NCBI GenBank assembly: GCA_025699075.1
Contig: JAILWG010000001.1
Coordinates: forward strand, 62,001 to 126,000
Direction of reading: 5' to 3'
Source of the DNA: Candidatus Nitrosopumilus sp.
GTDB lineage: Archaea > Thermoproteota > Nitrososphaeria > Nitrososphaerales > Nitrosopumilaceae
Length of the DNA stretch: 64,000 nt
Shown here: positions 1-64,000 of the stretch, one piece after another
How positions within the stretch are numbered: the stretch's first letter is position 1
How the letters are laid out: each line of letters begins with the position of its first letter
Notes under the pieces: generated by a model
What the model saw: the letters and a program-made list of their open reading frames with translations, nothing else
Database searches by the model: none
Told to the model about the DNA's origin: nothing
Made by a program: the position numbers and the translations under genes

Positions 1-39
1 GGCAATATTGTTAAAAACACTCTAGGTTAGATTGTAATC

Positions 40-198
40 ATGGCTACATTAACCAACAAACAACACGAAAAACAACAAGATTCTAGAATCAAGAAACTAG
101 AGAACTATCTAAATCAAGACAAAAAAGAAATGACTAAACTCAAGAACAAAATAAAAACTCTAGAGGCAAAGGTCAAGAAACTGGAGAAAAAGAAATGA
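40..198 (+). CDS. 52-aa charged coiled-coil micro-protein
   Basis: The ATG opens a 52-codon frame made almost entirely of Lys, Glu, Gln, Asn and Leu. Leucines and isoleucines recur with heptad-like spacing (KKLENYLNQDKK, then LKNKIKTLEAKVKKLEKK), so a single amphipathic coiled coil is likely. There are no cysteines and no membrane segment. Its stop codon overlaps the ATG of the next micro-gene by four bases (ATGA), which argues that both are translated together. Function unknown; it could dimerise or serve as a cytoplasmic partner of the membrane peptide encoded next. Confidence 0.55.
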   Translation: MATLTNKQHEKQQDSRIKKLENYLNQDKKEMTKLKNKIKTLEAKVKKLEKKK

Positions 199-296
199 AT
201 CTAAAATTACTTCGCAACTTGGGTATTGCTTCGGCAGTTGTAATTACAGTAATATTTGCAATTGGATTTCTTGATGATATTAGTGGTGTTCCTTAG
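195..296 (+). CDS. 33-aa single-span membrane peptide
   Basis: The frame starts with ATG inside the stop codon of the preceding coiled-coil gene. After a short basic start (MNLKLLRNLG) comes one hydrophobic segment of about 17 residues (IASAVVITVIFAIGFL) and then a short acidic tail, so it is probably a single-pass membrane peptide with the N-terminus inside. Overlap coupling suggests a two-gene unit. No family recognised; the short length keeps confidence moderate. Confidence 0.5.
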   Translation: MNLKLLRNLGIASAVVITVIFAIGFLDDISGVP

Positions 297-558
297 ATTC
301 TAAATTCTTTTAAGAATAAGTAATATTATTATGTTCACTGTAATTCTGAACTGTATTGAAACTACCTAAAAATGAGATAAATGCTATAATTTTTAGTATG
401 TCGTTATTGGCAGGGATTACCCTATACACATATTCGACTCTTTTGTAACATCAAAAATCATTCCGTTCCGGATTGGTTAATCTGATCGGTATTTAATCAC
501 GAAAAGTTTACTCCCAACTTTAATATAATTAGCGATTTTTTTCCAAATCAGAAATCTA

Positions 559-1209
559 TTGCTAGTAATTTTTGATGTTGAGGGAGTTTTGTATGATGAA
601 GAATATCTGCCAATTCTTGCAGAAAAATTACACAAAGAAGATGAGATTTGGGAAATTACTAAACAAGGAATTCAAGGAAAAATTAACTGGGAAGAAGGAT
701 TGCGAACTAGGGTTGCCGCATTAAAAGGGCTAGATGAAAAAACCTGTCAGGAAGTCTCTGATGCATTACCTATAATGACTGGTGCAAAAGAAGCTTGTAG
801 AGCATTAAAGGATGCTGGGTGGAAACTCATGGCTGTATCTGGTGGCTTTACCTTGATGATGCATAGGTTACAAAAAGAATTAGATCTCGATTTTGTTTAT
901 TCAAACGAGTTAGTTTTCAAAGATGGAAAACTAGATGATGTGATTATTAATGTTGATTCTGATAAATCAAAAGCCGCCCGAATAAAAATTGAAGAATGGG
1001 GTGAGAAGAAAGAAAATATTGTTTGTGTTGTTGACGGTGCAAATGATGTAAAATTATTTGATATTTGTGGATTAGGCATTGCATACCGTGCACAAGATAT
1101 TGTCAAAGATTTGGCTACTACCACTTTGGAGGAAAAAGACCTTTCTAAAATTATAGACATTATCAATAAACACTATAAACTTGAATTACAATCTGCAACC
1201 CCTGCATAA
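559..1209 (+). CDS. HAD-family phosphatase, SerB/ThrH-like
   Basis: 216-residue haloacid-dehalogenase phosphatase of the phosphoserine phosphatase type. Motif I lies at the extreme N-terminus as FDVEGVLY, so the usual second Asp of DxD is Glu, as in ThrH-type enzymes (DLEG). A helical cap follows (residues 15-75), then motif II AVSGG near residue 94 and motif IV VDGANDV near 158-164. The likely reaction is dephosphorylation of phosphoserine or a related phosphomonoester in serine synthesis, but the substrate is inferred. The start is TTG; no earlier ATG keeps motif I at the normal N-terminal position. A convergent frame inside it is a shadow. Confidence 0.8.
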   Translation: MLVIFDVEGVLYDEEYLPILAEKLHKEDEIWEITKQGIQGKINWEEGLRTRVAALKGLDEKTCQEVSDALPIMTGAKEACRALKDAGWKLMAVSGGFTLMMHRLQKELDLDFVYSNELVFKDGKLDDVIINVDSDKSKAARIKIEEWGEKKENIVCVVDGANDVKLFDICGLGIAYRAQDIVKDLATTTLEEKDLSKIIDIINKHYKLELQSATPA

Positions 1210-1243
1210 ACAATTTTTTAGTTGATTGTTTCAGATATCATAA

Positions 1244-1969
1244 TTGCAAATTATTCCAATTCACATTGAAAAAGAGATAGAACCTAATGATGATCTTTCT
1301 GAGATTATTCTAAATTCTGGAAAATTAAATGATGGTGATATCTTAGTTATTGCCCAGAAAGTTATCTCTAAACAGGAAGGACGTTTGATAGATTTGTCCA
1401 CCGTCGTTCCTTCATTGTTGGCTGAAGGCATTAGTTCAGAATATCAAAAGGATCCAAAAATCACTGAATTAATTTTATCTGAATCCAAACGTATTGTTCG
1501 AATGACAAATGGTATTATGATAGTTGAAACACATCATGGTTTTATCTGTGCAAATGCTGGAGTAGACGAAAGCAATGTTAAAGAAGGATATGCAACACTA
1601 TTGCCTGTTAATTCTGACGTTTCTGCACAAAAGATTAGAGAAAAAATTTTTGAACAATCTAAAAAAAATGTTGCAATTATAATTTCAGATACATTCGGCC
1701 GTCCTTTTAGGATGGGACAAACTAATCATGCAATTGGAGTGTCTGGATTAAATCCTATTTTGGATTATGAGGGAACTTTCGACTCTTTTAACAAAATTTT
1801 ACGTGTTACTGCAATTGCAATCGCTGATGAACTTGCCTCTGCATCAGAACTTGTTATGGGAAAATCTTTGAAATGCCCCGTTGCAATTATTCGTAACTAT
1901 TCTTTCAAATCTGAAAATCACTCCGTTAATGAATTAATTCGTTCTGAAAATGAAGATCTTTTTAGATGA
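1244..1969 (+). CDS. cofE: Coenzyme F420-0:L-glutamate ligase CofE
   Basis: 241 residues, the normal size of archaeal CofE, which adds gamma-linked glutamates to F420-0 using GTP. Diagnostic stretches are the N-terminal GDILVIAQKVISKQEG, the central HGFICANAGVDESN, and the segment DTFGRPFRMGQTNHAIGVSG near residues 149-168, which belongs to the nucleotide and metal site of this family. The start is TTG, only 34 bases after the HAD phosphatase, so the two genes may be co-transcribed. It implies that the organism makes polyglutamylated F420, as known for thaumarchaea. Confidence 0.93.
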   Translation: MQIIPIHIEKEIEPNDDLSEIILNSGKLNDGDILVIAQKVISKQEGRLIDLSTVVPSLLAEGISSEYQKDPKITELILSESKRIVRMTNGIMIVETHHGFICANAGVDESNVKEGYATLLPVNSDVSAQKIREKIFEQSKKNVAIIISDTFGRPFRMGQTNHAIGVSGLNPILDYEGTFDSFNKILRVTAIAIADELASASELVMGKSLKCPVAIIRNYSFKSENHSVNELIRSENEDLFR

Positions 1970-2149
1970 TTTTTAAAATCTTGTTTTAACTCAAGTAGGA
2001 CAAGATAAAACCAAATACAGAATATTTTTGTGAAATAGAGATAATTCAAGAAGGGGATCCCGATTATGGTAACAATAGATCAGTGAATAAAACAAGAGTC
2101 AAATTTAAGACTATCACATAAAACCAAATTTCAATTCAACAATAAGCAA

Positions 2150-2425
2150 CTATTCTAAACATGATTTACATAATTTTTCATTGATCATACTGTTTTTTGG
2201 TATGAATTCATTTTCACAATTAGCACATACATTAAGTAAGCATAGTCCCTTGACGGTATTTTGATTCTTTTCTGTATTGATTATTTTGATTTTATTTTTT
2301 ACCTCGTTTGACTTTTCAATGGAGTTTGAATTATCATTCATTCTTCTAATTTCTTCACCCATTTTGCTAATCTCTTCCGTTGACAGTTGTATTTTGAATT
2401 CATTATCTCTAGATGTGTTCTCCAT
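2150..2425 (-). CDS. 91-aa protein with C-terminal zinc ribbon
   Basis: The first 60 residues are polar and Asn/Lys/Glu-rich with low complexity (probably disordered or helical). The C-terminus holds CANC and CKSC separated by 17 residues, a typical small zinc ribbon. It lies 13 bases downstream of the TFB gene on the same strand, so the two are probably one transcript. The position after a transcription factor and the zinc ribbon hint at a nucleic-acid or TFB-associated role, but that is inference; no family recognised. Confidence 0.7.
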   Translation of the reverse strand: MENTSRDNEFKIQLSTEEISKMGEEIRRMNDNSNSIEKSNEVKNKIKIINTEKNQNTVKGLCLLNVCANCENEFIPKNSMINEKLCKSCLE

Positions 2426-2438
2426 TTTTTAATCCAAA

Positions 2439-3368
2439 TCAAATTAATGTGGAAAACAAATCCAATTTTATTTTAAATTCATGAATTCTGTTCCTTATTG
2501 AAACTGTACTGGTGTTTGCAGCTTTTGCTATTTCTGTTTGAGATTTTGATTCTCCTGTAATTACACATGCTGCATAAATTGCAGTAGCTGCCATAATTTC
2601 TGGATTTTTACCAGCTATGATTCCTACATCTTGAGCTGCAGTTAAAATTTGTGTAGCTTTACGAACTGTTTTTTCAGATGACCCTATTTTACTTGCAATT
2701 TTACTAATTGATTTTATTGGATCTACTATAGACACATTAAATTCTAATTCTCTAAACAGTATGCGATATGCACGTGCAATTTCTTTTCTTTTGATTACAA
2801 ATTGACTTGCAATTTCAGTTAGTGATCTATGGTGTTCTAAATCTCGACATGAAGCATACAGACATGCTGCTGCAATAGATTTCACAGTTCTACCACGAAT
2901 AAGATTTCGTTCAATTGCCTTTCTATAAAAAAGAGATGCTCGTTCAACAACAGTATCAGATAAGCCTAATTTTGATTGTACTTTGTCAAATTCTACAAGC
3001 GCGATTCTGAGATTCCTATCTGCAGAGTTTTTTGTCTGTGATCGGCTATCCCATTTGCGTAATCTGTCAAACATCTGGGTAGTTTTTACTGAAAGTGGCT
3101 TTCCGACTGAATCTCTATTTTGTACACCTATTCTTGTATTAAGCCCCTTGTCATGCATTTTCAATGACAATCCAGGGCCTGTTCTAGCAGTGTCTATGGT
3201 ATCTGAAATAAGCCTGCGCTCCATTCCTCTATCTTCCGCATTCTCTGAAATAACAAACCCACAACTTGAGCAAATAGTTTCACCAGTGATTTGATCAGTT
3301 ACAAATTTTGAGGCATGACAATAATTACAAAATATTTTTGTTTTTTTAATTACCTGTACTGTGGTCAA
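2439..3368 (-). CDS. tfb: Transcription initiation factor B (TFB)
   Basis: 309-residue archaeal homologue of TFIIB that recruits RNA polymerase to TBP-bound promoters. An N-terminal zinc ribbon uses Cys14, Cys17, Cys33 and Cys36. The B-reader/linker region follows (ISENAEDRG, then TGPGLSLKMHDKGLNT), then two cyclin-like repeats at about 110-200 and 205-305. The second repeat carries the expected HTH (KSQTEIAKAANTSTVSIRNR). The start is ATG; length is normal. Thaumarchaea usually carry several TFB copies, so this one may serve a promoter subset. It is followed by two small zinc-protein genes on either side of its strand. Confidence 0.95.
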   Translation of the reverse strand: MTTVQVIKKTKIFCNYCHASKFVTDQITGETICSSCGFVISENAEDRGMERRLISDTIDTARTGPGLSLKMHDKGLNTRIGVQNRDSVGKPLSVKTTQMFDRLRKWDSRSQTKNSADRNLRIALVEFDKVQSKLGLSDTVVERASLFYRKAIERNLIRGRTVKSIAAACLYASCRDLEHHRSLTEIASQFVIKRKEIARAYRILFRELEFNVSIVDPIKSISKIASKIGSSEKTVRKATQILTAAQDVGIIAGKNPEIMAATAIYAACVITGESKSQTEIAKAANTSTVSIRNRIHEFKIKLDLFSTLI

Positions 3369-3377
3369 TAATTTTTC

Positions 3378-3542
3378 CTAAACTGTAACAGGTATTTTTT
3401 TAATGATGCAATTTGTATGAATTTCTTTTTCCGTACTAATATTGCAATTGTGGCAAATAAACTCAATTGGGCTCTCACATTTAGGACAATTTTGACATAC
3501 ATCCATTATTCCACCACATTTTCTACAAGAGGTTATTTTCAT
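3378..3542 (-). CDS. 54-aa multi-CxxC zinc-binding protein
   Basis: Codons read MKITSCRKCGG at the start and contain Cys at 6, 9, 16, 19, 22, 30, 33 and 45. The pairs CRKC, CQNCPKC and CHNC give enough ligands for two zinc sites, as in double zinc-ribbon proteins. The stop lies nine bases before the TFB start on the same strand, so it is the first gene of a zinc protein - TFB - zinc protein unit. Too short for a confident family; regulatory or RNA-binding roles are possible. Confidence 0.65.
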   Translation of the reverse strand: MKITSCRKCGGIMDVCQNCPKCESPIEFICHNCNISTEKEIHTNCIIKKIPVTV

Positions 3543-3668
3543 TGATTATGATATGTTGTTCTTTGTATTAAAGGAGAGTAAAATTAGTAGACACTAATCA
3601 TTACATCAATTTGGCTTAAAGAGTTTCTATAATTGCAGGTTAATTAGGATGAAACGACCATCAATACT

Positions 3669-3767
3669 ATGAACACCATTCCATCCAACTATCAAAAAAC
3701 ATGCTCAGATTGTAAGAGAATTCATTGCCAAAAAGGTTGTAATTGCGATTGTCATTGGGAACCATGA
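3669..3767 (+). CDS. 32-aa Cys-rich peptide with CxCxCH motif
   Basis: Short ATG frame with the pattern CSDCKRIHCQKGCNCDCHWEP. Six cysteines and two histidines fall in its second half. The CxCDCH ending is shared with the 44-aa peptide at 54427-54561 and resembles the CxCxxC end of the peptide at 40303-40398, which supports real coding despite the size. Probably a zinc- or other metal-binding mini-protein. No ribosome-binding site is evident. Confidence 0.45.
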   Translation: MNTIPSNYQKTCSDCKRIHCQKGCNCDCHWEP

Positions 3768-3813
3768 TGAATAATATAGATTTGAAATTGGGAGATTCTC
3801 AATAGGACAAAAA

Positions 3814-4341
3814 ATGATGTTGTTTAATTTTGAAAATATTTTTCTGCAAATTCCACAAACCCTTGATTTATCAGTAATTGCAATTATTGTAAGTTCTGTA
3901 ACTGCAACAATACTTGCAGCAATGGTGGCAATTACTTGGAAAAACATTCATCAAAGTACCAATACTACTTACTCACAATTACTACGAGGATTTCATGAAG
4001 ATTTAACAAATCGGCTTAACAAAAACTCCGTTCTTAAAACTACGGATGACTGTAAAAGATATGCAAATGATTATCTGAACACTGTAGATGAGATAGCATT
4101 TTTGGATGTTACAGATAAAATACCAAAAGGAATCGCCACCTATCTTGAACGGTTCTTTGCTTATGGTTTGAATATTATTGGTTGGTATGATGATATGGTC
4201 GGAGAGAATTTTTTAGATACTGCTAAGAAAAACTGGCCAAACTATTTTCTTTATTGTGAAAAACATAAAATACATCTTAATCCTGATGATAAACTCCCGA
4301 AAATTATGTTAGATTATAACAAACTACAAGATAGTGAATAA
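3814..4341 (+). CDS. 175-aa hypothetical protein with one N-terminal membrane span
   Basis: A hydrophobic segment at residues 17-42 (LDLSVIAIIVSSVTATILAA and following) anchors the protein; the rest is a soluble, mostly helical domain with many aromatic residues. The layout resembles small DUF4760-like anchored proteins, but that assignment is weak. The two adjacent Met codons leave the exact start open. It stands alone among mini-genes and has no obvious operon partner. Confidence 0.7.
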   Translation: MMLFNFENIFLQIPQTLDLSVIAIIVSSVTATILAAMVAITWKNIHQSTNTTYSQLLRGFHEDLTNRLNKNSVLKTTDDCKRYANDYLNTVDEIAFLDVTDKIPKGIATYLERFFAYGLNIIGWYDDMVGENFLDTAKKNWPNYFLYCEKHKIHLNPDDKLPKIMLDYNKLQDSE

Positions 4342-4433
4342 TAGTGAATAATAATGATCAAGAACAGAATCATGTTTTCCAGACAGATTCAAAATTTGGA
4401 ATGTGATAAAACCAAAGAGATGAATATCCTGTT

Positions 4434-4562
4434 TTGACATTTAACACAGTTTCTCAGAACGCATGCTCTCATGATGCCAAGGTCAGGATGGCACGATACA
4501 AGAACATGTACGAATGTACACGATGCCACAAATTCATCTACGTAGATATGGAACCTAACTAA
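4434..4562 (+). CDS. Possible 42-aa zinc-finger peptide
   Basis: A TTG-initiated frame of 42 codons, or 24 codons from the internal ATG at 4488. It contains NACSHDAK and then YECTRCHKFIYVD, giving C-x-H and C-x2-C(H) ligand sets typical of the local mini zinc proteins. Open frame length is short and the start uncertain, so this may be a fragment of a decayed gene. Confidence 0.35.
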   Translation: MTFNTVSQNACSHDAKVRMARYKNMYECTRCHKFIYVDMEPN

Positions 4563-4900
4563 AACATTAGATAAACATCTGAGATATCTATTCCCAGAAG
4601 GAGTTTACCATTATGATTGTGTCATCCAAACTCCATGCAAGACCGTCTTGTGGAATCCAAATAGAACCTCACAGACACGAATCTCTACAGTTTCAAACTT
4701 TTATTGATTAATTCTGATTTAGCAATAAGCAGTTTATTTCAAATCAAGTAAAGAAATTATGGATTAGTGTTTAGTTACAAAATTGATATATTTGGAAATT
4801 CTGTGATCATAGAAAATATGACAACAAGGATCAATCAAAGAGACATAAAACACAACCTGTCTATAGTCACTTAATATACTTGATCGGGACTACAGTGCTT
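4563..4900 (+). other. Gene-free stretch, nothing supported
   Basis: About 340 bases without a convincing gene, RNA or repeat. Two short overlapping open frames (one of 32 codons starting at 4613, one of about 50 codons lacking a start) contain scattered Cys and His residues and may be remnants of mini-genes like those around them. Confidence 0.3.
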
Positions 4901-4996
4901 GTGAAGTACTGCCACAGTTGTTTAACTCCAATTAACAGGTATTCAAAAGAAGAGTATTGTTTGATATGTCAAAGAAACAAAATCATCTCAGATTAA
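4901..4996 (+). CDS. 31-aa double-CxxC zinc-ribbon peptide
   Basis: GTG-initiated frame beginning MKYCHSCLTPINRY and containing a second pair as YCLIC. The CxxC-x12-CxxC pattern is that of a minimal treble-clef or ribbon knuckle. A GTG six bases upstream is an alternative start. It fits the neighbouring group of mini zinc proteins. Function unknown. Confidence 0.45.
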   Translation: MKYCHSCLTPINRYSKEEYCLICQRNKIISD

Positions 4997-5030
4997 CTTG
5001 GTTTTAGAAATGCAGACATTCAATTGAATT

Positions 5031-5159
5031 CTAATTTTGTTCTTTCCGAATGTCTTTTTTTAATTTATCAAGAGTTTCCGAATATTCTTTTTTAGCCAAA
5101 TTTTCAGGTTTTGTTTTGTTATTTTTGTTAATTTGTCGATGTTCTGTTTGTTTTTTCAT
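5031..5159 (-). CDS. 42-aa Lys/Glu-rich basic peptide
   Basis: ATG frame starting MKKQTEHRQINKNNK and ending KLKKDIRKEQN. It is strongly charged, without cysteines, and predicted to be helical in its second half (EYSETLDKLKKDIRKE). It is divergent from the mini-gene cassette that begins at 5274, with which it may share a promoter region. Similar charged peptides occur elsewhere in the window. Function unknown. Confidence 0.45.
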   Translation of the reverse strand: MKKQTEHRQINKNNKTKPENLAKKEYSETLDKLKKDIRKEQN

Positions 5160-5273
5160 AATGATGTTTGTTATGGTTAGTCACTCTAATAGTTAAGGGG
5201 AAGCATAGTTGTGTCTATTCTATAGCAAATCAACTACATCTTGTCTTAATAAGTAGGAACGACCTATGTAATC

Positions 5274-5384
5274 ATGTTAAAAAATATTTTTGCAAGACTG
5301 AAAGGAAAACAAGAAAAGACATCAAAGGACGTAAACGAATTCACTAAATCTGGAAAAACAAAAACAGAGGATCTAGAAAAATAA
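5274..5384 (+). CDS. 36-aa basic peptide, cassette copy 1 first gene
   Basis: Begins MLKNIFARLKGKQEK and continues as a polar Lys/Thr/Glu chain ending TEDLEK. The N-terminal amphipathic patch (hydrophobic L, I, F with basic residues) matches the peptide at 40503-40616, which begins MFKKILEKLKN and has the same length within one residue. Its TAA stop directly abuts the ATG of the C2H2 mini zinc finger, so the two are translationally linked. Recurrence of the same gene pair elsewhere in the window is the main evidence that it is real. Confidence 0.6.
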   Translation: MLKNIFARLKGKQEKTSKDVNEFTKSGKTKTEDLEK

Positions 5385-5513
5385 ATGACATATCATTGCA
5401 AACACTGCAAATTTACTTGGGATCCCTCTGAAGGGGATATTCAAAAACTACTTCTTCATGAAAAGACTCATCTCAAAGAAAAGGCAACCACCATTGCAGG
5501 AAAAACGGCATAA
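5385..5513 (+). CDS. 42-aa C2H2 mini zinc finger, cassette copy 1
   Basis: Starts MTYHCKHCKFTWD and carries LLLHEKTHLKEK. Cys5, Cys8, His25 and His29 form a CX2C-X16-HX3H finger. The second family member at 40399-40506 has the same four positions and the same HEKTHxK ending, so this is a genuine conserved protein. The residues between ligands (F10, W12, L22-L24) would make the core of a beta-beta-alpha finger. DNA or RNA binding is likely from the fold and the basic tail, but not shown. Confidence 0.75.
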   Translation: MTYHCKHCKFTWDPSEGDIQKLLLHEKTHLKEKATTIAGKTA

Positions 5514-5517
5514 GACC

Positions 5518-5643
5518 ATGATTGCAAATGAGGATTTGAGATCCTGTGAGAATTGTGGTAACGTGTTCTTAAAAAAAATAGCAACCAAGTTGACAAACAG
5601 ATGTCCTGCGTGTAATGTGTGGAGGAAAGACTCTATCCAATGA
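5518..5643 (+). CDS. 41-aa zinc-ribbon peptide, third gene of cassette copy 1
   Basis: Starts MIANEDLRSCENCGNVF with a second pair CPAC, giving CxxC-x17-CxxC. A longer version starting at 5458 would overlap the preceding finger gene in another frame and is less likely. The ATG lies four bases after the upstream stop, and its own stop overlaps the next start (ATGA), which indicates a compact operon with the cassette and the following coiled-coil gene. Confidence 0.6.
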   Translation: MIANEDLRSCENCGNVFLKKIATKLTNRCPACNVWRKDSIQ

Positions 5644-6080
5644 CATCAAATATGTTATCTTGCAAAACCAAATTGAGTGAAGAGAGAGTAATACATACTA
5701 CAGAATACATGCACAAAGACATAGCTGATGGAACTGAAGTTTGTATACTAAAATATCCATTAACACTTGAGGAATGGAATCAGATTCTAAAAAATCATGA
5801 AATAGTTACAAAAATGACTGAACAGCAGGATAATTCAAAGCAAAATCCTAATGAGTATATGCAGAAGATTAATTCTACAATAGAATATGGAGAAAATAAG
5901 ATCAGGCAGATCCAAAAAAGGATCTCAACAAACGAGGTTAATCAGGAATCAATGGAATTTCATTCAGATTATGATTACAAAGACTTGCTCAAGGAATTAA
6001 ACGAATCAGAAAAGGAACACAAAAAAGATTTGAGGTTATTTCTTGACTTGCTTTGCAAATATAAAATCACAAGCAAATGA
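5640..6080 (+). CDS. 146-aa hypothetical coiled-coil protein
   Basis: Start chosen at the ATG overlapping the upstream TGA by four bases; an earlier in-frame GTG at 5619 would extend it seven residues into the previous gene. The first 65 residues look globular (VCILKYPLTLEEWNQILKNH), the remainder is charged and helical (about 80-146), consistent with a coiled coil. Two scattered cysteines do not make a zinc site. Last gene of the 5.3-6.1 kb mini-operon. Function unknown. Confidence 0.7.
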   Translation: MTSNMLSCKTKLSEERVIHTTEYMHKDIADGTEVCILKYPLTLEEWNQILKNHEIVTKMTEQQDNSKQNPNEYMQKINSTIEYGENKIRQIQKRISTNEVNQESMEFHSDYDYKDLLKELNESEKEHKKDLRLFLDLLCKYKITSK

Positions 6081-6171
6081 ATTGTGAAAGATACCCTGTC
6101 CTGTACATAATGAAATTCTGATATTCAAAACGGTTTTTACAACATCTTAATTAATTAGAAAATAGTAATCC

Positions 6172-6345
6172 ATGACATCTATGAATAAATTACATGTATG
6201 CGAAAAATGTGGGAGTAATTTTTCTAAAATAGTAGGGATCATAAACATTTCAAAATGCCCTCAATGCAAAGAAATTGGTTTTGACATGACAACTCCTAAA
6301 ACAGGATTTGAGGATGATGGAGAATATTTGAATGAAGAAGGATGA
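6172..6345 (+). CDS. 57-aa zinc-ribbon protein
   Basis: Starts MTSMNKLHVCEKCGSNF and contains CPQC, giving CxxC-x17-CxxC, then an acidic tail rich in Asp, Glu and Gly. A second Met at position 4 is an alternative start. It is the same architecture as the zinc ribbon at 5518 but with a different tail. Stand-alone gene; function unknown. Confidence 0.6.
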   Translation: MTSMNKLHVCEKCGSNFSKIVGIINISKCPQCKEIGFDMTTPKTGFEDDGEYLNEEG

Positions 6346-6630
6346 TGATTGAAATGAAGGTTTTTGTTTCCGTGTGTGTCTAATTTGGTTTTACCTACAA
6401 ACCTATTGACGGCATATTCAGTTCAATTGACATGTATTAAACCAAGAGAATGATTGGTTTGTGACCTTTACTTAGATTCTAATCATTTAACTGGATAGTA
6501 AAAATGACAACTAGGACATATCCGCCATTGAGTATCTGACTTTCTAATCTTCTCACATAGAATGTGGCAATTCTAAACTCTTTTGAGAATAATCAATATA
6601 CTTAAGTTCTTAGAAAATGTGATCAATGTT

Positions 6631-6786
6631 ATGGGATTTCTAGACAAATTCAAAAAAACTAAAGACACATCAATTGATTCTGAAAATAGGTCATCTGAGC
6701 AAGAAGAGATGAGAGACGAACAGCATCAACTTGACTTGAAAGAAAATTATGAAAGTGACGAAAATTATGAAGAATCTAAAGACTAG
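6631..6786 (+). CDS. 51-aa basic-start, acidic-tail peptide
   Basis: The ATG at 6631 gives MGFLDKFKKTKDTS followed by a strongly acidic Glu/Asp/Ser/Asn tail. A start 48 bases upstream is possible but adds a less typical N-terminus. The opening amphipathic patch is like those of the cassette peptides at 5274 and 40503, and it too is followed by a Cys-rich mini-gene, so it may be a diverged relative. Possibly membrane-surface associated through the patch; function unknown. Confidence 0.5.
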   Translation: MGFLDKFKKTKDTSIDSENRSSEQEEMRDEQHQLDLKENYESDENYEESKD

Positions 6787-6827
6787 TTAGTCATACTTAA
6801 GTTCAGAAAAAATATCTTTTAACGACA

Positions 6828-6941
6828 ATGAACAAAATGTGTTCTTGCAAGTGTGGTTGTGAACGAAAAATATCCAATGTCTATTACGATACTTGTATCT
6901 TTTGTCTGCTTGGAGAACACAAAAATGAATCAAACTCTTAA
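6828..6941 (+). CDS. 37-aa Cys-rich peptide
   Basis: Starts MNKMCSCKCGCERKIS and continues with DTCIFCLLGEH. Four cysteines in CxCxCxC spacing precede a CxxC and a His. That density of metal ligands in 37 codons is unlikely by chance, and the alternative frames across this stretch have no such pattern. Probably binds zinc or another thiophilic metal. It lies 41 bases after the 51-aa gene, perhaps in one transcript. Confidence 0.5.
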   Translation: MNKMCSCKCGCERKISNVYYDTCIFCLLGEHKNESNS

Positions 6942-7166
6942 TTTGTTCATTTCTTGTCCAATACCCGGTAAACAATATTTGGCATGTAAACCGATCGATT
7001 TTAGGATAAAATACGGATTTAGGGTTAAATTTTGGGCTCAGAATAAAGTTTTATTTTTAAAATTATTCTAACAATAATGATAGGAAAAGCTAATTGTTAT
7101 AGCTACATTTTCACTTGTTAAAATAGATTTTAATATGACAAATCGGTCTTTATGAAATAGTTACTA

Positions 7167-7403
7167 ATGTCTGAATCTGCTGAAAAAAAATTAGATGCAA
7201 CTGGATTATTTTGTCCTGAACCTGTGTTTAGAACAAAAATTGAAATCGAAAGAATGCAGGTTGGTGAAATTATTACAGTATCTGCTGATGATCCAGCTGC
7301 AGAAGATGATATTTCTAGATGGGTTACCAGAAATGGTCACGAATTATTAGATATGACAAAAGATGGCGAAACCATCACATTCAAAATTAAAAAGGTGAAA
7401 TAA
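7167..7403 (+). CDS. TusA/SirA-family sulfur carrier protein
   Basis: 78-residue protein with the family signature LDATGLFCPEPVFRTK; Cys16 in CPxP is the persulfide-carrying residue. The rest follows the two-layer alpha/beta fold (GEIITVSADDPAAEDDISRW). It relays sulfane sulfur between proteins, for example for tRNA thiolation or cofactor synthesis. The cysteine synthase gene begins eight bases downstream, and a siroheme reductase plus rhodanese lie 9 kb away, which together suggest sulfur assimilation and trafficking. Confidence 0.9.
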   Translation: MSESAEKKLDATGLFCPEPVFRTKIEIERMQVGEIITVSADDPAAEDDISRWVTRNGHELLDMTKDGETITFKIKKVK

Positions 7404-7411
7404 TCAATATC

Positions 7412-8404
7412 ATGACCACTGTCACTGATACAGATGTCTTGAATCGCGTAGGCAATACTCCCTTGGTACATTTGAATTCTCTATCTCATGATAATGTAGA
7501 ATATTTTGCAAAATTAGAAGGTCACAATCCATTTGGTTCTGTTAAAGACAGAGCTGCATACTGGATGATAAAAGATGGTGAAGAAAAAGGAATTTTGACC
7601 AAGGGAAAAAGCATTATCATTGAACCAACTTCTGGAAATACTGGAATTGCGTTAACTGGAATTGCAAATGTCCTTGGATACAAAGTTGAGATTGTCATAC
7701 CAGAAAAAGCAAGTAATGAAACTAAAGACATCATTAGAAAATTGGGTGCAAAAGTGTTTGAAACAAGTGATGATTTATGTCCCAAAGTCGGTGCAGGAAC
7801 TGATCAAAGTATTGCACTTGCTACCTCTATTGCATCTTCTCGACCTGACACGTATTATTCACCAAACCAATATGCCAATGAAGCTAATTTCAAAGGACAC
7901 TATGTCGGAACTGGACCAGAGATTTGGAAACAAACCGAGGGAAAAGTGACCCATTTCTTTACTGGTGTTGGTACGGGGGGTACTATTACTGGGATTGGCA
8001 CATTTCTTAAAGAAAAAAATCCTAATGTTAAGATCATTGGATGCCAACCACAACAAAATCACTTAATTCAAGGTTGGAGAAATTTTGAAGAGTCTGCAAA
8101 ACCTGATCTCTTTCTAAAACGCGAAAATGTTGTAGATGATTGGGTTTCTGTTGATAATGAAGAAGCATTTTCAGTTGTCAAAGAAGTATTTGCAAAAGAC
8201 AAACTCCTAATCAGTCCGTCTTCTGCAGCCGTATATGCATGCATGAAAAAATATCCTATTGAAGGAGATGCATGTGTGGTGGGAATTTTTGCTGACGATG
8301 GACGAAAATTCAAAAGTGTTTACACATCTCAAAATATTATGACTGAACAAGAATTTGAAAATGCTCTTAAAGATGCAAAATACATGTCTGAACTAGCATA
8401 CTGA
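7412..8404 (+). CDS. PLP-dependent cysteine synthase
   Basis: 330-residue fold-type II PLP enzyme that makes cysteine from an activated serine and sulfide. Lys45 in GSVKDRAA is the Schiff-base lysine; TSGNTGIAL at 73-81 binds the substrate carboxylate; GVGTGGTITG near 185-195 holds the PLP phosphate. Length and motifs match CysK/CysM. Whether the acceptor is O-acetylserine, O-phosphoserine or homocysteine plus serine (a CBS-type activity) cannot be told by eye. Co-oriented with, and eight bases after, the TusA-like gene. Confidence 0.92.
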   Translation: MTTVTDTDVLNRVGNTPLVHLNSLSHDNVEYFAKLEGHNPFGSVKDRAAYWMIKDGEEKGILTKGKSIIIEPTSGNTGIALTGIANVLGYKVEIVIPEKASNETKDIIRKLGAKVFETSDDLCPKVGAGTDQSIALATSIASSRPDTYYSPNQYANEANFKGHYVGTGPEIWKQTEGKVTHFFTGVGTGGTITGIGTFLKEKNPNVKIIGCQPQQNHLIQGWRNFEESAKPDLFLKRENVVDDWVSVDNEEAFSVVKEVFAKDKLLISPSSAAVYACMKKYPIEGDACVVGIFADDGRKFKSVYTSQNIMTEQEFENALKDAKYMSELAY

Positions 8405-8407
8405 AAA

Positions 8408-8881
8408 TCATTCAAGAATTTTTTTCAAATGTTTCTCGTAGAATTCTCTAAATAAAGAATTCATATCCATTTCATGTCGTAAACATTGATTGCTTTGCTC
8501 TGTGATTTGATTTTTTATTTCCTTGCTCCATAGACTTTGTTGCCTATCTTTTGAATCTATGATTGATGGGTTTTCTTTAATTTTTTCCATTGTCTCTGAC
8601 AACGCTGTACTTAGTTGTCTGAATTTACTAACGTTCAAAAGAAATCTTTGTGCTTCTTCTTTGTTTACTAAATTCATGATGGCATGAACTTGATCATAGT
8701 ATTCTAAACCTTTTTCATTGTATTTCTTGAAATCCTTTATTCTCTGTAGCCAGTACTCTTTAGTGACTTTTTCTTCAATTCTATAACTAAATTGAATTTC
8801 TCCTAATTCCATTCCTAATTTTGCAAGTTTGTCGCTATGTGTTTTAGCTAATTTTTTTAAATTTTCTGAATCTTGGCTCAC
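8408..8881 (-). CDS. 157-aa helical coiled-coil protein
   Basis: Charged, almost wholly helical sequence with no cysteines or membrane segments. Regions 1-25 and 85-150 have heptad-like hydrophobic spacing. It is the last gene of a three-gene minus-strand unit after trxB and a small zinc protein. No family recognised; the context would allow a redox- or stress-linked role, but nothing in the sequence shows it. Confidence 0.65.
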   Translation of the reverse strand: MSQDSENLKKLAKTHSDKLAKLGMELGEIQFSYRIEEKVTKEYWLQRIKDFKKYNEKGLEYYDQVHAIMNLVNKEEAQRFLLNVSKFRQLSTALSETMEKIKENPSIIDSKDRQQSLWSKEIKNQITEQSNQCLRHEMDMNSLFREFYEKHLKKILE

Positions 8882-8913
8882 AATTCTTTATGTTTTTTCT
8901 CACAATAAAGAGT

Positions 8914-9129
8914 TTAGATTTTTGATTCTCTCCATTCTCTCTCTGACTCTTTTAAGAAAAATGACATGCATTTCTCACAGAATGAATCCCATTCTGTGAT
9001 TCCAGACTTTTCAAAAAATTTTACTGACCAATCATATGTCGGCTGTTTTCTGTATTGAAATTGCTGAATGGTGTAGATGTCTTTCTCTTGAAATTTATTT
9101 AGACATCTCTTGCACTGGGCATTCTTCAT
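8914..9129 (-). CDS. 71-aa zinc-binding protein downstream of trxB
   Basis: Contains CKRC at residues 6-9 and CEKC near 52-55, with an aromatic-rich middle (FQYRKQPTYDWSVKFFEK). The two pairs probably form a single zinc site. Its ATG overlaps the TGA of trxB by four bases, so translation is coupled to thioredoxin reductase. The cysteines could instead be redox-active, given that partner, but the wide spacing favours metal binding. Confidence 0.65.
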   Translation of the reverse strand: MKNAQCKRCLNKFQEKDIYTIQQFQYRKQPTYDWSVKFFEKSGITEWDSFCEKCMSFFLKESEREWRESKI

Positions 9130-10133
9130 TGTTGTTTATCTGCACTTTCTGTGAGATATTTGTCCACATCAATGGCTGCCATACATCCAAATGCAGCTGC
9201 CGTGATTGCCTGTCTGTAATTTCTATCGTGGACATCGCCTGCTGCAAAAACACCTTCTATGTTTGTGTGTGTTTTACTTTTTAATACCACATAGCCTTCT
9301 TCATCTAAATCAATTTGACCTTTGAACAGTTCTGTATTTGGTTCATGTCCTATTGCGACAAATAACCCTCCTGCATCCAGAGTTGTTTCTTCGTTTGTCT
9401 TTAGATTTTTTAAAACCACTTGTTGTATTTTTTGATCTCCCTTGATTGTGGTAATTGCTGAATCAAAATGGAATTTTATTTTTTCATTGTTAAATGCTCT
9501 TTCTTGCATGACTTTACTTGCACGCAATTCATCCCTTCTATGAATGACATGAACATTAGATGCAAATTTTGTAAGAAAAGTTGCTTCTTCAATTGCAGAA
9601 TCTCCTCCTCCCACAACAAGTATTTCTTGATTTCTGAAGAAAGGACCATCACATGTTGCACAATATGACACTCCTTTTCCACTGAATGTCTCTTCTCCTT
9701 CGACACCTAGTTTTCTTGGATTTGCACCTGTTGCAATAATTACTGCTCTACCTTCAAATTCTTCTGATGCGGTTAAAACTTTGAATGGTTTGCGTCTAAA
9801 ATCTACATTTACTACCACATCATCAATGATTGTAGTTCCCATTCTCTGTGATTGTTTTCTCATGTCCATCATCAAATCAGGACCCATTATCCCGTTTTCA
9901 AATCCTGGATAATTCTCAACTTCTGTTGTATTGACTAGTTGCCCTCCTGGAAGTAGTCCTGATAAAATCAAAGTATCGTAACCTGCTCTAGAACAGTAAA
10001 TCCCTGCAGTATATCCTGAAGGACCTGCACCTATAATTATCACATCAAATTTTGTTTTGGCTTTGTCAGATATTTTGATTTCATCATCTCTTGTCTCAAG
10101 AACTGCTGAACCTACATCTCCTCCTGCCATCAT
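9126..10133 (-). CDS. trxB: Thioredoxin reductase
   Basis: 335-residue low-molecular-weight flavoprotein that passes electrons from NAD(P)H to thioredoxin. The FAD motif GAGPSG is at 35-40, the redox disulfide CATC at 158-161, the pyridine-nucleotide motif GGGDSA at 175-180 with HRRDELRAS after it (the Arg pair favours NADPH), and the second FAD motif GVFAAGDV near the C-terminus. About 28 N-terminal residues precede the fold (MMAGGDVGSAVLETRDD...), longer than usual. First gene of a unit with a zinc protein and a coiled-coil protein. Confidence 0.95.
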   Translation of the reverse strand: MMAGGDVGSAVLETRDDEIKISDKAKTKFDVIIIGAGPSGYTAGIYCSRAGYDTLILSGLLPGGQLVNTTEVENYPGFENGIMGPDLMMDMRKQSQRMGTTIIDDVVVNVDFRRKPFKVLTASEEFEGRAVIIATGANPRKLGVEGEETFSGKGVSYCATCDGPFFRNQEILVVGGGDSAIEEATFLTKFASNVHVIHRRDELRASKVMQERAFNNEKIKFHFDSAITTIKGDQKIQQVVLKNLKTNEETTLDAGGLFVAIGHEPNTELFKGQIDLDEEGYVVLKSKTHTNIEGVFAAGDVHDRNYRQAITAAAFGCMAAIDVDKYLTESADKQQ

Positions 10134-10181
10134 GGTGTTATCTGTTTTAATTTCAATAATTTAAGTGAATATCTTCTCTAC

Positions 10182-10619
10182 TTACTCGTTTTTCATTCTC
10201 AAAAGAATTTGATCACAAATTCTGCGCATTTCCGAATCTGATCCTACACTGGAAATTCTTACGATGTCTGATGTAGTGACTATTCCTGCAATTTTTTCAT
10301 TTTCTTTTACTGGGAGTTTATGTATTGATTTCTCCTTCATCAATTCTGATGCTTCCCAGATCGTTTCTTCTGAATCGATTGTGATTAATGGTGATGACAT
10401 TACCTCTTTGATTTCTGTAAATAACGGTCTTCCTTCTGCAGCGATTTTTGTCACAAAATCTCTCTCTGTAATAATTCCTATTGGGTTGCTGTTCTCTGTC
10501 ACAATCACACATCCAACATTTAACTTTCTCATCTGTTCTGCAGCTTCTTGCAATGATGTTGTTTTGTCTAATGTTAGTACATCCCTACTCATGACATCTT
10601 TTACAAATGTACTATTCAT
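10182..10619 (-). CDS. Two-CBS-domain protein
   Basis: 145 residues comprising two CBS motifs in tandem (about 6-60 and 70-128), each with the typical strand-turn pattern (GCVIVTENSNPIGIITERD and KLPVKENEKIAGIVTTSD). Such pairs bind adenosine nucleotides at their interface and act as energy sensors. Nothing else is fused, so it must act on a partner protein or RNA. It lies in a block with Usp and a second CBS protein. Confidence 0.88.
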   Translation of the reverse strand: MNSTFVKDVMSRDVLTLDKTTSLQEAAEQMRKLNVGCVIVTENSNPIGIITERDFVTKIAAEGRPLFTEIKEVMSSPLITIDSEETIWEASELMKEKSIHKLPVKENEKIAGIVTTSDIVRISSVGSDSEMRRICDQILLRMKNE

Positions 10620-10700
10620 AATTAGATGACATTTTTCAATTATATGATATAAATTCTAAATTCCCAGGATTGAAAATCAATAAAGATAATCACATAAGTC

Positions 10701-10708
10701 TTTAAACT
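10701..10708 (+). promoter_or_regulatory. TATA-like element for the UspA pair
   Basis: The sequence TTTAAACT is centred about 26 bases before the ATG at 10731, the spacing expected if transcription starts at or next to the start codon (leaderless mRNA), which is common in this group. No ribosome-binding site is seen ahead of the ATG, which fits. Confidence 0.45.
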
Positions 10709-10730
10709 AGCAGTGATATTTTCTCAATAT

Positions 10731-11162
10731 ATGGCAATCAAAACAAAGAGGATTCTTGTTCCTCTCGATGGTTCGAAAAATTCCTTACGTGGATTAGATA
10801 TGGCTATTCATCTTGCCAGGCAATCTCAAGGGACTATTACTGCTTTGGCTGTAAAAACCGTGCCTGGAATTTATGCGATTCATCCTCTTGGGTTCTTGGA
10901 TTTTAATTCAATGAAAGAAGTCAAAAAATTGCTTGCTGATGCAAAACTAAGAGCAGCTAAAAAAGGAATCGACTTGACTGGAAAAGCTATAGCTGGAGAT
11001 CCAGGATATGATATTGCACGATTTGCAAATAATTCCAAAAATCGAATTGATTTAGTTGTTATTGGCGCACGTGGACGAAGCTCTGCAAAAGAAATTTTCC
11101 TAGGTAGTGTTTCCAACTATGTTTTACACAAGTCTAAGAAACCTGTTTTGGTTGTAAAATGA
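10731..11162 (+). CDS. Universal stress protein (UspA family)
   Basis: 143 residues from the ATG placed just before the conserved first strand (KRILVPLDGS). A GTG 18 bases upstream would add six atypical residues. The ATP-binding motif GARGRSSAKEIFLGSVSNYV (G-2x-G-9x-GS) is intact at the C-terminus, so nucleotide binding is likely. The next Usp gene overlaps by four bases (ATGA), making a coupled pair. General role: adjustment to stress or energy limitation. Confidence 0.9.
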   Translation: MAIKTKRILVPLDGSKNSLRGLDMAIHLARQSQGTITALAVKTVPGIYAIHPLGFLDFNSMKEVKKLLADAKLRAAKKGIDLTGKAIAGDPGYDIARFANNSKNRIDLVVIGARGRSSAKEIFLGSVSNYVLHKSKKPVLVVK

Positions 11163-11587
11163 CTGAAAATAATTTCAAGAGAATTCTTGTTCCTGTTGAT
11201 GGCTCCATATGTTCTGAAAAAGCACTAAAACGAGCATGTGAGTTAGTTGAAGTGTTTGATTCTAAAATAATTGTAATCTATGTCGTTGAAAAATCTGCGC
11301 CACTTAACTTGCTAGACAGAAATGAATACTTGGGGATGCTTAGAAAGTTTGGAAAGAAAACATTGGATAAAACAAACACCCTTCTTTCAAAAAAAGGAAT
11401 AACTGCAAAACTTCTTCTTAAAGAGGGAAATATTGTAAATGAAATTGAAAAAGTTGTAAAAAAAGAAAAATGTGATCTTATCGTTGTTGGAAATAAAGGT
11501 CTTGGATCCATAACTCGATTCCTGTTAGGAAGTGTCTCAAATAAAATCTCACAGTCCTCTTCGTGTTCTGTACTGATTGTAAAATAA
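11159..11587 (+). CDS. Universal stress protein (UspA family)
   Basis: 142 residues beginning MTENNFKRILVPVDGS, with the C-terminal nucleotide motif GNKGLGSITRFLLGSVSN. Translation is coupled to the upstream Usp gene by a four-base overlap; the two proteins are paralogues and could form heterodimers. A convergent CBS-domain gene ends two bases further on. Confidence 0.9.
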   Translation: MTENNFKRILVPVDGSICSEKALKRACELVEVFDSKIIVIYVVEKSAPLNLLDRNEYLGMLRKFGKKTLDKTNTLLSKKGITAKLLLKEGNIVNEIEKVVKKEKCDLIVVGNKGLGSITRFLLGSVSNKISQSSSCSVLIVK

Positions 11588-11588
11588 A

Positions 11589-12443
11589 TTAGTTTGCTAA
11601 TGTATTTACAATATCTGATTTTGTAATTATTCCTACGAGTTTCCCTTTTCTTACAACTGGGAGGCCACTGATGTCATATTTGATCATTTTTGTAATTGCA
11701 GATTTAACATCTTCATCTGCCTCAACTGTAATTGGATTTGCTGCCATGATATCTGTAGCATGGAATGGAAAAAGATAACTCATTTGATTTGAATGAATTT
11801 CCTCTAGTCCTTTTTTGAATTTGTATTCTTGCACTTCTTTAGGATCTGCTGATTCGGCAATCCATTGTGGAATTTTTGCAGGCACAAAATCTCTGAATGT
11901 TATTACTCCTACCGGATTTTGATTTCTTTTGATGATAATTCTAGAGACTCCGTATTTTAACAATAGACTTTCTACATGCAATATTGGATCACCGGGGGCT
12001 GCAGTAATGACATTGGGATTCATGATTTTTGAAACTTTAATTGAATCTGAACCTTTTGTAAGGAATGCTGTTGTGAGATCCGTATTTGTCACTATTCCCT
12101 CCAATGTTTTGTCTTTGTCTAATATGATGACTACGCTAATTCTGTGCCTTTTCATCATTTTTGCGCATTCTTTTACTGTGTTTTCTCTAGTTAGCGTGAA
12201 TAATGTTTTTGGTTTGAAATCACTAGCTTTTACAGATTTGATTGATTTTGTTCCTAAATCATAAATTTTTTTTGCTAGATCTTTTTCGGTAATTATGCCA
12301 ATTGGTTTTTTCTTGTCTGTTACTATGACTCGCTTTACTTTGTGTTTCAATATCGATTCTCTTGTTTTCATTAGAGTCGTACTGGGACCTACTGTGATTG
12401 GCTTTGTAATTAGCTCTGATAATTTTAGATTTCTTACATCCAT
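11589..12443 (-). CDS. Four-CBS-domain protein
   Basis: 284 residues with four CBS repeats: about 8-58, 72-125, 133-185 and 225-280. Signature stretches are RVIVTDKKKPIGIITEKDLA, ISVVIILDKDKTLEGIVT, IIIKRNQNPVGVITFRD and SGLPVVRKGKLVGIITKSD. A linker at 185-225 separates the third and fourth. No catalytic domain is attached, so it is probably an AMP/ATP- or SAM-responsive regulator acting on a partner. It sits between Usp genes and an HPF-like gene. Confidence 0.88.
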   Translation of the reverse strand: MDVRNLKLSELITKPITVGPSTTLMKTRESILKHKVKRVIVTDKKKPIGIITEKDLAKKIYDLGTKSIKSVKASDFKPKTLFTLTRENTVKECAKMMKRHRISVVIILDKDKTLEGIVTNTDLTTAFLTKGSDSIKVSKIMNPNVITAAPGDPILHVESLLLKYGVSRIIIKRNQNPVGVITFRDFVPAKIPQWIAESADPKEVQEYKFKKGLEEIHSNQMSYLFPFHATDIMAANPITVEADEDVKSAITKMIKYDISGLPVVRKGKLVGIITKSDIVNTLAN

Positions 12444-12552
12444 GAATAACCTAATCTATAATTTGATAAATGTCTTTCAGCAAAACCATTCCTGAAAATC
12501 AAATATGGTAATTGTTCGAAAGATATTTAGTTCTAGATTGTATGGATTGAGT

Positions 12553-12894
12553 ATGACAGAAAAAGTACCCTTATTTGTAATTGGTCTATCTAAAGATGAA
12601 CCTGCCAATGAAATACTCTCATCAAAATTTGGCGGTGCTTTAGAGAAAGTTCAACAAATATTGCCTCATATTATTGAAGCAAAAATTGCAGTAGAATCTC
12701 AAAACTCTGAAGGTTCTAGAACCCATTACGATGTTACGGCAACTGTAAAAACATCTGGCGACCAACTTATTTACACTGAATCTGGTTGGGATATTTTGAA
12801 AATTGCTGATGATTTGTCTAGAAAATTGGAGGGCGAGATGCCAAAACATGAAAATAAAAGACAAAGAGACAGTATTCGTAAAAAGGAGTATTGA
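12553..12894 (+). CDS. HPF/RaiA-like small protein (tentative)
   Basis: 113 residues from ATG 12553, chosen because a TATA-like ATATTTAG lies about 27 bases upstream; an ATG at 12505 would add 16 residues. The pattern IIEAKIAVESQNSEGSRTHY, then YTESGWDILKIADDLSRKLE and a basic tail, follows the beta-strand and final-helix pattern of ribosome hibernation factors of the HPF/RaiA family (T-x-S-x-D-x(3)-A-x-D-x-L-x-x-KLE). The assignment is by pattern only. Neighbouring Usp and CBS genes fit a dormancy role. The next Usp gene starts two bases after its stop. Confidence 0.55.
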   Translation: MTEKVPLFVIGLSKDEPANEILSSKFGGALEKVQQILPHIIEAKIAVESQNSEGSRTHYDVTATVKTSGDQLIYTESGWDILKIADDLSRKLEGEMPKHENKRQRDSIRKKEY

Positions 12895-12896
12895 GG

Positions 12897-13328
12897 ATGT
12901 TCCAAAATATTCTTGTACCCTTTGATCTTTCCACTCAATCTACTAGAGCGTTCAAAATTGCTTTGAATATTGCTAAATGTCGTGACTCTAAAATTACATT
13001 GCTCACTTGTCTTGAGGGTGATGCATGGCATCACAAATACTATGATGCAAGAGCAGATTCTGAATTAATTAAGAAACAAAAAAAAGTTTCAAAAAAACAT
13101 CTTGAACAATTGGAATCATTAGCAGAAAAAAATAATGTTTCTGTTAAATCACAAATCATAACTTCAAAATCAGTAGTCAATGATATAGTAAATTATGCCA
13201 AATCTAGAAAATATGACTTGATTGTTATCGGTTCCCATGGGAGAACTGGTTTTGACAAATTACTTTTAGGCAGCATTGCAAATGGGGTTTCTCAAAAAGC
13301 AAGATGTCCCGTTCTAATTGTTAAATAA
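12897..13328 (+). CDS. Universal stress protein (UspA family)
   Basis: 143 residues from the ATG two bases downstream of the HPF-like gene; a TTG six bases earlier overlaps that gene's stop and is possible. First strand FQNILVPFDLSTQ and C-terminal GSHGRTGFDKLLLGSIANGV give an intact nucleotide-binding motif. Cotranscription with the HPF-like gene is likely from the spacing. Confidence 0.9.
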   Translation: MFQNILVPFDLSTQSTRAFKIALNIAKCRDSKITLLTCLEGDAWHHKYYDARADSELIKKQKKVSKKHLEQLESLAEKNNVSVKSQIITSKSVVNDIVNYAKSRKYDLIVIGSHGRTGFDKLLLGSIANGVSQKARCPVLIVK

Positions 13329-13344
13329 ACAGAATGTGGTTTAA

Positions 13345-14247
13345 TTGATTTCAATAGTTGGTAGTGGCCGTGTTGGCACTGCAATTGCGTTTCTATGTGT
13401 ATCAAATGGATTAGATAATGTATTGCTTGTAAATCGTAATGAAAAAAAAGCAATCGGTGAATCTTTGGATGTTGCAAATGCCATTCCAAAAAAATCTAAT
13501 TTTTCCATTCATGGAACATCTGATTACTCAAAAATTGCTGGGTCTGACATTGTTGTGATAACTGCCAGTATGGGTGTATACTTGAAAGATAGAACTGAAA
13601 ATATGCTACCTCAGATAACTATGATAAAAGAAATTGCACAGAAAATTAATCAGTACTGTCCTTCTGCCATTGTGTTGATAGTTTCAAACCCTCTTGACAT
13701 CTTGACTTATTTTTTTCAGAAAGAAATTGGGTTTTCTAGATTTAAGGTGTTTGGCATTGCATCTAGTTTAGATAGTAGTAGGTTTCGTTATTTGATTTCT
13801 GAAAAATTCTCTGTACCTCAATCGTTAGTTGATGATGCATTGGTATTGGGTGAACATGGTGATTCTATGGTTCCGATTTTCTCTAGAGTTAAAGTTGATG
13901 GAAAACCTTTACTGTCTTTAATTGATGATGAAGAACAATCTTCTATTGTATTTGGTGTTAGAAATTATTGGAAAGATCTAAGGCGTTACAAAAGTCGTTC
14001 TCAATTTGGGATTGCCAAAAATGTTTTTGATGTTATCGATTCCATTGTAAATAACCATCAACTTTCTATTCCCGTTTCTGTCGTTTTGAATGGTGAATAT
14101 GGAGAAAATGATGTTGCTATGGGCGTGCCTGTTCTAATTGATCAATCTGGAATCTCTAAAATTATTGATGTTGATCTCAGCGATTCTGAAACTGCGTTGT
14201 TGAAAAAGTCATCCCGAAAAATTCATGATCTGATAAATTCTATCTAA
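13345..14247 (+). CDS. Malate/lactate dehydrogenase family protein
   Basis: 300 residues. The Rossmann motif GSGRVG is at 6-11, the strand ending VSNPLDI precedes the substrate loop partner, and the catalytic His171 is in GEHGDS. Substrate-loop residues are unusual: the usual R-K/Q-P-G-M-x-R loop is replaced by GVYLKDR, leaving one clear Arg (R83). The residue after the second strand, which is Asp in NAD enzymes, reads Asn-Arg (VNRNEKK), which could favour NADP. Most likely malate dehydrogenase of the TCA cycle, but substrate and cofactor remain open. TTG start. Confidence 0.82.
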   Translation: MISIVGSGRVGTAIAFLCVSNGLDNVLLVNRNEKKAIGESLDVANAIPKKSNFSIHGTSDYSKIAGSDIVVITASMGVYLKDRTENMLPQITMIKEIAQKINQYCPSAIVLIVSNPLDILTYFFQKEIGFSRFKVFGIASSLDSSRFRYLISEKFSVPQSLVDDALVLGEHGDSMVPIFSRVKVDGKPLLSLIDDEEQSSIVFGVRNYWKDLRRYKSRSQFGIAKNVFDVIDSIVNNHQLSIPVSVVLNGEYGENDVAMGVPVLIDQSGISKIIDVDLSDSETALLKKSSRKIHDLINSI

Positions 14248-15001
14248 AACTCTTGTTGAAATTATTTATAATTCCTTGATGATGTTCACATAATTTTTTA
14301 CTTTCAATTTGTGAATGTAACAAATCCTTCTGCCAGTGAGCATTAAATAATCTGCATTCTTTTTTATCACAAAATGCTTCCCCTGTTTCATAGTATACTA
14401 TAATTTGTAAAACATACCCTTCAAGAATTTCATACATTCGTGGATCGTGATATTCCAAAAATTCCCCTTTGTATTTTTTATTTACTTCTTCAATTCTGTT
14501 TTCTGAAAAGTTTGTCATCAAATCTAGATAGAATTGTTTTGGCTTTGCTGGGGCTTCTATGATTCCTGTAATTGAAATAATTGCTGGATTTGAACCAATT
14601 AGAGCTCTTGCGTGATATCTGAAATCACTTTCATCAAAAGTTGCTGTGAGCCTGTTTGTAAAAACTATGTGTAGTGTGTTTTCATTTGTTTGAATGTATT
14701 CTTTAACAATATTTTGCAATTCAAATCCGTCATACAATGACGTTTCTTTCTGATGCGGGTTGTTCTCTTTTTCAATTTGAATTTCTTCTATGGTTGGAAT
14801 ATGTTTTTTGAATTGATTTTTTAAATCAAAAATTCTCGTGGTTGCTATTTTCTCAAATATGTCGTTATTTGCTGATTTGAAAAAATCTCCTTTTGTTTCT
14901 ACTTTGATATTGAATGTATTTGTGATGAATTTCTTTATTTTGTCTAATTGTATTTCGGGAACTGCAGGCTCATCATATAGGACAATTTTAGAAATTTTCA
15001 C
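14240..15001 (-). CDS. Archaemetzincin-like protein lacking HExxH (possibly DUF6775)
   Basis: 253-residue protein converging with the dehydrogenase gene and overlapping it by eight bases at the 3' ends. The C-terminal third holds C-x4-C (FCDKKECRLFNAHWQKD) followed by LCEHH. This resembles the structural zinc signature at the end of archaemetzincins (C-x4-C-x-M-x(n)-C-x2-C). The preceding segment, where HExxHxxGxxH should be, reads LQIIVYYETGEAFC with no HExxH. So it may be a non-catalytic or very divergent metallopeptidase relative. The DUF6775 name is from memory and uncertain. Confidence 0.5.
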   Translation of the reverse strand: MKISKIVLYDEPAVPEIQLDKIKKFITNTFNIKVETKGDFFKSANNDIFEKIATTRIFDLKNQFKKHIPTIEEIQIEKENNPHQKETSLYDGFELQNIVKEYIQTNENTLHIVFTNRLTATFDESDFRYHARALIGSNPAIISITGIIEAPAKPKQFYLDLMTNFSENRIEEVNKKYKGEFLEYHDPRMYEILEGYVLQIIVYYETGEAFCDKKECRLFNAHWQKDLLHSQIESKKLCEHHQGIINNFNKSFR

Positions 15002-15024
15002 TATTTGAAATGTGTCTTGATTGC

Positions 15025-15843
15025 TTATCTTTCTAACTCTTTGATTTTTGCTGCTGCAATTTCTGCTGCTCTTTTTCCTGAAAATAACATTGAACCAAAT
15101 GTTGGTCCCATTCTTGCAAGTCCGTGTGTTTCTGTAACTGACATGCCTGCAGCAATTAGTCCTGGATAGACTTCGCCTGTTTTGTGGACAACATGCTCTT
15201 CACCATCATTTACATACATTGGCTCCATTCCTTTCCATTTGGCTAATCCTCTATCTACAAGTCTTTTTACTGCGACAGAATCGTGGCCTGATGCATCAAT
15301 GATGACTTTAGCTTCAAAGGCAACTGGATCCACACATGTGATGTTTCGTGGTAATGCCGAAACTGGCATCCAATTAACTACGATTCCTGCAACTCTTCCA
15401 TTCTTTAAAACTAAATCGTCAAATTTTGTAAGTTGAAGAAACTTTACTCCTGCATCACATGCTGCAGCAATTAATTTTGAAACTGCATGTGGCCCTGGTG
15501 TTAAGTATAATCCGTCTTGCACTTTTTTGTATGGCACTCCTAGTTCATCCCAAATTTTCTGGGCTGGTTCTCTTACTGTAACTGGATTCATCATGTATCC
15601 ACCTAACCAGTAACCTCCTCCCAAGTAGTTGTTTTGTTCAATAACTAAAACTTTGTAACCCATGTTTGACAATTCTCTACTTGCTGTTAATCCTGCAGGC
15701 CCTGCACCAATAATGATAACATCTGATTCTGCTCTATCAATTAATACATCGTGAAACTCATTTGCAATTGCACGTGTAATTTCAACTTCACGTACGTCGG
15801 TAAAAATTTTTTCTGATTGTTCTGCAATTGTTGCTTCTTGCAT
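15025..15843 (-). CDS. thi4: Thiazole synthase Thi4 (Cys type)
   Basis: 272 residues. The FAD/NAD-like motif GAGPAG is at 46-51; the family signature GGGYWLGGYMM is near 75-85, IDASGHD at 182-188 and ARMGPTFGSM at 243-252. Thi4 makes the ADP-thiazole precursor of thiamine from NAD and glycine. Cys170 in NITCVDPV aligns with the sulfur-donating Cys205 of yeast Thi4 (CMDP), whereas methanogen enzymes have His there. A Cys enzyme would donate its own sulfur and act once; this is inferred from the alignment. Start ATG; monocistronic by spacing. Confidence 0.92.
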   Translation of the reverse strand: MQEATIAEQSEKIFTDVREVEITRAIANEFHDVLIDRAESDVIIIGAGPAGLTASRELSNMGYKVLVIEQNNYLGGGYWLGGYMMNPVTVREPAQKIWDELGVPYKKVQDGLYLTPGPHAVSKLIAAACDAGVKFLQLTKFDDLVLKNGRVAGIVVNWMPVSALPRNITCVDPVAFEAKVIIDASGHDSVAVKRLVDRGLAKWKGMEPMYVNDGEEHVVHKTGEVYPGLIAAGMSVTETHGLARMGPTFGSMLFSGKRAAEIAAAKIKELER

Positions 15844-16021
15844 GAAATCATGAATTCTGTGAACAATTAATACTTTGCCACATTTTTTTCAAAAAATTAG
15901 GTGCCGCTAATCCATCTTTTTTGCATAGAAATAGGAAAATATTGTACTTTGAGGAAATTATTTCTCCTAAAAACTCCAAATATCAAAAATTTATATCCAA
16001 ACTAAAAGGAATTTCTTTGTA

Positions 16022-17833
16022 TTGACCATATCGGATCTTAAACAATCTCCACCTGATTCTGTAAAATCCAAAATAAATTGGGCTAGAATTGAGGAGGCTG
16101 ATAATTTTGCCAAAACTGTGAAACTATTCCGTCAGGGAAAATATGATGAGGATAGTTTTAGACGATTTAGGCTTCAGCATGGTGCTTATGGTACCAGAAT
16201 GACTGGTGATTATGCAATGGTCAGAATCAAACTCCCTGCAGGAGAAATTTATCCTGATCAAATTGAAAAAATATCTCAACTTAGTGAACAATACTCTATA
16301 GGTAGTGCACACTTTTCCACAAGAGAAAATCTTCAACTTCATTGGGTGATCCTTGAAGATGTATCTGAAATATTTCGAGGTCTTGCAGAAGTTGGATTGA
16401 CATCAAGGGAAGCATGTGGTAATTCTGTCAGAAATGTAATGTGTAGTCCTTTATCTGGTGTTTGTCCTGATGAAGAATTTGATTCAACTCCTTACGCCCT
16501 TGCAACTGCTCGATTCTTTTTACGAAACCCTATGGCTCAAAACTTGCCTAGAAAATTCAAATTTAATTTTACTTGTTGTGAAAAACATGGAATGGTAAGA
16601 ATTGTTGATGTAGGATTAATTCCACAAATTAGAGAAATTGATGGTTCTCCTCAAAGAGGATTCAAAATTTTCCTTGGGGGTGGATTAGGAAACAAATCTT
16701 TTGTGGGTCATCAACTTGAAGACTTTACTCCTGAAGAAGACTTGCTTTACACTTCAATTGCTGTAATGAGAATCTTTGATAGGCTAGGTGACAGAAAAAA
16801 TCTTGCAAGAAATAGAATGCGTTATCTTGTAAATGATATGGGTTGGGAGAAATTCCAAAACCTTGTCTTTATGGAAAGAGCTGTAGTCAGAGCTACTCAA
16901 TCAGTAATTACTCAATTAGATGTTGATCACACTCCAAATGAAATTAAACGACCAATTCGTATTTCTGATGAAAGTGGAGGTGATACTACTCCTGACGGAT
17001 ATGCTAGATGGCTTAAAACAAATACAGTAAAACAATCTCAATCTGATTACCGCTCAGTATTTCTTACTCTTGAAGCAGGTGATATCACTGCTAGTCAGCT
17101 TTATGCGTTGGCTGATGTCATTCGTAACTTTTCCTCTGAAGGCAAGGCTCGATCTGGGTTTAATCAAAATATTGCTTTACGTTATGTACATGAAGATGAT
17201 TTACCTCGTTTGTACTCCAAACTTATAGAGGTGGGTTTGGCAAAATCTGGTGCCTTAACAATGACTGCTCCTATTGGTTGTTCTGGAACTACTTCTTGTA
17301 ACCTTGCATTAACAAACTCTCACAGACTTGCAAAAGAGATCCAAAGAAAATTCCTTGAGTTAAAACTCGATGAAGATGATGATCTCAGTGATTCTTCTAT
17401 TAAGATAAGCGGTTGTCCAAATTCATGTGGACAACATGGAATTGCCACTATTGGATTCTTTGGAGGTGGTGGACGTGTTGGAAAAGACATGTATGCAAAC
17501 TATCAGATGTCGATAGGCGGACGTTCTGATGGTGATACTATGTTGGGACAAACACTTCTTAGAGTTCCTGCAAAAAGAGTAATTCCTGTAATCTTGAAAA
17601 TTATTGAAATTTTCAAGGAAAATAAAAAATCTGGTGACACTTTAAAAACTTGGATTCATAGAGTTGTTAATGGCAATGAAGACTCTGCAATCAAATCTAT
17701 TGCAGATATTAAAAAAATTCTTGAACCATTAATTATTCCTCCAACCATCGAAGAAGATCCTGACTTTTACTTAGATTATGGAAGTGATACCAGCTATCAC
17801 ACCAAGACTGGAAAGGGTGAATGTGCCGCTTGA
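16022..17833 (+). CDS. Siroheme nitrite/sulfite reductase
   Basis: 603 residues, the ferredoxin-dependent NirA/Sir family. Two half-domains repeat (about 30-300 and 330-560). The 4Fe-4S/siroheme ligands are Cys420, Cys426, Cys465 and Cys469 in the family pattern CX5C...CX3C (GCSGTTSC and GCPNSCGQHG). It performs six-electron reduction of nitrite to ammonia or sulfite to sulfide. The overlapping rhodanese gene points towards sulfur assimilation; the substrate is not decidable by eye. TTG start; the downstream gene begins 13 bases inside its 3' end. Confidence 0.93.
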   Translation: MTISDLKQSPPDSVKSKINWARIEEADNFAKTVKLFRQGKYDEDSFRRFRLQHGAYGTRMTGDYAMVRIKLPAGEIYPDQIEKISQLSEQYSIGSAHFSTRENLQLHWVILEDVSEIFRGLAEVGLTSREACGNSVRNVMCSPLSGVCPDEEFDSTPYALATARFFLRNPMAQNLPRKFKFNFTCCEKHGMVRIVDVGLIPQIREIDGSPQRGFKIFLGGGLGNKSFVGHQLEDFTPEEDLLYTSIAVMRIFDRLGDRKNLARNRMRYLVNDMGWEKFQNLVFMERAVVRATQSVITQLDVDHTPNEIKRPIRISDESGGDTTPDGYARWLKTNTVKQSQSDYRSVFLTLEAGDITASQLYALADVIRNFSSEGKARSGFNQNIALRYVHEDDLPRLYSKLIEVGLAKSGALTMTAPIGCSGTTSCNLALTNSHRLAKEIQRKFLELKLDEDDDLSDSSIKISGCPNSCGQHGIATIGFFGGGGRVGKDMYANYQMSIGGRSDGDTMLGQTLLRVPAKRVIPVILKIIEIFKENKKSGDTLKTWIHRVVNGNEDSAIKSIADIKKILEPLIIPPTIEEDPDFYLDYGSDTSYHTKTGKGECAA

Positions 17834-18627
17834 CCGATTTTGAAAATGTCACAACTGATGTAGACTCTTTACGTTCAGAAATCCGAGACAAAAGTGTAAG
17901 AGTGATTGATGTCAGAAGAGAAGGAGATTACAAGCAAGATCATATTCCATCTGCTGTAAATTTACCTCTTGCAAATCTCTTGTCTGATGATAGTCCTGAA
18001 CGTGTTTTGAAATTAATCAATTCTATGGGAATAGATGATCAAACCCCTGTTGTGGTTTATGATGATACGTTTGGTGCTTTGGCATCACGAGTTGCTTGGA
18101 CGTTGGAGTATTTGGGTCATTCAGATGTAACTTTGCTTGAAACAACTTATAGTCATTGGAAGTCTCTTGGATTGGAAAATGATTCTAATGTACCTGAAAT
18201 TCAAACTAAGGAACATTCCATGAATCTTCAACCCGATATTTTGGCTACTTCTGATTATCTTGAAACTGCAAAAACTCGAGATGATGTGATATTGATTGAT
18301 AATAGAGAGAGGTTAAATTTTCTTGAACAGCATATTCCTGGAGCAATTAGCCTGCCTTATCGAACTTTGGCTTCAAATGATAAAATTTTACGCTCAAAAG
18401 AAGATATGAAAAGATTATTGGAAAATCGAGGTATTACAGGTAATTCTGAAATAATCACTTACTGTGGCAGTGTTGGAACTCTTTCTGGTTTGGCATACTA
18501 TGCCCTAAAATCTGCTGGATTGCCAAATGCAAAACTATACGTTCGTTCCTTCAAAGAATGGAAAAAACTAGAAAAACCTACTGAAAAACAAGAAGACGCT
18601 AGTTATTGGGATCTCTCTGCTGAGTGA
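17821..18627 (+). CDS. Two-domain rhodanese sulfurtransferase
   Basis: 268 residues with two rhodanese domains. The N-terminal domain (about 10-130) has Asp in place of the catalytic Cys (VVYDDTFGALASR), the usual inactive half. The C-terminal domain (about 145-255) has the active loop with Cys215 in TYCGSVGTL. It transfers sulfane sulfur to thiols or cyanide. Start ATG overlaps the reductase gene; a TTG at 17830 is an alternative. Coupling with the siroheme reductase suggests handling of its sulfur product or substrate. Confidence 0.92.
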   Translation: MCRLTDFENVTTDVDSLRSEIRDKSVRVIDVRREGDYKQDHIPSAVNLPLANLLSDDSPERVLKLINSMGIDDQTPVVVYDDTFGALASRVAWTLEYLGHSDVTLLETTYSHWKSLGLENDSNVPEIQTKEHSMNLQPDILATSDYLETAKTRDDVILIDNRERLNFLEQHIPGAISLPYRTLASNDKILRSKEDMKRLLENRGITGNSEIITYCGSVGTLSGLAYYALKSAGLPNAKLYVRSFKEWKKLEKPTEKQEDASYWDLSAE

Positions 18628-19764
18628 TTAGGATATTTCGTTTCTAAGTTTTTTTGTCACTGTTCCTTCAATGTTATCAAACAGAACAATCATTTTCTCT
18701 TTGTTATCAATCAAATAGTCTACGCCTCTGTCTTTTAATCTAATTTTCCATAATCTGATTTCTCTATGTTCATCAAAGAAATTTTCTATCATTTGTTCTC
18801 CTGATTTTTTAGGATCTATGAATTCCTCAAAAATATCAATTGTTTTTTCAATGTCTTCTTCTTCAATTGCTTCTTTAACTGATTGAATAGCTTGACTGAG
18901 TTGTTTCAAATTCTTTACTGGTTTAGGTAATGTTTTCTTAGTGAGTCCAAACAACCCTTTCTTTTCTTTACCTAGTTTTTCTGCAATGTTGTCTGCAAGA
19001 TCATATATTGGAATTCTGCTTAGACCGTCTCGTTTTTCATTTTGTACGATTAATCCTTTCTCTAACAGTTTTTTCAAAGCATTTTCTGCATCAATTTTAT
19101 CTAGAAATGTTGTCCAAACAATTGCTCCTATTGTATGATATCCTTGTCTAATTGATTCTAAGACTACGACTTCTTGAATTCTTTTGAATCCTTCTTCAAT
19201 TCTTACATTCATGAAGTCTTTGTCTCTAATTGATTTTCTTGCATTTTTAACATCAATTTCTATTGAACGTTTTAGTGATTCTAATGATTCTGGAACTTGA
19301 TTTAGTAATGATAAGAAACAAGCTTGATTATACCATGCCATTCCATATGTTGGATCTGATTCAATTGCTTTCTGAACTGCATCCAGAGCTTTAGAATAAT
19401 TTTTTTGCTCATAATGCACTAATCCCTTTAGATTCCAAGCTTCCGGATTTGTTACATCAATTTCTAAAATTTTATCATAGACTCTTAGTGCTTCAGGATA
19501 ATCATCTAAATGGAATCTTGCATATCCTATTTTCATCAAAGTCTCGACATTATCTGGTTCAATTCTTAGAGCCTGTTCAAAAACTTCTATGGCATCTTCT
19601 AATTTTTCATCTGCCATCAGATTTACTCCTTTTTTAAATAATTTTTTTCGATTATAATCTACATCCACCAAACTTCTTTCTTTAGGGATTGTTTCGTCTG
19701 GCTTTGATTCTTTACTCTTTATTTCCTCTAAATCCTTTGATTTCCTTCCAAACGGTTTCTTCAC
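18628..19764 (-). CDS. TPR-repeat protein with C-terminal helical region
   Basis: 378 residues. After a basic N-terminus, four TPR units cover about 35-170 (for example LMADEKLEDAIEVFEQALRI, PDNVETLMKIGYARFHLDDY, NPEAWNLKGLVHYEQKNYSK). The remainder (190-378) includes a possible winged-helix-like segment (YHTIGAIVWTTFLDKIDAEN) and a charged C-terminus. No membrane segment. It should be a protein-protein scaffold; target unknown. Convergent with the rhodanese gene, the stop codons nearly touching. Confidence 0.82.
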   Translation of the reverse strand: MKKPFGRKSKDLEEIKSKESKPDETIPKERSLVDVDYNRKKLFKKGVNLMADEKLEDAIEVFEQALRIEPDNVETLMKIGYARFHLDDYPEALRVYDKILEIDVTNPEAWNLKGLVHYEQKNYSKALDAVQKAIESDPTYGMAWYNQACFLSLLNQVPESLESLKRSIEIDVKNARKSIRDKDFMNVRIEEGFKRIQEVVVLESIRQGYHTIGAIVWTTFLDKIDAENALKKLLEKGLIVQNEKRDGLSRIPIYDLADNIAEKLGKEKKGLFGLTKKTLPKPVKNLKQLSQAIQSVKEAIEEEDIEKTIDIFEEFIDPKKSGEQMIENFFDEHREIRLWKIRLKDRGVDYLIDNKEKMIVLFDNIEGTVTKKLRNEIS

Positions 19765-19868
19765 AGCTCAATTAGGCGTTTTATCTAGATAAATACCAAC
19801 CTTAATCGAGCCTAGTGCTGTCTGCGCTGAATTTCAAATAAGATTAAGCGATCTAAATACAGAAATAC

Positions 19869-21518
19869 TTGAAATATACACAAACGATTGTGTCATCTCA
19901 GCCACGATTAGAAGTTCAAGGGCAGGCACCTTTTAAACAATCAGGTGTCTACGAAGTTCAAATTGCAATTACTGATAATCAGCCATCTGATGATGCCATT
20001 CGAACAAAACAATTTTCATCTTTATGGAGGGGAAATTTTCATCTCAGAGTAAAAGATGGAATATTTTCTGAAACTCTTGGTTCTCCTACAAATCCACTTC
20101 CGTCATCTATAGCCAACCTTGATAAAATTTGGATTGTTGTCACTGATTTATTTTCATCATTGCATTCTGTTTTTGATGTTTCTCTAACAAAATCTTCTCC
20201 GTCTGAAAGAAAACCTGAATCTACTACTGAAACAAAAACAATTTCTGATGTTCCTAAACCACAACGTTCTACAAAAACAGATGTCGTTGAAAGATCTAGT
20301 TCTGTTGGCTCCCAAGGTGACAAAGGTCCTACTGGTCCACCTGGTCCAATCGGTGACAAAGGTCCACCTGGTCCACCAGGGCAACAAGGTCCAATGGGAA
20401 ACAAAGGTCCTGAAGGTCCACCTGGTCCACCCGGCGACAAAGGTTCAACAGGTGACAAAGGTCCACAGGGTGACAAAGGAATTTCTGGCGATAAAGGATT
20501 AACTGGAGATAAAGGAATTACTGGTGATAAAGGAGATAAAGGTGACAAAGGAATTTCAGGTCCACCAGGTGACAAAGGAGAAAAAGGTTCAACAGGTCCT
20601 CTTGGCGACAAAGGTCCTACTGGATTAAAAGGCCCTCTTGGTGACAAAGGAGAAAAAGGTCCTACAGGTCCTGTGGGTGACAAAGGTTCAACTGGATTAA
20701 GAGGTGTCCCTGGAGAAAAAGGCGACAAGGGCCCACAAGGTGTACCTGGCGATAAAGGATTAACAGGTCCAACAGGTCCGCCCGGAGAAAAAGGTCCTAC
20801 TGGATTATCTGGTGTTCAAGGAGAAAAAGGAATTCAAGGTGGTCCTGGTCCAATCGGCGAGAAAGGTCCAATCGGTCCAATCGGCGACAAGGGTCCATTA
20901 GGTCCACCCGGTCCTCTTGGCGATAAAGGATTAACAGGTCCTACAGGTCCTCTTGGCTCTCAAGGTGACAAAGGTCCACTGGGTCCAATGGGAGAAAAAG
21001 GAAACAAAGGTCCTGAAGGTCCATTAGGAGAAAAAGGTCCACAAGGCCCACAAGGTCCAGCTGGTTCTAAAGGATTAACCGGAGTTCCTGGTCCTCAAGG
21101 AGAAAAAGGAGAAAAAGGTTCAGTTGGTCCACTAGGAGAAAAAGGTCCTACTGGTCCAATCGGTCCACCCGGCGACAAAGGTCCACAAGGCCCACAAGGT
21201 TCTCAAGGTGAACGTGGAACAACAGGTCCTTCTGGAGAAAAAGGTCCACAAGGTCCACAGGGAATTCAGGGTCCTCAAGGTGAACGTGGCCCCACCGGTC
21301 CTATCGGCTCAATCGGCGAACAAGGTCCAGTTGGAGGACAAGGCCCAGTAGGTCCTGCAGGTCCAAGAGGTCCACCTGGTCCACCTGGAGAAAAAGGTCC
21401 ATCTGGAGGTATGTCTTCAGAACAAAAAGCAATTTTCAAAGATTTGTTGGAGATACTTACCAACAAAAATATCATTACAACTGAAGAACAGATTAAATTA
21501 ATGAGTTATCTCTATTGA
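19869..21518 (+). CDS. Collagen-like Gly-X-Y repeat protein
   Basis: 549 residues in three parts. Residues 1-110 form a beta-rich domain ([29 protein letters not shown]) like the N-terminal domains of bacterial and phage collagen-like fibre proteins. Residues 110-146 are a Ser/Thr/Lys linker. From 147 to about 513 there are some 122 uninterrupted Gly-X-Y triplets rich in [12 protein letters not shown] and GPQ. The last 35 residues are helical ([20 protein letters not shown]) and could trimerise. No signal peptide or membrane segment is visible, so export is unclear. TTG start; GTG at 19890 is possible. Confidence 0.9.
20307..21407 (+). repeat. Collagen Gly-X-Y coding repeat tract
   Basis: About 1.1 kb of degenerate 9-base periodicity (GGT-CCA-NNN / GGT-GAC-AAA units). 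Identical short blocks such as GGTGACAAAGG recur many times. The tract is GC-richer than its surroundings and would promote slippage and recombination, so its length may vary between strains. The opposite strand carries a long Pro-rich open frame that is only a by-product of the repeat. Confidence 0.9.
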
Positions 21519-21544
21519 GATATAATTTATAATTTAAAAATTCG

Positions 21545-21685
21545 TTATTTTAAGAATTCATTATCTGGTTCTGTGTTTGTAAGTGATTTCTTTTTCTTAA
21601 TCTTAAAATTGATTTCTTTCAAAAGATTTTCTTTTTCTTCTTTTAGCATTTTTATGATTTCTTCTTTATCTTTATTTCCAGACAT
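21545..21685 (-). CDS. 46-aa Lys-rich helical peptide
   Basis: Starts MSGNKDKEEIIKMLKEEK, continues as a Lys/Glu helix with leucines and ends with a short polar tail. No cysteines. The charged amphipathic pattern suggests a short coiled coil. It lies between the collagen-like gene (convergent) and the H1-like gene (same strand, upstream). Function unknown. Confidence 0.5.
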   Translation of the reverse strand: MSGNKDKEEIIKMLKEEKENLLKEINFKIKKKKSLTNTEPDNEFLK

Positions 21686-21834
21686 GTGGATTGAATTTTT
21701 GTCATATTCTTAATAATATTAAATCTTGTATTGTTTTTTCTTTAAATCAAAATCTATAGTATTCACTGTTTTAGAATTTAGAAAAATGGAAACAATACGT
21801 CGTCTTTTTGACGATTGTTAATTTGTTGACGATA

Positions 21835-22155
21835 TTATCGTCTTTTAGCTGCCTTTCTCTTTGGAGCTGCTGCTTTCTTTGCTGCAGTTCTTCTCTTTGG
21901 AGCGGCTTTGCGTTTTGGTGCTGCCTTTCTCTTTGGAGCTGCTGCTTTCTTTGCTGCAGTTCTTCTCTTTGGAGCTGCTGCTTTCTTTGCTGCAGTTCTT
22001 CTCTTTGGAGCGGCTTTGCGTTTTGGTGCTGCCTTTCTCTTTGGAGCTGCTGCTTTCTTTGCTGCAGTTTTTCTAGTAGCTTTTCTTTTTGGAGCTGCAC
22101 TGGTAGATTTTTTAGTTGATCTACGTTTAGTTGCAGCTTTTCTTTTTGTAGCCAT
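21835..22155 (-). CDS. H1-like Lys/Ala/Arg/Pro repeat protein
   Basis: 106 residues built almost wholly from KRKAAP, KRRTAAKKAAAP and related units, starting MATKRKAATKRRSTKKS. Very high positive charge with Pro-spaced AAKKAAAPK motifs resembles eukaryotic histone H1 tails and bacterial Hc1/AlgP-type DNA compaction proteins. It has no acidic residues, cysteines or globular domain. DNA (or RNA) condensation is the natural inference. The gene itself consists of near-identical DNA repeats. It is a real gene rather than a shadow because only this frame gives the expected basic repeat with a clean ATG and stop. Confidence 0.75.
   Translation of the reverse strand: MATKRKAATKRRSTKKSTSAAPKRKATRKTAAKKAAAPKRKAAPKRKAAPKRRTAAKKAAAPKRRTAAKKAAAPKRKAAPKRKAAPKRRTAAKKAAAPKRKAAKRR
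21846..22075 (-). repeat. Tandem DNA repeats inside the H1-like gene
   Basis: Blocks of 36 and about 100 bases recur almost exactly; for example TCTTTGGAGCTGCTGCTTTC occurs at about 21859, 21931, 21967 and 22039. The larger unit contains one KRKAAPKRKAAP plus one KRRTAAKKAAAP module. The near-identity at third codon positions indicates recent expansion or homogenisation. Confidence 0.85.
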
Positions 22156-22437
22156 ACAGAAACCGCATTTTCATCGTTTTTCAGTGGTTAAACTAAAAAA
22201 ATTTACACAAATTGATTACAATTTCTCAAGTAATTTTTTTATTTTTTTATTTTATTTTGATCGTATTTTTTTCTATTACAATTTTTTTCAGTTTATCTTC
22301 AGTTTGTTTCCCAAAAAATAGATCAATTGCATTGAATTTTGCGCGTAAAAAAGTACTTTTAATCGAAATCTGCTGTTTGATTTCATTTTTTAAAATTATT
22401 GCTACAAAATTTCTAAAATTTTATGATCTCTTTTTGA

Positions 22438-23547
22438 TTACACGCCACGTCTTTTGATGATAGTAAGCACATCTTCATCAACTAAGACATGATTTAATCC
22501 AACTCTCTGTCCTGCAAATTTTACACTTTTCCCCCAAACCAAAGCGTATCTGAATTCTCTTCTCAATCTTCTATGCATCTTATTACAAATATCTTCCACG
22601 GTGTCTCCCTCTCTTGCAATAAATGGTTCTTTGAAATCTGTTTCACCACCTTTGGGGCGCATGTAGATCCTGATGAATTTCAATTTCTCGTAGATTTTTT
22701 CTTTGAGTAAGTCGATGTTGGTATCAGAATTTGCAGACACCTCTATTACATCTGATTTAATTTTTGTTTTCAAATCTTTTAGAAACTCTTTATCTACTAA
22801 ATCGATTTTATTTAGAACTGTAAGAGCTTTTGAATAACTAATGTTTCCTGCGATATGATCAGCTAATTGCTCAGATGTTATGTCTTCTCTAATGACAACT
22901 CTGGCACTAACCAATCCATACAAATGTAAAATATCTTTAAGGTGTTTTTCTGTAATTTTTGTTAGTTTTACTTGCTGTGCAACTGCGATTCCTCCCATTG
23001 ATGCTTTTTCAATTGTGATATTTGGCGGTAATTGATTCAGTCTTATTCCTATGTTTCCTAATTCATTTGTCAAAACATCTTCGTGGTATGGTTGGAAGAC
23101 ATCCAATACCAATAAAACCAAGTCTGCGGTTCTAGCAACTGATAAAATTCTCTTGCCTAACCCTTTACCTGTGGATGCCCCTTTGATAATTCCTGGAAGG
23201 TCTAACACTTGGATTTTTGCACCTCTATATTCCATCATTCCTGGAACTACTGTTAGCGTTGTAAATTGAAAAGCTCCTACGGTGGATTTTGCTCCTGTCA
23301 TTTTATTTAGTAAAGTTGATTTTCCTACACTTGGTAATCCGATAAACACTACTGTTGCATCGCCACTGCGTCTTACGTCAAAGCCATCTTGCTTCATACC
23401 TGATTTTTTGGCAACTTCTGATTCTTGCTCTCTTTTCAGTTTCGCAATCTTTGCCTTTAGTAATCCGATATGGTGCTCAGTTGCTTTGTTAATCTGAGTT
23501 TTTGCCATTTCATCTTGAATGGCTTTAATTTTTTCAGGAATCCCCAA
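22438..23547 (-). CDS. DRG-family GTP-binding protein with TGS domain
   Basis: 369 residues of the Obg/DRG group. An N-terminal helical region (1-55) precedes the G domain: G1 GLPSVGKST near 70-78, G3 DLPG near 117-120, G4 NKID near 243-246. The C-terminal TGS domain runs about 290-369 (YMRPKGGETDFKEPFIAREG, then KFAGQRVGLNHVLVDEDV). Archaeal and eukaryotic DRG proteins bind ribosomes and assist translation. Length is normal. Stand-alone gene, divergent from the phosphoglycolate phosphatase. Confidence 0.93.
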   Translation of the reverse strand: MGIPEKIKAIQDEMAKTQINKATEHHIGLLKAKIAKLKREQESEVAKKSGMKQDGFDVRRSGDATVVFIGLPSVGKSTLLNKMTGAKSTVGAFQFTTLTVVPGMMEYRGAKIQVLDLPGIIKGASTGKGLGKRILSVARTADLVLLVLDVFQPYHEDVLTNELGNIGIRLNQLPPNITIEKASMGGIAVAQQVKLTKITEKHLKDILHLYGLVSARVVIREDITSEQLADHIAGNISYSKALTVLNKIDLVDKEFLKDLKTKIKSDVIEVSANSDTNIDLLKEKIYEKLKFIRIYMRPKGGETDFKEPFIAREGDTVEDICNKMHRRLRREFRYALVWGKSVKFAGQRVGLNHVLVDEDVLTIIKRRGV

Positions 23548-23635
23548 GATTGTTCAATTCTAATACATTCTTTTCAAATAAAACCGTATAACTTTAGTTA
23601 GTAGCAAATATTATTCGGTTCTAAAAACAATTTTT

Positions 23636-24331
23636 GTGAAAAAGAGAACGTTTGCAGTCGATATAGATGGCACTATCACCGAAAATGGTGGGGGTAGAAT
23701 TCATTTAGATGCTCTTGAAGCATTACGACGTTTAACCAATATGGGACATAACGTCATCTATGTTACAGGACGTTCTTCTATTGAGGGATACTTACTTTCT
23801 GTTTTTGGTGGAACTACAAAAATTGCTGTTGGTGAAAATGGTGGCTGCATTACATTTGACTCTGGTGACCACATGTTGTTGGGAAACATCGAAGAATGTA
23901 GAAATGCTTTTCAGATAATTAAAAACAATATTGATGGGGTAAAAGAAAAATCTGTTTTTCCAAGAATGACTGAAGTTGTTTTGGAGAGAACTTTTGATTT
24001 AGACCTTGCTAGAAAATTACTTTCTGAAAACAATATTCCTGTTGAATTATCTGACAGTCAATACGCGTATCACATTAATTCTTCTGGTATTGACAAAGGA
24101 ACAGGATTTACAAAAATTATGGAGAAATTATCTATTTCACGTGATGATGTGATTGCAATTGGTGATAGTGCAACTGATATTCCCTTGTTTAAAATATCTA
24201 AAACTAGTGTTGCTTTAGGTAATGCATCCGATCAGGTAAAATCTGAGGCATCTATGGTGGTATCTGCAAAAGCAGGGGATGGGGTTCTTGAGGCATTAGA
24301 TAAATTAACTCCTAAATTATCTGAGATATAA
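23636..24331 (+). CDS. HAD phosphatase, phosphoglycolate phosphatase-like
   Basis: 231 residues of the archaeal TA0175-type HAD IIB family. Motif I is AVDIDGTITENGG, motif II YVTGRS, and motif IV GDSATDIPLF. The C2B-type cap lies at about 85-155. Likely substrate is 2-phosphoglycolate, although these enzymes can act on several phosphomonoesters. GTG start. The argS gene follows two bases after the stop, so both are probably in one transcript. Confidence 0.87.
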   Translation: MKKRTFAVDIDGTITENGGGRIHLDALEALRRLTNMGHNVIYVTGRSSIEGYLLSVFGGTTKIAVGENGGCITFDSGDHMLLGNIEECRNAFQIIKNNIDGVKEKSVFPRMTEVVLERTFDLDLARKLLSENNIPVELSDSQYAYHINSSGIDKGTGFTKIMEKLSISRDDVIAIGDSATDIPLFKISKTSVALGNASDQVKSEASMVVSAKAGDGVLEALDKLTPKLSEI

Positions 24332-24333
24332 TC

Positions 24334-26220
24334 ATGACATTCCAATCTATTCTTGATGAAATTGATAATAATCTAAAGAAAATATTGTCTGATCTATCTA
24401 TATCTGATGTACAATTTTCAGTTGAACCTGCAAAACCTGGATTTGGCGATGTTAGCTCAAACATTTCATTTTTACTTGCAAAACAACTCAAAAAGAGTCC
24501 TAAAGATATTGCTCAATTGCTTTCTGAAAAATATTCTCATTGTACAAATACTCTGGTCTTAAAATCTGAATCTCATCCATCAGGATATCTCAATTTCTAT
24601 GCAAACTGGGATAAACTAAATCAATTGATTATATCTGAATCCTATCTTGAAACATGTGGTGATGTTGACATTGGTAATGGCTCTACGATGGTAGTTGAAC
24701 ATACTAGTGTAAATCCAAACAAAGCTTTGCACATAGGACATATTAGAAATATCGTTATTGGAGATACTATTTCAAGAATTTTACAAAAAGCAAATTACAA
24801 AGTTAATGTACTAAATTATGTTGATGACTCTGGACTTCAAGTTGCTGATATTATAGTTGGATTCAAACATTTTGGCTATGATCAAGAACCTCCTGATGGC
24901 AAGAAATTTGATCATTATTGTGGTGACGATGTTTATGTTAAGACCACCGAAAAATATGATGCTGATTCAAGTCTTGAAGAGATTCGAAAAGATGTTCTCA
25001 AAGAACTTGAAGATGGTGATTCTGAAACTGCAATGTTTGCAGATAAGATTACCCGAAGAGTATTGGAAGCACAACTTGAAACTTGCTGGAATTTGGGCGT
25101 GACATATGATTGTCTAAACTTTGAATCTCAAATAATTCGTTCAGGTCTTTGGAATAAAATCTTTGAAAAACTAAAAGAAATGAATCTTGTTGAATTTGAA
25201 AATGAGGGAAAGAATAGTGGATGTTGGGTTATTCGAGGTGAAGATAAAGAAGAAGACAAGGTGATTGTCAGAAGTAATGGCACTGCAACTTACATCGCTA
25301 AGGATATCCCATATGCGGCTTGGAAACTTGGATTGCTTGAAGATCCATTTAATTATGAAAAATATGTGCCTGAACAGCCACATTCTCGTGTATTGTGGCA
25401 AACTACTTTGAATAAAACAAATCCTATCTCAAAAGATTTTACTGGTGAAAAAGTTGTAACTGTTATCGACTCTCGTCAATCTAGATTGCAAAAAATAATT
25501 ACGTCCTTGATGGGAAAATTCAAATCTGTTCCTGATGCATACAATCACCTTGGCTATGAATCAGTCACTTTAAGTTCAGACACTGCAAAAACTCTTGGTT
25601 TGGATACTGATGGAAAGCAAGCTCAAATGTCAGGGCGCAAAGGATTGTACGTAAATGCTGATTCTGTATATGATATTTTAAAAGAGAAAACAAAAGACGA
25701 AACCAAAAAAAGACATTCTGAAATGAGTACCTCTGAAATTGATTCTATTGCACATTCAGTTTCTGTTGGTACTTTAAGATACGAAATGATCAAACAGGAT
25801 TTAGACAAAATTATCACTTTTGATTTAACTAAATCTCTTAGTTTAGAAGGTGACACAGCTCCCTATATCCAATATACTCACGCAAGAGCTTCAAGAATCA
25901 TAGAAAAATCTGGCCGTACTCCAACAATTGATGTTGATTTCTCTTTGTTAACAGAAAAATCTGAATTAGACCTGATTAAAAATATTGGACTCTTTAACTT
26001 ACAAGTCCGTGATGCCACCAATAATCTATCTCCTAAAGTCATTGCAAGGTATTGTTATGATTTAGCAGTCTCATTCAATTCATTTTATGAAAAATCAAAA
26101 GTTTTAGATTTGGGTGATGTTGAATTGGAAAATTCCCGACTCTGTTTGGTGAATTCTTTTAAAATTGTTCTAGAAAAAGCATTGGATCTTTTAGGGATTA
26201 ATGCTCCTGATAGAATGTAA
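24334..26220 (+). CDS. argS: Arginyl-tRNA synthetase
   Basis: 628 residues, class I synthetase that charges tRNA-Arg. An N-terminal Add1 domain (1-105), the HIGH signature in NKALHIGHIRN near 131-140, the MSGRKG equivalent of KMSKS near 431-436, and a C-terminal DALR anticodon-binding domain (about 515-628, with YIQYTHARASRI at its start) are all present. Length is normal. Transcribed with the HAD phosphatase gene and followed by an inverted repeat. Confidence 0.96.
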   Translation: MTFQSILDEIDNNLKKILSDLSISDVQFSVEPAKPGFGDVSSNISFLLAKQLKKSPKDIAQLLSEKYSHCTNTLVLKSESHPSGYLNFYANWDKLNQLIISESYLETCGDVDIGNGSTMVVEHTSVNPNKALHIGHIRNIVIGDTISRILQKANYKVNVLNYVDDSGLQVADIIVGFKHFGYDQEPPDGKKFDHYCGDDVYVKTTEKYDADSSLEEIRKDVLKELEDGDSETAMFADKITRRVLEAQLETCWNLGVTYDCLNFESQIIRSGLWNKIFEKLKEMNLVEFENEGKNSGCWVIRGEDKEEDKVIVRSNGTATYIAKDIPYAAWKLGLLEDPFNYEKYVPEQPHSRVLWQTTLNKTNPISKDFTGEKVVTVIDSRQSRLQKIITSLMGKFKSVPDAYNHLGYESVTLSSDTAKTLGLDTDGKQAQMSGRKGLYVNADSVYDILKEKTKDETKKRHSEMSTSEIDSIAHSVSVGTLRYEMIKQDLDKIITFDLTKSLSLEGDTAPYIQYTHARASRIIEKSGRTPTIDVDFSLLTEKSELDLIKNIGLFNLQVRDATNNLSPKVIARYCYDLAVSFNSFYEKSKVLDLGDVELENSRLCLVNSFKIVLEKALDLLGINAPDRM

Positions 26221-26223
26221 TGT

Positions 26224-26254
26224 CCTAGAGAGAAAACAATGTTGTCTCTCTAGG
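26224..26254 (+). repeat. Inverted repeat after argS
   Basis: A perfect 10-bp stem (CCTAGAGAGA pairing with TCTCTCTAGG) encloses an 11-nt loop, four bases after the argS stop. It could stabilise the mRNA 3' end or mark termination; no long T-run follows directly, so it is not a classic terminator. Confidence 0.5.
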
Positions 26255-26507
26255 GATACTTTGCTGAGCCGAAGCTTTGCATAATATCTTGGCGTGCAAA
26301 CCAATTGATTTTTTCAATTCTGCGACCCTTAAAGATTTTATGTTTGTTCAAATAACTTGGTTTTCTGAAAATCCTCTTTTCCAAAAAACATCCAATACCG
26401 TCCAAAATAATTGATGGAGTTTGATTCTGTAGAGTTGTTATTTCTTTCTAAGACAGACACCATTTAATTTTATGAATATTCAAAATTATGGCAGGTATGA
26501 GATCATC

Positions 26508-27101
26508 ATGACATCTGTAATTGTAGTTGACGATAATGAGGATATTGTTTTTTCAATGTCTGAGCTTTTAGAAATGCATGGGATTGATGTAGTAGGTAAA
26601 GGTTACAATGGATTGGAGGGAGTACAATTATTTGAAAAATTTCATCCTGACGTTGTTCTGTTGGATATGATGATGCCTGAGTATGATGGCCTATATGCAC
26701 TGAGAAAAATTAGAGAATTAGACCCTAAAAGTATTGTAATAATTGTCACTGGCTGTACTCCTACATCCTTAGGTGATGAATTGGAATCATTAAACCCTAC
26801 AAAGATAATTTTCAAACCTGTTGATATGAATATTCTAGTTGAAACAATATTAAATGAATCAAATAATTCAATACCTTTTAAAATTCAATATTCGTTCAAT
26901 GATGACTCAAAATCTTATTCTTGTATAATGACCTTTGATCAATACCTGAATTTTAAACAACTACCTGTTGTTCGAGAATGTAGAATTGTCAAACATGGTG
27001 AAGAAAATAATGAAACGTACAAAAACGAAATGAAAAAAGCATTAACTCTAGCAGCTAAAAATGACCTTAGTCATATACAAAAATTATCTCAATTGATTTG
27101 A
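26508..27101 (+). CDS. Response regulator with receiver domain and unknown C-terminal domain
   Basis: Start set at ATG 26508, directly before the receiver domain (SVIVVDDNEDIVFSMSELLE); the earlier ATG at 26472 adds 12 unrelated residues. 197 residues. Acidic pocket DD near 8-9, phospho-acceptor Asp in VVLLDMMMPEYDG near residue 53, and Lys in KIIFKPVDM near 104 are intact. Residues 125-197 contain no recognised DNA-binding motif (FKIQYSFNDDSKSYSCIMTF). A partner histidine kinase is not in this window. Confidence 0.88.
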   Translation: MTSVIVVDDNEDIVFSMSELLEMHGIDVVGKGYNGLEGVQLFEKFHPDVVLLDMMMPEYDGLYALRKIRELDPKSIVIIVTGCTPTSLGDELESLNPTKIIFKPVDMNILVETILNESNNSIPFKIQYSFNDDSKSYSCIMTFDQYLNFKQLPVVRECRIVKHGEENNETYKNEMKKALTLAAKNDLSHIQKLSQLI

Positions 27102-27108
27102 TGAATTA

Positions 27109-27429
27109 TTATTTTCGTGGTCTTCTACGAGGATTATCTTCATAAAACTTTTCGACATTCTCATTCCATTCTTTAGTTTCAGGTAGACGGGAGCGAGCAT
27201 GAGGTCTTTTTCCATTTTTTGATAAAATTCCACTATTGTTATCATAGAATTGATCCGTCTCGTTGATTAGTACATCTAAGAATTCTGAAGCATCTTTTGC
27301 TTCTTCTCCTTTAGGATCACGATGAGTCATTATTGACTTTGCAAGTGTCTCAATCTTTGCTATTTTAATTCTATATTCACTAAGAATTCTATGTTCAAAA
27401 GAAATCATTTCAATTTCAGTATATTTCAC
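27109..27429 (-). CDS. 106-aa hypothetical protein with basic tail
   Basis: Helical N-terminal half (ISFEHRILSEYRIKIAKIET), a conserved-looking acidic middle, and an Arg/Pro-rich end (PRRRPRK) that could bind nucleic acid. Met8 is an alternative start. Convergent with the response regulator and 44 bases downstream of the next minus-strand gene. No family recognised. Confidence 0.65.
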   Translation of the reverse strand: MKYTEIEMISFEHRILSEYRIKIAKIETLAKSIMTHRDPKGEEAKDASEFLDVLINETDQFYDNNSGILSKNGKRPHARSRLPETKEWNENVEKFYEDNPRRRPRK

Positions 27430-27473
27430 TAGTGTATGTTCATTTCGGTGTGTGTTTCCAAGTCTACTGTAGT

Positions 27474-27986
27474 TTACCCATACATTGATTTGTCAATCGT
27501 TGCATCTGTTGTATTGTTTTGTGCTGAAAATCCGCTAAAGTTGGAACGTAGAATTTTTTGAACATGCCCTGATACCCGTGCCACATTATCCCATGCGTTG
27601 TGAAACGTAACTCTGTCTAGAATTTGCTCATCTACGTGTGAAAATATTGCCAAACCTGCAATATTTTCCCCATCTTTTACCCACTGATGCCCAACATTAC
27701 ATATTGTGCAAATTTCACTAATCTCCATAATTGCTTTTGAAAAAGAAGGGTTTTTCATAACTAGTAATTTTGAATCTTGGGGTGGAAATCGCATGTTTAC
27801 ATTTACATGGATTCTGTCTGGTCTGTTTGCATTTTTGCTGACTATGACATTTGTTCCGACATGAAACTGCCAATCAATGATTTTACTTTTTTCTCGAATT
27901 TTTTCACTTTGATCTTCATAATTGATGTTGGTAACTTTGATAAATTCCTCCACTAAACTTTTCATTTCTTCTGATGATTTTGTCAT
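27474..27986 (-). CDS. 170-aa hypothetical protein, possibly DUF2299-like
   Basis: A mixed alpha/beta protein whose centre (IIDWQFHVGTNVIVSKNANR, then DRIHVNVNMRFPP) resembles archaeal DUF2299 proteins, but the match is from memory. Two Cys (ICTICNV) occur without a second pair. The end is polar and probably disordered. Same strand as the small protein downstream; possible operon. Confidence 0.6.
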   Translation of the reverse strand: MTKSSEEMKSLVEEFIKVTNINYEDQSEKIREKSKIIDWQFHVGTNVIVSKNANRPDRIHVNVNMRFPPQDSKLLVMKNPSFSKAIMEISEICTICNVGHQWVKDGENIAGLAIFSHVDEQILDRVTFHNAWDNVARVSGHVQKILRSNFSGFSAQNNTTDATIDKSMYG

Positions 27987-28034
27987 GTGTATGATTATCT
28001 CCTGTTCAATATATCATGTTAGATAAAAAAGGGA

Positions 28035-28172
28035 TTAATGGCTGTGTCCACAACCACAGGAATCATGACCTTCATGTCCTTGAGATTCTTTTCCTGCACA
28101 TCTGGAACATTTGTCTGATCCCATTGGAGAAAAGAAACTAATTCCACATGATACACATTTCATGTTTGACAT
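28035..28172 (-). CDS. 45-aa zinc ribbon with His/Gly/Cys tail
   Basis: Starts MSNMKCVSCGISFFSPMG with a second pair CSRC, then a metal-loving tail GHEGHDSCGCGHSH. The first four cysteines should form a zinc knuckle, and the His/Cys-rich end could bind nickel, copper or zinc, as in metallochaperone tails. Copper handling matters to ammonia oxidisers, but the metal is unknown. Stand-alone minus-strand gene. Confidence 0.7.
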   Translation of the reverse strand: MSNMKCVSCGISFFSPMGSDKCSRCAGKESQGHEGHDSCGCGHSH

Positions 28173-28259
28173 GTTGTTTGTAAAAAATTGCTGTATTTAA
28201 TGAATACGTATTTGCTGGGATGCGAAAAATAATAAAGTTTGGGAATTGTCTGGATTTGT

Positions 28260-28580
28260 TTAGTCTCTTTTTTGGAATACTCTGTATTCTCCTATGATGG
28301 AGTTACATTTGTGACAAGTATATTGACCTCTTTCTATCAAAATTAATCCGTCTGCAACAGCTTCGTTTGGCTGTTCCTCAATTTGTATTTGAGTTGGACC
28401 ATCAAATTCTGAATTGCATTGATTGCAAAAATGTTTTGACATTTTTGAAGTGTCTATTTTTTCAAGTGATGACAAAAAATGCTTTTCTATGTTTGGAACA
28501 AGTTTTGATTTTACTATTTGCTCTTCAGTTAGATCTGCATTAACCCATCCACCTGAGCCTGCTAATTGAATTTCTGTCAA
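28260..28580 (-). CDS. 106-aa protein with central zinc-ribbon cysteines
   Basis: The pairs CNQC near 52-55 and CHKC near 89-92 flank a 33-residue insert, forming a ribbon with a long loop. The N-terminus is LAGSGGWVNADLTEEQ. No signal peptide. Function unknown; the gene is preceded on its strand by the candidate structured RNA at 28632-28750. Confidence 0.65.
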   Translation of the reverse strand: MTEIQLAGSGGWVNADLTEEQIVKSKLVPNIEKHFLSSLEKIDTSKMSKHFCNQCNSEFDGPTQIQIEEQPNEAVADGLILIERGQYTCHKCNSIIGEYRVFQKRD

Positions 28581-28631
28581 TTTATTATAATTCCTAATTT
28601 GGTATTAAAATACTGTTTGTGCCCATCACGG

Positions 28632-28750
28632 AAAAAAAGTCAGTCTCCTTTACTATGGAGACTCTGTAATGCATTAACTAGTTTATGTGAGCATTGGGCT
28701 CTTCCAGCTAACACCGCGAGATGTCTCTGACTCAATGACTCCCTTAAGGC
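28632..28750 (-). ncRNA. Candidate structured RNA
   Basis: In a 413-base gap, about 120 bases are clearly GC-richer than their flanks and contain no open frame. On the minus strand it begins near GGGAGTCATTGAGTC and ends with a perfect 7-bp hairpin (AGTCTCC/GGAGACT, eight-base loop) followed by GA, C and a run of seven T residues, which is terminator-like. A second short hairpin AATGC/GCATT lies inside. A TATA-like AT stretch lies about 25 bases before the 5' side. It does not fit tRNA, RNase P or SRP consensus by eye. It could also be a 5' leader of the gene at 28260-28580. Confidence 0.35.
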
Positions 28751-28993
28751 AATCTTTTTGTTAAAAAATCAGAATCAAAAATTATTACTTTTAGGTTAAA
28801 TTTCTAAACGCCCGATCAGCATTGCCCGTACATAGATGAAAAAAGCTTCATAATTCGGCAATATTCGTCAAATTTGAGGAAATCAGATAGAACCCGTTGT
28901 AATAATCATCAGCAAAATAACTGATGTTCTCAATCTAATTAACACTTTGAAATTAACCAGTAGATTCTTATCTAAAATTTCAAGGCAAAACAT

Positions 28994-29941
28994 ATGGCAA
29001 AAATCAAGCAAAATTCTCCCGTACTGTTCTTCTACAATAATTCAAAAAAATGGTTAGCAAAAATTTCAAAAAATGAATCATTTCATACTCATATTGGAAT
29101 CCTGAAACATTCTGATGCAATCGGTAAAGAATATGGTTCAAAATTAATTACAAACAAAGACAAGTATGTCTATCTTCTTGAACCCACGATGTATGATTAT
29201 GTAATGAGAATTCAACACGGGACACAAATTGTCTATCCAAAAGATATCGGTTACATCATTGCAAGAGCTGGTATTGGTGACGGTCAAAAAGTCTTAGAAA
29301 TCGGAACTGGTAGTGGATCTCTAACTTCTTTTGTTGCAAGTGTTGTAAAACCTCGTGGACATGTATACACATTTGATGTTGATGAAAATTTTATGAAAAT
29401 TGCTGAGAAGAATATCAAAAAGGCGGGCGTTTCAAAATATGTTACCCAACATAATTTGGATTTAAAAACCGCCAAAAAAATGCCTCTTGAAAACATGGAT
29501 GTTGCATTAATTGATTTGGGAGATCCTTGGGTTGTAATTCCACAAGTTAGACAGATGCTTAAAGGAAGTGGAAGTCTATTTGCAATTTGTCCTACTATGA
29601 ATCAATTAGAAAAATTAACTATTGCATTAGTTGAAAATGAATTTACTGACATCGAATCTACAGAGCATATTATTAGAAACATAGAAGCTAGAGAAGGAAA
29701 AACTAGACATTCTTTCCAAGGTATAGGACATACTACCTATCTCTGCTTTGCAAGAAAGGCCTTTTTTGGTCGGGAAACTAGAAAAACTTCGGAAAATCCA
29801 AATGTTGATGAAACTGACAAAAAAACCCCCACCAAGACTGTTAAAAAATCTCCAAAGACTACCAAAAAAACATCTACAAAGACTGCTAAAAAATCAACAA
29901 AAAAACCCACTGTCAAAAAAACCGCCAAAAAATCCTCCTAG
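28994..29941 (+). CDS. trmI: tRNA (adenine-N1)-methyltransferase TrmI with basic tail
   Basis: 315 residues. The Rossmann SAM motif VLEIGTGSGSLTSF is near residues 100-113, with the acidic ribose-binding residue in YTFDVDENF and motif IV LIDLGDPW. N-terminal residues 1-75 form the small beta domain typical of TrmI. It methylates A57/A58 in the T-loop. The last 45 residues are an added Lys/Thr/Pro tail (KKTPTKTVKKSPKTTKK and similar) of H1-like composition, absent from canonical TrmI, which may raise RNA affinity. 50 bases ahead of the NAD(P)HX dehydratase gene. Confidence 0.92.
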   Translation: MAKIKQNSPVLFFYNNSKKWLAKISKNESFHTHIGILKHSDAIGKEYGSKLITNKDKYVYLLEPTMYDYVMRIQHGTQIVYPKDIGYIIARAGIGDGQKVLEIGTGSGSLTSFVASVVKPRGHVYTFDVDENFMKIAEKNIKKAGVSKYVTQHNLDLKTAKKMPLENMDVALIDLGDPWVVIPQVRQMLKGSGSLFAICPTMNQLEKLTIALVENEFTDIESTEHIIRNIEAREGKTRHSFQGIGHTTYLCFARKAFFGRETRKTSENPNVDETDKKTPTKTVKKSPKTTKKTSTKTAKKSTKKPTVKKTAKKSS

Positions 29942-29991
29942 TCGTTTGACACAAAACAAGATTTATTCGGTCATTTCTTGGAGAGTATTGC

Positions 29992-30855
29992 ATGGTAAGA
30001 AAAAATCTAACCCTATCTATTGTAAAAAAATTCATTCCTGCTAGAAAGGCAAAATCTAGAAAAGGTGATAATGGAATCACTCTGGTTGTGGGTGGAAGTT
30101 ACATTTACCATGGTGCTCCCATTTTATCTTCACTTGCTGCACTGAAATGTGGTACAGATCTTGTTTATACTTCCGTTCCTAAAATCAATGTCACTCCAAC
30201 ACGTGCAATTTCTCCAAATCTAATTGTAATTCCTTTGGTTGACCAAAAACTAACACTTGGTGCAGTAAACAAATTGATCGGTGCATTGCCACGTAATCTA
30301 CATTCAGCAACTATTGGAATGGGTCTTGCAATCCAAGAAAAAAATTCTTTATTGCATTTTGTAAAATCTTTACTTGATAGAGATGTTAGACTGTCTTTAG
30401 ATGCAAGTGCGCTAATCCCTGATGTCTTGCCATTATTGGCAAACAAAAATGTTGTAGTTACTCCTCATGCTGGAGAATTCAAACGATTATTTGGTGAATC
30501 TCCATCAAATTCTAAAAATGAAAGAATCAAACTTGTGGAGAAAAAAGCAAATGAGTTTGGAATTACAGTTCTTCTTAAAGGTCCACTGGATGTAATATCT
30601 AATGGTACTACTACATATCTAAATGAGAAAAAAACTCCTGCAATGACTGTTGGTGGAACAGGCGATGTTTTATCTGGGTTAGTTGCTGGATTGTTGTCAA
30701 ACAATAGGAATTCTCTTGAATCTGCTGCTGCTGCGACATTTATCAACGGCCTCGCAGGTAAATCTGCACAAAAAAAATTAGGATTGCATATGACTTCGAT
30801 GGATCTCTTAGATGAAATTCCATTTGTAATGAAGCCTTTTGATAGAATTGTGTGA
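29992..30855 (+). CDS. ADP-dependent NAD(P)H-hydrate dehydratase (NnrD/YjeF C-terminal domain)
   Basis: 287 residues of the ribokinase-like fold that dehydrates damaged NAD(P)HX. Typical stretches are GVTLVVGGSYIYHGAPILS-like (here ITLVVGGSYIYHGAP), LDASALIPDVLP, TPHAGEFKRLFG, LLKGPLDVIS and the nucleotide motif MTVGGTGDVLSG near 216-227. The epimerase half (NnrE) found fused in many organisms is absent here. The peptidase gene downstream overlaps the stop by four bases if its GTG is used. Confidence 0.9.
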   Translation: MVRKNLTLSIVKKFIPARKAKSRKGDNGITLVVGGSYIYHGAPILSSLAALKCGTDLVYTSVPKINVTPTRAISPNLIVIPLVDQKLTLGAVNKLIGALPRNLHSATIGMGLAIQEKNSLLHFVKSLLDRDVRLSLDASALIPDVLPLLANKNVVVTPHAGEFKRLFGESPSNSKNERIKLVEKKANEFGITVLLKGPLDVISNGTTTYLNEKKTPAMTVGGTGDVLSGLVAGLLSNNRNSLESAAAATFINGLAGKSAQKKLGLHMTSMDLLDEIPFVMKPFDRIV

Positions 30856-30860
30856 TTAGA

Positions 30861-32213
30861 ATGAATGCAATAAAACATGTAGACTCCCACATGGATGATC
30901 TTATTTCAGATTTACAGACATTAATTCGTCAACCTAGTGTGTCTGCAAAAAATGAAGGAATAGAAGAATGTGCAAAATTAGTTCAAAAATTATTACAAAA
31001 ATCAGGAATCAAATCTGAAATTTTAAGATTAAAGAAAGATGTTGCTCCGATTGTTTATGGGGAAATCAAATCAAAACAAAATCCATCCAAAACGTTACTG
31101 TTTTACAATCACTATGACGTACAACCTGCTGAACCATTTGATTTGTGGGATGATCCTCCATTTAGTGGTGTTCGAAAAGGAAATAAAATTTTTGGACGTG
31201 GTGCAACTGACGATAAAGGGGAATTGATTACTCGAATCAAGGCAGTCGAAGCATATCTTAAAACAACTGGCGATGTTCCATGTAACATAAAATTTGTCAT
31301 TGAAGGTGAAGAAGAAACTGGCAGTGAGCACATTGAAGATTATCTAAAGAAATACCAAAAGAAATTTTCTTGCGATGGTGTTATTTGGGAATTTGGATAT
31401 GTTGATGCAAAAAACAGGCCTATAGTAGGTCTTGGAATGAAAGGATTGCTTTTTGTGGAATTATCTGTAAAAGAATCTGTTCGTGACGCACATTCAAGTT
31501 TGGCAGTTTTGATAAAGAATCCTGCATGGAGACTAATCGAAGCTATAAACACACTTAGAAATTCTGATGGCAAAATTCTCATCAAAGATTGGTACAAAGA
31601 AGTTTCATCTTTTTCAAAAAATGATCTGGATATAATCCAAAAAGAACCATTTGACGAAAATGTATTCAAAAAAGAATTTGGGATTACATCTTTTGTAGGT
31701 AACAAGAAAGGAATGGATGCAAAAAAGGCACTAGTTGGAGGTGCCACTTGTAATATTGCAGGATTTGTTTCTGGTTATACTGGAGACGGTGCTAAAACTG
31801 TTCTTCCTGGAAGTGCCTTGGTAAAAATAGATTTCAGACTGGTTCCTAAAATGAATCCTAAAAAACAGGTATTGCGTTTAAAAAATCATCTAAAATCCAA
31901 AGGATTTTCTGATGTTGACATCAAAGTATTTCACGGAGAGGCTGCAGCTAGAACTGATTCTTCTCATCCTTTTGTTTCTCAAGTAAAAGATGCTGCTGAC
32001 AAGTCTTATGGTAAATCAATCCTTAATGTTTCAAATGCTGGAACCGGTCCAATGCATCCTTTTGTTGAAATTCTAAAGGCACCGTGTATATCAATAGGAA
32101 GCACTTACATGTTTTCACGAATTCATTCTCCAAACGAATTTGCTAGAGTTGATTTGTTAAAGAAAACCACAAAATGTATCTGTATGATTATGGATAATTT
32201 TGGACAGGCCTAG
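30861..32213 (+). CDS. M20-family metallopeptidase (dipeptidase-like)
   Basis: 450 residues from ATG 30861; a GTG nine bases earlier overlaps the upstream stop and is equally plausible. Zinc ligands are visible as His-x-Asp in YNHYDVQPAEP, Asp in GRGATDDKGE and the Glu pair in EGEEETGSE, with a later His in the C-terminal part (RIHSPNEF). The lid domain lies at about 195-330. It should hydrolyse dipeptides or N-acyl amino acids. Convergent with DoxX, the ends overlapping by four bases. Confidence 0.92.
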   Translation: MNAIKHVDSHMDDLISDLQTLIRQPSVSAKNEGIEECAKLVQKLLQKSGIKSEILRLKKDVAPIVYGEIKSKQNPSKTLLFYNHYDVQPAEPFDLWDDPPFSGVRKGNKIFGRGATDDKGELITRIKAVEAYLKTTGDVPCNIKFVIEGEEETGSEHIEDYLKKYQKKFSCDGVIWEFGYVDAKNRPIVGLGMKGLLFVELSVKESVRDAHSSLAVLIKNPAWRLIEAINTLRNSDGKILIKDWYKEVSSFSKNDLDIIQKEPFDENVFKKEFGITSFVGNKKGMDAKKALVGGATCNIAGFVSGYTGDGAKTVLPGSALVKIDFRLVPKMNPKKQVLRLKNHLKSKGFSDVDIKVFHGEAAARTDSSHPFVSQVKDAADKSYGKSILNVSNAGTGPMHPFVEILKAPCISIGSTYMFSRIHSPNEFARVDLLKKTTKCICMIMDNFGQA

Positions 32214-32641
32214 TGGAGGCATCTGGGTATTTTTTTGATGATTTGAGCAAGTGATATTCTACCAGGGCCCACAATCATAATCACCAATGCTGATGCAAGT
32301 AAAATCAAATCTAACTCGACTCCTCCCTTGCCTGTAATGCTGGATGCTCCCTTTACCATGAAGATTGCACCTAACATGATTATTGAAATTAACGATGCAG
32401 ATAATCTACTTAGAACTCCGATGATCAACAAAATTCCTGGAATTAATTCTGCTAATGCGATGGGAATTTGCATTTCTGCTGGCAATCCCATGTTTGGCAA
32501 GTTTTCTGCAAATCCTGGATTAAATTTTGAGATTCCATGAAGTATAAAGATCACACCTAATGCAGATCTTAATCCCATGAACACAATGTCGTTTAGAAAT
32601 TTCTCTCTAATTTCAGCAGATGTCAACACGTTTTCCTCCAA
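32210..32641 (-). CDS. DoxX-family membrane protein
   Basis: 143 residues with four hydrophobic segments (about 17-37, 58-78, 82-100, 112-132) and the DoxX-like beginning FMGLRSALGVIFILHGISKF. DoxX relatives are small quinone-linked or redox-associated membrane proteins, but substrates are mostly unknown. Stand-alone; divergent from the proteasome gene. Confidence 0.85.
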   Translation of the reverse strand: MEENVLTSAEIREKFLNDIVFMGLRSALGVIFILHGISKFNPGFAENLPNMGLPAEMQIPIALAELIPGILLIIGVLSRLSASLISIIMLGAIFMVKGASSITGKGGVELDLILLASALVIMIVGPGRISLAQIIKKIPRCLH

Positions 32642-32721
32642 TTTTCAGTATAATTATTTTGCCCATAAATTACTCGTCAAATGTAGAAAGCCCTTTATTA
32701 TGCGGCAAAATTATTTGAAAT

Positions 32722-33318
32722 ATGTCAATGTATATGCCAGGAGCAACTGCTGTTGGAATTACTTTTGATGGTGGTGTGGTTTTTGCTAGTGAGAAAAGGA
32801 TCGCATTTGGAAATTTTCTTGTAAGTAAATCAACAAAGAAAACATTCCCAATCACTCCAAAAGTTGGTGCAACATGTGCTGGTCTTGTGGCTGACATGCA
32901 AATCTTAACTTTACAAATTGCGGCTCTTGCTAAAATTAGAAAAATGGAACTCAAAAGAGACGTTCCTCCAAACACTGTCGCTAAAATGATGTCAAATATG
33001 ATGTATGAGAGAAGATATTTCCCATTATTGACTCAGGTAATTGTTGGTGGTGTTGTTGACAAACCAATCATGTACACTCTCGATCCATTGGGTTCAGTAC
33101 TTCCTGATGAATATGCAGCAGTTGGTACGGGAGCTGAAATGGCATTAGGTGTCTTGGATCCTCAATTCAAACCAAACATGACTAAAGATGAGGCAGTTGA
33201 TTTGGCAAGACGTGCAGTTCGCGCAGCATCTCTTAGGGATTCAGCAAGTGGTGATGGGATTGATATTCTCGTAATCACAAAAGATGGTACTGAAGAATTT
33301 ACTGAAGAAATTAAATAA
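32722..33318 (+). CDS. psmB: Proteasome beta subunit, Thr1 replaced by Ala
   Basis: 198 residues of the Ntn-hydrolase proteasome fold. The mature N-terminus should follow PG: the usual TTTVG reads ATAVG, so the nucleophile Thr1 is Ala. The other site residues remain (Glu17 and Lys33 equivalents in ASEKRIAFGN and KSTKKTF; the SxxD pair in SLRDSASGDGID). Such subunits are structural or modulatory partners of an active beta paralogue, as with Sulfolobus beta1. The short N-terminus (MSMYMPG) also matches a non-processed form. Monocistronic. Confidence 0.9.
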   Translation: MSMYMPGATAVGITFDGGVVFASEKRIAFGNFLVSKSTKKTFPITPKVGATCAGLVADMQILTLQIAALAKIRKMELKRDVPPNTVAKMMSNMMYERRYFPLLTQVIVGGVVDKPIMYTLDPLGSVLPDEYAAVGTGAEMALGVLDPQFKPNMTKDEAVDLARRAVRAASLRDSASGDGIDILVITKDGTEEFTEEIK

Positions 33319-33330
33319 TTAGATTCTATT

Positions 33331-33807
33331 TTAATCGTAAATCGTTTTACCTGTTTCCCAAAATTTATCTGAGATATAATGAATATTTTTAATTACTTCT
33401 CCTTTGTCCATCGTATCTAATTCAGAACTTGCTACAACTGATTTCCCAATTGCTAAAAATTTATGTTGAGACTCTTCAACTATGCAAACTAGTTTGTCTT
33501 TTTCAAATTCTGTAAATTCTTTAATCCCTGGCCTCATCAAATTTGCACCTTTACACATGAACTTTACTGCTCCCATGTCTACTGTGACTGCTGGAAATTT
33601 TTTTAACATTTCAGTTTCAGATAAAAACGGTAAATAATCATCTTCAACTTTTAGAATCTTGATTCCTTTTCCTGTGATTATTTGCGCATCATCTAAAATT
33701 TGATGAACTTTGACATTTTTCATTTTTGGTAATTCTATTCCCCATCTTTCTGAAACCGTTTTCAGGAGTGCAGCAGTCTCACTTTTTGAAATTAAATTTG
33801 ACTTCAA
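33331..33807 (-). CDS. PUA-domain RNA-binding protein
   Basis: 158 residues. The C-terminal PUA domain covers about 73-150 (VTVDMGAVKFMCKGANLMRP, then DKLVCIVEESQHKFLAIGKS). The N-terminal 70 residues resemble the partner domain seen in MCT-1/Tma20-like proteins. Those act on tRNA or in translation recycling and initiation; that specific role is inferred. Its ATG overlaps the homoserine dehydrogenase stop by four bases, an unexpected operon partner. Confidence 0.85.
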   Translation of the reverse strand: MKSNLISKSETAALLKTVSERWGIELPKMKNVKVHQILDDAQIITGKGIKILKVEDDYLPFLSETEMLKKFPAVTVDMGAVKFMCKGANLMRPGIKEFTEFEKDKLVCIVEESQHKFLAIGKSVVASSELDTMDKGEVIKNIHYISDKFWETGKTIYD

Positions 33808-34814
33808 TCTCTAGCAATCTCTTGTCTGATGTCTAACAGGTCTCTAAGTATTGAACTCGCAGTTTCCATACCTCCCGCTCCCTTTCCGATAATTGTTTGA
33901 GTGCCCGAATGTTCTGAAGTAAACGCAATTGCATTTAATGTTCCATTAACGCATAGAGGATCATCGTTTGATACTTCTTTTGGTCCTACTACAAGTTCTT
34001 TGTTACACGATGCAATTAATTTAATTGAGCAATTATTTTTGGCAGCCTTTTTGATATCTTCTAGTGTGACTTTTCTAATCCCCGTACAGTTGATATCTGG
34101 TAAAGTCACTTTCATTCCCATTACCCAGTTTGCAAGAATGACTAATTTAGCTGCCGCATCTAATCCATCCAAATCTAAAGACTCGTCGGCTTCAACATAT
34201 CCTTTATTCTGAGCATCTTTTAGAGCATCCTCATACGATATGCCTGTCCCCATGTTTGTCAAAATGTAATTTGTAGTACCGTTGAGTATTCCTGCAAAAG
34301 ATGTTATTCTTTCCCCTCTTAGACTGTTTTTAGCATAATCTAGAATTGGAGTGCCTCCACCAACCGTGCCACTGAATTTGAACATGACCTGATTATATGT
34401 TGCAAGTTCTAACAGTGATGGAAATGCTAAAGCGAGTGGACCTTTGTTTACTGAAATTACATGCATTCCTTTTTTCATAGCTGTAGTGATGTGCGTCATT
34501 CCCGGTTCTGCATCTTTGTAGTTGCTGGCTGTAGTTTCAATAAGAACATCTGCCTCTACATTTTTCAACATGTCAATTCCTGACATTTTATTTTTAGTAT
34601 CTGCATAATTTTTTACAGTCCCAAATTTTTTCTTGACTTCAATTAGTTTGTTAAAGTTTAATCCTGATTGATCTACTGCACTACCATTGCTGTCAAAGAC
34701 ACCTACTACTCTTGGCTTTAATCCGTATTTTGCATAAAGATCCTCTGATCTAGAATCAAATAATTTTACCAAGCTTTGACCTACGACCCCAAAGCCACAT
34801 AGAATGATTCTCAA
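33804..34814 (-). CDS. hom: Homoserine dehydrogenase
   Basis: 336 residues. The nucleotide motif GFGVVGQS is at 7-14. The substrate region has GILNGTTNYILTNM, DAQNKGYVEADESLDLDG (catalytic acidic residues) and the conserved Lys in AKLVIL. It reduces aspartate semialdehyde to homoserine for threonine and methionine. No ACT or aspartokinase domain is fused. First gene of a two-gene unit with the PUA protein. Confidence 0.94.
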   Translation of the reverse strand: MRIILCGFGVVGQSLVKLFDSRSEDLYAKYGLKPRVVGVFDSNGSAVDQSGLNFNKLIEVKKKFGTVKNYADTKNKMSGIDMLKNVEADVLIETTASNYKDAEPGMTHITTAMKKGMHVISVNKGPLALAFPSLLELATYNQVMFKFSGTVGGGTPILDYAKNSLRGERITSFAGILNGTTNYILTNMGTGISYEDALKDAQNKGYVEADESLDLDGLDAAAKLVILANWVMGMKVTLPDINCTGIRKVTLEDIKKAAKNNCSIKLIASCNKELVVGPKEVSNDDPLCVNGTLNAIAFTSEHSGTQTIIGKGAGGMETASSILRDLLDIRQEIARD

Positions 34815-34943
34815 ATTGTTTCATTCCTTTTTGTTGTGTTTTGGTGATTCATTTTATTCCTCTTGATTTTCTTTCATTAACTCTGTTTTATTAATAATTT
34901 TTGAATATTCTTTCACTAATAGCATCTCTTTGTTGATTTATGA

Positions 34944-35351
34944 CTATGTGGATTCATCATCTTTTTCATGTTGCAATGAAATTGAATTGATACAGTATCT
35001 TTGATTTGTAGGTTTTGGACCGTCATCAAAAACGTGGCCTAGATGCGCTCCGCATTTGTTGCAATTGACTTCTGTACGAACCATGCCGTATGTCGTATCT
35101 GAAACATATTCAATTTTTTCTTCAGAAATTGGTTCCCAAAAACTTGGCCATCCTGAACCTGAATCAAATTTTGCGTCTGATGAAAAAAGCTCTTCACCGC
35201 AACAGGTACACTTGAAAATGCCTTCTAGTTTGGTATTGTTGTATTTTCCAGAAAATGGTGGCTCTGTTCCATGATTGATACAAATCTCGTACTGTTCTGG
35301 AGTTAACTGTTTTTTCCATTCTTCGGGATTCTTCTCAATTTTTTCTGTCAT
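34944..35351 (-). CDS. msrB: Peptide methionine-R-sulfoxide reductase
   Basis: 135 residues. The structural zinc pairs are CTCC and CNKC, the signature SGSGWPSFWEPI is near 65-76, and the catalytic Cys lies in NQRYCINSIS near the C-terminus. It repairs oxidised methionine using thioredoxin, which the trxB product in this window could recharge. Stand-alone by spacing. Confidence 0.95.
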   Translation of the reverse strand: MTEKIEKNPEEWKKQLTPEQYEICINHGTEPPFSGKYNNTKLEGIFKCTCCGEELFSSDAKFDSGSGWPSFWEPISEEKIEYVSDTTYGMVRTEVNCNKCGAHLGHVFDDGPKPTNQRYCINSISLQHEKDDEST

Positions 35352-35369
35352 GATTCTTTTATCTATATT

Positions 35370-36989
35370 CTATTTTTTTAATTTTTTTCTTTTCTCTTCT
35401 GTTCTTTTTTCAGATTCAAATCTCTCTAAATCATACTCTTTCATGTCTACGTATTTCATAATTTTACTTAGATTGGGATGAACTTTGTTTATTTCTTTGA
35501 ACATTTGTTGTGCAACTCTTCTATAATCTATGTGTCCTTGAGGGACAGTTCTTAATTCAATTAAATGGCATGCTTCTCTAAGGTTGAATTTCATAAAATA
35601 CGGATAATTATATCCAAAATTTACTACGTACTGTCCTTGTTCTGGATATTTTATTCTAATTTTATTAAATGTCTCTTTAGTCTTATTCATGCAGTCTTTG
35701 AAGTCTTCCTCAATTCCTAGGATTTTAATTTCTTTTGGAATGTTGTATCCATGATCTGTTGTGAGAAGCTGTCTTTCAAGAGTCAGTGCTCTGTGTCTGT
35801 GGAAGTCTCTGAACATTCCGTAATTGTTACATAAATCAAATGTGTAGTAGATACTTTCAAATGCTCTTGATGGCCTATGGCGTCTGTTTGTTCTAATTTT
35901 TGCAAACTCATTAATTATTTTGACTTTCTTTTCCTTTGACATTTTTTTGACTTGTTGGAAAATATTTTGATATGATGTACTGGGTGATTGTTCATACATT
36001 ATACTTGTAATTATTTTGTCAATGGCGTTTTTTTCAGATTCATAATCTACCAGTTTTGTAATTGTCCCTAATTTTGGGTTTGATTTGATTTCTTTAGATG
36101 TGATTGTTTTTGATTTATTCTTAACATCTCTGAGATATTTTTGAAATGCTTTACCGTATTTGTCATCAGCTCGTCTGACAAATGATTTGATTGTGGTATC
36201 TAATTCTTTTTTGATTTTTGAGGCTAAATCTTGCTCTTCTTTTAGTTCTGAAGAACCTAAAACTGTTAAGAGATATTCAAATGCTCGTCCATTTCCTGTG
36301 ATTCCAACATTTGTCAAAGTTGATGCTGGCAATAAACCTCTTAGGATGTCAAGAGCCTTGGCTTTAGTTGAACCTCTGTAAATCATGTTTGCAGATTTTA
36401 TGTCTGATTCATTTTTTAATTTAGAAAACAATTTTTCTTTTTCGTCAGTGGAATCTTTGAAACTGTATTTTTCTATTGGGTATTTTTCTCTGATGTAGTT
36501 TACCATTGGTTCTATGTTTTTTGAATAAATTTCAAACGAGAAATTGCAACTATCTTCATACATATCTGCAAAACGAGATTTCATAATTTCTGGATCTCTG
36601 TAAAATCTGTACTTTCCATTTTCTTTTTTGTTCCATGCAACATACCTTGATGATTTTTCTAAATATGATAAACCAATTCTTCTATCTTCAATTTTTTTTA
36701 CTGCAATATTTGACAATCCTTCAATTGCAATCTGTGCTTCTCCTAACTCTGCAACAGAATCATCTCCGTATTCTAAAAGTACTCTGTTGTAAAATTCCTC
36801 TCCTCTACTTTTATTTTTTAAAAATTCATCAAGAAAAATTCTTCTCATGCTTTTGTCTGTTCTACTATATCTTGACATTAATGCGCCACGATCAACTTGT
36901 CGTGGTGTAATTATTGCAAATACATTGTCCTCTGTGTTTGAAAAGTGATCTGATAGAATCTTTTTTTCTTTAATTGAGAATTCAGACAA
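35370..36989 (-). CDS. Double-length ThyX-like protein
   Basis: 539 residues, about twice a normal flavin-dependent thymidylate synthase, with two ThyX-like halves (about 20-270 and 300-520). The first half ends with [20 protein letters not shown], the second with [19 protein letters not shown], both in the family style. The signature RHRxxSxxExSxR is altered: the first half reads [11 protein letters not shown] and the second [14 protein letters not shown]. It is therefore uncertain whether it makes dTMP. It ends with a basic tail. Nothing suggests a frameshift or fusion error. Confidence 0.78.
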
Positions 36990-37021
36990 TAACGATGTGT
37001 TGATTCACAATTATTAATAGT

Positions 37022-37315
37022 CTATTTCTTTTTTCCAATTTGAATTAGATCGGGTCCTTTGTCCCTGTTTTTGTCTTGACCCTTTGCTTGCCATCTGAGT
37101 AACACTTGCTTGAATGCTTCAGCATCTTCTTCATTTTCTGTATACATCAGTGTTGTAACCCAATATCCTTTTTTTGCAGTTTTTCCTCCAATTGAATTCA
37201 TCCAAAAATCGCTTGGCAGAGTTTCCATTGATTTATTGTTAGGATCTTTTGTGGCTTCAATCCATCTACTTGCTACAAAATTCAAAATTTGCTCAAGTTC
37301 TTCTTTTTGAATCAT
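37022..37315 (-). CDS. 97-aa hypothetical protein
   Basis: An N-terminal helix (EELEQILNFVASRWIEATKD) is followed by an aromatic strand region (KKGYWVTTLMYTENEEDA) and a basic tail. The pattern suggests a compact alpha/beta domain. Same strand as, and upstream of, the ThyX-like gene by 32 bases, so possibly co-transcribed. No family recognised. Confidence 0.65.
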   Translation of the reverse strand: MIQKEELEQILNFVASRWIEATKDPNNKSMETLPSDFWMNSIGGKTAKKGYWVTTLMYTENEEDAEAFKQVLLRWQAKGQDKNRDKGPDLIQIGKKK

Positions 37316-37414
37316 GAGCCTGTTATTTTGTCTCTAGATTTTAAAATTACTCAAAATTAGCCAATTTTAGTTTGTGAATTTAATCTTACTAAAACTAAAA
37401 ACATTTCTTACACT

Positions 37415-38326
37415 TTGTCGGTTATACAAATCCCTAAACTATCACACATGACAAACGACGATATCGAAATCATCGGTAAAAATGTCAAAGACATGTACGG
37501 AACATTCATGGGTAAAGTCGTAGGAACAATAACTGATATCGACGGAAGTATTCAATCCGTTGGCATTGACTGCGGTTCTCAAGGATTACAGCAAATCCAA
37601 TATGAGCAATTAGTAGTTCAAGGCGAAATTGTTATTTTCATTCCAAAATGGAGACTCGACTCACAAAGACTCATTCGTGAAAAGCAATTAACTCTACGTC
37701 GATTAAAAGCATTGATTGACATTGTTTCAGAAAATGACGACATGAAAGCAGATGCAGAAATCATTCATGAGAAATACAAGTCAAAACTTGTATCATTAGA
37801 TGAAACAGAACGTGAAATCAAAGCAATTCTTGAGGCAAGATTGGCAGAGTTAGATGATCAAATGAAGTCAGCTAAAATGTTATCGTTTGATGCAAAAGTA
37901 CAATACAAGAGCAATGAAATCTCTGATGCAACATTTGAGACTGTGAAATCATGCACAACTGAGGTAATTGAGCATGTAACTCACGAAACAGCAGAAATCG
38001 CAAATGTAAAGAGTAGAATTGCAGACCTTGAATTGGAAGTGCAAGAGATAACAGCCCCTCCAACACACAACATCCAAGAATCCGCCCGTTCATATCTGGA
38101 GACTTCTGAACCACAACAAGTAGTTCAGACAATACTTCCAGAAGTACCAGTCGAATCAACAATAATACCTTCAGGACCAATTGAGGCACCAAGTATCCCT
38201 ATACCTGAACCTCCAACTGAATCTGAAGTAAACTTTGCATTCCCAGAACCACCCCAACAGGTGACAGCAGAGACTTCAAAAGACGATAATGATAACGATT
38301 GGCTTGCAAGAATGGAAGCACAATAA
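37415..38326 (+). CDS. cdvA: Cell-division protein CdvA
   Basis: 303 residues. N-terminal PRC-barrel-like beta domain at about 20-80 (GTFMGKVVGTITDIDGSIQS, then GEIVIFIPKWRLDS), a long coiled coil at about 85-205, a Pro/Glu-rich linker, and a short conserved C-terminal end (DNDWLARMEAQ). In Cdv systems CdvA sits on membrane or DNA at midcell and recruits the ESCRT-III homologue CdvB through its C-terminus. No cdvB or cdvC gene lies in this window, as is usual for thaumarchaea where the genes are scattered. TTG start. Confidence 0.9.
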   Translation: MSVIQIPKLSHMTNDDIEIIGKNVKDMYGTFMGKVVGTITDIDGSIQSVGIDCGSQGLQQIQYEQLVVQGEIVIFIPKWRLDSQRLIREKQLTLRRLKALIDIVSENDDMKADAEIIHEKYKSKLVSLDETEREIKAILEARLAELDDQMKSAKMLSFDAKVQYKSNEISDATFETVKSCTTEVIEHVTHETAEIANVKSRIADLELEVQEITAPPTHNIQESARSYLETSEPQQVVQTILPEVPVESTIIPSGPIEAPSIPIPEPPTESEVNFAFPEPPQQVTAETSKDDNDNDWLARMEAQ

Positions 38327-38381
38327 TTTTTTTAAATTATTTTTTTAACACTTAGAAAGATCTACCTTCATACACTTTTTG

Positions 38382-40301
38382 ATGGTTGAGACATATGCAA
38401 TTGGACTTGGAAACAATGATGGCTCTCTGAGAAAAAAGGCTGATTCTGATTATGTCGCTTTCTGGGATGATCAGGCAAAGCATTTGTCGTGGTTCACCCA
38501 GTGGGATAAGACCCTCGATTGGAGTCCTCCTTTTGCAAAGTGGTTTGTTGGAGGCACAATTAACGCATCATACAACGCACTGGATGTCCATCAGGACAAA
38601 AAATCTAAAAAATCGGCTATTTTATGGGAGGGTGAAAATGGTGAATCTCGAAACATCTCCTATGGCGAAATGTTTACACAAGTTCAGAAATTTGCAAATG
38701 TTCTCAAATCATTGGGTGTTCAAAAGGGTGACCGTGTCACAATCTATCTGCCTATGGTTCCAGAACTCATAGTTTCAATGCTTGCATGTGCACGAATTGG
38801 TGCAACACATACTGTGATTTTTTCTGGATTTAGTGCAACGTCGATTAAGGACAGAGTATCTGATTCAAAATCTAAAATTATCATTACTGCAGATGGAGGG
38901 TATAGAAGAGGAAAAATTGTAAAACTCAAAGATGTGATTGACGATGCAATAAAGGATATTGATTTTGTTGAACATGTGGTAGTACTTGAAAGAACTAAAA
39001 ATAAAATCACAATGACACCTAAAGATAAGCTTTGGAATGACTTGATGAATAGCATTTCAGAATCATGTCCTGCTGAATCATTACCCAGTGAGCATCCTCT
39101 TTACATTTTGTATACTTCAGGTACTACTGGAAAACCAAAAGGTGTATTACACGGTACTGGTGGATACTTGACTCATCTACATTCAACTTTCAAGTGGGCT
39201 TTTGACATAAAAGATTCTGATGTCTTTTTTTGTACAGCTGACATCGGTTGGGTTACTGGACATAGTTATGTTGCATATGCCCCATTTCTTCATGGTGCAA
39301 CACAAGTAATGTATGAAGGAGCTCCTGATTTCCCGGACGCATCTAGAATGTGGGATATTTTGCAAAAATACAAAGTGACAATTTTTTACACTACTCCAAC
39401 TGCGTTGAGAATGTTTATGAAATTTGGTGATGAGATCCCAAATTCATTTGATCTTTCAAATTTAAGATTGCTTGGTTCGGTAGGTGAGCCAATAAATCCT
39501 GAAGTTTGGAAATGGTATTTTAAAACAATTGGAAAAGAAAAATGTCCAATAATTGATACCTGGTGGCAGACTGAAACTGGAGGTATGCTGATATCTCCAC
39601 TTCCTGGATTGGAATCTCTTCCTCTAAAGCCCGGATCTGGAACACTTCCAATTCCAGGCGTAGACATCTCGGTAGTTGATGAAAATGGAAATGATGTTCC
39701 TGTGAATACAAAGGGGTATCTTGTAATCAAAAATCCTTGGCCTGGAATGCTTTTGACCTTGTGGAATGATGATGAAAAATACAAAACAGTATACTGGTCA
39801 AAATATGAGAATTGCTATTATCCTGGAGACTATGCTCGAAAAGATGAAGATGGGTATCTTTGGCTATTGGGTCGAGCAGATGACGTTCTAAAAGTTGCAG
39901 GTCATAGAATTGGAACTGCGGAGCTTGAAAGCTGTATTGTTTCTCATCCGAATGTTGCAGAATCTGCAGTGTGTGGGATTCCTGATGAAGTCAAGGGCGA
40001 GGTGATTATTGCATTTACAGTTTTGAAACAGGGATTGGAACATGATTCAAAAATACTGGAAAAAGAAATTTCTGATAAAATCAGAACTGACATTGGTGCA
40101 ATTGCAACGCCTAAACAAATCTACTTTGTTTCAAGGCTCCCAAAAACTCGTAGTGGAAAAATAATGCGAAGGTTGCTCAAAGCTATAGGCAACAATGAAA
40201 AAATTGGCGATGTTAGCACTTTAGAGGACGGAGCTGCAGTGACCGAAGTTCAACAAGTTTTTGACGACCTACAGAAATCTGTTAAAGAGAATTCAAAATA
40301 A
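38382..40301 (+). CDS. acs: AMP-forming acetyl/propionyl-CoA synthetase
   Basis: 639 residues from ATG 38382 (a TTG directly before it is an alternative). The adenylation motif YTSGTTGKPKGVLHG is near 245-259, DTWWQTETGG near 391-400, the hinge and A8 motif GRADDVLKVAGHRIG near 504-518, and the catalytic Lys in KTRSGKIMRR near 605. Full length for the family. It activates acetate or propionate with ATP and CoA. It is not the ADP-forming enzyme used in the thaumarchaeal 3-hydroxypropionate/4-hydroxybutyrate cycle. Confidence 0.93.
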   Translation: MVETYAIGLGNNDGSLRKKADSDYVAFWDDQAKHLSWFTQWDKTLDWSPPFAKWFVGGTINASYNALDVHQDKKSKKSAILWEGENGESRNISYGEMFTQVQKFANVLKSLGVQKGDRVTIYLPMVPELIVSMLACARIGATHTVIFSGFSATSIKDRVSDSKSKIIITADGGYRRGKIVKLKDVIDDAIKDIDFVEHVVVLERTKNKITMTPKDKLWNDLMNSISESCPAESLPSEHPLYILYTSGTTGKPKGVLHGTGGYLTHLHSTFKWAFDIKDSDVFFCTADIGWVTGHSYVAYAPFLHGATQVMYEGAPDFPDASRMWDILQKYKVTIFYTTPTALRMFMKFGDEIPNSFDLSNLRLLGSVGEPINPEVWKWYFKTIGKEKCPIIDTWWQTETGGMLISPLPGLESLPLKPGSGTLPIPGVDISVVDENGNDVPVNTKGYLVIKNPWPGMLLTLWNDDEKYKTVYWSKYENCYYPGDYARKDEDGYLWLLGRADDVLKVAGHRIGTAELESCIVSHPNVAESAVCGIPDEVKGEVIIAFTVLKQGLEHDSKILEKEISDKIRTDIGAIATPKQIYFVSRLPKTRSGKIMRRLLKAIGNNEKIGDVSTLEDGAAVTEVQQVFDDLQKSVKENSK

Positions 40302-40302
40302 T

Positions 40303-40398
40303 CTATTTTTTACAAAAACCGCAACTGCATTCAAACATTCCTGCCTTTTCCATGCATTGATCATGGTGTTCATTATAACATTTGTTGCAGATTACCAT
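40303..40398 (-). CDS. 31-aa Cys-rich peptide, third gene of cassette copy 2
   Basis: Begins MVICNKCYNEHHDQC and ends ECSCGFCKK. Six or seven Cys plus two His allow two metal sites. Its ATG directly follows the TAA of the C2H2 finger gene on the same strand. The CxxC...H...C...CxCxxC arrangement resembles the peptides at 3669-3767 and 54427-54561. Confidence 0.6.
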   Translation of the reverse strand: MVICNKCYNEHHDQCMEKAGMFECSCGFCKK

Positions 40399-40506
40399 TT
40401 AGACCACTATCTTCTTTTTGTGAGTTTTTTCGTGAATCAATACTTTGTCAAAAGTATCTGAATATCCATCCCAATGAAAACTACATTCTCTACAATTGTA
40501 TTTCAT
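40399..40506 (-). CDS. 35-aa C2H2 mini zinc finger, cassette copy 2
   Basis: Begins MKYNCRECSFHWD and contains VLIHEKTHKKK. Cys5, Cys8, His25 and His29 are at exactly the positions found in the finger at 5385-5513, and aromatic F10 and W12 are shared. Its ATG overlaps the stop of the upstream basic peptide by four bases. This second, diverged copy shows that the protein is conserved rather than a chance frame. Confidence 0.75.
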   Translation of the reverse strand: MKYNCRECSFHWDGYSDTFDKVLIHEKTHKKKIVV

Positions 40507-40616
40507 TTCAAATCATCCTTCTTAATTTTTTCAGATTCTTTGAATGCATTTACATTCTCAACTGATTTGCTATTTTTTGAACTGTTTTTCAGTTTTTCAA
40601 GTATTTTTTTAAACAT
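40503..40616 (-). CDS. 37-aa basic peptide, cassette copy 2 first gene
   Basis: Begins MFKKILEKLKNSSKN and ends KIKKDDLK. Same length, opening amphipathic patch and polar Lys/Ser/Glu composition as the peptide at 5274-5384, and in the same position ahead of a C2H2 finger. ATGA overlap with the finger gene indicates coupled translation. Confidence 0.6.
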   Translation of the reverse strand: MFKKILEKLKNSSKNSKSVENVNAFKESEKIKKDDLK

Positions 40617-40749
40617 GCTTTATTTGGGTTCTCTCTATAATATACTGGCGTAATTTTTGATTTTCACGCCTAATTTTCTATATGTATCTCCAAAATTCTA
40701 TAAATAATCAGGAATAAGTAGATATTATTGATAATTTACTATATAGATT

Positions 40750-40926
40750 ATGCCTGGATATCTGGGAAACAAATCCGATAACAAAGTTCATCATTTGGCA
40801 ACAATGAAACAAGATTGTGAGATTTATTATATAAAAAAAGTAGATCAGGTTTACTTTACTCCAGACACGTTAGAAAATGCAATAAAAGAAAAATTCACTC
40901 CTTGCACACATTGTATAGAATCTTAG
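40750..40926 (+). CDS. 58-aa Ada-like metal-binding peptide
   Basis: Begins MPGYLGNKSDNKVHHLA. The pattern is H14/H15, Cys23 and then FTPCTHC at the end (Cys52, Cys55), with YFTPDTLENAIKEKF before it. That matches the zinc-knuckle layout of the Ada N-terminal metal-binding family (C-x(n)-F-x(n)-A-x(n)-PCxxC). Probably a small zinc protein acting on nucleic acid; divergent from cassette copy 2. Confidence 0.6.
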   Translation: MPGYLGNKSDNKVHHLATMKQDCEIYYIKKVDQVYFTPDTLENAIKEKFTPCTHCIES

Positions 40927-41158
40927 ATGTTCTTTAATTAATGATCAAAAATATTCTATTTTGTTCTCATGTGTAACAAGTTTGATGTTTTGCATGACTG
41001 ATTAATTTTATTGTGTTCATACTACTGAGTTATGTAATATTTTTGAACAAATCTCTAAACGTTGATTTGAAATACATATAATCTGACAATATACAAATTT
41101 TGATTAATGATTGGTGGTCATTTTGATATTGAAATTATTGTTTTGGATGTCTCATAAT

Positions 41159-41689
41159 TTATTTTCTTAGTTCATTAAAATTTACTTTGGATAACATTTC
41201 AAACATTTCTTTCAGTCCGTCATATTCTGATTTTGAATTCTCATCTAATTGATCATATTCTTTTTCTTTTATTTCATCTAGCTTTGCATTTGATGCTTTG
41301 AAGAATTCTTGATACTCTTTAATTTTTTCATCAGTCATTTGCTCTAAATCAAATATGACTGTGTTACTTCCGAGCAAATTTCCATTTTCATCATACAGAC
41401 TAGTTGCTTGTAATAACCCTGAAAAAGTTTCTCCGTTTTGTTTTTTAAAAGTAATTTTTCTATCAGTTACTTTGCCTGTATCAAACCAAATTTTTAAAGA
41501 ATTATTCATATCTTCCCAGGATTCTTTTGGAACATGCTCGAAGATTGGTCTTCCTATGATTTCTGATTTTGCATACCCTAGTTTGGCCGCATAGGTTGAA
41601 TTACAGTCTAAAATTACGCCTATGGAGTTGACTCTTCTCCACATTATTGGGGCGTCTTTGAGTGTCTTTCTTGCTTCTGTCTGAGGCAT
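41159..41689 (-). CDS. PAS-domain protein
   Basis: 176 residues with one PAS domain at about 12-115 (RVNSIGVILDCNSTYAAKLG, EIIGRPIFEHVP, then FSGLLQATSLYDENGNLLGS) and a charged helical C-terminus (about 118-176). No kinase or DNA-binding domain follows, so it must act through a partner. A ligand or redox sensing role is inferred from the fold. Confidence 0.85.
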   Translation of the reverse strand: MPQTEARKTLKDAPIMWRRVNSIGVILDCNSTYAAKLGYAKSEIIGRPIFEHVPKESWEDMNNSLKIWFDTGKVTDRKITFKKQNGETFSGLLQATSLYDENGNLLGSNTVIFDLEQMTDEKIKEYQEFFKASNAKLDEIKEKEYDQLDENSKSEYDGLKEMFEMLSKVNFNELRK

Positions 41690-41727
41690 TTTTTAAAATT
41701 GTATTGACTAGTTATTAAATTGAAATC

Positions 41728-42750
41728 TTAGAACCATTGATCGAGATTGTGACTCTTTTTCTCAAGAGCTTTTTTCAACCTGTTTAAAGTTGACTGGATT
41801 CTGTCCTCAGAAAAACTCCTTTCCTTTACTAAATAATTTGTCACTCCTTCATAATCTACTTCTTTAAACACAATTTCATCTACATCTGCCACCTCTGGAT
41901 TTAGGAATATTTCTCGTATTTGTTGAAAATCAATTTCTTCTAACTGTTCTTGAATTTGAGGAATGTCTTCTAATCTTGAATGTTGTTTAATCAGCTTCAT
42001 TGCAGTTTTTGGACCAATTCTCTCAAAACCGTTTGGATTAAAATCAGTTCCAATTAAAATTCCTACATCAATTAATTCTTCTCTGGTTAACCCTATTGCA
42101 TCTAGTGTCTTTTGGGTTTCTATTATTTCTGGAAGTACGTCGATGTATGTATTCCTGTTTGGGATTTTTCGTCTTCCACTGGTTGTGAAATTCCTTACCA
42201 ATCTTTTTGCTCCACACAATATGGAATCATAGTCTTGGCTGGCCGAAGCATATGCTTGTCCTGTATTTGTTAGATGAGCTGCTGTTGCTTCGCCTTCTGA
42301 TGGAGCTTCAATGTATGGAATTCCTAAATATGTAAGAAATTGTTTTGATTCTTTGACCATTCCATCTTTCATGCTGGTTGTTTGCTGTGCAAATTTTCTT
42401 GCTTCCTCCATATTTCCTGCCGCAACAGCTTTTTCATATTTTACCGTGGCATCTTTTTTAATTTGCTTCCTTCTCTCAATCTCGGCAGTTTTCAGTGATG
42501 GTGGTTTTCCATCAAAAACGTAGACTGGTTTGATGCCTAATGATAGGAAATTGATATTTCTGTATAACAGTCCGCTGAGGTGACTTGTAATTCTCCCTTC
42601 CGAATCTGATAGCTGTAATCCGTCAGGGCCTCTGATGCTTGCTAAAAACTGGTAGATTGCATTGTATGCATCAATTGCTATTACTTTATTTGAAAATGCC
42701 TCAAGAGTTGTTTTCTCTCGAATGACTAACTCTTTTAGGTTTAATCCCAT
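41728..42750 (-). CDS. fen: Flap endonuclease FEN1
   Basis: 340 residues. Metal-binding acids are visible in [35 protein letters not shown] and [12 protein letters not shown], followed by the helix-hairpin-helix region ([19 protein letters not shown]). The C-terminus [10 protein letters not shown] is a PCNA-interacting peptide (QxxLDxWF-like). It removes 5' flaps during Okazaki fragment maturation and repair. Start ATG; normal length. Confidence 0.95.
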
Positions 42751-42858
42751 AAGTTTTCTTGATGTTTTCAGGTATTTTGTGTTTGTCCTTGCAATTTGAT
42801 CGATATTAATTACAAAATTTAAAATAAAATTTAATCTTCATGCCAGTAGAACATTGAA

Positions 42859-43131
42859 TTGTCTCTGAGAAATTTCCCCCTATATGTACAGGATAAAATT
42901 TATGAAATTCGCTATGATTCAACTGATAAAATTTCAAAAATTGTTTCATATTTTCCTCTTTCTGAATCTGAAAAGCAAGAAATCGTATTCATTTTAAATG
43001 ATGATGGCTTTGACGGATTTAATTCTATTTTCACTGATTCTGTTACTGATGAAGAATGGGTTAGAACGAAAGATCAAATCAAAAAGAAATTCAAAGATGA
43101 ATTGTTTGATATTGATAATATTGGATCATAG
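42859..43131 (+). CDS. 90-aa hypothetical protein
   Basis: TTG-initiated frame of 90 codons with mixed charge (DKIYEIRYDSTDKISKIVSY, SESEKQEIVFILNDDGFDGF). It looks like a compact alpha/beta fold. It lies 38 bases ahead of the tRNA-Ser gene. No family recognised. Confidence 0.6.
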   Translation: MSLRNFPLYVQDKIYEIRYDSTDKISKIVSYFPLSESEKQEIVFILNDDGFDGFNSIFTDSVTDEEWVRTKDQIKKKFKDELFDIDNIGS

Positions 43132-43139
43132 CAATTCGC

Positions 43140-43147
43140 TTTATTAT
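43140..43147 (+). promoter_or_regulatory. TATA-like element for tRNA-Ser
   Basis: TTTATTAT is centred 25-26 bases before the first base of the tRNA, the standard archaeal TATA distance. Confidence 0.5.
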
Positions 43148-43168
43148 GGAGATAATCTCAGATTAAAT

Positions 43169-43250
43169 GCCGAGATAGCCAAGTAGTACGGCGGCCGTCT
43201 CGAAAACGGCTACGCGCAAGCGTGCGGGGGTTCGAATCCCTCTCTCGGCG
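43169..43250 (+). tRNA. tRNA-Ser(CGA)
   Basis: A 7-bp acceptor stem (GCCGAGA with TCTCGGC) encloses a complete type II cloverleaf. The anticodon stem GCCGT/ACGGC carries the loop CTCGAAA, so the anticodon is CGA (reads UCG). A long variable arm (ACGCGCAAGCGT) and the T arm GGGGGTTCGAATCCCTC mark it as tRNA-Ser. G is the discriminator base; the terminal CCA is not encoded. No intron is evident. Confidence 0.97.
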
Positions 43251-43296
43251 CCTCATTTTGAAAATGTTTAAACTAACTTGAATGCTGTAAATCTTT

Positions 43297-43482
43297 ATGA
43301 CTCTTGAAACAGAATTAAAAATTAAAGATTCAAACATTTCTACTATTGAATTGATTTCTCATTTTAGAGAAAAATGCAAAATTTGCGGACATCATAGAAT
43401 TATGCATAATGAATTAGGTGCATGTGAAGGTGTGATGAATAAACCATGTACTTCTGGCTGCGACAAGTTTGAAGCAGAATAA
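43297..43482 (+). CDS. 61-aa Cys-rich zinc-binding protein
   Basis: N-terminal helix (ETELKIKDSNISTIELISHF) followed by a compact cysteine cluster: CKICGHHRIMH, ACEGVMNKPCTSGCDKF. Five cysteines and three histidines could bind one or two zinc ions. ATG start. Function unknown; common type of small archaeal zinc protein. Confidence 0.65.
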   Translation: MTLETELKIKDSNISTIELISHFREKCKICGHHRIMHNELGACEGVMNKPCTSGCDKFEAE

Positions 43483-43542
43483 TGATCATTAAAATTCTGA
43501 GATTGGTTTAATTCTTTAATAGTATATTTTTGTACTCTCATT

Positions 43543-44190
43543 ATGAGCTCCAAAAAAACTGGCGAAAAAATCTACCCTCAAGGATATGAGCCAGAAATTG
43601 CTCCTGATGCTCCAGATGATGATGTAAGAAATAATTTGTTAGATTTTATCTTAAAATCTGGACCGTCTGAAGTTGTTGATACTGATTTGTTTGCTGTAAT
43701 GGCAAAGAGACGTTCAACAAGAAAATTTTCAGACAAGCCTGTTGAGACTACTAAAATCGACAAAATAATTGCAGCAGCTGATACTGCCCCTACAGCTGGA
43801 AACTTTCAGGGATTTGAAATATTTTACATCAAGAGTCCTGAAAAGAAAAAACTCCTAGTTGAGGCTTGCAACAATCAACCATATGTTGATGCCCCTGTGG
43901 TTTTGGTTTTTTGTAAAAATCCTTCCCGAGTCAAATTTGATTTTCCAGAATACGTTCTTAAAAAATTCGCTATTCAAGATGCAACTCTTGCTGCAGGTTA
44001 TTCACAATTGGCAGCTCAAGCATTAGGTTTAAGTTCAATTTGGATTGGGATGTTTGACGAACAAAAAGTAATGGATATAATAGAAACTGATCTAGTTCCC
44101 TCCTCTGTACTCTGCATTGGATATCCTGAACAAACAAAATTTCCTAAACCTCGAAGAAATCTCAAAGATCTGGTTCATGTCAAGTGGTAA
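43543..44190 (+). CDS. Nitroreductase-family flavoprotein
   Basis: 215 residues. The FMN-binding start RRSTRKFSDKPV is near 52-63, then AADTAPTAGNFQGFEIFYI, the central YSQLAAQALGLSSIWIGMFD and GYPEQTKFPKPRR at the C-terminus. The first 45 residues are an extra, polar segment (GEKIYPQGYEPEIAPD). FMN- and NAD(P)H-dependent reduction is expected; physiological substrate unknown. Confidence 0.9.
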   Translation: MSSKKTGEKIYPQGYEPEIAPDAPDDDVRNNLLDFILKSGPSEVVDTDLFAVMAKRRSTRKFSDKPVETTKIDKIIAAADTAPTAGNFQGFEIFYIKSPEKKKLLVEACNNQPYVDAPVVLVFCKNPSRVKFDFPEYVLKKFAIQDATLAAGYSQLAAQALGLSSIWIGMFDEQKVMDIIETDLVPSSVLCIGYPEQTKFPKPRRNLKDLVHVKW

Positions 44191-44243
44191 GATCTATAGT
44201 GGAATTCTCCATCTTTAAATAATGATTAATTATTGTAAGTTTT

Positions 44244-44477
44244 ATGACCGATGCATATGTAATGCTAAATTGTGAACTTGGTGCAGAAGCTGAAATCATC
44301 GAACAACTAAAAGAAATTGAACAAGTTGTAGATGTCTTTGAAACTATAGGTACTCATGACATGCTAGTAAAATTACAGGCAGAAAATTTTGAGAAAATTC
44401 GTGAAATTGTCTCTTGGAACATTCAAAAATTAAAAAATGTCCGTGCCACTGCCACCTTGATAAAAAAGGATAATTAA
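44244..44477 (+). CDS. Stand-alone Lrp/AsnC ligand-binding (RAM) domain
   Basis: 77 residues beginning AYVMLNCELGAEAEIIEQLK and ending NVRATATLIKKDN, the beta-alpha-beta-beta-alpha-beta RAM fold, without the usual N-terminal HTH. Such stand-alone RAM proteins oligomerise and bind amino acids or modulate full-length Lrp regulators. A small helical gene follows at 23 bases. Confidence 0.88.
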   Translation: MTDAYVMLNCELGAEAEIIEQLKEIEQVVDVFETIGTHDMLVKLQAENFEKIREIVSWNIQKLKNVRATATLIKKDN

Positions 44478-44499
44478 GATTAGTTGATACTCTATTCAA

Positions 44500-44676
44500 A
44501 TGACTGATGAGAAAAACGAGATTGATAAATTAATTGATAATATGATTGCTAGCGGTGATGAGTTAGTTGATAATCTCAAAACTGTTTTACCAAATTCATT
44601 ATCTGAATCAATGGTGATGTTTCATGAATCAAATGTTGCAAATCTTAAGAAAATTAAGGACTTTTTAAACAAATAA
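44500..44676 (+). CDS. 58-aa helical peptide
   Basis: Starts MTDEKNEIDKLIDNMIASGD, all-helical and acidic/hydrophobic with no cysteines; hydrophobic periodicity suggests a four-helix-type or coiled-coil oligomer. It follows the RAM-domain gene closely on the same strand, so co-expression is likely. Function unknown. Confidence 0.5.
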   Translation: MTDEKNEIDKLIDNMIASGDELVDNLKTVLPNSLSESMVMFHESNVANLKKIKDFLNK

Positions 44677-44741
44677 GGTCTATTAGGAATATACTATTAT
44701 TGCTACTATATCCTTTTTAATCATTATTTCAGATCTCTTTT

Positions 44742-45122
44742 GTGGGCAGATCTAGAACTATCTCTATAACTGTAAAAAAGAAAACAGGTGATGCATTTGA
44801 TGCCATTTTGAGGATGCCTCCAAAGATGATGCCTGATGCAAAAATTAATGAATCTGGATGGTGGTCATTTACTGGACCTCACGGAAAATCTATGCTGAAA
44901 TTTAATGAAAATAAATCTCTGGGAATTTTAGACCATCAATACGTTGATGAAGAATCTTCTTGGGATGTTCCAATGCGTGTAGTGTCTAATGGTGATGTGT
45001 CTGAAATTGTGATCACTTTAAACAAACCTGATGAGATAACTGATGAACAGTTTGATCAAAGAATGGCTGAGCTAGGGGATATGTTCAATTCGATGAAAAA
45101 TATTATCGAATCTGAAATCTGA
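44742..45122 (+). CDS. 126-aa SRPBCC/START-like hypothetical protein
   Basis: GTG start. The pattern ISITVKKKTGDAFDAILRMP, INESGWWSFTGPHGKSMLKF and an extended C-terminal helix (DEQFDQRMAELGDMFNSMKN) fits the helix-grip fold used to bind hydrophobic ligands. The assignment is structural intuition; no family is certain. Confidence 0.6.
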   Translation: MGRSRTISITVKKKTGDAFDAILRMPPKMMPDAKINESGWWSFTGPHGKSMLKFNENKSLGILDHQYVDEESSWDVPMRVVSNGDVSEIVITLNKPDEITDEQFDQRMAELGDMFNSMKNIIESEI

Positions 45123-45201
45123 CCTGTCTGTCTTGCGCCTAAAGAATACAATTCATTCTTCAAGCTTAAATGTAAATTTTGCAATATAATTCTGAGAAAA
45201 A

Positions 45202-45288
45202 ATGCCTTATGAAGAAGTGTATTATCAGAGATTGAAAGAAGATGATCCTGAAGATTATGAGAAACTAAAATCTAAAAAGCAGGCCTAG
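45202..45288 (+). CDS. 28-aa acidic/basic micro-peptide
   Basis: Frame MPYEEVYYQRLKEDDPEDYE plus a basic end KSKKQA. It has no homologue that I recognise; coding is supported only by its clean ATG, amphiphilic composition and position in an otherwise empty gap. It overlaps the convergent membrane-protein gene by four bases. Confidence 0.3.
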   Translation: MPYEEVYYQRLKEDDPEDYEKLKSKKQA

Positions 45289-45629
45289 TCTTTTTCCGAC
45301 TCTTCAGAATTTTCATTTTGATTGTTACCTGGCCCCACCATGTCTTCTGGTTTGACTCTACTATCCCAATCTCCTTTGACTCCTTTAATGAGAGAGATAA
45401 TTCCAGTTCCGATAAATCCTAAAACTAACATAAAGAATATTGTCTGATCAAATATCTTAAACGAACAATTAATTTCTACAGGGGGCATATTATCTGAATA
45501 TTCATAGCATGTTCCAAATTCATTTGATTCTAAAGTGGCTGCTTGAAAATTTTGTCCAAATCCTCCTAATATGATAAATCCTACAAAAACCAACACTATG
45601 CCAATTATGGTGAATCTCATATCACTCAT
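45285..45629 (-). CDS. 114-aa protein with two membrane spans
   Basis: Hydrophobic segments at about 5-25 (TIIGIVLVFVGFIILGGFG) and 68-87 (FFMLVLGFIGTGIISLI) flank a 40-residue outside loop with two cysteines (GTCYEYSDNMPPVEINCSF) that could form a disulfide. The C-terminal tail is acidic and cytoplasmic by the positive-inside rule. Function unknown. Confidence 0.65.
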   Translation of the reverse strand: MSDMRFTIIGIVLVFVGFIILGGFGQNFQAATLESNEFGTCYEYSDNMPPVEINCSFKIFDQTIFFMLVLGFIGTGIISLIKGVKGDWDSRVKPEDMVGPGNNQNENSEESEKD

Positions 45630-45682
45630 AATTTTTTTTCTAATTTATCGTATTTACAGTTTGACTTTATGTGTGTCTAGTG

Positions 45683-46141
45683 TTATTTTTCAAGAGATGC
45701 TTTGAGATTCTCCAAAGATGTCTCGTAAAATGCTCCTAAGAATACCATGAAATCTAAAAATTGTTTTTCAGACATTTTTTTGCTATTGAGATATGATTGC
45801 CAAGTTAATTCAACCAGATTCTTTGATTTAGCCTTAATCGAAATGGTTGCAACATATGCTCTTAGTGGCAATCCTTCTGTTGCAATATATGTAAAATATT
45901 CTCCTTTTTTCCATGCAACTACATGCTCTTCAATTTGATTTCCATCTGCAAATGTGATTAATCTGACTGCTCCTACATCTTTTTTCTTTTTTGAAAGATA
46001 TACTGTCTTTTTAACATCAACTACCCATGTAGGCAATCCTGCAATATTGCTAATTTTTCTCCAGACTTTATCTTTAGATACTCTGATTTTGATTGTTTTT
46101 TTTACTGTACCTGTATGGAATGTTTTCTTTATTTTCTTCAT
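45683..46141 (-). CDS. SRPBCC (polyketide cyclase-like) protein
   Basis: 152 residues from the ATG at 46141; an in-frame ATG at 46204 would add 21 residues of poor fit. Start KTIKIRVSKDKVWRKISNIA, then WVVDVKKTVYLSKKKKDVGA, TFADGNQIEEHVVAWKKGEY and a long C-terminal helix are the helix-grip SRPBCC pattern. Strongly basic. Likely binds a hydrophobic ligand; unknown partner. Divergent from the coiled-coil gene at 46221. Confidence 0.78.
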   Translation of the reverse strand: MKKIKKTFHTGTVKKTIKIRVSKDKVWRKISNIAGLPTWVVDVKKTVYLSKKKKDVGAVRLITFADGNQIEEHVVAWKKGEYFTYIATEGLPLRAYVATISIKAKSKNLVELTWQSYLNSKKMSEKQFLDFMVFLGAFYETSLENLKASLEK

Positions 46142-46220
46142 CCTTACGTCCACTATATTTTGATGAGTTTTAAATTTTAGTTTATAATCATTTTTAATCC
46201 CCAAATGATAATGGTATCAA

Positions 46221-47501
46221 ATGGTCTTTGGATGGGGTAAAAAGAAACAAGAGGAGTCTTCTCTTGAAGAAATTCCTCAAAACAAGGAAATTTCTTTAGA
46301 AGATATCCCAAAAATCATATCTGATCTTAGTAAATTGAGAAAAACTCAAACCTTGAATAACATTAATAATTTGAGAAACGATACTGAGCCTCTAATTCAT
46401 GATTTGATGAAAATCGGCAATAAATTAGAAAAAGATAATCTGAATATTGATGATATTGATAAACATCTTGCAATCATTGTCGTAAGAGGTAAGAAACAAG
46501 TTATTGATATGATCAAAAAAGATGTTGTTTCATTACCAAAAATTTCTTCTTTTGATGATGCTGAAAAATTAAATTCTACACTGAATCTTATTCTCAAAAA
46601 AGTCGGTGATGTTTTGGGACGCCAAACTCGAGTAATTCATATTTTTGCTAAAAAATATGCTGCACAATTAAAAGAAAATCTTGAAGTAATGAATGCCAAT
46701 CATTCTGAAATTCAAAAATTATTGAAAAATTATAATTCTACAAAATCTCTTTCTGAAGAGATGCTTGATGTTATTGAACAAATAAAGAATTTAACTGAAT
46801 TACGTGAAGAAAAATCCCAAAAAATTTCAGAAATAACTGGGAATGTCTCTGTCATAAATAAAAAAATCTCTTCCATTCAAAACAGGATTGATGAAATAAA
46901 ATCATCTGATGATTACAAAAAATATCTGAGCCTGAAAAATTCTTTGGATGAATTTGTTAATCAAAAATCAAAAATCAAAGATCAAATTAATACTCAATTT
47001 ACAAAAATTTCTCGCCCTCTGAGTAGATATGAATATGCATCATCACTAGATAAGGACCAGAAAAATATTTTGTCAAAATTAGTTTCTGAACCATTTGATG
47101 TATTGAACTCTAAGAATAAAGATTCTGTGATAGTTATACTAGAAAATGTTCGTAAAGGAATTTTGTCTGGCTCTATCTCTGTAAAAGATATAGATAAAAC
47201 CTCTTCTCAGATCACTGAAACAGAAGAATCTTTGGATGAATTTGTAACGCAGGTTTCAGATTATCATGAAAAATACAGCCAAATGCAAAATGAACTTAAT
47301 TCACTAGTATCTAAAGAATTAGTTTCTTTGGAAAACGATCTTGTTAAAAATACCTCCTTGATGGAAGAGTCAGTCCTGAAATCTGAAACTTTTCAAAGTG
47401 AGATTAATGAAATAGATTCAAAAATACCTGAATTGATATCTGAAATTGAACAAAAATTAAAACAATTTTCTAATACTCGATACACTATTTTGACATCTTA
47501 A
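46221..47501 (+). CDS. 426-aa long coiled-coil protein
   Basis: Starts VFGWGKKKQEESSLEEIPQN, then is helical almost throughout with three long coiled-coil stretches (about 130-260 and 300-420 the clearest). A middle segment (SRPLSRYEYASSLDKDQKNI) is globular. No ATPase or membrane segment. Its basic/aromatic start could contact membrane. The JAMM gene follows 31 bases later in the same direction. Thaumarchaeal hypothetical of structural type. Confidence 0.72.
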   Translation: MVFGWGKKKQEESSLEEIPQNKEISLEDIPKIISDLSKLRKTQTLNNINNLRNDTEPLIHDLMKIGNKLEKDNLNIDDIDKHLAIIVVRGKKQVIDMIKKDVVSLPKISSFDDAEKLNSTLNLILKKVGDVLGRQTRVIHIFAKKYAAQLKENLEVMNANHSEIQKLLKNYNSTKSLSEEMLDVIEQIKNLTELREEKSQKISEITGNVSVINKKISSIQNRIDEIKSSDDYKKYLSLKNSLDEFVNQKSKIKDQINTQFTKISRPLSRYEYASSLDKDQKNILSKLVSEPFDVLNSKNKDSVIVILENVRKGILSGSISVKDIDKTSSQITETEESLDEFVTQVSDYHEKYSQMQNELNSLVSKELVSLENDLVKNTSLMEESVLKSETFQSEINEIDSKIPELISEIEQKLKQFSNTRYTILTS

Positions 47502-47532
47502 AATTAAATTAGTTCTAAACTGGAGATTATCT

Positions 47533-47931
47533 GTGTTATTTAAAAAGAAAAAGTTTGAACGTAAAGTTTTCTTGAAAAAAGACGTCATGGACAGTATATT
47601 GTCATTTTGCCAAATGAAACATCCTAATGAAGGAATTTTAATCTTAAAGGGAAAATCCAAAAATGGTGAAATCACAATAGATGGACTAGTGATTCCACCT
47701 TTTAGTGAAACTGGTCCTACTTTTGCAGGATTCCCACATTCATTCTTGCCTTTTGATATGAGCTATGTTGGAATTGTACATTCTCATCCAAGTGGTTCAG
47801 CAGAACCATCTGTAACTGATTTACATAATTTCTTTGGTCTAGTTTCAATGATTGTGAAATCTCCCTATGATGATGATTCTATTTTTGCATGGGATAGTAA
47901 TGGAAATTCTATCCCCCTTCTGATCAAATAA
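47533..47931 (+). CDS. JAMM/MPN+ metalloprotease-like protein
   Basis: 132 residues. The complete zinc signature is present: Glu in HPNEGILILKG, and VHSHPSGSAEPSVTD gives H-x-H-x7-S-x2-D. This is a catalytically intact isopeptidase type (like archaeal JAMM proteases that release SAMP/ubiquitin-like proteins). GTG start. Substrate unknown. It follows a coiled-coil gene and could act on a ubiquitin-like modifier in it; no modifier gene lies next to it. Confidence 0.87.
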   Translation: MLFKKKKFERKVFLKKDVMDSILSFCQMKHPNEGILILKGKSKNGEITIDGLVIPPFSETGPTFAGFPHSFLPFDMSYVGIVHSHPSGSAEPSVTDLHNFFGLVSMIVKSPYDDDSIFAWDSNGNSIPLLIK

Positions 47932-47982
47932 TTAATCCAACATTTCTGCTGGTAATCTTATGAAACCTGAAGAAACTTTATA

Positions 47983-47996
47983 ACCGTTTTAACGGT
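47983..47996 (+). promoter_or_regulatory. Inverted repeat next to a TATA-like element
   Basis: ACCGTT-TT-AACGGT, a perfect 6-bp inverted repeat with a two-base spacer, lies directly after TTTATA (47977-47982) and about 13 bases before the TTG start at 48009. A protein bound here would block the start site, so it is a candidate operator. Confidence 0.4.
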
Positions 47997-48008
47997 ACTT
48001 TAATTGAA

Positions 48009-48350
48009 TTGAATCCACAGCTTAAACGATATTATGTTTTTCTTGGCGCATCTTTGATATTCAGTATTGGATTACAAATTGGGCTTGGCATGCTTGGTGT
48101 TCCATGGTATTTTAGTATCGGATTAGTTATGGCAATTTTCATTTTACTACCCATGATTATGCGTAGACGACAAATGAGTCGTATGGGAAGTTATGGTGGC
48201 GACTCTGGATCTGGCGGAGGTGGATTCTTTGGAATGGGTTCACAAGGAAATTCAGGTGGAGTAAGATACGTTTGTCTTGTTTGTAATAACAAACACAAGG
48301 GTGGTTCTTGTCCTCGCTGTGGTTCTAAAATGCAAAGAGCTGATTTTTAA
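48009..48350 (+). CDS. 113-aa membrane protein with C-terminal zinc ribbon
   Basis: TTG start. Two hydrophobic segments (about 9-26 and 35-51) form a hairpin, followed by a Gly/Ser/Met-rich linker (residues 60-90) and a cytoplasmic zinc ribbon (VCLVCNNKHKGGSCPRCGSK). Similar small membrane zinc ribbons occur widely in archaea without assigned roles. The 103-aa gene follows ten bases later. Confidence 0.7.
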   Translation: MNPQLKRYYVFLGASLIFSIGLQIGLGMLGVPWYFSIGLVMAIFILLPMIMRRRQMSRMGSYGGDSGSGGGGFFGMGSQGNSGGVRYVCLVCNNKHKGGSCPRCGSKMQRADF

Positions 48351-48360
48351 CTGATAAAAA

Positions 48361-48672
48361 ATGTCTTTAGATGAAATTCGTAAAAAGGTAATCTTTCACA
48401 ATTCTGTTGATGTGTGGATTGCAGCATGCTCCGAAAAAAATGTTGATTGGACTAATCCTGAAGACTACAAAAAATTTATTGCACATCTACTCAAAAACAA
48501 TCTTAATCTCAAGGCGTTTAATCTGTGTGCACATGAAGCAGGTGCTACTGAGGATCAGAAAGTAAAGTTTACTGAAATTTTGTCTGAGACCAAAGATGAT
48601 CCTAATTCTTTAACATATACAATCAAACTAAATGATACTGCATTAGATATTATTCGCAGTTACTCTATATGA
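48361..48672 (+). CDS. 103-aa hypothetical protein
   Basis: Helical N-terminal half (LDEIRKKVIFHNSVDVWIAA, DYKKFIAHLLKNN) with two cysteines, then an alpha/beta end (LTYTIKLNDTALDIIRSY). Conserved-looking but not recognised. Convergent with the oligopeptide permease gene, whose stop is adjacent. Confidence 0.65.
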   Translation: MSLDEIRKKVIFHNSVDVWIAACSEKNVDWTNPEDYKKFIAHLLKNNLNLKAFNLCAHEAGATEDQKVKFTEILSETKDDPNSLTYTIKLNDTALDIIRSYSI

Positions 48673-50040
48673 TTATCTTTTCAGCTTTGGATTAACTATT
48701 GCATCAAGAGCGTTACCGATAAAGACAAAGGCCAATCCTGTAATTGCAATCATTACGCCTGGTGGCATTATCCACCACCACATTCCTCTGGCAGCTGCTC
48801 CGAATGTATTTGCATCATGTAGTATTTGTCCCCATGTTGGAAATGATGGATCTCCCAGTCCTAGAAAACTAAGACCTGCTTCAGTAGTAATTGCTGCTGG
48901 AACTGAAATTGCAATACTTGCAAATGCATATGGTAATAATTGAGGCACAATGTGTTTGAGAATTATTTTGGAATCTTTCTGACCCATCATATTTGCTGCA
49001 TCTACATATCCTCTAGTTTTGATCTGAAGTGACATACTTCTTGACACTTTTGCTATCCCTACCCATCCAAAAATCATCAAAAAACCTACCATTACAAAGA
49101 TGCTATTGCTGATTGTAACTGATAATATGATGAGAAATGGGAGTGCTGGCAATGCATAGATGACATCGTTTAACCGCATCATTACTTCATCTGTTTTTTT
49201 GCCTTTGTATCCTGCATAAACTCCATAAAGTAATCCCATGATGACTGATGCAATAGACACCACTAATCCTATGAATAACGCTAGTGGTGTTCCCCACAAC
49301 AAACCTATTGCCAAATCTCTCCTTAATTCATCAGTCCCCATCATTCCGAACGCTTTACCTCCAATGATTAATCTTGACTCTTGAATCTGACTTTCTGAGT
49401 TTATTCCATACAAATCAATTGAGAAAATATAATCTCCTTTCAATGGCTTGTTTAATTGACTTTTTGAAAAAACTATGTCTTCAGCAGACAATCTTTCAAA
49501 CAGAAATTCAAATTTTTCAGATTGTAATGAAAGGTTCTTCTTTATGGATTCGTCAGTGGAAAAAATTCTTTCACTATGAATTGTTTTTACATTTGAATAT
49601 GGCAAAGATGTTGATAACAAATCTAATTTAATTCCGTCTGGTCTGATTATTGATAATTGTAGTAAGGGTGATCCTGAGTATTCTGATGAAAATTCATAGA
49701 TGAAATCATTTGGGAATTCATCATAATCAAAATTTACTCCAAATTGGTGGGATGTAAGTGTGATTTCTCCATTTGAGATATTTTGTATCATTGGTTTCTC
49801 TAAAATTTTGTGTTCTGGAATTTTTTCAATCATGAATATATTCACCCATACTGGAATTGCTACTTTTGGATTAGAAATCCAGCTTCCTGGATTGTTCCAT
49901 TCTTGAAATGTTTCAATGGGTATGGCTACTATGGCAATTATTGAAGTTACGATTAGAATTACAAGAATTACAATTCCTGCAATTCCCATTTTGCTTTTGA
50001 AAAATTCTTGCTTTATCTCTTGAGGGGTAATGCTGCTCAT
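48673..50040 (-). CDS. ABC transporter permease, OppC/DppC type, with large extracytoplasmic insert
   Basis: 455 residues, against about 290 for usual OppC proteins. One N-terminal span (GIAGIVILVILIVTSIIAIV) is followed by a soluble loop of about 190 residues outside, then the conserved permease core with five more spans, including the EAA-type loop YVDAANMMGQKDSKIILKHI and GLSFLGLGDPSFPTWG. Translation is coupled to the OppB-like gene upstream by a four-base overlap. ATPase and binding-protein genes are not adjacent. Confidence 0.88.
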   Translation of the reverse strand: MSSITPQEIKQEFFKSKMGIAGIVILVILIVTSIIAIVAIPIETFQEWNNPGSWISNPKVAIPVWVNIFMIEKIPEHKILEKPMIQNISNGEITLTSHQFGVNFDYDEFPNDFIYEFSSEYSGSPLLQLSIIRPDGIKLDLLSTSLPYSNVKTIHSERIFSTDESIKKNLSLQSEKFEFLFERLSAEDIVFSKSQLNKPLKGDYIFSIDLYGINSESQIQESRLIIGGKAFGMMGTDELRRDLAIGLLWGTPLALFIGLVVSIASVIMGLLYGVYAGYKGKKTDEVMMRLNDVIYALPALPFLIILSVTISNSIFVMVGFLMIFGWVGIAKVSRSMSLQIKTRGYVDAANMMGQKDSKIILKHIVPQLLPYAFASIAISVPAAITTEAGLSFLGLGDPSFPTWGQILHDANTFGAAARGMWWWIMPPGVMIAITGLAFVFIGNALDAIVNPKLKR

Positions 50041-51101
50041 TGCCCTGTCCTCACTCTTGGGTCAAAGTATCCGTATAACAAATCAGCAATGAAAATGCTC
50101 ACAAGGAAAAATACTGTGAGAAGATATGTTGCACCAATAATTACTGGAAGATCCATTACGGTGATAGCTTCAAAATACAATCTTCCCATTCCTGGCCAAT
50201 CAAACACAGCTTCTGTAATTATTGCACCACCTAAAGAACCGGATAAACTAAGTGCTAAAATTGTCACAATTGGTGGTGCTGCATTTTTTAATGCATGAGT
50301 ATAGATAATTCTTTTTTGTTTGACTCCTATTGTTTTTTTTGCTATGATGAAGTCTTCTTGCATTATTCCAACCATGAAGTTTCTTACAAGATATGCCCAA
50401 GATCCAAATCCAATCATTACAATTGTAATTAACGGTAATGCCATGTGGTACAACAATGATCCTATGTATGCCGGATCTGATGATGGAATGTCTGGAGTTG
50501 CTCTTGCAGGAAATATCTGATATGTAAATGCAAATAAGAATATCATCAACATTCCTATCCACCATACAGGAAAACTCGAACTAATAATTGCAAAACTTGA
50601 TGTAATTCTATCAATTCCTGAACCTACCTTGCTGCTGGAGAATGCCCCGAGAAAAATTCCTATAATTGATATGATGATTGTAGCAGTAGTAAACAACAAA
50701 ACAGTTCTTGGTAGTTTTTCAAAAAGTATGTCCTTCACATCTGAAGATCCTTCATCACTAGTAAGAAATGTGGCGTATCCGAAATCCAATATCATAATTT
50801 TGTACATGGTCACTCCAATTCTTTGTGGGGAATACCATGGTTCATCCAAACCTAAAACCTGTATTCTTTGATCAATTTGACTTTGAATGAATCCTTCAAA
50901 ATCTTCCACTGATGAGAAGCTTTGTGCAATTGCCGGGTTTTCTGTAATTTCTGATCTTACTTGAAATACAATTCCTTGTTTTAGAATTGTATCCATGTTG
51001 GAGCCTACTAATGATATTGTGATTAGCAAGGTTATCATTAAAACTCCGAACATTGTCGCCACTCGTGTGGCAACATACTTTCTCATGCTCAATAATCTCA
51101 A
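50037..51101 (-). CDS. ABC transporter permease, OppB/DppB type
   Basis: 354 residues with six spans. Typical stretches are the N-terminal span ATRVATMFGVLMITLLITIS, the cytoplasmic EAA loop with DFIIAKKTIGVKQKRIIYTH, and GGAIITEAVFDWPGMGRLYF near the C-terminus. Partner of the OppC-type permease; together they would form a peptide or nickel-type importer. First gene of the pair. Confidence 0.9.
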   Translation of the reverse strand: MRLLSMRKYVATRVATMFGVLMITLLITISLVGSNMDTILKQGIVFQVRSEITENPAIAQSFSSVEDFEGFIQSQIDQRIQVLGLDEPWYSPQRIGVTMYKIMILDFGYATFLTSDEGSSDVKDILFEKLPRTVLLFTTATIIISIIGIFLGAFSSSKVGSGIDRITSSFAIISSSFPVWWIGMLMIFLFAFTYQIFPARATPDIPSSDPAYIGSLLYHMALPLITIVMIGFGSWAYLVRNFMVGIMQEDFIIAKKTIGVKQKRIIYTHALKNAAPPIVTILALSLSGSLGGAIITEAVFDWPGMGRLYFEAITVMDLPVIIGATYLLTVFFLVSIFIADLLYGYFDPRVRTGQ

Positions 51102-51181
51102 GGAAGCGAATCAGTTTATAACAATACGTGTTTTTTCCCACAGTTTATTACTGCATGAAAATATCTAGATTTTAGAAAGAC

Positions 51182-51523
51182 ATGTCCTTTGATAGAGAAA
51201 GAGAAATGCACACCGCAAAATGTGGTGACTGTGGAAATGAATGTCAAGTACCATTCCAGCCAAAAGAAGACAGACCTGTTTATTGCAGAGAATGCTTCCA
51301 AAATCATAGACCTGCACCAAGACAAGGTGGCGGTAGATTTGGTGGAAGATCTGGTGGCTATGGTGGCGACAGAGGCTCTAGATTTGGTAGAAGAGACGAC
51401 AGACCACGTGAAATGCATGACGCAAAATGTGGTGACTGTGGAAATGATTGCCAAGTACCATTCCAGCCAAAAGAAGACAGACCTGTTTATTGCAGAGACT
51501 GCTTCCAAAACCACAAAAATTAG
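51182..51523 (+). CDS. Duplicated zinc-ribbon protein with RGG-rich linker
   Basis: 113 residues made of two nearly identical modules. Each module reads AKCGDCGNxCQVPFQPKEDR and then PVYCRxCFQNH (two CxxC pairs plus one extra Cys). They are joined by a Gly/Arg linker (GGRFGGRSGGYGGDRGSRFG) of RGG-box type. Zinc ribbons with RGG linkers bind single-stranded nucleic acid. Stand-alone gene. The two modules are also nearly identical at DNA level. Confidence 0.8.
   Translation: MSFDREREMHTAKCGDCGNECQVPFQPKEDRPVYCRECFQNHRPAPRQGGGRFGGRSGGYGGDRGSRFGRRDDRPREMHDAKCGDCGNDCQVPFQPKEDRPVYCRDCFQNHKN
51206..51516 (+). repeat. Direct DNA duplication, two 104-base copies
   Basis: Copies at 51206-51309 and 51413-51516 match over about 104 bases with only around ten differences, including most third codon positions. 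They encode the two zinc-ribbon modules, and the spacing is 207 bases. This indicates a recent internal duplication or gene conversion. Confidence 0.85.
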
Positions 51524-51598
51524 AACAACCGTTTTGAGTAATTTTCAAAACTCTTTTATTTTATAAAACAAAGATTTAGAATCTCTCATCGTTGCCAA

Positions 51599-51799
51599 AT
51601 GCTGTTGAATAAAATTCCATCTAGAGACAAAATTTCACTTGGTATGTCTGTTTATGTTATTCAAAAACATGATCAACATACTGGTCATCTAACTGAGGGA
51701 AGGGTTAAACGAGTTTTAACATCTAGCAATTTTCATCCTCATGGAATCAAAGTTGAATTAGATTCTGGAAAAATAGGCCGAGTTCAAAGTATTGTTTAA
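51599..51799 (+). CDS. YwbE-family (DUF2196) protein
   Basis: 66 residues. KIPSRDKISLGMSVYVIQKHDQHTGHLTEGRV then LTSSNFHPHGIKVELDSGKI is the characteristic YwbE sequence, a small SH3-like beta barrel with conserved HG(I/K)V. Its function is not established in any organism. Confidence 0.85.
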   Translation: MLLNKIPSRDKISLGMSVYVIQKHDQHTGHLTEGRVKRVLTSSNFHPHGIKVELDSGKIGRVQSIV

Positions 51800-51809
51800 T
51801 TTTAAAATC

Positions 51810-51867
51810 AGACGAGAGTGAAACGAATTCTAGGCTTTACCAAGGCAGAAAAGCAAGTCTCTCGTCT
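51810..51867 (+). ncRNA. Candidate small structured RNA or hairpin
   Basis: A perfect 9-bp stem (AGACGAGAG with CTCTCGTCT) closes a 58-base element; inside, GCTTT and AAAGC can form a second stem. The element lies in a 154-base gap between two unrelated genes and is GC-richer than its flanks. It does not carry box C/D or tRNA features by eye. It may be a small RNA, a terminator of the YwbE gene, or a 5' element of the SWIM-domain gene, whose start is 87 bases downstream. Confidence 0.35.
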
Positions 51868-51953
51868 ATAATCTATACGCGATCATATCATTTAAAGATT
51901 TTATGAATATATGACAAATAACAAATAAAACTTTGAATTTTTATTGATTTTAC

Positions 51954-52199
51954 ATGAGTGCAAATACAATTCGAAAAGCTAAGAAACTTGTTGAAAATGG
52001 CGGCGTGGTAAAAATTGAAGATGATTTATTCCAAATAAAATCGTCATCTGATCCAGAAAAATCTTATTTTGTCACATCTGATTCTTGTGAATGTCCTGGA
52101 TTCAAAAATTTCTATAAATTTCATCATGGGAAAGGACTAAAGGCTAATTGTTCTCATTTAGAAGCAATTAGAATTTTCAAGGAAGAAACTTCAGATTAA
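51954..52199 (+). CDS. SWIM zinc-finger protein
   Basis: 81 residues. The SWIM signature C-x-C-x(n)-C-x-H appears as SCECPGF and NCSHLEAIRIF with a conserved strand before it (EDDLFQIKSSSDPEKSYFV). SWIM domains bind DNA or protein, often with recombination or transposase factors. It is a single-domain protein here, so it needs partners. Confidence 0.85.
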   Translation: MSANTIRKAKKLVENGGVVKIEDDLFQIKSSSDPEKSYFVTSDSCECPGFKNFYKFHHGKGLKANCSHLEAIRIFKEETSD

Positions 52200-52200
52200 T

Positions 52201-52536
52201 TTATTTCAAATTTTTAATATCTATTTTCCCAACAAATGCCTTGTTTTTTACTATGATGATTGGACGTAGAATTAATCCTGGATACTTCGCCATTAATTTG
52301 ACCAGTTGACTATCTGTCATTTTTTTATTATCCAAATCTAATTCCTTGTACATTTTGTCTCTTTTTCTAAGGAGTTCTGTTGGTTTTTTCCCTGTCATTT
52401 TGATAATTTTTTTTAATTCAGATTCTGAAAATGGTTCTTTGAAAAAATCTCTTTTTTCAATATCTGCACTTATTCGTTCTACTTCTGAAATGGTTTTTTT
52501 ACATGTAATGCAGCTATGTTTATGACATATTTTCAA
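52201..52536 (-). CDS. ArsC/Spx-family thioredoxin-fold protein
   Basis: 111 residues. Redox motif CITCKK near 9-14, then EVERISADIEKRDFFKEPFSES, the central LLRKRDKMYKEL and the cis-Pro RPIIIVKNKAFVG give the ArsC/YffB/Spx fold. An arsenate reductase, glutaredoxin-like or regulatory role is possible. A CxxC rather than the single Cys of classical ArsC suggests thiol redox. Convergent with the SWIM gene. Confidence 0.8.
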   Translation of the reverse strand: MKICHKHSCITCKKTISEVERISADIEKRDFFKEPFSESELKKIIKMTGKKPTELLRKRDKMYKELDLDNKKMTDSQLVKLMAKYPGLILRPIIIVKNKAFVGKIDIKNLK

Positions 52537-52625
52537 TATGTTTTGTTTCCCATGTTTGGGTTAAAAATCCTTTAGAAAAATTTGGTGATTTTGAATTTAA
52601 GATCTGCATAAAAATTATCTGATGT

Positions 52626-53555
52626 TTATTCTTCAGATGGTTCTTCAGATGGTTCTTCAGATGGTTCTTCAGATGGTTCTTCAGAATTTTTATTTTCTAG
52701 ATGCTCTTCGTTGAATTGCTCAAGAACTTCTTTTGGGATTGAAATTCTATCCAAATATGCTTGTCTTGCTTCTTCCATTGTGCCTCCATTTGCAATGATT
52801 TCTTCTTTGATTTTTTGAGCTTCTTCAAAGTTATTCTTTGTAAAGTCCAATTGTCTAACTACCAGTTCCCTGATTTCTGGATTCAGTCCTGCAATGTAGT
52901 CATCATACTGATATCCTCCATAGGTGCCATGACCTGGCTTGTATTCTTCAATTGCCTGATTTTTTAGATTGTTTGCAATTATTCTCTGCTGTTCTAAGAA
53001 TACTTGATCGGCAATTGGCTTTGAAGCTTCTCTTTGTTCAGAAATTAGTTGTGCAAGTAGATTGTGATAATATTTGAACAAAGTTTGACCGATTGGATTT
53101 TTTTCAAAATCACTTTCATTTGAACTGAGATATTTTATTGCTTCATCTGTTGATAATTGCTGTTGTAATAATGAGACCGGTGTGCTATCTCCTTTAACCT
53201 GAAATTCAGTACTTGCTAATCCTGTCATGCCATACCATGATGCAACTATGTTGACAGTATATGTTCCTGGAACTCTTTCAAAATTCTTGAACTCTGCTCT
53301 AAACATGCCATCTGGATCTGTGAATGCTTTGGTAGTGTCTGCTCCAGTTCTGACTAGAACCTCCACACCTCGAGTTGCCTTGTATGCGTGATCAACAACT
53401 CTGCCTGTCACAACTACTGTTTCTCCTGAATAGACTGCGCCTTTTTCCATTTCTATTTCAACAATAAATTCCCAAAGAGCTGCCTGAGAACTAGGAATAA
53501 TTGAAAATAGAATTAAAAATGAAAATAATCCTACGATTACGGGCTTGTCGTACAC
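52626..53555 (-). CDS. Secreted protein with carboxypeptidase-regulatory-like domain and EEPS repeats
   Basis: 309 residues. An N-terminal signal peptide (VIVGLFSFLILFSIIPSSQA, cleavage likely after Ala) precedes a beta-sandwich domain at about 30-120 (EMEKGAVYSGETVVVTGRVV, then MFRAEFKNFERVPGTYTVNI). The middle is helical and charged (about 140-285). The C-terminus is a run of EEPS units encoded by a 12-base tandem repeat. It should be extracellular or cell-surface bound. Function unknown. Confidence 0.8.
   Translation of the reverse strand: MYDKPVIVGLFSFLILFSIIPSSQAALWEFIVEIEMEKGAVYSGETVVVTGRVVDHAYKATRGVEVLVRTGADTTKAFTDPDGMFRAEFKNFERVPGTYTVNIVASWYGMTGLASTEFQVKGDSTPVSLLQQQLSTDEAIKYLSSNESDFEKNPIGQTLFKYYHNLLAQLISEQREASKPIADQVFLEQQRIIANNLKNQAIEEYKPGHGTYGGYQYDDYIAGLNPEIRELVVRQLDFTKNNFEEAQKIKEEIIANGGTMEEARQAYLDRISIPKEVLEQFNEEHLENKNSEEPSEEPSEEPSEEPSEE
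52629..52684 (-). repeat. 12-base tandem repeat at gene 3' end
   Basis: TTCTTCAGATGG occurs four and two-thirds times without mismatch. On the coding (minus) strand it gives the EEPS repeat at the C-terminus. Copy number is likely to vary between strains. Confidence 0.9.
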
Positions 53556-53715
53556 ATGAGATGCTTTTGATTTATGCAGTTAAGACAAAGTATGAATAAA
53601 AATTCGCTATTTTTCAATTTTTATTGAGCAATTTTGGACCTTGAGCCCTTGAGATTTGTCAATTTAGCAATCCCGTCTAACTCTTAAACTACGAGAACCT
53701 TCCTAATCTTAAATC

Positions 53716-54375
53716 ATGGATTTGGAAAAATTCCGAAATGATGTCTTTGAGATGACTGAAAAACTCTCAAAAAACCTCAAAGAAAATGATGTCTCCAAAC
53801 TGAATTATGTTAGGCAGCAATTAATTGGAATGTATAAAAAAAATCTAGTCAAAATCAATCACTCTATTTTGGAACTAATCTGTGCTAGCACTCTGATTTC
53901 AAGAGGTTATGCAGTTGAGGTTGAAAAAGAAGTCACTGATATTTTGGTATGTGATATCTTTGCAAAGAAAGGTGGTGGCAATACCATAATTGAAATAGAA
54001 ACTGGATTTACTCCTCCAGAACATGCAATGGATACTATAGATTACTTTTCGGCAAGAATCATGAGTAAGATTGCTAGATACAGTCAGCATTGTTCAAAGT
54101 TTTCTTTGGCAACCCCTGTCGTTGGAATCTTACCTATTTCGAAAATCTTCTTGTTGCCTCCAAATGCTCGTAAAAAAGAGGATGTTCAAAGAATCAAAGA
54201 GTTATGTGATCGATATTACAAAAATCCACCTGTAAAATTTGATGACATTTTGAATGCGCACCTTCATTCTATATATCTGATAAATATTGACAAAGGTTTT
54301 GCAAAGGAACTTGATCCCCAAGGATACGTGGATTTGACTGATAGTCTTCTTGAGAGAAGCGAAGTAGAATATTAG
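53716..54375 (+). CDS. 219-aa protein with possible restriction-endonuclease-like core
   Basis: A helical N-terminus (about 1-65) leads into EVEKEVTDILVCDIFAKK and then GNTIIEIETGF. The Asp, a spacer and the E-x-E strand resemble a PD-(D/E)XK nuclease motif with the Lys replaced by Thr (IEIET). Residues 90-219 are alpha/beta with VVGILPISKIFLLPP. No methyltransferase or helicase partner is next to it. The nuclease idea is inference; otherwise it is an unrecognised archaeal protein. Confidence 0.55.
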   Translation: MDLEKFRNDVFEMTEKLSKNLKENDVSKLNYVRQQLIGMYKKNLVKINHSILELICASTLISRGYAVEVEKEVTDILVCDIFAKKGGGNTIIEIETGFTPPEHAMDTIDYFSARIMSKIARYSQHCSKFSLATPVVGILPISKIFLLPPNARKKEDVQRIKELCDRYYKNPPVKFDDILNAHLHSIYLINIDKGFAKELDPQGYVDLTDSLLERSEVEY

Positions 54376-54426
54376 GGCTACGCAATAGAAAAAACTCAAA
54401 TTCTTCTATTGTTTAGCATTTGTGAA

Positions 54427-54561
54427 ATGATTTGTGCATCTTGTGAAACAAGAAAGCATTTTGAATGCATTGATTGTATGAATAATCATAAGACTCATCT
54501 ATGTAGTTGTGATTGTCATGATGAAAATACCGAACCTCATGAAGTCGGAAAATCACACTGA
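54427..54561 (+). CDS. 44-aa Cys/His-rich mini-protein
   Basis: Starts MICASCETRKHFECIDC and contains HLCSCDCHD with a His-containing tail (EPHEVGKSH). Seven cysteines and six histidines in 44 codons allow two or more metal sites. The CxCDCH motif is shared with the peptide at 3669-3767. Convergent with the PAC2 gene, two bases apart. Confidence 0.6.
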   Translation: MICASCETRKHFECIDCMNNHKTHLCSCDCHDENTEPHEVGKSH

Positions 54562-54562
54562 T

Positions 54563-55243
54563 TTAATTTTTAAATTTTCTTTCTACTTCTTGAGCCATAA
54601 TTTCCAATTGACTGGTATCTCCAAATTTTCTATATGTTAGTTTTTCTAGAGTTTTGATAATGCTGATTGATGATCTATATTGGGGAATTTCGGGCTCGTT
54701 AAGTTCTCCATATATTCCAATTCCGTGGATATCATTTTTCTTCGCAAATCCTAGTATTAACCCATTAAATCCTGTGATAATTGATTTCTGCGGAGTTGTG
54801 TCTACGTTTAACCCCTCCATCTGTTTTGTTAATTCCTTGGATGTTGTAGTGATGAACGCTTTTGGTTTGTTATCGAAAATCCGATTAGTGTGAAATCCTC
54901 CTAAAGTATAGATGAATTTTGCGGAGTATTTCTTTGCAACATCAATTACGTCTTGGCATAATGCATTTAATTCATTGTTGCTTTGGGGTTGACCTTTACC
55001 TCCTCCAAAAACAATCAAATCTTCTGTGTAGCTATAATTCCATCTCTCGTCTGGAAGATCAATATATCCTCCTCTATCCACGATATATGTTGGAAACTGA
55101 GTATTTGCTGTCCTGAATATTTTTGTTCTAAGAGATTCGTTAATGAAATTTACTGCGATACTTCCCACATTCCCCATGTCTTGCATTGCAGCAATAATGA
55201 TTGGTTTTTCAACATTTGGTTCTTCTTTTTGAACGAATTCCAT
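54563..55243 (-). CDS. PAC2-family protein (proteasome-assembly chaperone-like)
   Basis: 226 residues. The family beginning KPIIIAAMQDMGNVGSIAVN, then DLIVFGGGKGQPQSNNELNA, YTLGGFHTN and TGFNGLILGFAKKNDIHGIG match archaeal PAC2 (ATP-grasp-associated) proteins related to the eukaryotic proteasome chaperone PAC2. A role in proteasome assembly is inferred from that relationship only. Stand-alone gene. Confidence 0.85.
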   Translation of the reverse strand: MEFVQKEEPNVEKPIIIAAMQDMGNVGSIAVNFINESLRTKIFRTANTQFPTYIVDRGGYIDLPDERWNYSYTEDLIVFGGGKGQPQSNNELNALCQDVIDVAKKYSAKFIYTLGGFHTNRIFDNKPKAFITTTSKELTKQMEGLNVDTTPQKSIITGFNGLILGFAKKNDIHGIGIYGELNEPEIPQYRSSISIIKTLEKLTYRKFGDTSQLEIMAQEVERKFKN

Positions 55244-55622
55244 ATTGTTTCTAAAATTTGATGAACTTTAAACCTATATTGCAATTGATCTAATTGCTGT
55301 TTTTAATTTTTCATAGTTATATTTTCAAATTATGTCTCTTCATTCTATGTGATTTTATTTTTCAACTATGTGAAAAATACTTGTATTCAAAAATCTATGG
55401 TGATGTTGAATTGTAACTTTCATGTGATTCCATGTTTTGAGAGATTTGAATCGCTCTTTTTGTAAGTTATCTTGTTTTAAGAATAACTGTCTACCTCAAA
55501 AATTTACCCTTATTGTAGAAATTGATATCATATTTTAACTCTTGTAGATTTTCAATTTTATCTCTGTTGATCGAGAAAAATATGAAGATTCATAAGGCAA
55601 AAAAACTTTCTATCGACAAATT
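55244..55622 (+). other. Gene-free stretch, nothing supported
   Basis: About 380 very AT-rich bases without a convincing frame, RNA or repeat. It separates the divergent PAC2 and SNF2 genes and must carry both promoters; several TTTTAA-like elements are present but none can be singled out. Confidence 0.4.
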
Positions 55623-57347
55623 ATGGAAACATCCATGGAAAATATCGGCACATTAGAGTATGTCCTTGACAAATACTCTAAAATCTGGAGTTGGAAAGTT
55701 ACGGGTGATCGTGCAGTCAGTATGATCTCCCGTCTTGTTTCTGAGGCATGGTATGGTGAAAATGTCAATGAAATAATAATTCCTGACAGCCTTGAAACTG
55801 TAAAACAATTAAAATTAATCATGGATAGGTACCCTCTTGAAATTCTATCAAAATCTGTCTGGCAAAGAAAAATTGTCAAAACATATGCTCCAAAACCTGC
55901 TTTGCCTCCTGTAAAATTAAAACTGAAACGGGCAAAAACTGGCGAACAATTCAGAGGCAAGCTTTTGAATTTCCAAAAAGAAGGGCTTGATTTCTTGTTA
56001 AAATCTTCCGGAAATGCATTACTGGCAGATGAGATGGGTCTTGGAAAAACTGTCCAAACACTATCCTATGCCGCAACTGAAAAACAAACCTTTCCGCTTT
56101 TGGTTGTTGCCCCTCTAGTGACTCTGAATAACTGGGAGCGTGAGATTGAAAAATTCCTAAAAAAGAAAAGCCGTAATGGACGTATTATTGAATCTGAATC
56201 TCCAAGTGTCACAATTATTAGAACTGGTAAATCTCAAGAGCTTCCAAAGACTGACATTTACATAATTAACTATGAACTACTTTTCAAGCGATACGATGAT
56301 TTGTCAAAAGTAGGTCTTAAAACAATTGTTTGTGACGAAGTTCATAATTTGAGATCAAAAACAACTCAAAAATATAAAGCAGTAAAAAAATTAGCAGCTC
56401 TTCCATCAATCTCTTACAGGATTGGATTATCTGGAACTCCAATCTATAACCGTGGTTCTGAAATTTGGCCAATTATTGATATTATTAAACCTGGTTTACT
56501 TGGAAGCTTTAAGGAATTTTGTGAATACTTTTGTTACGTTAATGACAAAGGCAAGGCCATTGTTTTGGAAAATAAACGTGCATCTCTTAGAAATGAATTA
56601 CAAAAACACGTCATGCTTCGAAGGAAAAAATCTGATGTGCTAAAAGAGCTCAAAGACAAAGTTCGTTACAAAGAAGTAATTGCAGCTGACACTGATTACT
56701 ATCTTGAAGAACTAGACAAAATTTGGAAGAAAGTAGAGGCCGAACAAAAAGATGCTGATTCTGAATTCTCCAAATCTGCATCATACCATAGGGCTATTCA
56801 AAGTGAGAGGCAGATTGCAGGCATTGCTAAACTTCCACATGTGATTAATTTTGTCAAAAATATTATGGAGATTGAGGAGAGTGTCGTTGTATTTTGCCAT
56901 CACAAGGTAATTCACAAATTACTTCATGATAGTTTGCAAGAGTTCTCTCCAGTTTCTATCATAGGTGGACAATCTGATGCAACCCGTCAAGATCAAATTG
57001 ACAAATTTCAAAAAGGTGAATCAAAGCTAATGATTGCAGGTATACGTGCAGGCAATGTTGGTATCAATTTGACTAGGGCAAAATACGTGATTTTTGCAGA
57101 GCTGGACTGGAGTCCTGCTATCCACAGACAAGCCGAGGATAGACTTCACAGAATCGGTCAGAAAAATACTGTGTTTGCATACTATTTGATTGGCAATGGG
57201 ACTTTGGATGATCACGTTGCAAATGTGTTAGTTGACAAGAGTTATGAAATTGATGAAATTATGGACGAATCTAAAGAAAACTATGAGAATAAAGACAAGG
57301 CCGAGTTAATTCTGGCCCAGATTCAAGACAAGGTTCGTGCCAAATAA
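55623..57347 (+). CDS. SNF2-family DNA-dependent ATPase
   Basis: 574 residues. Motif I is DEMGLGKT near 136-143, motif II DEVH near 238-241, motif III GLSGTPIYNRG, the conserved linker LRRKKSDVLKEL, motif V GIRAGNVGINLT and motif VI HRQAEDRLHRIGQ. All SNF2 motifs are complete, so ATPase activity is expected. The first 90 residues are a separate N-terminal domain (VTGDRAVSMISRLVSEAWYG). Such small SNF2 proteins act in DNA repair or nucleoprotein remodelling. The neighbouring gene on the other strand encodes a winged-helix protein. Confidence 0.93.
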   Translation: METSMENIGTLEYVLDKYSKIWSWKVTGDRAVSMISRLVSEAWYGENVNEIIIPDSLETVKQLKLIMDRYPLEILSKSVWQRKIVKTYAPKPALPPVKLKLKRAKTGEQFRGKLLNFQKEGLDFLLKSSGNALLADEMGLGKTVQTLSYAATEKQTFPLLVVAPLVTLNNWEREIEKFLKKKSRNGRIIESESPSVTIIRTGKSQELPKTDIYIINYELLFKRYDDLSKVGLKTIVCDEVHNLRSKTTQKYKAVKKLAALPSISYRIGLSGTPIYNRGSEIWPIIDIIKPGLLGSFKEFCEYFCYVNDKGKAIVLENKRASLRNELQKHVMLRRKKSDVLKELKDKVRYKEVIAADTDYYLEELDKIWKKVEAEQKDADSEFSKSASYHRAIQSERQIAGIAKLPHVINFVKNIMEIEESVVVFCHHKVIHKLLHDSLQEFSPVSIIGGQSDATRQDQIDKFQKGESKLMIAGIRAGNVGINLTRAKYVIFAELDWSPAIHRQAEDRLHRIGQKNTVFAYYLIGNGTLDDHVANVLVDKSYEIDEIMDESKENYENKDKAELILAQIQDKVRAK

Positions 57348-57367
57348 ACTCGATAATAAACAAAACA

Positions 57368-57982
57368 CTAAATTTCTAATCTGCCTTTTAATATTGATAA
57401 TTTTTCGTTGATTGAGTCTTTCTTTGGTGGGTCTAATTGCGAGTCTTGAATCTCCTTTCTAATTTCATCTATGATGCTTAGTATCTCTACTTCTGGTTTT
57501 ATCTTTCCAAACTTTGTTTTTTCAAAACCCTCTGTCTCCGTTTTGTCTATTGCCTCTATTCCTTCTGGAAGGATTTCGTACACTTTGATTATCTTCTCGT
57601 CAATTCTTTGTGGAGACATTAGCACAAATTGATTTTTTCTTAACTCTTCGATTTCTGCAGATACCTCTTCTTTTGATATTTTTAGAATATTTTCAATTTG
57701 CTCTATATTACATGATTTGACCTGAAGCAGCCGTAATATTCTTGCCCATTTTGGAATTTTATCGTTCCAAAGAATTTCTCTTGCTAATTCTGTAATTGAA
57801 AATGAGCCATCACTGTTAAGGGAGATCATTTTTCTGTCTTTTAGTGTTGCAAGCGAATCTAGGAGTTTTCCTACTCCCAATCTTTTCAAATCTGAGTTTT
57901 CAAGATTATTTTCATTAAATGTCCCGTTTTCATTAATTGCCAGATGTAAAATTTCCAAATCAATTGTACCTAATTTCCTCAT
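57368..57982 (-). CDS. Winged-helix domain protein
   Basis: 204 residues. Residues 1-75 look like one winged helix (LEILHLAINENGTFNENNLE, SFSITELAREILW), and 80-125 like a second (RILRLLQVKSCNIEQIENIL with ISKEEVSAEIEELRKNQFVL). The C-terminal part is charged and helical. Likely a DNA-binding regulator. Convergent with the SNF2 gene, 20 bases apart. Confidence 0.72.
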   Translation of the reverse strand: MRKLGTIDLEILHLAINENGTFNENNLENSDLKRLGVGKLLDSLATLKDRKMISLNSDGSFSITELAREILWNDKIPKWARILRLLQVKSCNIEQIENILKISKEEVSAEIEELRKNQFVLMSPQRIDEKIIKVYEILPEGIEAIDKTETEGFEKTKFGKIKPEVEILSIIDEIRKEIQDSQLDPPKKDSINEKLSILKGRLEI

Positions 57983-58055
57983 GGTTCCATTACCTCTTCA
58001 AGATTTATCATTCTTTGCACTTGAAGAATATATGTTGGATATGCTTGCTTGATTC

Positions 58056-58676
58056 ATGGTTCGATATGAACTTCCTAGACTGCCTTATGGATATGATGAA
58101 CTAGAACCATTCATTGATACTGAGACGATGAAAATTCACCATCAGAAACACCATCAGGCATATGTTGATGGATTAAACAAAGCACTTGCAGACGTTGGAA
58201 GTGCATCCCATCCACAATACATTTCATCTGTTCTCTCTGATTTGAAATCTATTCCGGAGTCTGGAAGAAGCGCAATCAACTTTTTTGGTGGGGGATTTGA
58301 AAATCATAGATTGTTTTGGGAAACCATGACTCCAAACAGTGATGGAAAGCCTTTTGGTCAAATAGCTGATCAAATTGATGTATATTTTGATAGTTTTGAA
58401 AATTTTAAAAAAGTTTTTTCTGGAAAAGCAGTTAACATTCAAGGTAGCGGTTGGTGCTGGCTGGTTTTTAATTCAACATATCACAAAATAGAAATCATTA
58501 CTACTGAAAACCAAACTAGTCCCTGGACTCTGGGAAAATTTCCGTTACTGGGTTTGGATGTCTGGGAGCATGCATATTATTTGAAATATCAAAACAAAAG
58601 ACCTGATTATGTTGATGCATGGTGGAATGTTGTTAATTGGGATTATGTTGGAAATAGATTTTCAGAACTTGCATAA
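58056..58676 (+). CDS. sod: Fe/Mn superoxide dismutase
   Basis: 206 residues. Metal ligands are the His of MKIHHQKHHQAY, the His of GFENHRLFWETM, and the Asp and His of DVWEHAYYLKYQ. Motif GSGWCWLVFN is typical. It dismutates superoxide and protects aerobic ammonia oxidisers. The metal cannot be assigned by eye. Start ATG, monocistronic by spacing. Confidence 0.95.
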   Translation: MVRYELPRLPYGYDELEPFIDTETMKIHHQKHHQAYVDGLNKALADVGSASHPQYISSVLSDLKSIPESGRSAINFFGGGFENHRLFWETMTPNSDGKPFGQIADQIDVYFDSFENFKKVFSGKAVNIQGSGWCWLVFNSTYHKIEIITTENQTSPWTLGKFPLLGLDVWEHAYYLKYQNKRPDYVDAWWNVVNWDYVGNRFSELA

Positions 58677-58696
58677 TGTCTGATTTGGACAAATTC

Positions 58697-58704
58697 TTTT
58701 AAAG
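58697..58704 (+). promoter_or_regulatory. TATA-like element for the exported 418-aa protein
   Basis: TTTTAAAG is centred about 25 bases before the ATG at 58726, consistent with a leaderless transcript. Confidence 0.5.
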
Positions 58705-58725
58705 AAAAATTCTCTCTTTTCACTC

Positions 58726-59982
58726 ATGAACAAGAGTCTAAGATACATTGCACTCCTTGCAATTTTGCCCTTGTTTACAACAGGTTTGGGGACTGACTAT
58801 TTCACAGATGCCGATGCTTTGAAAAGCAAGGGGACTGGGACTTCTCAATATGGTTCCAGTACTAATATCTGTGGATTAGATTTATGTTCTAACTATCCTG
58901 GCGGCAAAGTCGCTTGGCAAGCAGAACAAAGTAATCGTTACACTCCTGTAGATCCAGTTGAAGAAAAATCCATCGAAGAATCTGATGAATCCATGGAAAT
59001 GACTGAAGCTGACTTGGGCTCTGTACTTAGATTATCAAGAACAAATGTTCCGGCAACAATTCCACTGCACCAGGGTTACTATGAGGGCGAAGATGTTTAT
59101 TTTATCATCACTGACTCTAGTGATCCAACTCATGCAGAAATAATTACTGAAAATCAAGGATGGAAAGTAGAACTAGCTCCATTATTGAAAAACACTCCTG
59201 AGGAAGCCCTCTCAAAAACGTACATGTTCACCAACGGTATTTCCGGTGACGGAGTACATGGATTCCAAGGTGAGGTCTTTACAAGTACTCCTGCACAAGC
59301 AGATGTATACAGTGCACTGACGTCCCATGTTCACGTAACATGGAATGATGACTCAACACCAAGAGTACTTGATTCAGACACAATGATTATGGAAGCAGCT
59401 GAGAATAATGAAATTACATTGACACGTGTAAATGTAGTTTTGAATATGCCGCAAATTGTTTGGCCTGAAGGTCAAATGATGGTTAAAGAAGATAAAATAT
59501 TATCTGATGTTACCCCATATGGTGGCGGCCAAGTTCTTGATATCGATACAGAAGAGATGAATGTAACTTTCATTGCCCATCGTGGATGGGGTCCAGACGG
59601 TAGAACTATCTATTACATTGTAACAGATGCTACCCCTAGCGGACCTGCAGGAATGATGGGTGTTGTTAGTTCACCAACATCTGCAAGCTTGATTGCAAAT
59701 TCAGCAGCAGTAGACTTGTATCAATTCAAAAATGGTTTGACAGGTACTGGTCCATTGGGATTTCAACCTGGAATTGCAGTGGGGGCTCCTGGTGATTCTA
59801 ATTATTCTCCAATGTGGAGAATCTTTTTGATTGGCTGGGATGATCCAGAAAATGCACAATTGTTAGAAACTATTGATGATGTGAATGCATACAAAGAAGC
59901 TGGTTTGATCAACATTGGAATTGCACGTCCAATGGATAGTGACCATATTGTTAACTGTCCATTTATTGACCCATTCCAATGA
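58726..59982 (+). CDS. 418-aa exported protein of unknown function
   Basis: A signal peptide (YIALLAILPLFTTGLG) precedes a long beta-rich protein. Two related halves are visible: about 100-215 (VLRLSRTNVPATIPLHQGYY) and 230-415 (TLTRVNVVLNMPQIVWPEGQ). Both carry repeated stretches such as YFIITDSSDPTHAEI and YYIVTDATPSGPAG, so they are probably tandem beta domains. Aromatic and acidic residues and few Cys or Lys. Strong TATA-like element and leaderless start suggest good expression. It may be a DUF7482-like thaumarchaeal secreted protein (name from memory, unsure). Confidence 0.75.
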   Translation: MNKSLRYIALLAILPLFTTGLGTDYFTDADALKSKGTGTSQYGSSTNICGLDLCSNYPGGKVAWQAEQSNRYTPVDPVEEKSIEESDESMEMTEADLGSVLRLSRTNVPATIPLHQGYYEGEDVYFIITDSSDPTHAEIITENQGWKVELAPLLKNTPEEALSKTYMFTNGISGDGVHGFQGEVFTSTPAQADVYSALTSHVHVTWNDDSTPRVLDSDTMIMEAAENNEITLTRVNVVLNMPQIVWPEGQMMVKEDKILSDVTPYGGGQVLDIDTEEMNVTFIAHRGWGPDGRTIYYIVTDATPSGPAGMMGVVSSPTSASLIANSAAVDLYQFKNGLTGTGPLGFQPGIAVGAPGDSNYSPMWRIFLIGWDDPENAQLLETIDDVNAYKEAGLINIGIARPMDSDHIVNCPFIDPFQ

Positions 59983-60090
59983 GGTCTCTTTTTTTACATC
60001 TTTACATTTGTTAGTTTTTTTTAAAAAAATGTGATAAATTTTCAGAGAATCATCTACATACCTTATCTGTGATTATGAGGATAATACTTC

Positions 60091-60465
60091 ATGAGTATTG
60101 CTGGAATGTATATGCTAAATACGGAAGAATACAGTCCTGAGAAAATTCAAAAATCCCTAGATATGTTATATCTTGATAGGAAAAATGAATTTCGTGAACT
60201 ATCTCAGGTTCTTCTAAGTGAGAAAGCTCTCAAAGCGATGCCAAACTGGAAAGAATTTGTTTTAAATTTCAGTTTGGATGTTGAAGATGCTTTCAAAACA
60301 TGGTCTGGTCAGAGTCCTCTTTCATCTAGCTCTCCACAAAAAGCTTTGACTTTGTTAAGACAGCTTGGACGTGGTAAGTCCTCGATGAATCAACTGGCAC
60401 ATCTTCTAAATCTGTCATATAACATATCTCGTGAATTCAAAGAGATCTATAGACGTCTTAACTGA
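60091..60465 (+). CDS. 124-aa hypothetical protein
   Basis: Helical protein with an acidic first half (EEYSPEKIQKSLDMLYLDRK) and a C-terminal segment (TLLRQLGRGKSSMNQLAHLL) followed by SYNISREFKEIYRRLN, which may be a short DNA-binding helix-turn-helix. No family recognised. The next gene follows 49 bases later. Confidence 0.6.
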   Translation: MSIAGMYMLNTEEYSPEKIQKSLDMLYLDRKNEFRELSQVLLSEKALKAMPNWKEFVLNFSLDVEDAFKTWSGQSPLSSSSPQKALTLLRQLGRGKSSMNQLAHLLNLSYNISREFKEIYRRLN

Positions 60466-60514
60466 TTTTTTTTAAGATAAATGTCTAAATCTCCCTCTTT
60501 TTCATTATTTTGTA

Positions 60515-60766
60515 ATGGATTTCATGCTGGAAGAAGAGCTAATTGATTTGATGACTTTTTGTCTTCAGAATCCTGACTCTTCGGAGATATCTGAGAAACA
60601 TAAACGAATTACTGAAATCGGTCATGAGTTATTTGCAGATGGTGGCATAGATGCATTAGAGAATTTCTTTTTTGTTTTGAAAAACAGAATTACAGAAGAA
60701 ATAGAAAAAGATCCATCTCCAATGCGTTCGCTATGGAATGGCCTTTCTGATGAATGGCAATACTAA
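60515..60766 (+). CDS. 83-aa acidic helical protein
   Basis: Starts MDFMLEEELIDLMTFCLQNP, followed by ITEIGHELFADGGIDALENF and MRSLWNGLSDEWQY. All-helical, with many acidic residues and no zinc ligands. Similar short proteins occur in related archaea without a known role. Same strand as the preceding gene. Confidence 0.6.
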   Translation: MDFMLEEELIDLMTFCLQNPDSSEISEKHKRITEIGHELFADGGIDALENFFFVLKNRITEEIEKDPSPMRSLWNGLSDEWQY

Positions 60767-60784
60767 ACTTCTTTGGTAAGAAGT

Positions 60785-60928
60785 TTATCCTCTGCCTATT
60801 CTGAAAATGGCAGTACTGCATGTTGGGCATGTGCCTTTGATTGCAGGTTTACCATTTTTCATGGTGTATGGTTTAGGGCCGCCGATTTCTCGTTTGTCTC
60901 GACACTTAACACAATATCCTATTGTCAT
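60785..60928 (-). CDS. DUF5679-like 47-aa zinc ribbon
   Basis: Reads MTIGYCVKCRDKREI, then the conserved KNGKPAIKGTCPTCSTAIFR and ends IGRG. The CVKC and CPTC pairs with the KNGxPA..G.CP.C.T..FRIG pattern are those of DUF5679. It is too short for the usual gene-calling limit, but the pattern is clear. The longer plus-strand frame over the same bases has no protein-like features. Confidence 0.8.
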   Translation of the reverse strand: MTIGYCVKCRDKREIGGPKPYTMKNGKPAIKGTCPTCSTAIFRIGRG

Positions 60929-61111
60929 AATTTCAATAGGCTCGATGTCATATTAGCGAGAACTTGTCGAACTTTTTTCACTATTAGACAAATCTCCGAT
61001 CCCATTAATCATGTTCCAGAACAATTTTTTTAGTATCGGGAATTTTTTTGACTAATTTAGAAACAAATCAATCGAATTTCTTAAATAATTAACAAATTTT
61101 TTTGCTAAAAA

Positions 61112-61540
61112 TTAACTTACACTGATCTGTATGTTGATTGGTTCTGCCAATGCTTTATGGTTGAATGGGAATCCTTCCCACAGAAAAATTTCTGCAGTAA
61201 ACTCTCCTGAGTCTTGTGGTACCCAAAATATTGATGTATTCCACTTTTGATATGGGTTTAATTTTCCACTAAACCAATCTACTTTTACCACGATGTCTTC
61301 GGAATTTTTGATTTGCACAAGATAGTAAAATGTTTGAGATTTTTCTTGAAGATTTGTAATGTCTGATGCAATTTGGATTTGTTGATCGACATTAATTTTA
61401 TTTCCAAGTGGTGCTCCAAACGCATTTACTAGTTTGGGTTCATCAATTAATGCCCTTTCTAATTCTGTTAATGCAAATGCTGGCGTAATGCTCACTGCAA
61501 TTACTACCAATACTAGTAATCCTATGCCCTTACCTAACAC
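61112..61540 (-). CDS. 142-aa exported hypothetical protein
   Basis: Signal peptide LLVLVVIAVSITPAFA (cleavage after Ala), then a short helix and a beta-sandwich-like part (QTFYYLVQIKNSEDIVVKVD, then EFTAEIFLWEGFPF). No cysteines. A fibronectin/DUF-like secreted domain; function unknown. Upstream of the GlcD-like gene on the other side of a 70-base gap. Confidence 0.75.
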   Translation of the reverse strand: MLGKGIGLLVLVVIAVSITPAFALTELERALIDEPKLVNAFGAPLGNKINVDQQIQIASDITNLQEKSQTFYYLVQIKNSEDIVVKVDWFSGKLNPYQKWNTSIFWVPQDSGEFTAEIFLWEGFPFNHKALAEPINIQISVS

Positions 61541-61610
61541 GATTTTTTGGACTTTTTTTACTTACAAAAGCCTTTCTGCATTGATTTTTTTGACTTTGTC
61601 TGTATATTAT

Positions 61611-63062
61611 TCAAAAACTTTCTAAATTTTTTATGATTGAACTTTTTGTACTGATGATTTTTCCTGGATTGAGTATATTGTCTGGATCAAAATATTTTTT
61701 GGTTTTTTTGAATAATTGATAGTTTTTTGCCCCATACTGTATTTTGATGAATTCTGAGCGGGCAAGACCATCTCCATGTTCTGCGGTAATAGTGCCTCCA
61801 ATCATTAAGATTTTATTAAAATATTCGATTGCAATTTTTTTGACTGTTTCAATTTCCTTTCTTTTTGAAATTAATCGTACATGCACATTACCATTCCCTG
61901 CATGTCCATACACAATTGATTTTGTTTTATATTTTCTATTTAGTTTATTTAAAATTGAAAATACTTTTGGCAGATTTTCTAAAGGAACTGCTGCATCCTC
62001 AATGATGTGTGGAATTCTGTTTTCTTTTTTAATTGATTTTAAACTATGATGCAATGATGAATCTCTATATCTCCACCATGTTGATATGTCTGCATCGTTT
62101 TCCAATGTTTTGATAATTTTACCTGTTGTTATTTTTTTGAATTTATCTGCATTGGAAACAATTTTTTCATCATATTCTACAAATAATACACATTTGCTTT
62201 TTTTATCAAATTTACATTTCATTTGATTAAATGTTGTTTTATCTACAAATTCAATTGCCGATGGATTCGTAGAATTGATGTCAAGACAGTTTTTTGCTGC
62301 CTTGATAATTGATTCATATTCTGTAACAAAAAGAATTCTCTTTTTTGGTTTATTTTTAATTTGTAATTTTGCAGATAATATTATTCCTAATGTCCCCTCA
62401 GAACCTATGAGTATTTTATGTGAATCTCTTTCTGTCTTTATTTTATCTAATCTATACCCTGATGAATTTTTAGATACATTTGGAAATTTTCTATTATCAA
62501 TATTTTTTGTAATTTTGATTATGTCTTTTGTTATTTTATTTTTTTCTGGCAATGTGATTTTTTTTGCATTTCCATCAACAAAGGTAATCTCACTGACATT
62601 ATCGATTACACTCCCGTACTTTAGACTTCTACTTCCACTTGAATTGTTTCCAAGCATTCCTCCCACCGAACAAAAAGATCCTATTGATGGATTTGGAGGA
62701 AAGAATTTCTTACTCTCTTCTAATTTTCTATCTAAATTTCCTTTTATTACCCCCGTTCCAACAGTAACATGATTTTTGTGTACTCTGATTGAAGTAAAAT
62801 TTTTCATGTCTAGAATTATTCCTGAATTCAAGGCACTTCCTACTAGTCCTGTACCTGCACCTCGCACTGTTACTGAAATCTTGTATTTTTTGGCAATCTT
62901 TACTGTGCTGATTACATCTTTTTCATTTTTAGGAATCACTATGATTTTTGGAATTATTTTATATGAACTTGAATCAACTGAATAGAATTCCCTGAATTCT
63001 TTATTGGATAATACTTTGCCTTGAATTTTTGATTCTAGTATTTTTAATACTGGTTTTTTCAT
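61611..63062 (-). CDS. FAD-linked oxidase, GlcD/D-lactate dehydrogenase-like
   Basis: 483 residues. The PCMH-type FAD domain has VTVRGAGTGLVGSALNSGII and CSVGGMLGNNSSGSRSLKYG; the C-terminal part has YGHAGNGNVHVRL (substrate and FAD His) and ITAEHGDGLARSEF, both typical. It should oxidise a 2-hydroxy acid such as glycolate or D-lactate, or a related acid. A separate iron-sulfur subunit (GlcF) is not seen here. The phosphoglycolate phosphatase elsewhere in the window makes glycolate a possible substrate. Confidence 0.88.
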   Translation of the reverse strand: MKKPVLKILESKIQGKVLSNKEFREFYSVDSSSYKIIPKIIVIPKNEKDVISTVKIAKKYKISVTVRGAGTGLVGSALNSGIILDMKNFTSIRVHKNHVTVGTGVIKGNLDRKLEESKKFFPPNPSIGSFCSVGGMLGNNSSGSRSLKYGSVIDNVSEITFVDGNAKKITLPEKNKITKDIIKITKNIDNRKFPNVSKNSSGYRLDKIKTERDSHKILIGSEGTLGIILSAKLQIKNKPKKRILFVTEYESIIKAAKNCLDINSTNPSAIEFVDKTTFNQMKCKFDKKSKCVLFVEYDEKIVSNADKFKKITTGKIIKTLENDADISTWWRYRDSSLHHSLKSIKKENRIPHIIEDAAVPLENLPKVFSILNKLNRKYKTKSIVYGHAGNGNVHVRLISKRKEIETVKKIAIEYFNKILMIGGTITAEHGDGLARSEFIKIQYGAKNYQLFKKTKKYFDPDNILNPGKIISTKSSIIKNLESF

Positions 63063-63071
63063 ATGATGAAT

Positions 63072-63992
63072 CTAGACCTTGATTCTATAGTAATCCCATC
63101 TTTCAGGATCAAACAATGTCACAAACTCTGCTTCTTCCTTGTCTATCCTTGCCCTGATGACGTCTCGTAATGCAAAACTTGTCATGAATTTAAATTTCAA
63201 AGAATTTGCTTGCATGATAAACATATGACGCATTTCACTACCTCCTTTCAATCCCCAATATCCCATCTTTAATGCCAAAGGTTCAAGGAAAATAGTATTT
63301 CCTAATCCATAGTTCTCATCCCTGATTTCTTCACGTAGCTTGTAATTTTCCAGTGGACCTCCTTTGGAAAATCCTATGATTTCCCCCTTTTTGTCATTCA
63401 GTCTCAATGTATTGATGATTATTTGTGGATCTTTGACTGATTCTTCAAATTTTTCTTTTTCAAATTGCAATGGTGTTGGTAGTTCTAAAAATATTTCATA
63501 TAGGGCATTGATGAATTTTGGATCTTTTCTTGTCGACATTGACTCTATTGTTGGAATTAATTTTAGATTTTCATATGAATAGTCTGCCTGAATTGTAATT
63601 TCTTGTTGTCTAATTTTCATAAATGATAATACGGTATCAAAGAAATTCTTTCTCATTTCTTTTGGAAGAACTTTGAGAATTCCTTTTGCCATATCTGTTT
63701 CTTTGTTTAGTAATTCTTCAAAATATGCAACTGCACTTCTTACAATTAATGATGGTCTCCATGCTAAAGCATGTGCATTCATTTTTGCCATTTCCATTGC
63801 CTTTGTAAAATCTCCTAATGCATATCCACTAACTCTATCTACTACTGACAGATACCATCCCATTTCCAATATGTGTTCTTGATACGATAGATTATTTCTT
63901 GTCAAATCTGAATTATCAAAAGCCTGCTGAATCTGTGCTTCTGCATTCTTCTTTAACTGCCCACTCCATGGATATGTTGTTCTTAAAATCAA
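63072..63992 (-). CDS. 306-aa hypothetical protein, possibly 5'-truncated
   Basis: Alpha-rich protein with motifs SYQEHILEMGWYLSVVDRVS, KVLPKEMRKNFFDTVLSFMK and a C-terminal alpha/beta region (MRHMFIMQANSLKFKFMTSF, then DPERWDYYRIKV). The TTG at 63992 is the only start, but the reading frame remains open into the window edge, so the true start may lie beyond it. Same strand as the GlcD-like gene, nine bases upstream of it, so likely co-transcribed. No family recognised. Confidence 0.65.
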   Translation of the reverse strand: MILRTTYPWSGQLKKNAEAQIQQAFDNSDLTRNNLSYQEHILEMGWYLSVVDRVSGYALGDFTKAMEMAKMNAHALAWRPSLIVRSAVAYFEELLNKETDMAKGILKVLPKEMRKNFFDTVLSFMKIRQQEITIQADYSYENLKLIPTIESMSTRKDPKFINALYEIFLELPTPLQFEKEKFEESVKDPQIIINTLRLNDKKGEIIGFSKGGPLENYKLREEIRDENYGLGNTIFLEPLALKMGYWGLKGGSEMRHMFIMQANSLKFKFMTSFALRDVIRARIDKEEAEFVTLFDPERWDYYRIKV

Positions 63993-64000
63993 TGCTTTGA

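What the first reader, a model, noticed from the sequence alone, without database searches (positions are those of the whole stretch)
19869..21518. Archaeal collagen-like protein with 122 unbroken Gly-X-Y triplets
The Gly-X-Y run is longer than in many bacterial collagens, never interrupted, and rich in K-G-D/K-G-E pairs that stabilise triple helices without hydroxyproline. An N-terminal beta domain like fibre or tail proteins and a helical end suggest trimerisation. No signal peptide is visible, so its location is a puzzle. Collagen-like proteins are rare in archaea and could build an extracellular filament, cell-surface spike or phage-like fibre.
Basis: partly seen in the sequence, partly recalled or inferred. 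Interest (0 to 1): 0.75.

Follow-up and report, generated by a model that had tools for sequence, protein, structure and literature searches.

The report
Signal-less archaeal collagen, conserved family-wide
Most sequenced ammonia-oxidising archaea of one large family carry, at a conserved place in the chromosome, a collagen-like protein with an unbroken triple-helix stretch and no visible export signal, so they may build a collagen rod inside the cell, where collagens are not expected.

Summary
The collagen tract is real: 123 Gly-X-Y triplets without a break. It is neither an oddity nor, on this evidence, a viral fibre. The head domain is found in 166 of 185 genomes of the family Nitrosopumilaceae (42 of 42 listed with 10 or fewer contigs) and 0 of 120 others in the order. 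Whole copies (beta head, disordered linker, collagen rod, 33-34-aa cap) were parsed in 51 of 80 named loci, and a divergent TPR gene is adjacent in 75 of 78. In 12 copies of 124 triplets no glycine column changes residue although 117 of 124 vary in codon; 228 of 248 X/Y columns vary. The triple helix is thus strongly selected. The head resembles a bacterial fibre domain (hhalign 76%), whose proteins have a signal-like N-terminus in 98 of 108 cases, against 0 of 80 archaeal loci. No viral relatives were found. K-G-D/K-G-E pairs are depleted, not enriched. Best reading: a homotrimeric rod of about 105 nm, probably cytosolic, joining two partners. Location and ligands are unproven.

The parts
19848..19889 (+). 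Conserved promoter-like block directly upstream of the start (GCGATC...AAATAC...AAATACTT...ACAAACGATT), with a TATA-like AGAAATACTT at 19861-19870, about 25 nt before the GTG
   Evidence: Consensus of 79 upstream sequences. Reading it as a promoter with a leaderless transcript is inference.
19890..19892 (+).
   Evidence: GTG/ATG/TTG in 58/18/3 of 79 named loci at the matching position; in-frame stops just upstream in several copies; P0001 has ATG there
19890..20192 (+). N-terminal beta-sandwich head, about 101 aa
20193..20306 (+). Variable Ser/Lys/Pro-rich linker, 38 aa, predicted disordered
   Evidence: pLDDT below 50 for residues 102-123 and 125-139; variable among relatives
20307..21413 (+). 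Uninterrupted collagen tract, 123 Gly-X-Y triplets
   Evidence: glycine invariant in 12 aligned relatives
21414..21518 (+). C-terminal cap of 34 aa ([34 protein letters not shown]) and stop
   Evidence: Mean column identity 93% in 21 copies, 12 tract residues included, against 66% for head plus linker in 27 copies
18628..19764 (-). Divergently transcribed TPR gene (378 aa), usual neighbour; its C-terminal half also occurs in other families of the order, so it is not shown to be a dedicated partner
22438..23547 (-). MMR_HSR1/TGS GTPase (DRG-like), downstream chromosomal neighbour, used as a synteny marker

Best explanation
The gene encodes a homotrimeric collagen-like rod that is a core component of Nitrosopumilaceae cells. 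Proposed working: three chains meet through the conserved C-terminal 34-aa cap; the Pro-rich stretch before it ([18 protein letters not shown]) nucleates the triple helix, which zips towards the N-terminus; three beta-sandwich heads are left on disordered tethers. At about 0.286 nm per residue (recalled) the window's rod is about 105 nm long. It would work as a stiff spacer or scaffold that holds a partner of the heads and a partner of the cap apart. With no visible signal peptide or membrane segment it most likely acts in the cytosol or at the inner membrane face. Shown: architecture, selection on glycine, wide conservation in the family, synteny, lack of an export signal by sequence. Inferred: trimerisation by the cap, folding direction, location, bridging role.
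For: Unbroken tract in 51 of 51 complete named copies, and no second run in any of the 75 of 80 loci with 10 or more triplets. In the 12 copies of 124 triplets, 117 of 124 Gly columns vary in codon and 0 in residue; 228 of 248 X/Y columns vary. Head found in 166 of 185 family genomes, 42 of 42 listed with at most 10 contigs. Conserved locus. Cap nearly invariant in 21 copies. N-terminal hydrophobic core in 0 of 80 archaeal loci, against 98 of 108 proteins with the related bacterial-type head. No LPXTG in the 51 complete copies. Acidic-residue density of the tract is alike in two Nitrosotalea copies and one Nitrosotalea-like copy (0.31-0.33 D+E per triplet) and ten others (0.31-0.39); Nitrosotalea lives at low pH (recalled), so this is a weak hint of a neutral compartment.
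Against: I found no experimental data on location, expression or trimers. Most known collagen-like proteins work outside the cytosol (recalled). The related bacterial-type heads are mostly on proteins with a signal-like N-terminus. Tract length is not fixed: 84-163 triplets in the 51 copies, 68-185 in 14 complete copies of another set of 20, so a strict ruler is unlikely. One divergent copy (G143, L209) has its tract split over different frames, and one (L146) ends in a different C-terminus. 19 of 185 family genomes gave no match. The cap was not modelled, and its likeness to the SHOCT oligomerisation domain is weak (hhalign 19% over 14 columns).
Confidence: 0.4

Rival explanations
1. A cell-surface spike or matrix fibre that leaves the cell by a route without a classical signal (unknown translocator, vesicles, or lysis of sister cells) and binds neighbours or particles with its heads.
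For: The head has profile similarity to a domain found mostly on proteins with a signal-like N-terminus, some with collagen or tail-collar domains. Separate signal-bearing collagen proteins exist in Ca. Nitrosotenuis chungbukensis MY2 and in G244, and a paper reports a 'collagen-like adhesin' in the proteome of MY2 grown at low salt (PMC13037477, passage seen).
Against: No signal-like core in 80 loci. The paper's adhesin is described as LPXTG-anchored; the 51 complete copies here have no LPXTG. MY2 also holds a signal-bearing collagen that fits better, though I cannot tell which protein was meant; the NCBIfam scan of MY2's copy of this gene failed and was not repeated.
Confidence: 0.35
2. A domesticated virus or contractile-injection tail fibre, assembled in the cytosol and released by lysis, as the collagen-like E. 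coli prophage fibres are thought to be.
For: Collagen-like prophage fibres are trimeric rods with end domains (PMC3368898, passages); some contractile-injection fibres have collagen shafts (PMC12923769, passages); the head shares a fibre-type motif. The viral fold library gave a best match at E 0.0076, TM 0.36, to an uncharacterised phage protein.
Against: No confirmed relative in viral contigs or phage records; no Pfam phage-fibre domain at E up to 1; PHROG matches no better than E 0.05, each for one of 21 members; housekeeping neighbourhood in 12 of 12 stretches and TPR gene adjacent in 75 of 78 loci; the injection-fibre paper's main text has no 'Nitroso' or 'Thaumarch'.
Confidence: 0.05
3. 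A solution-phase role: the long hydrophilic trimer is a flexible cytosolic crowder or stress protein, with no specific partners at its ends.
For: Linker and tract sequence vary; the tract is hydrophilic; length varies between clades.
Against: The cap (93% with its flank) and head (68% mean column identity in 21 diverse copies) are conserved, and the tract keeps register at 68-90% identity among the 11 non-Nitrosotalea copies of 124 triplets, which suggests specific contacts.
Confidence: 0.15

Closest known systems
Streptococcal collagen-like adhesins SclB/SclA (NCBIfam NF038329, NF038330)
   Same: Long Gly-X-Y tract; a non-collagen N-terminal domain (recalled for Scl)
   Different: Scores 240.2 and 202.9 bits against cut-offs of 325 and 400; no signal-like N-terminus; no LPXTG anchor; a 33-34-aa cap instead
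Collagen-like prophage tail fibres of E. coli (EPcl proteins; PMC3368898, abstract and passages)
   Same: Collagen rod with folded end domains; there a C-terminal module trimerises the rod
   Different: Chromosomal housekeeping locus, no phage-fibre Pfam domains, wide presence in one archaeal family
Bacterial-type fibre-domain proteins (FQG...LW...V-NG-F...LGS-PLP...W), some with collagen or tail-collar domains (mostly metagenomic, the named ones bacterial)
   Same: Head motif shared by profile comparison (hhalign 76%, controls at most 0.8%)
   Different: Archaeal copies lack the signal-like N-terminus (0 of 80 against 98 of 108); the archaeal cap
Signal-bearing giant collagen proteins of the same archaeal family (L213 in G244; L152/L153 in MY2)
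   Same: Archaeal Gly-X-Y proteins of the same family of organisms
   Different: Hydrophobic N-terminus, GATGPTG-type triplets, Ala/Lys/Asp-rich region, different C-terminal part

Membership tests
Collagen triple-helix repeat (PF01391) | Glycine at every third residue over a long run | tested here: met
   123 triplets; E 4.2e-58, 193.4 bits against cut-off 27.2
Collagen triple-helix repeat (PF01391) | Selection to keep glycine while X and Y vary | tested here: met
   0 of 124 Gly columns vary in residue, 117 vary in codon, 228 of 248 X/Y columns vary, 12 copies
Collagen triple-helix repeat (PF01391) | Forms a trimeric triple helix | not testable with these tools
   Needs circular dichroism and mass measurement
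Scl/LPXTG collagen-like adhesins (NF038329) | Score over the curated cut-off | tested here: not met
   240.2 bits against 325 for the window protein
Scl/LPXTG collagen-like adhesins (NF038329) | Signal peptide and LPXTG wall anchor | tested here: not met
   Hydropathy test 0 of 80 loci; no LPXTG in 51 of 51 complete copies
Prophage collagen tail fibres | Phage-fibre end domains | tested here: not met
   Pfam scan of the window protein at E up to 1 gives Collagen only
Prophage collagen tail fibres | Lies in a prophage or has viral relatives | tested here: not met
   Syntenic housekeeping locus; no viral or phage match by sequence
Bacterial-type fibre head domain | Core motif by profile comparison, above controls | tested here: met
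   hhalign probability 76.3, E 2.2e-5, 55 columns; 20 column-shuffled controls at most 0.82, reversed 0.46. Below the usual 95% mark, so common descent is likely, not proven; the set was fished with a consensus typed from recall.
Bacterial-type fibre head domain | Preceded by a signal-like N-terminus | tested here: not met
   98 of 108 qualifying proteins there, 0 of 80 archaeal loci
SHOCT oligomerisation domain (PF09851), for the C-terminal cap | Profile match | tested here: inconclusive
   No SHOCT hit in 21 members at E up to 10; hhalign 19% against at most 6% in 20 shuffles
SgrA ligand-binding beta-sandwich (PDB 5fce), for the head | Same fold | tested here: inconclusive

The most novel reading that the evidence does not exclude
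A family-wide archaeal collagen that works inside the cytosol: an internal triple-helical strut of about 105 nm in Nitrosopumilus, roughly half the cell width (about 0.2 um, recalled), that tethers two cell structures (for example membrane and chromosome or division machinery) and was made by moving a bacterial-type secreted fibre head and collagen rod to the inside of the cell.
Probability: 0.35. Interest if true: 0.88.

Novelty: new variant of a known kind. Interest (0 to 1): 0.68.

Why it matters
Collagen is usually thought of as an animal protein with scattered bacterial adhesins and phage fibres (recalled). Here a syntenic, mostly single-copy gene of a very abundant archaeal group (abundance recalled) keeps an unbroken triple-helix tract across Nitrosopumilus, Nitrosarchaeum, Nitrosotenuis and Nitrosotalea. 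If cytosolic, it would be a collagen working inside the cell and a candidate structural part in organisms whose internal architecture is little known. It is directly testable, and the tract offers a natural collagen whose stability does not rest on many K-G-D/K-G-E pairs.

Full report
WHAT IS THERE. X is Pro in 55 of 123 triplets and Y is Lys in 37; GDK occurs 20 and GEK 13 times. The claim of many K-G-D/K-G-E pairs fails: 6 in the window against a mean of 10.7 when its triplets are shuffled; over 52 tracts (window plus 51 relatives) the median is 6 against 10. A review states that KGE and KGD pairs stabilise strongly (PMC7824840, passages), so this tract must be stabilised in other ways, by prolines and perhaps length (inference). 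Pro fills 15 of 123 Y positions, and no PF13640 oxygenase was found in 13 genomes.

START. The stop-to-stop frame leaves only four codons before TTG 19869. In 79 of 80 named loci a pattern assigned a start at the position of window 19890: GTG 58, ATG 18, TTG 3. In several copies an in-frame stop lies about three codons upstream of it, and P0001 has ATG there. The 42 bases before it are conserved, with a TATA-like AGAAATACTT about 25 nt upstream. The protein is then 542 aa, pI 8.3, with no 19-residue stretch above 1.26 on the Kyte-Doolittle scale.

WHO HAS IT. The own genome has one copy; its only other PF01391 match is a short GADGQQ tail on DnaK. A profile of the head, run on genomes of at least 80% completeness, found it in 166 of 305 genomes of the order: 166 of 185 of the window's family and 0 of 120 others (family totals counted from its listing, in which 19 family misses come before the first non-family miss). 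All but two of the 166 have one match; G173 has two equal-scoring matches on different contigs, and G222 has two. Every family genome listed with 10 or fewer contigs has it (42 of 42); the 19 misses are listed with 30 or more. Of the five misses, three also lack the neighbouring TPR gene, and in two that gene runs into a contig end, so assembly gaps explain those five; I did not check the other misses one by one (G170 also lacks the TPR gene; G133 has the TPR gene, and only one weak collagen match). Named records (best 80 of 107 confirmed) show Nitrosopumilus, Nitrosarchaeum, Nitrosotenuis and Nitrosotalea. In a phylum sample PF01391 was matched at E 1e-6 in 76 of 79 family genomes and 28 of 318 others; this counts any collagen-like match, such as the DnaK tail.

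LOCUS. In 12 of 12 long stretches the order sir - rhodanese - TPR (divergent) - collagen gene is kept, and the DRG-like GTPase follows in the 11 that extend that far. In 80 named loci, 75 of the 78 with enough upstream sequence have the TPR gene divergently next to it; in L116 it is further away, in L110 and L151 it was not found. The TPR protein's C-terminal half also occurs in other families of the order, so the pair is not exclusive.

SELECTION. Of 80 named loci, 51 give complete copies; 23 run off a contig or locus end, 4 hold N, 2 have another C-end (L128, a Lys to Arg change missed by my pattern; L146, a different short end). The 51 have 84-163 triplets, median 123, 12 with exactly 124 and 23 with 122-126. 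None of the 75 loci with 10 or more triplets has a second run outside the main one; L135 has Arg for the Gly of its last triplet. In the 12 copies of 124 triplets, aligned without gaps, glycine never changes in 124 columns while 117 vary in codon, and 228 of 248 X/Y columns vary. Among the 11 that are not Nitrosotalea, tract identity is 68-90% in register; the Nitrosotalea copy is at 46-49%. Of 20 copies taken from handle-only genomes, some of them the same records as named loci, 14 are complete with 68-185 triplets, 5 end with the contig and 1 in N. Against: G143 (L209), a single-contig genome with a divergent head, has its tract split over different frames; sequencing error and real decay cannot be told apart. 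The G129 and G260 copies are broken by runs of N.

MECHANISM. The anatomy is a dumbbell: three heads on tethers, a long rod, a small cap. By analogy with collagen-like prophage fibres, where end modules trimerise the rod (PMC3368898, passages), the cap and the Pro-rich end ([13 protein letters not shown]) should start folding. With no sign of export by sequence, I favour an internal scaffold that bridges two partners; a surface fibre exported by an unknown route is the main rival. One search shows similar acidic-residue density in two Nitrosotalea copies, one Nitrosotalea-like copy and ten others, a weak hint of a neutral compartment.

LITERATURE. [quoted passage not shown] Nitrosotenuis chungbukensis MY2 (PMC13037477, passage). 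That genome holds both this gene (L137) and what looks like a signal-bearing collagen gene split over two contig ends. I cannot say which was meant; the lack of LPXTG here favours the other. [quoted passage not shown] In the other listings I saw no title or abstract start that describes this protein.

Noticed in passing
L036 (G000:C2, about 41575-43230): DnaK with a C-terminal tail of GADGQQ repeats, a short Gly-X-Y-like run that also matches PF01391.
   Followed up: no
L213 (G244); L152 and L153 (Ca. Nitrosotenuis chungbukensis MY2): A second, signal-bearing archaeal collagen with GATGPTG-type triplets; in G244 an uninterrupted run of 559 triplets, far longer than the finding's.
   Followed up: partly
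window 21835-22155 (-): Lys/Arg/Ala-rich AAPKRK repeat protein, no Pfam match, convergent with the collagen gene; detected beside it in 5 of 12 relatives.
   Followed up: partly
window 28994-29941 (+): Methyltransferase-like protein ending in a long Lys/Thr/Ser tail that recalls a histone H1 tail.
   Followed up: no
L209 (G143): The one divergent copy whose collagen tract is split over different reading frames in a single-contig genome.
   Followed up: partly
P0002: The head domain joined to a guanylate-kinase-like protein on a 1358-base contig; possibly an assembly chimera.
   Followed up: no
L211 (G330:C5): Another archaeal collagen protein of 430 aa with a zinc-ribbon-like N-terminus and no obvious signal peptide, in a different family of the phylum.
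   Followed up: no
window 19848-19889: The 42 bases before the start are conserved over more than a TATA box alone would need.
   Followed up: partly
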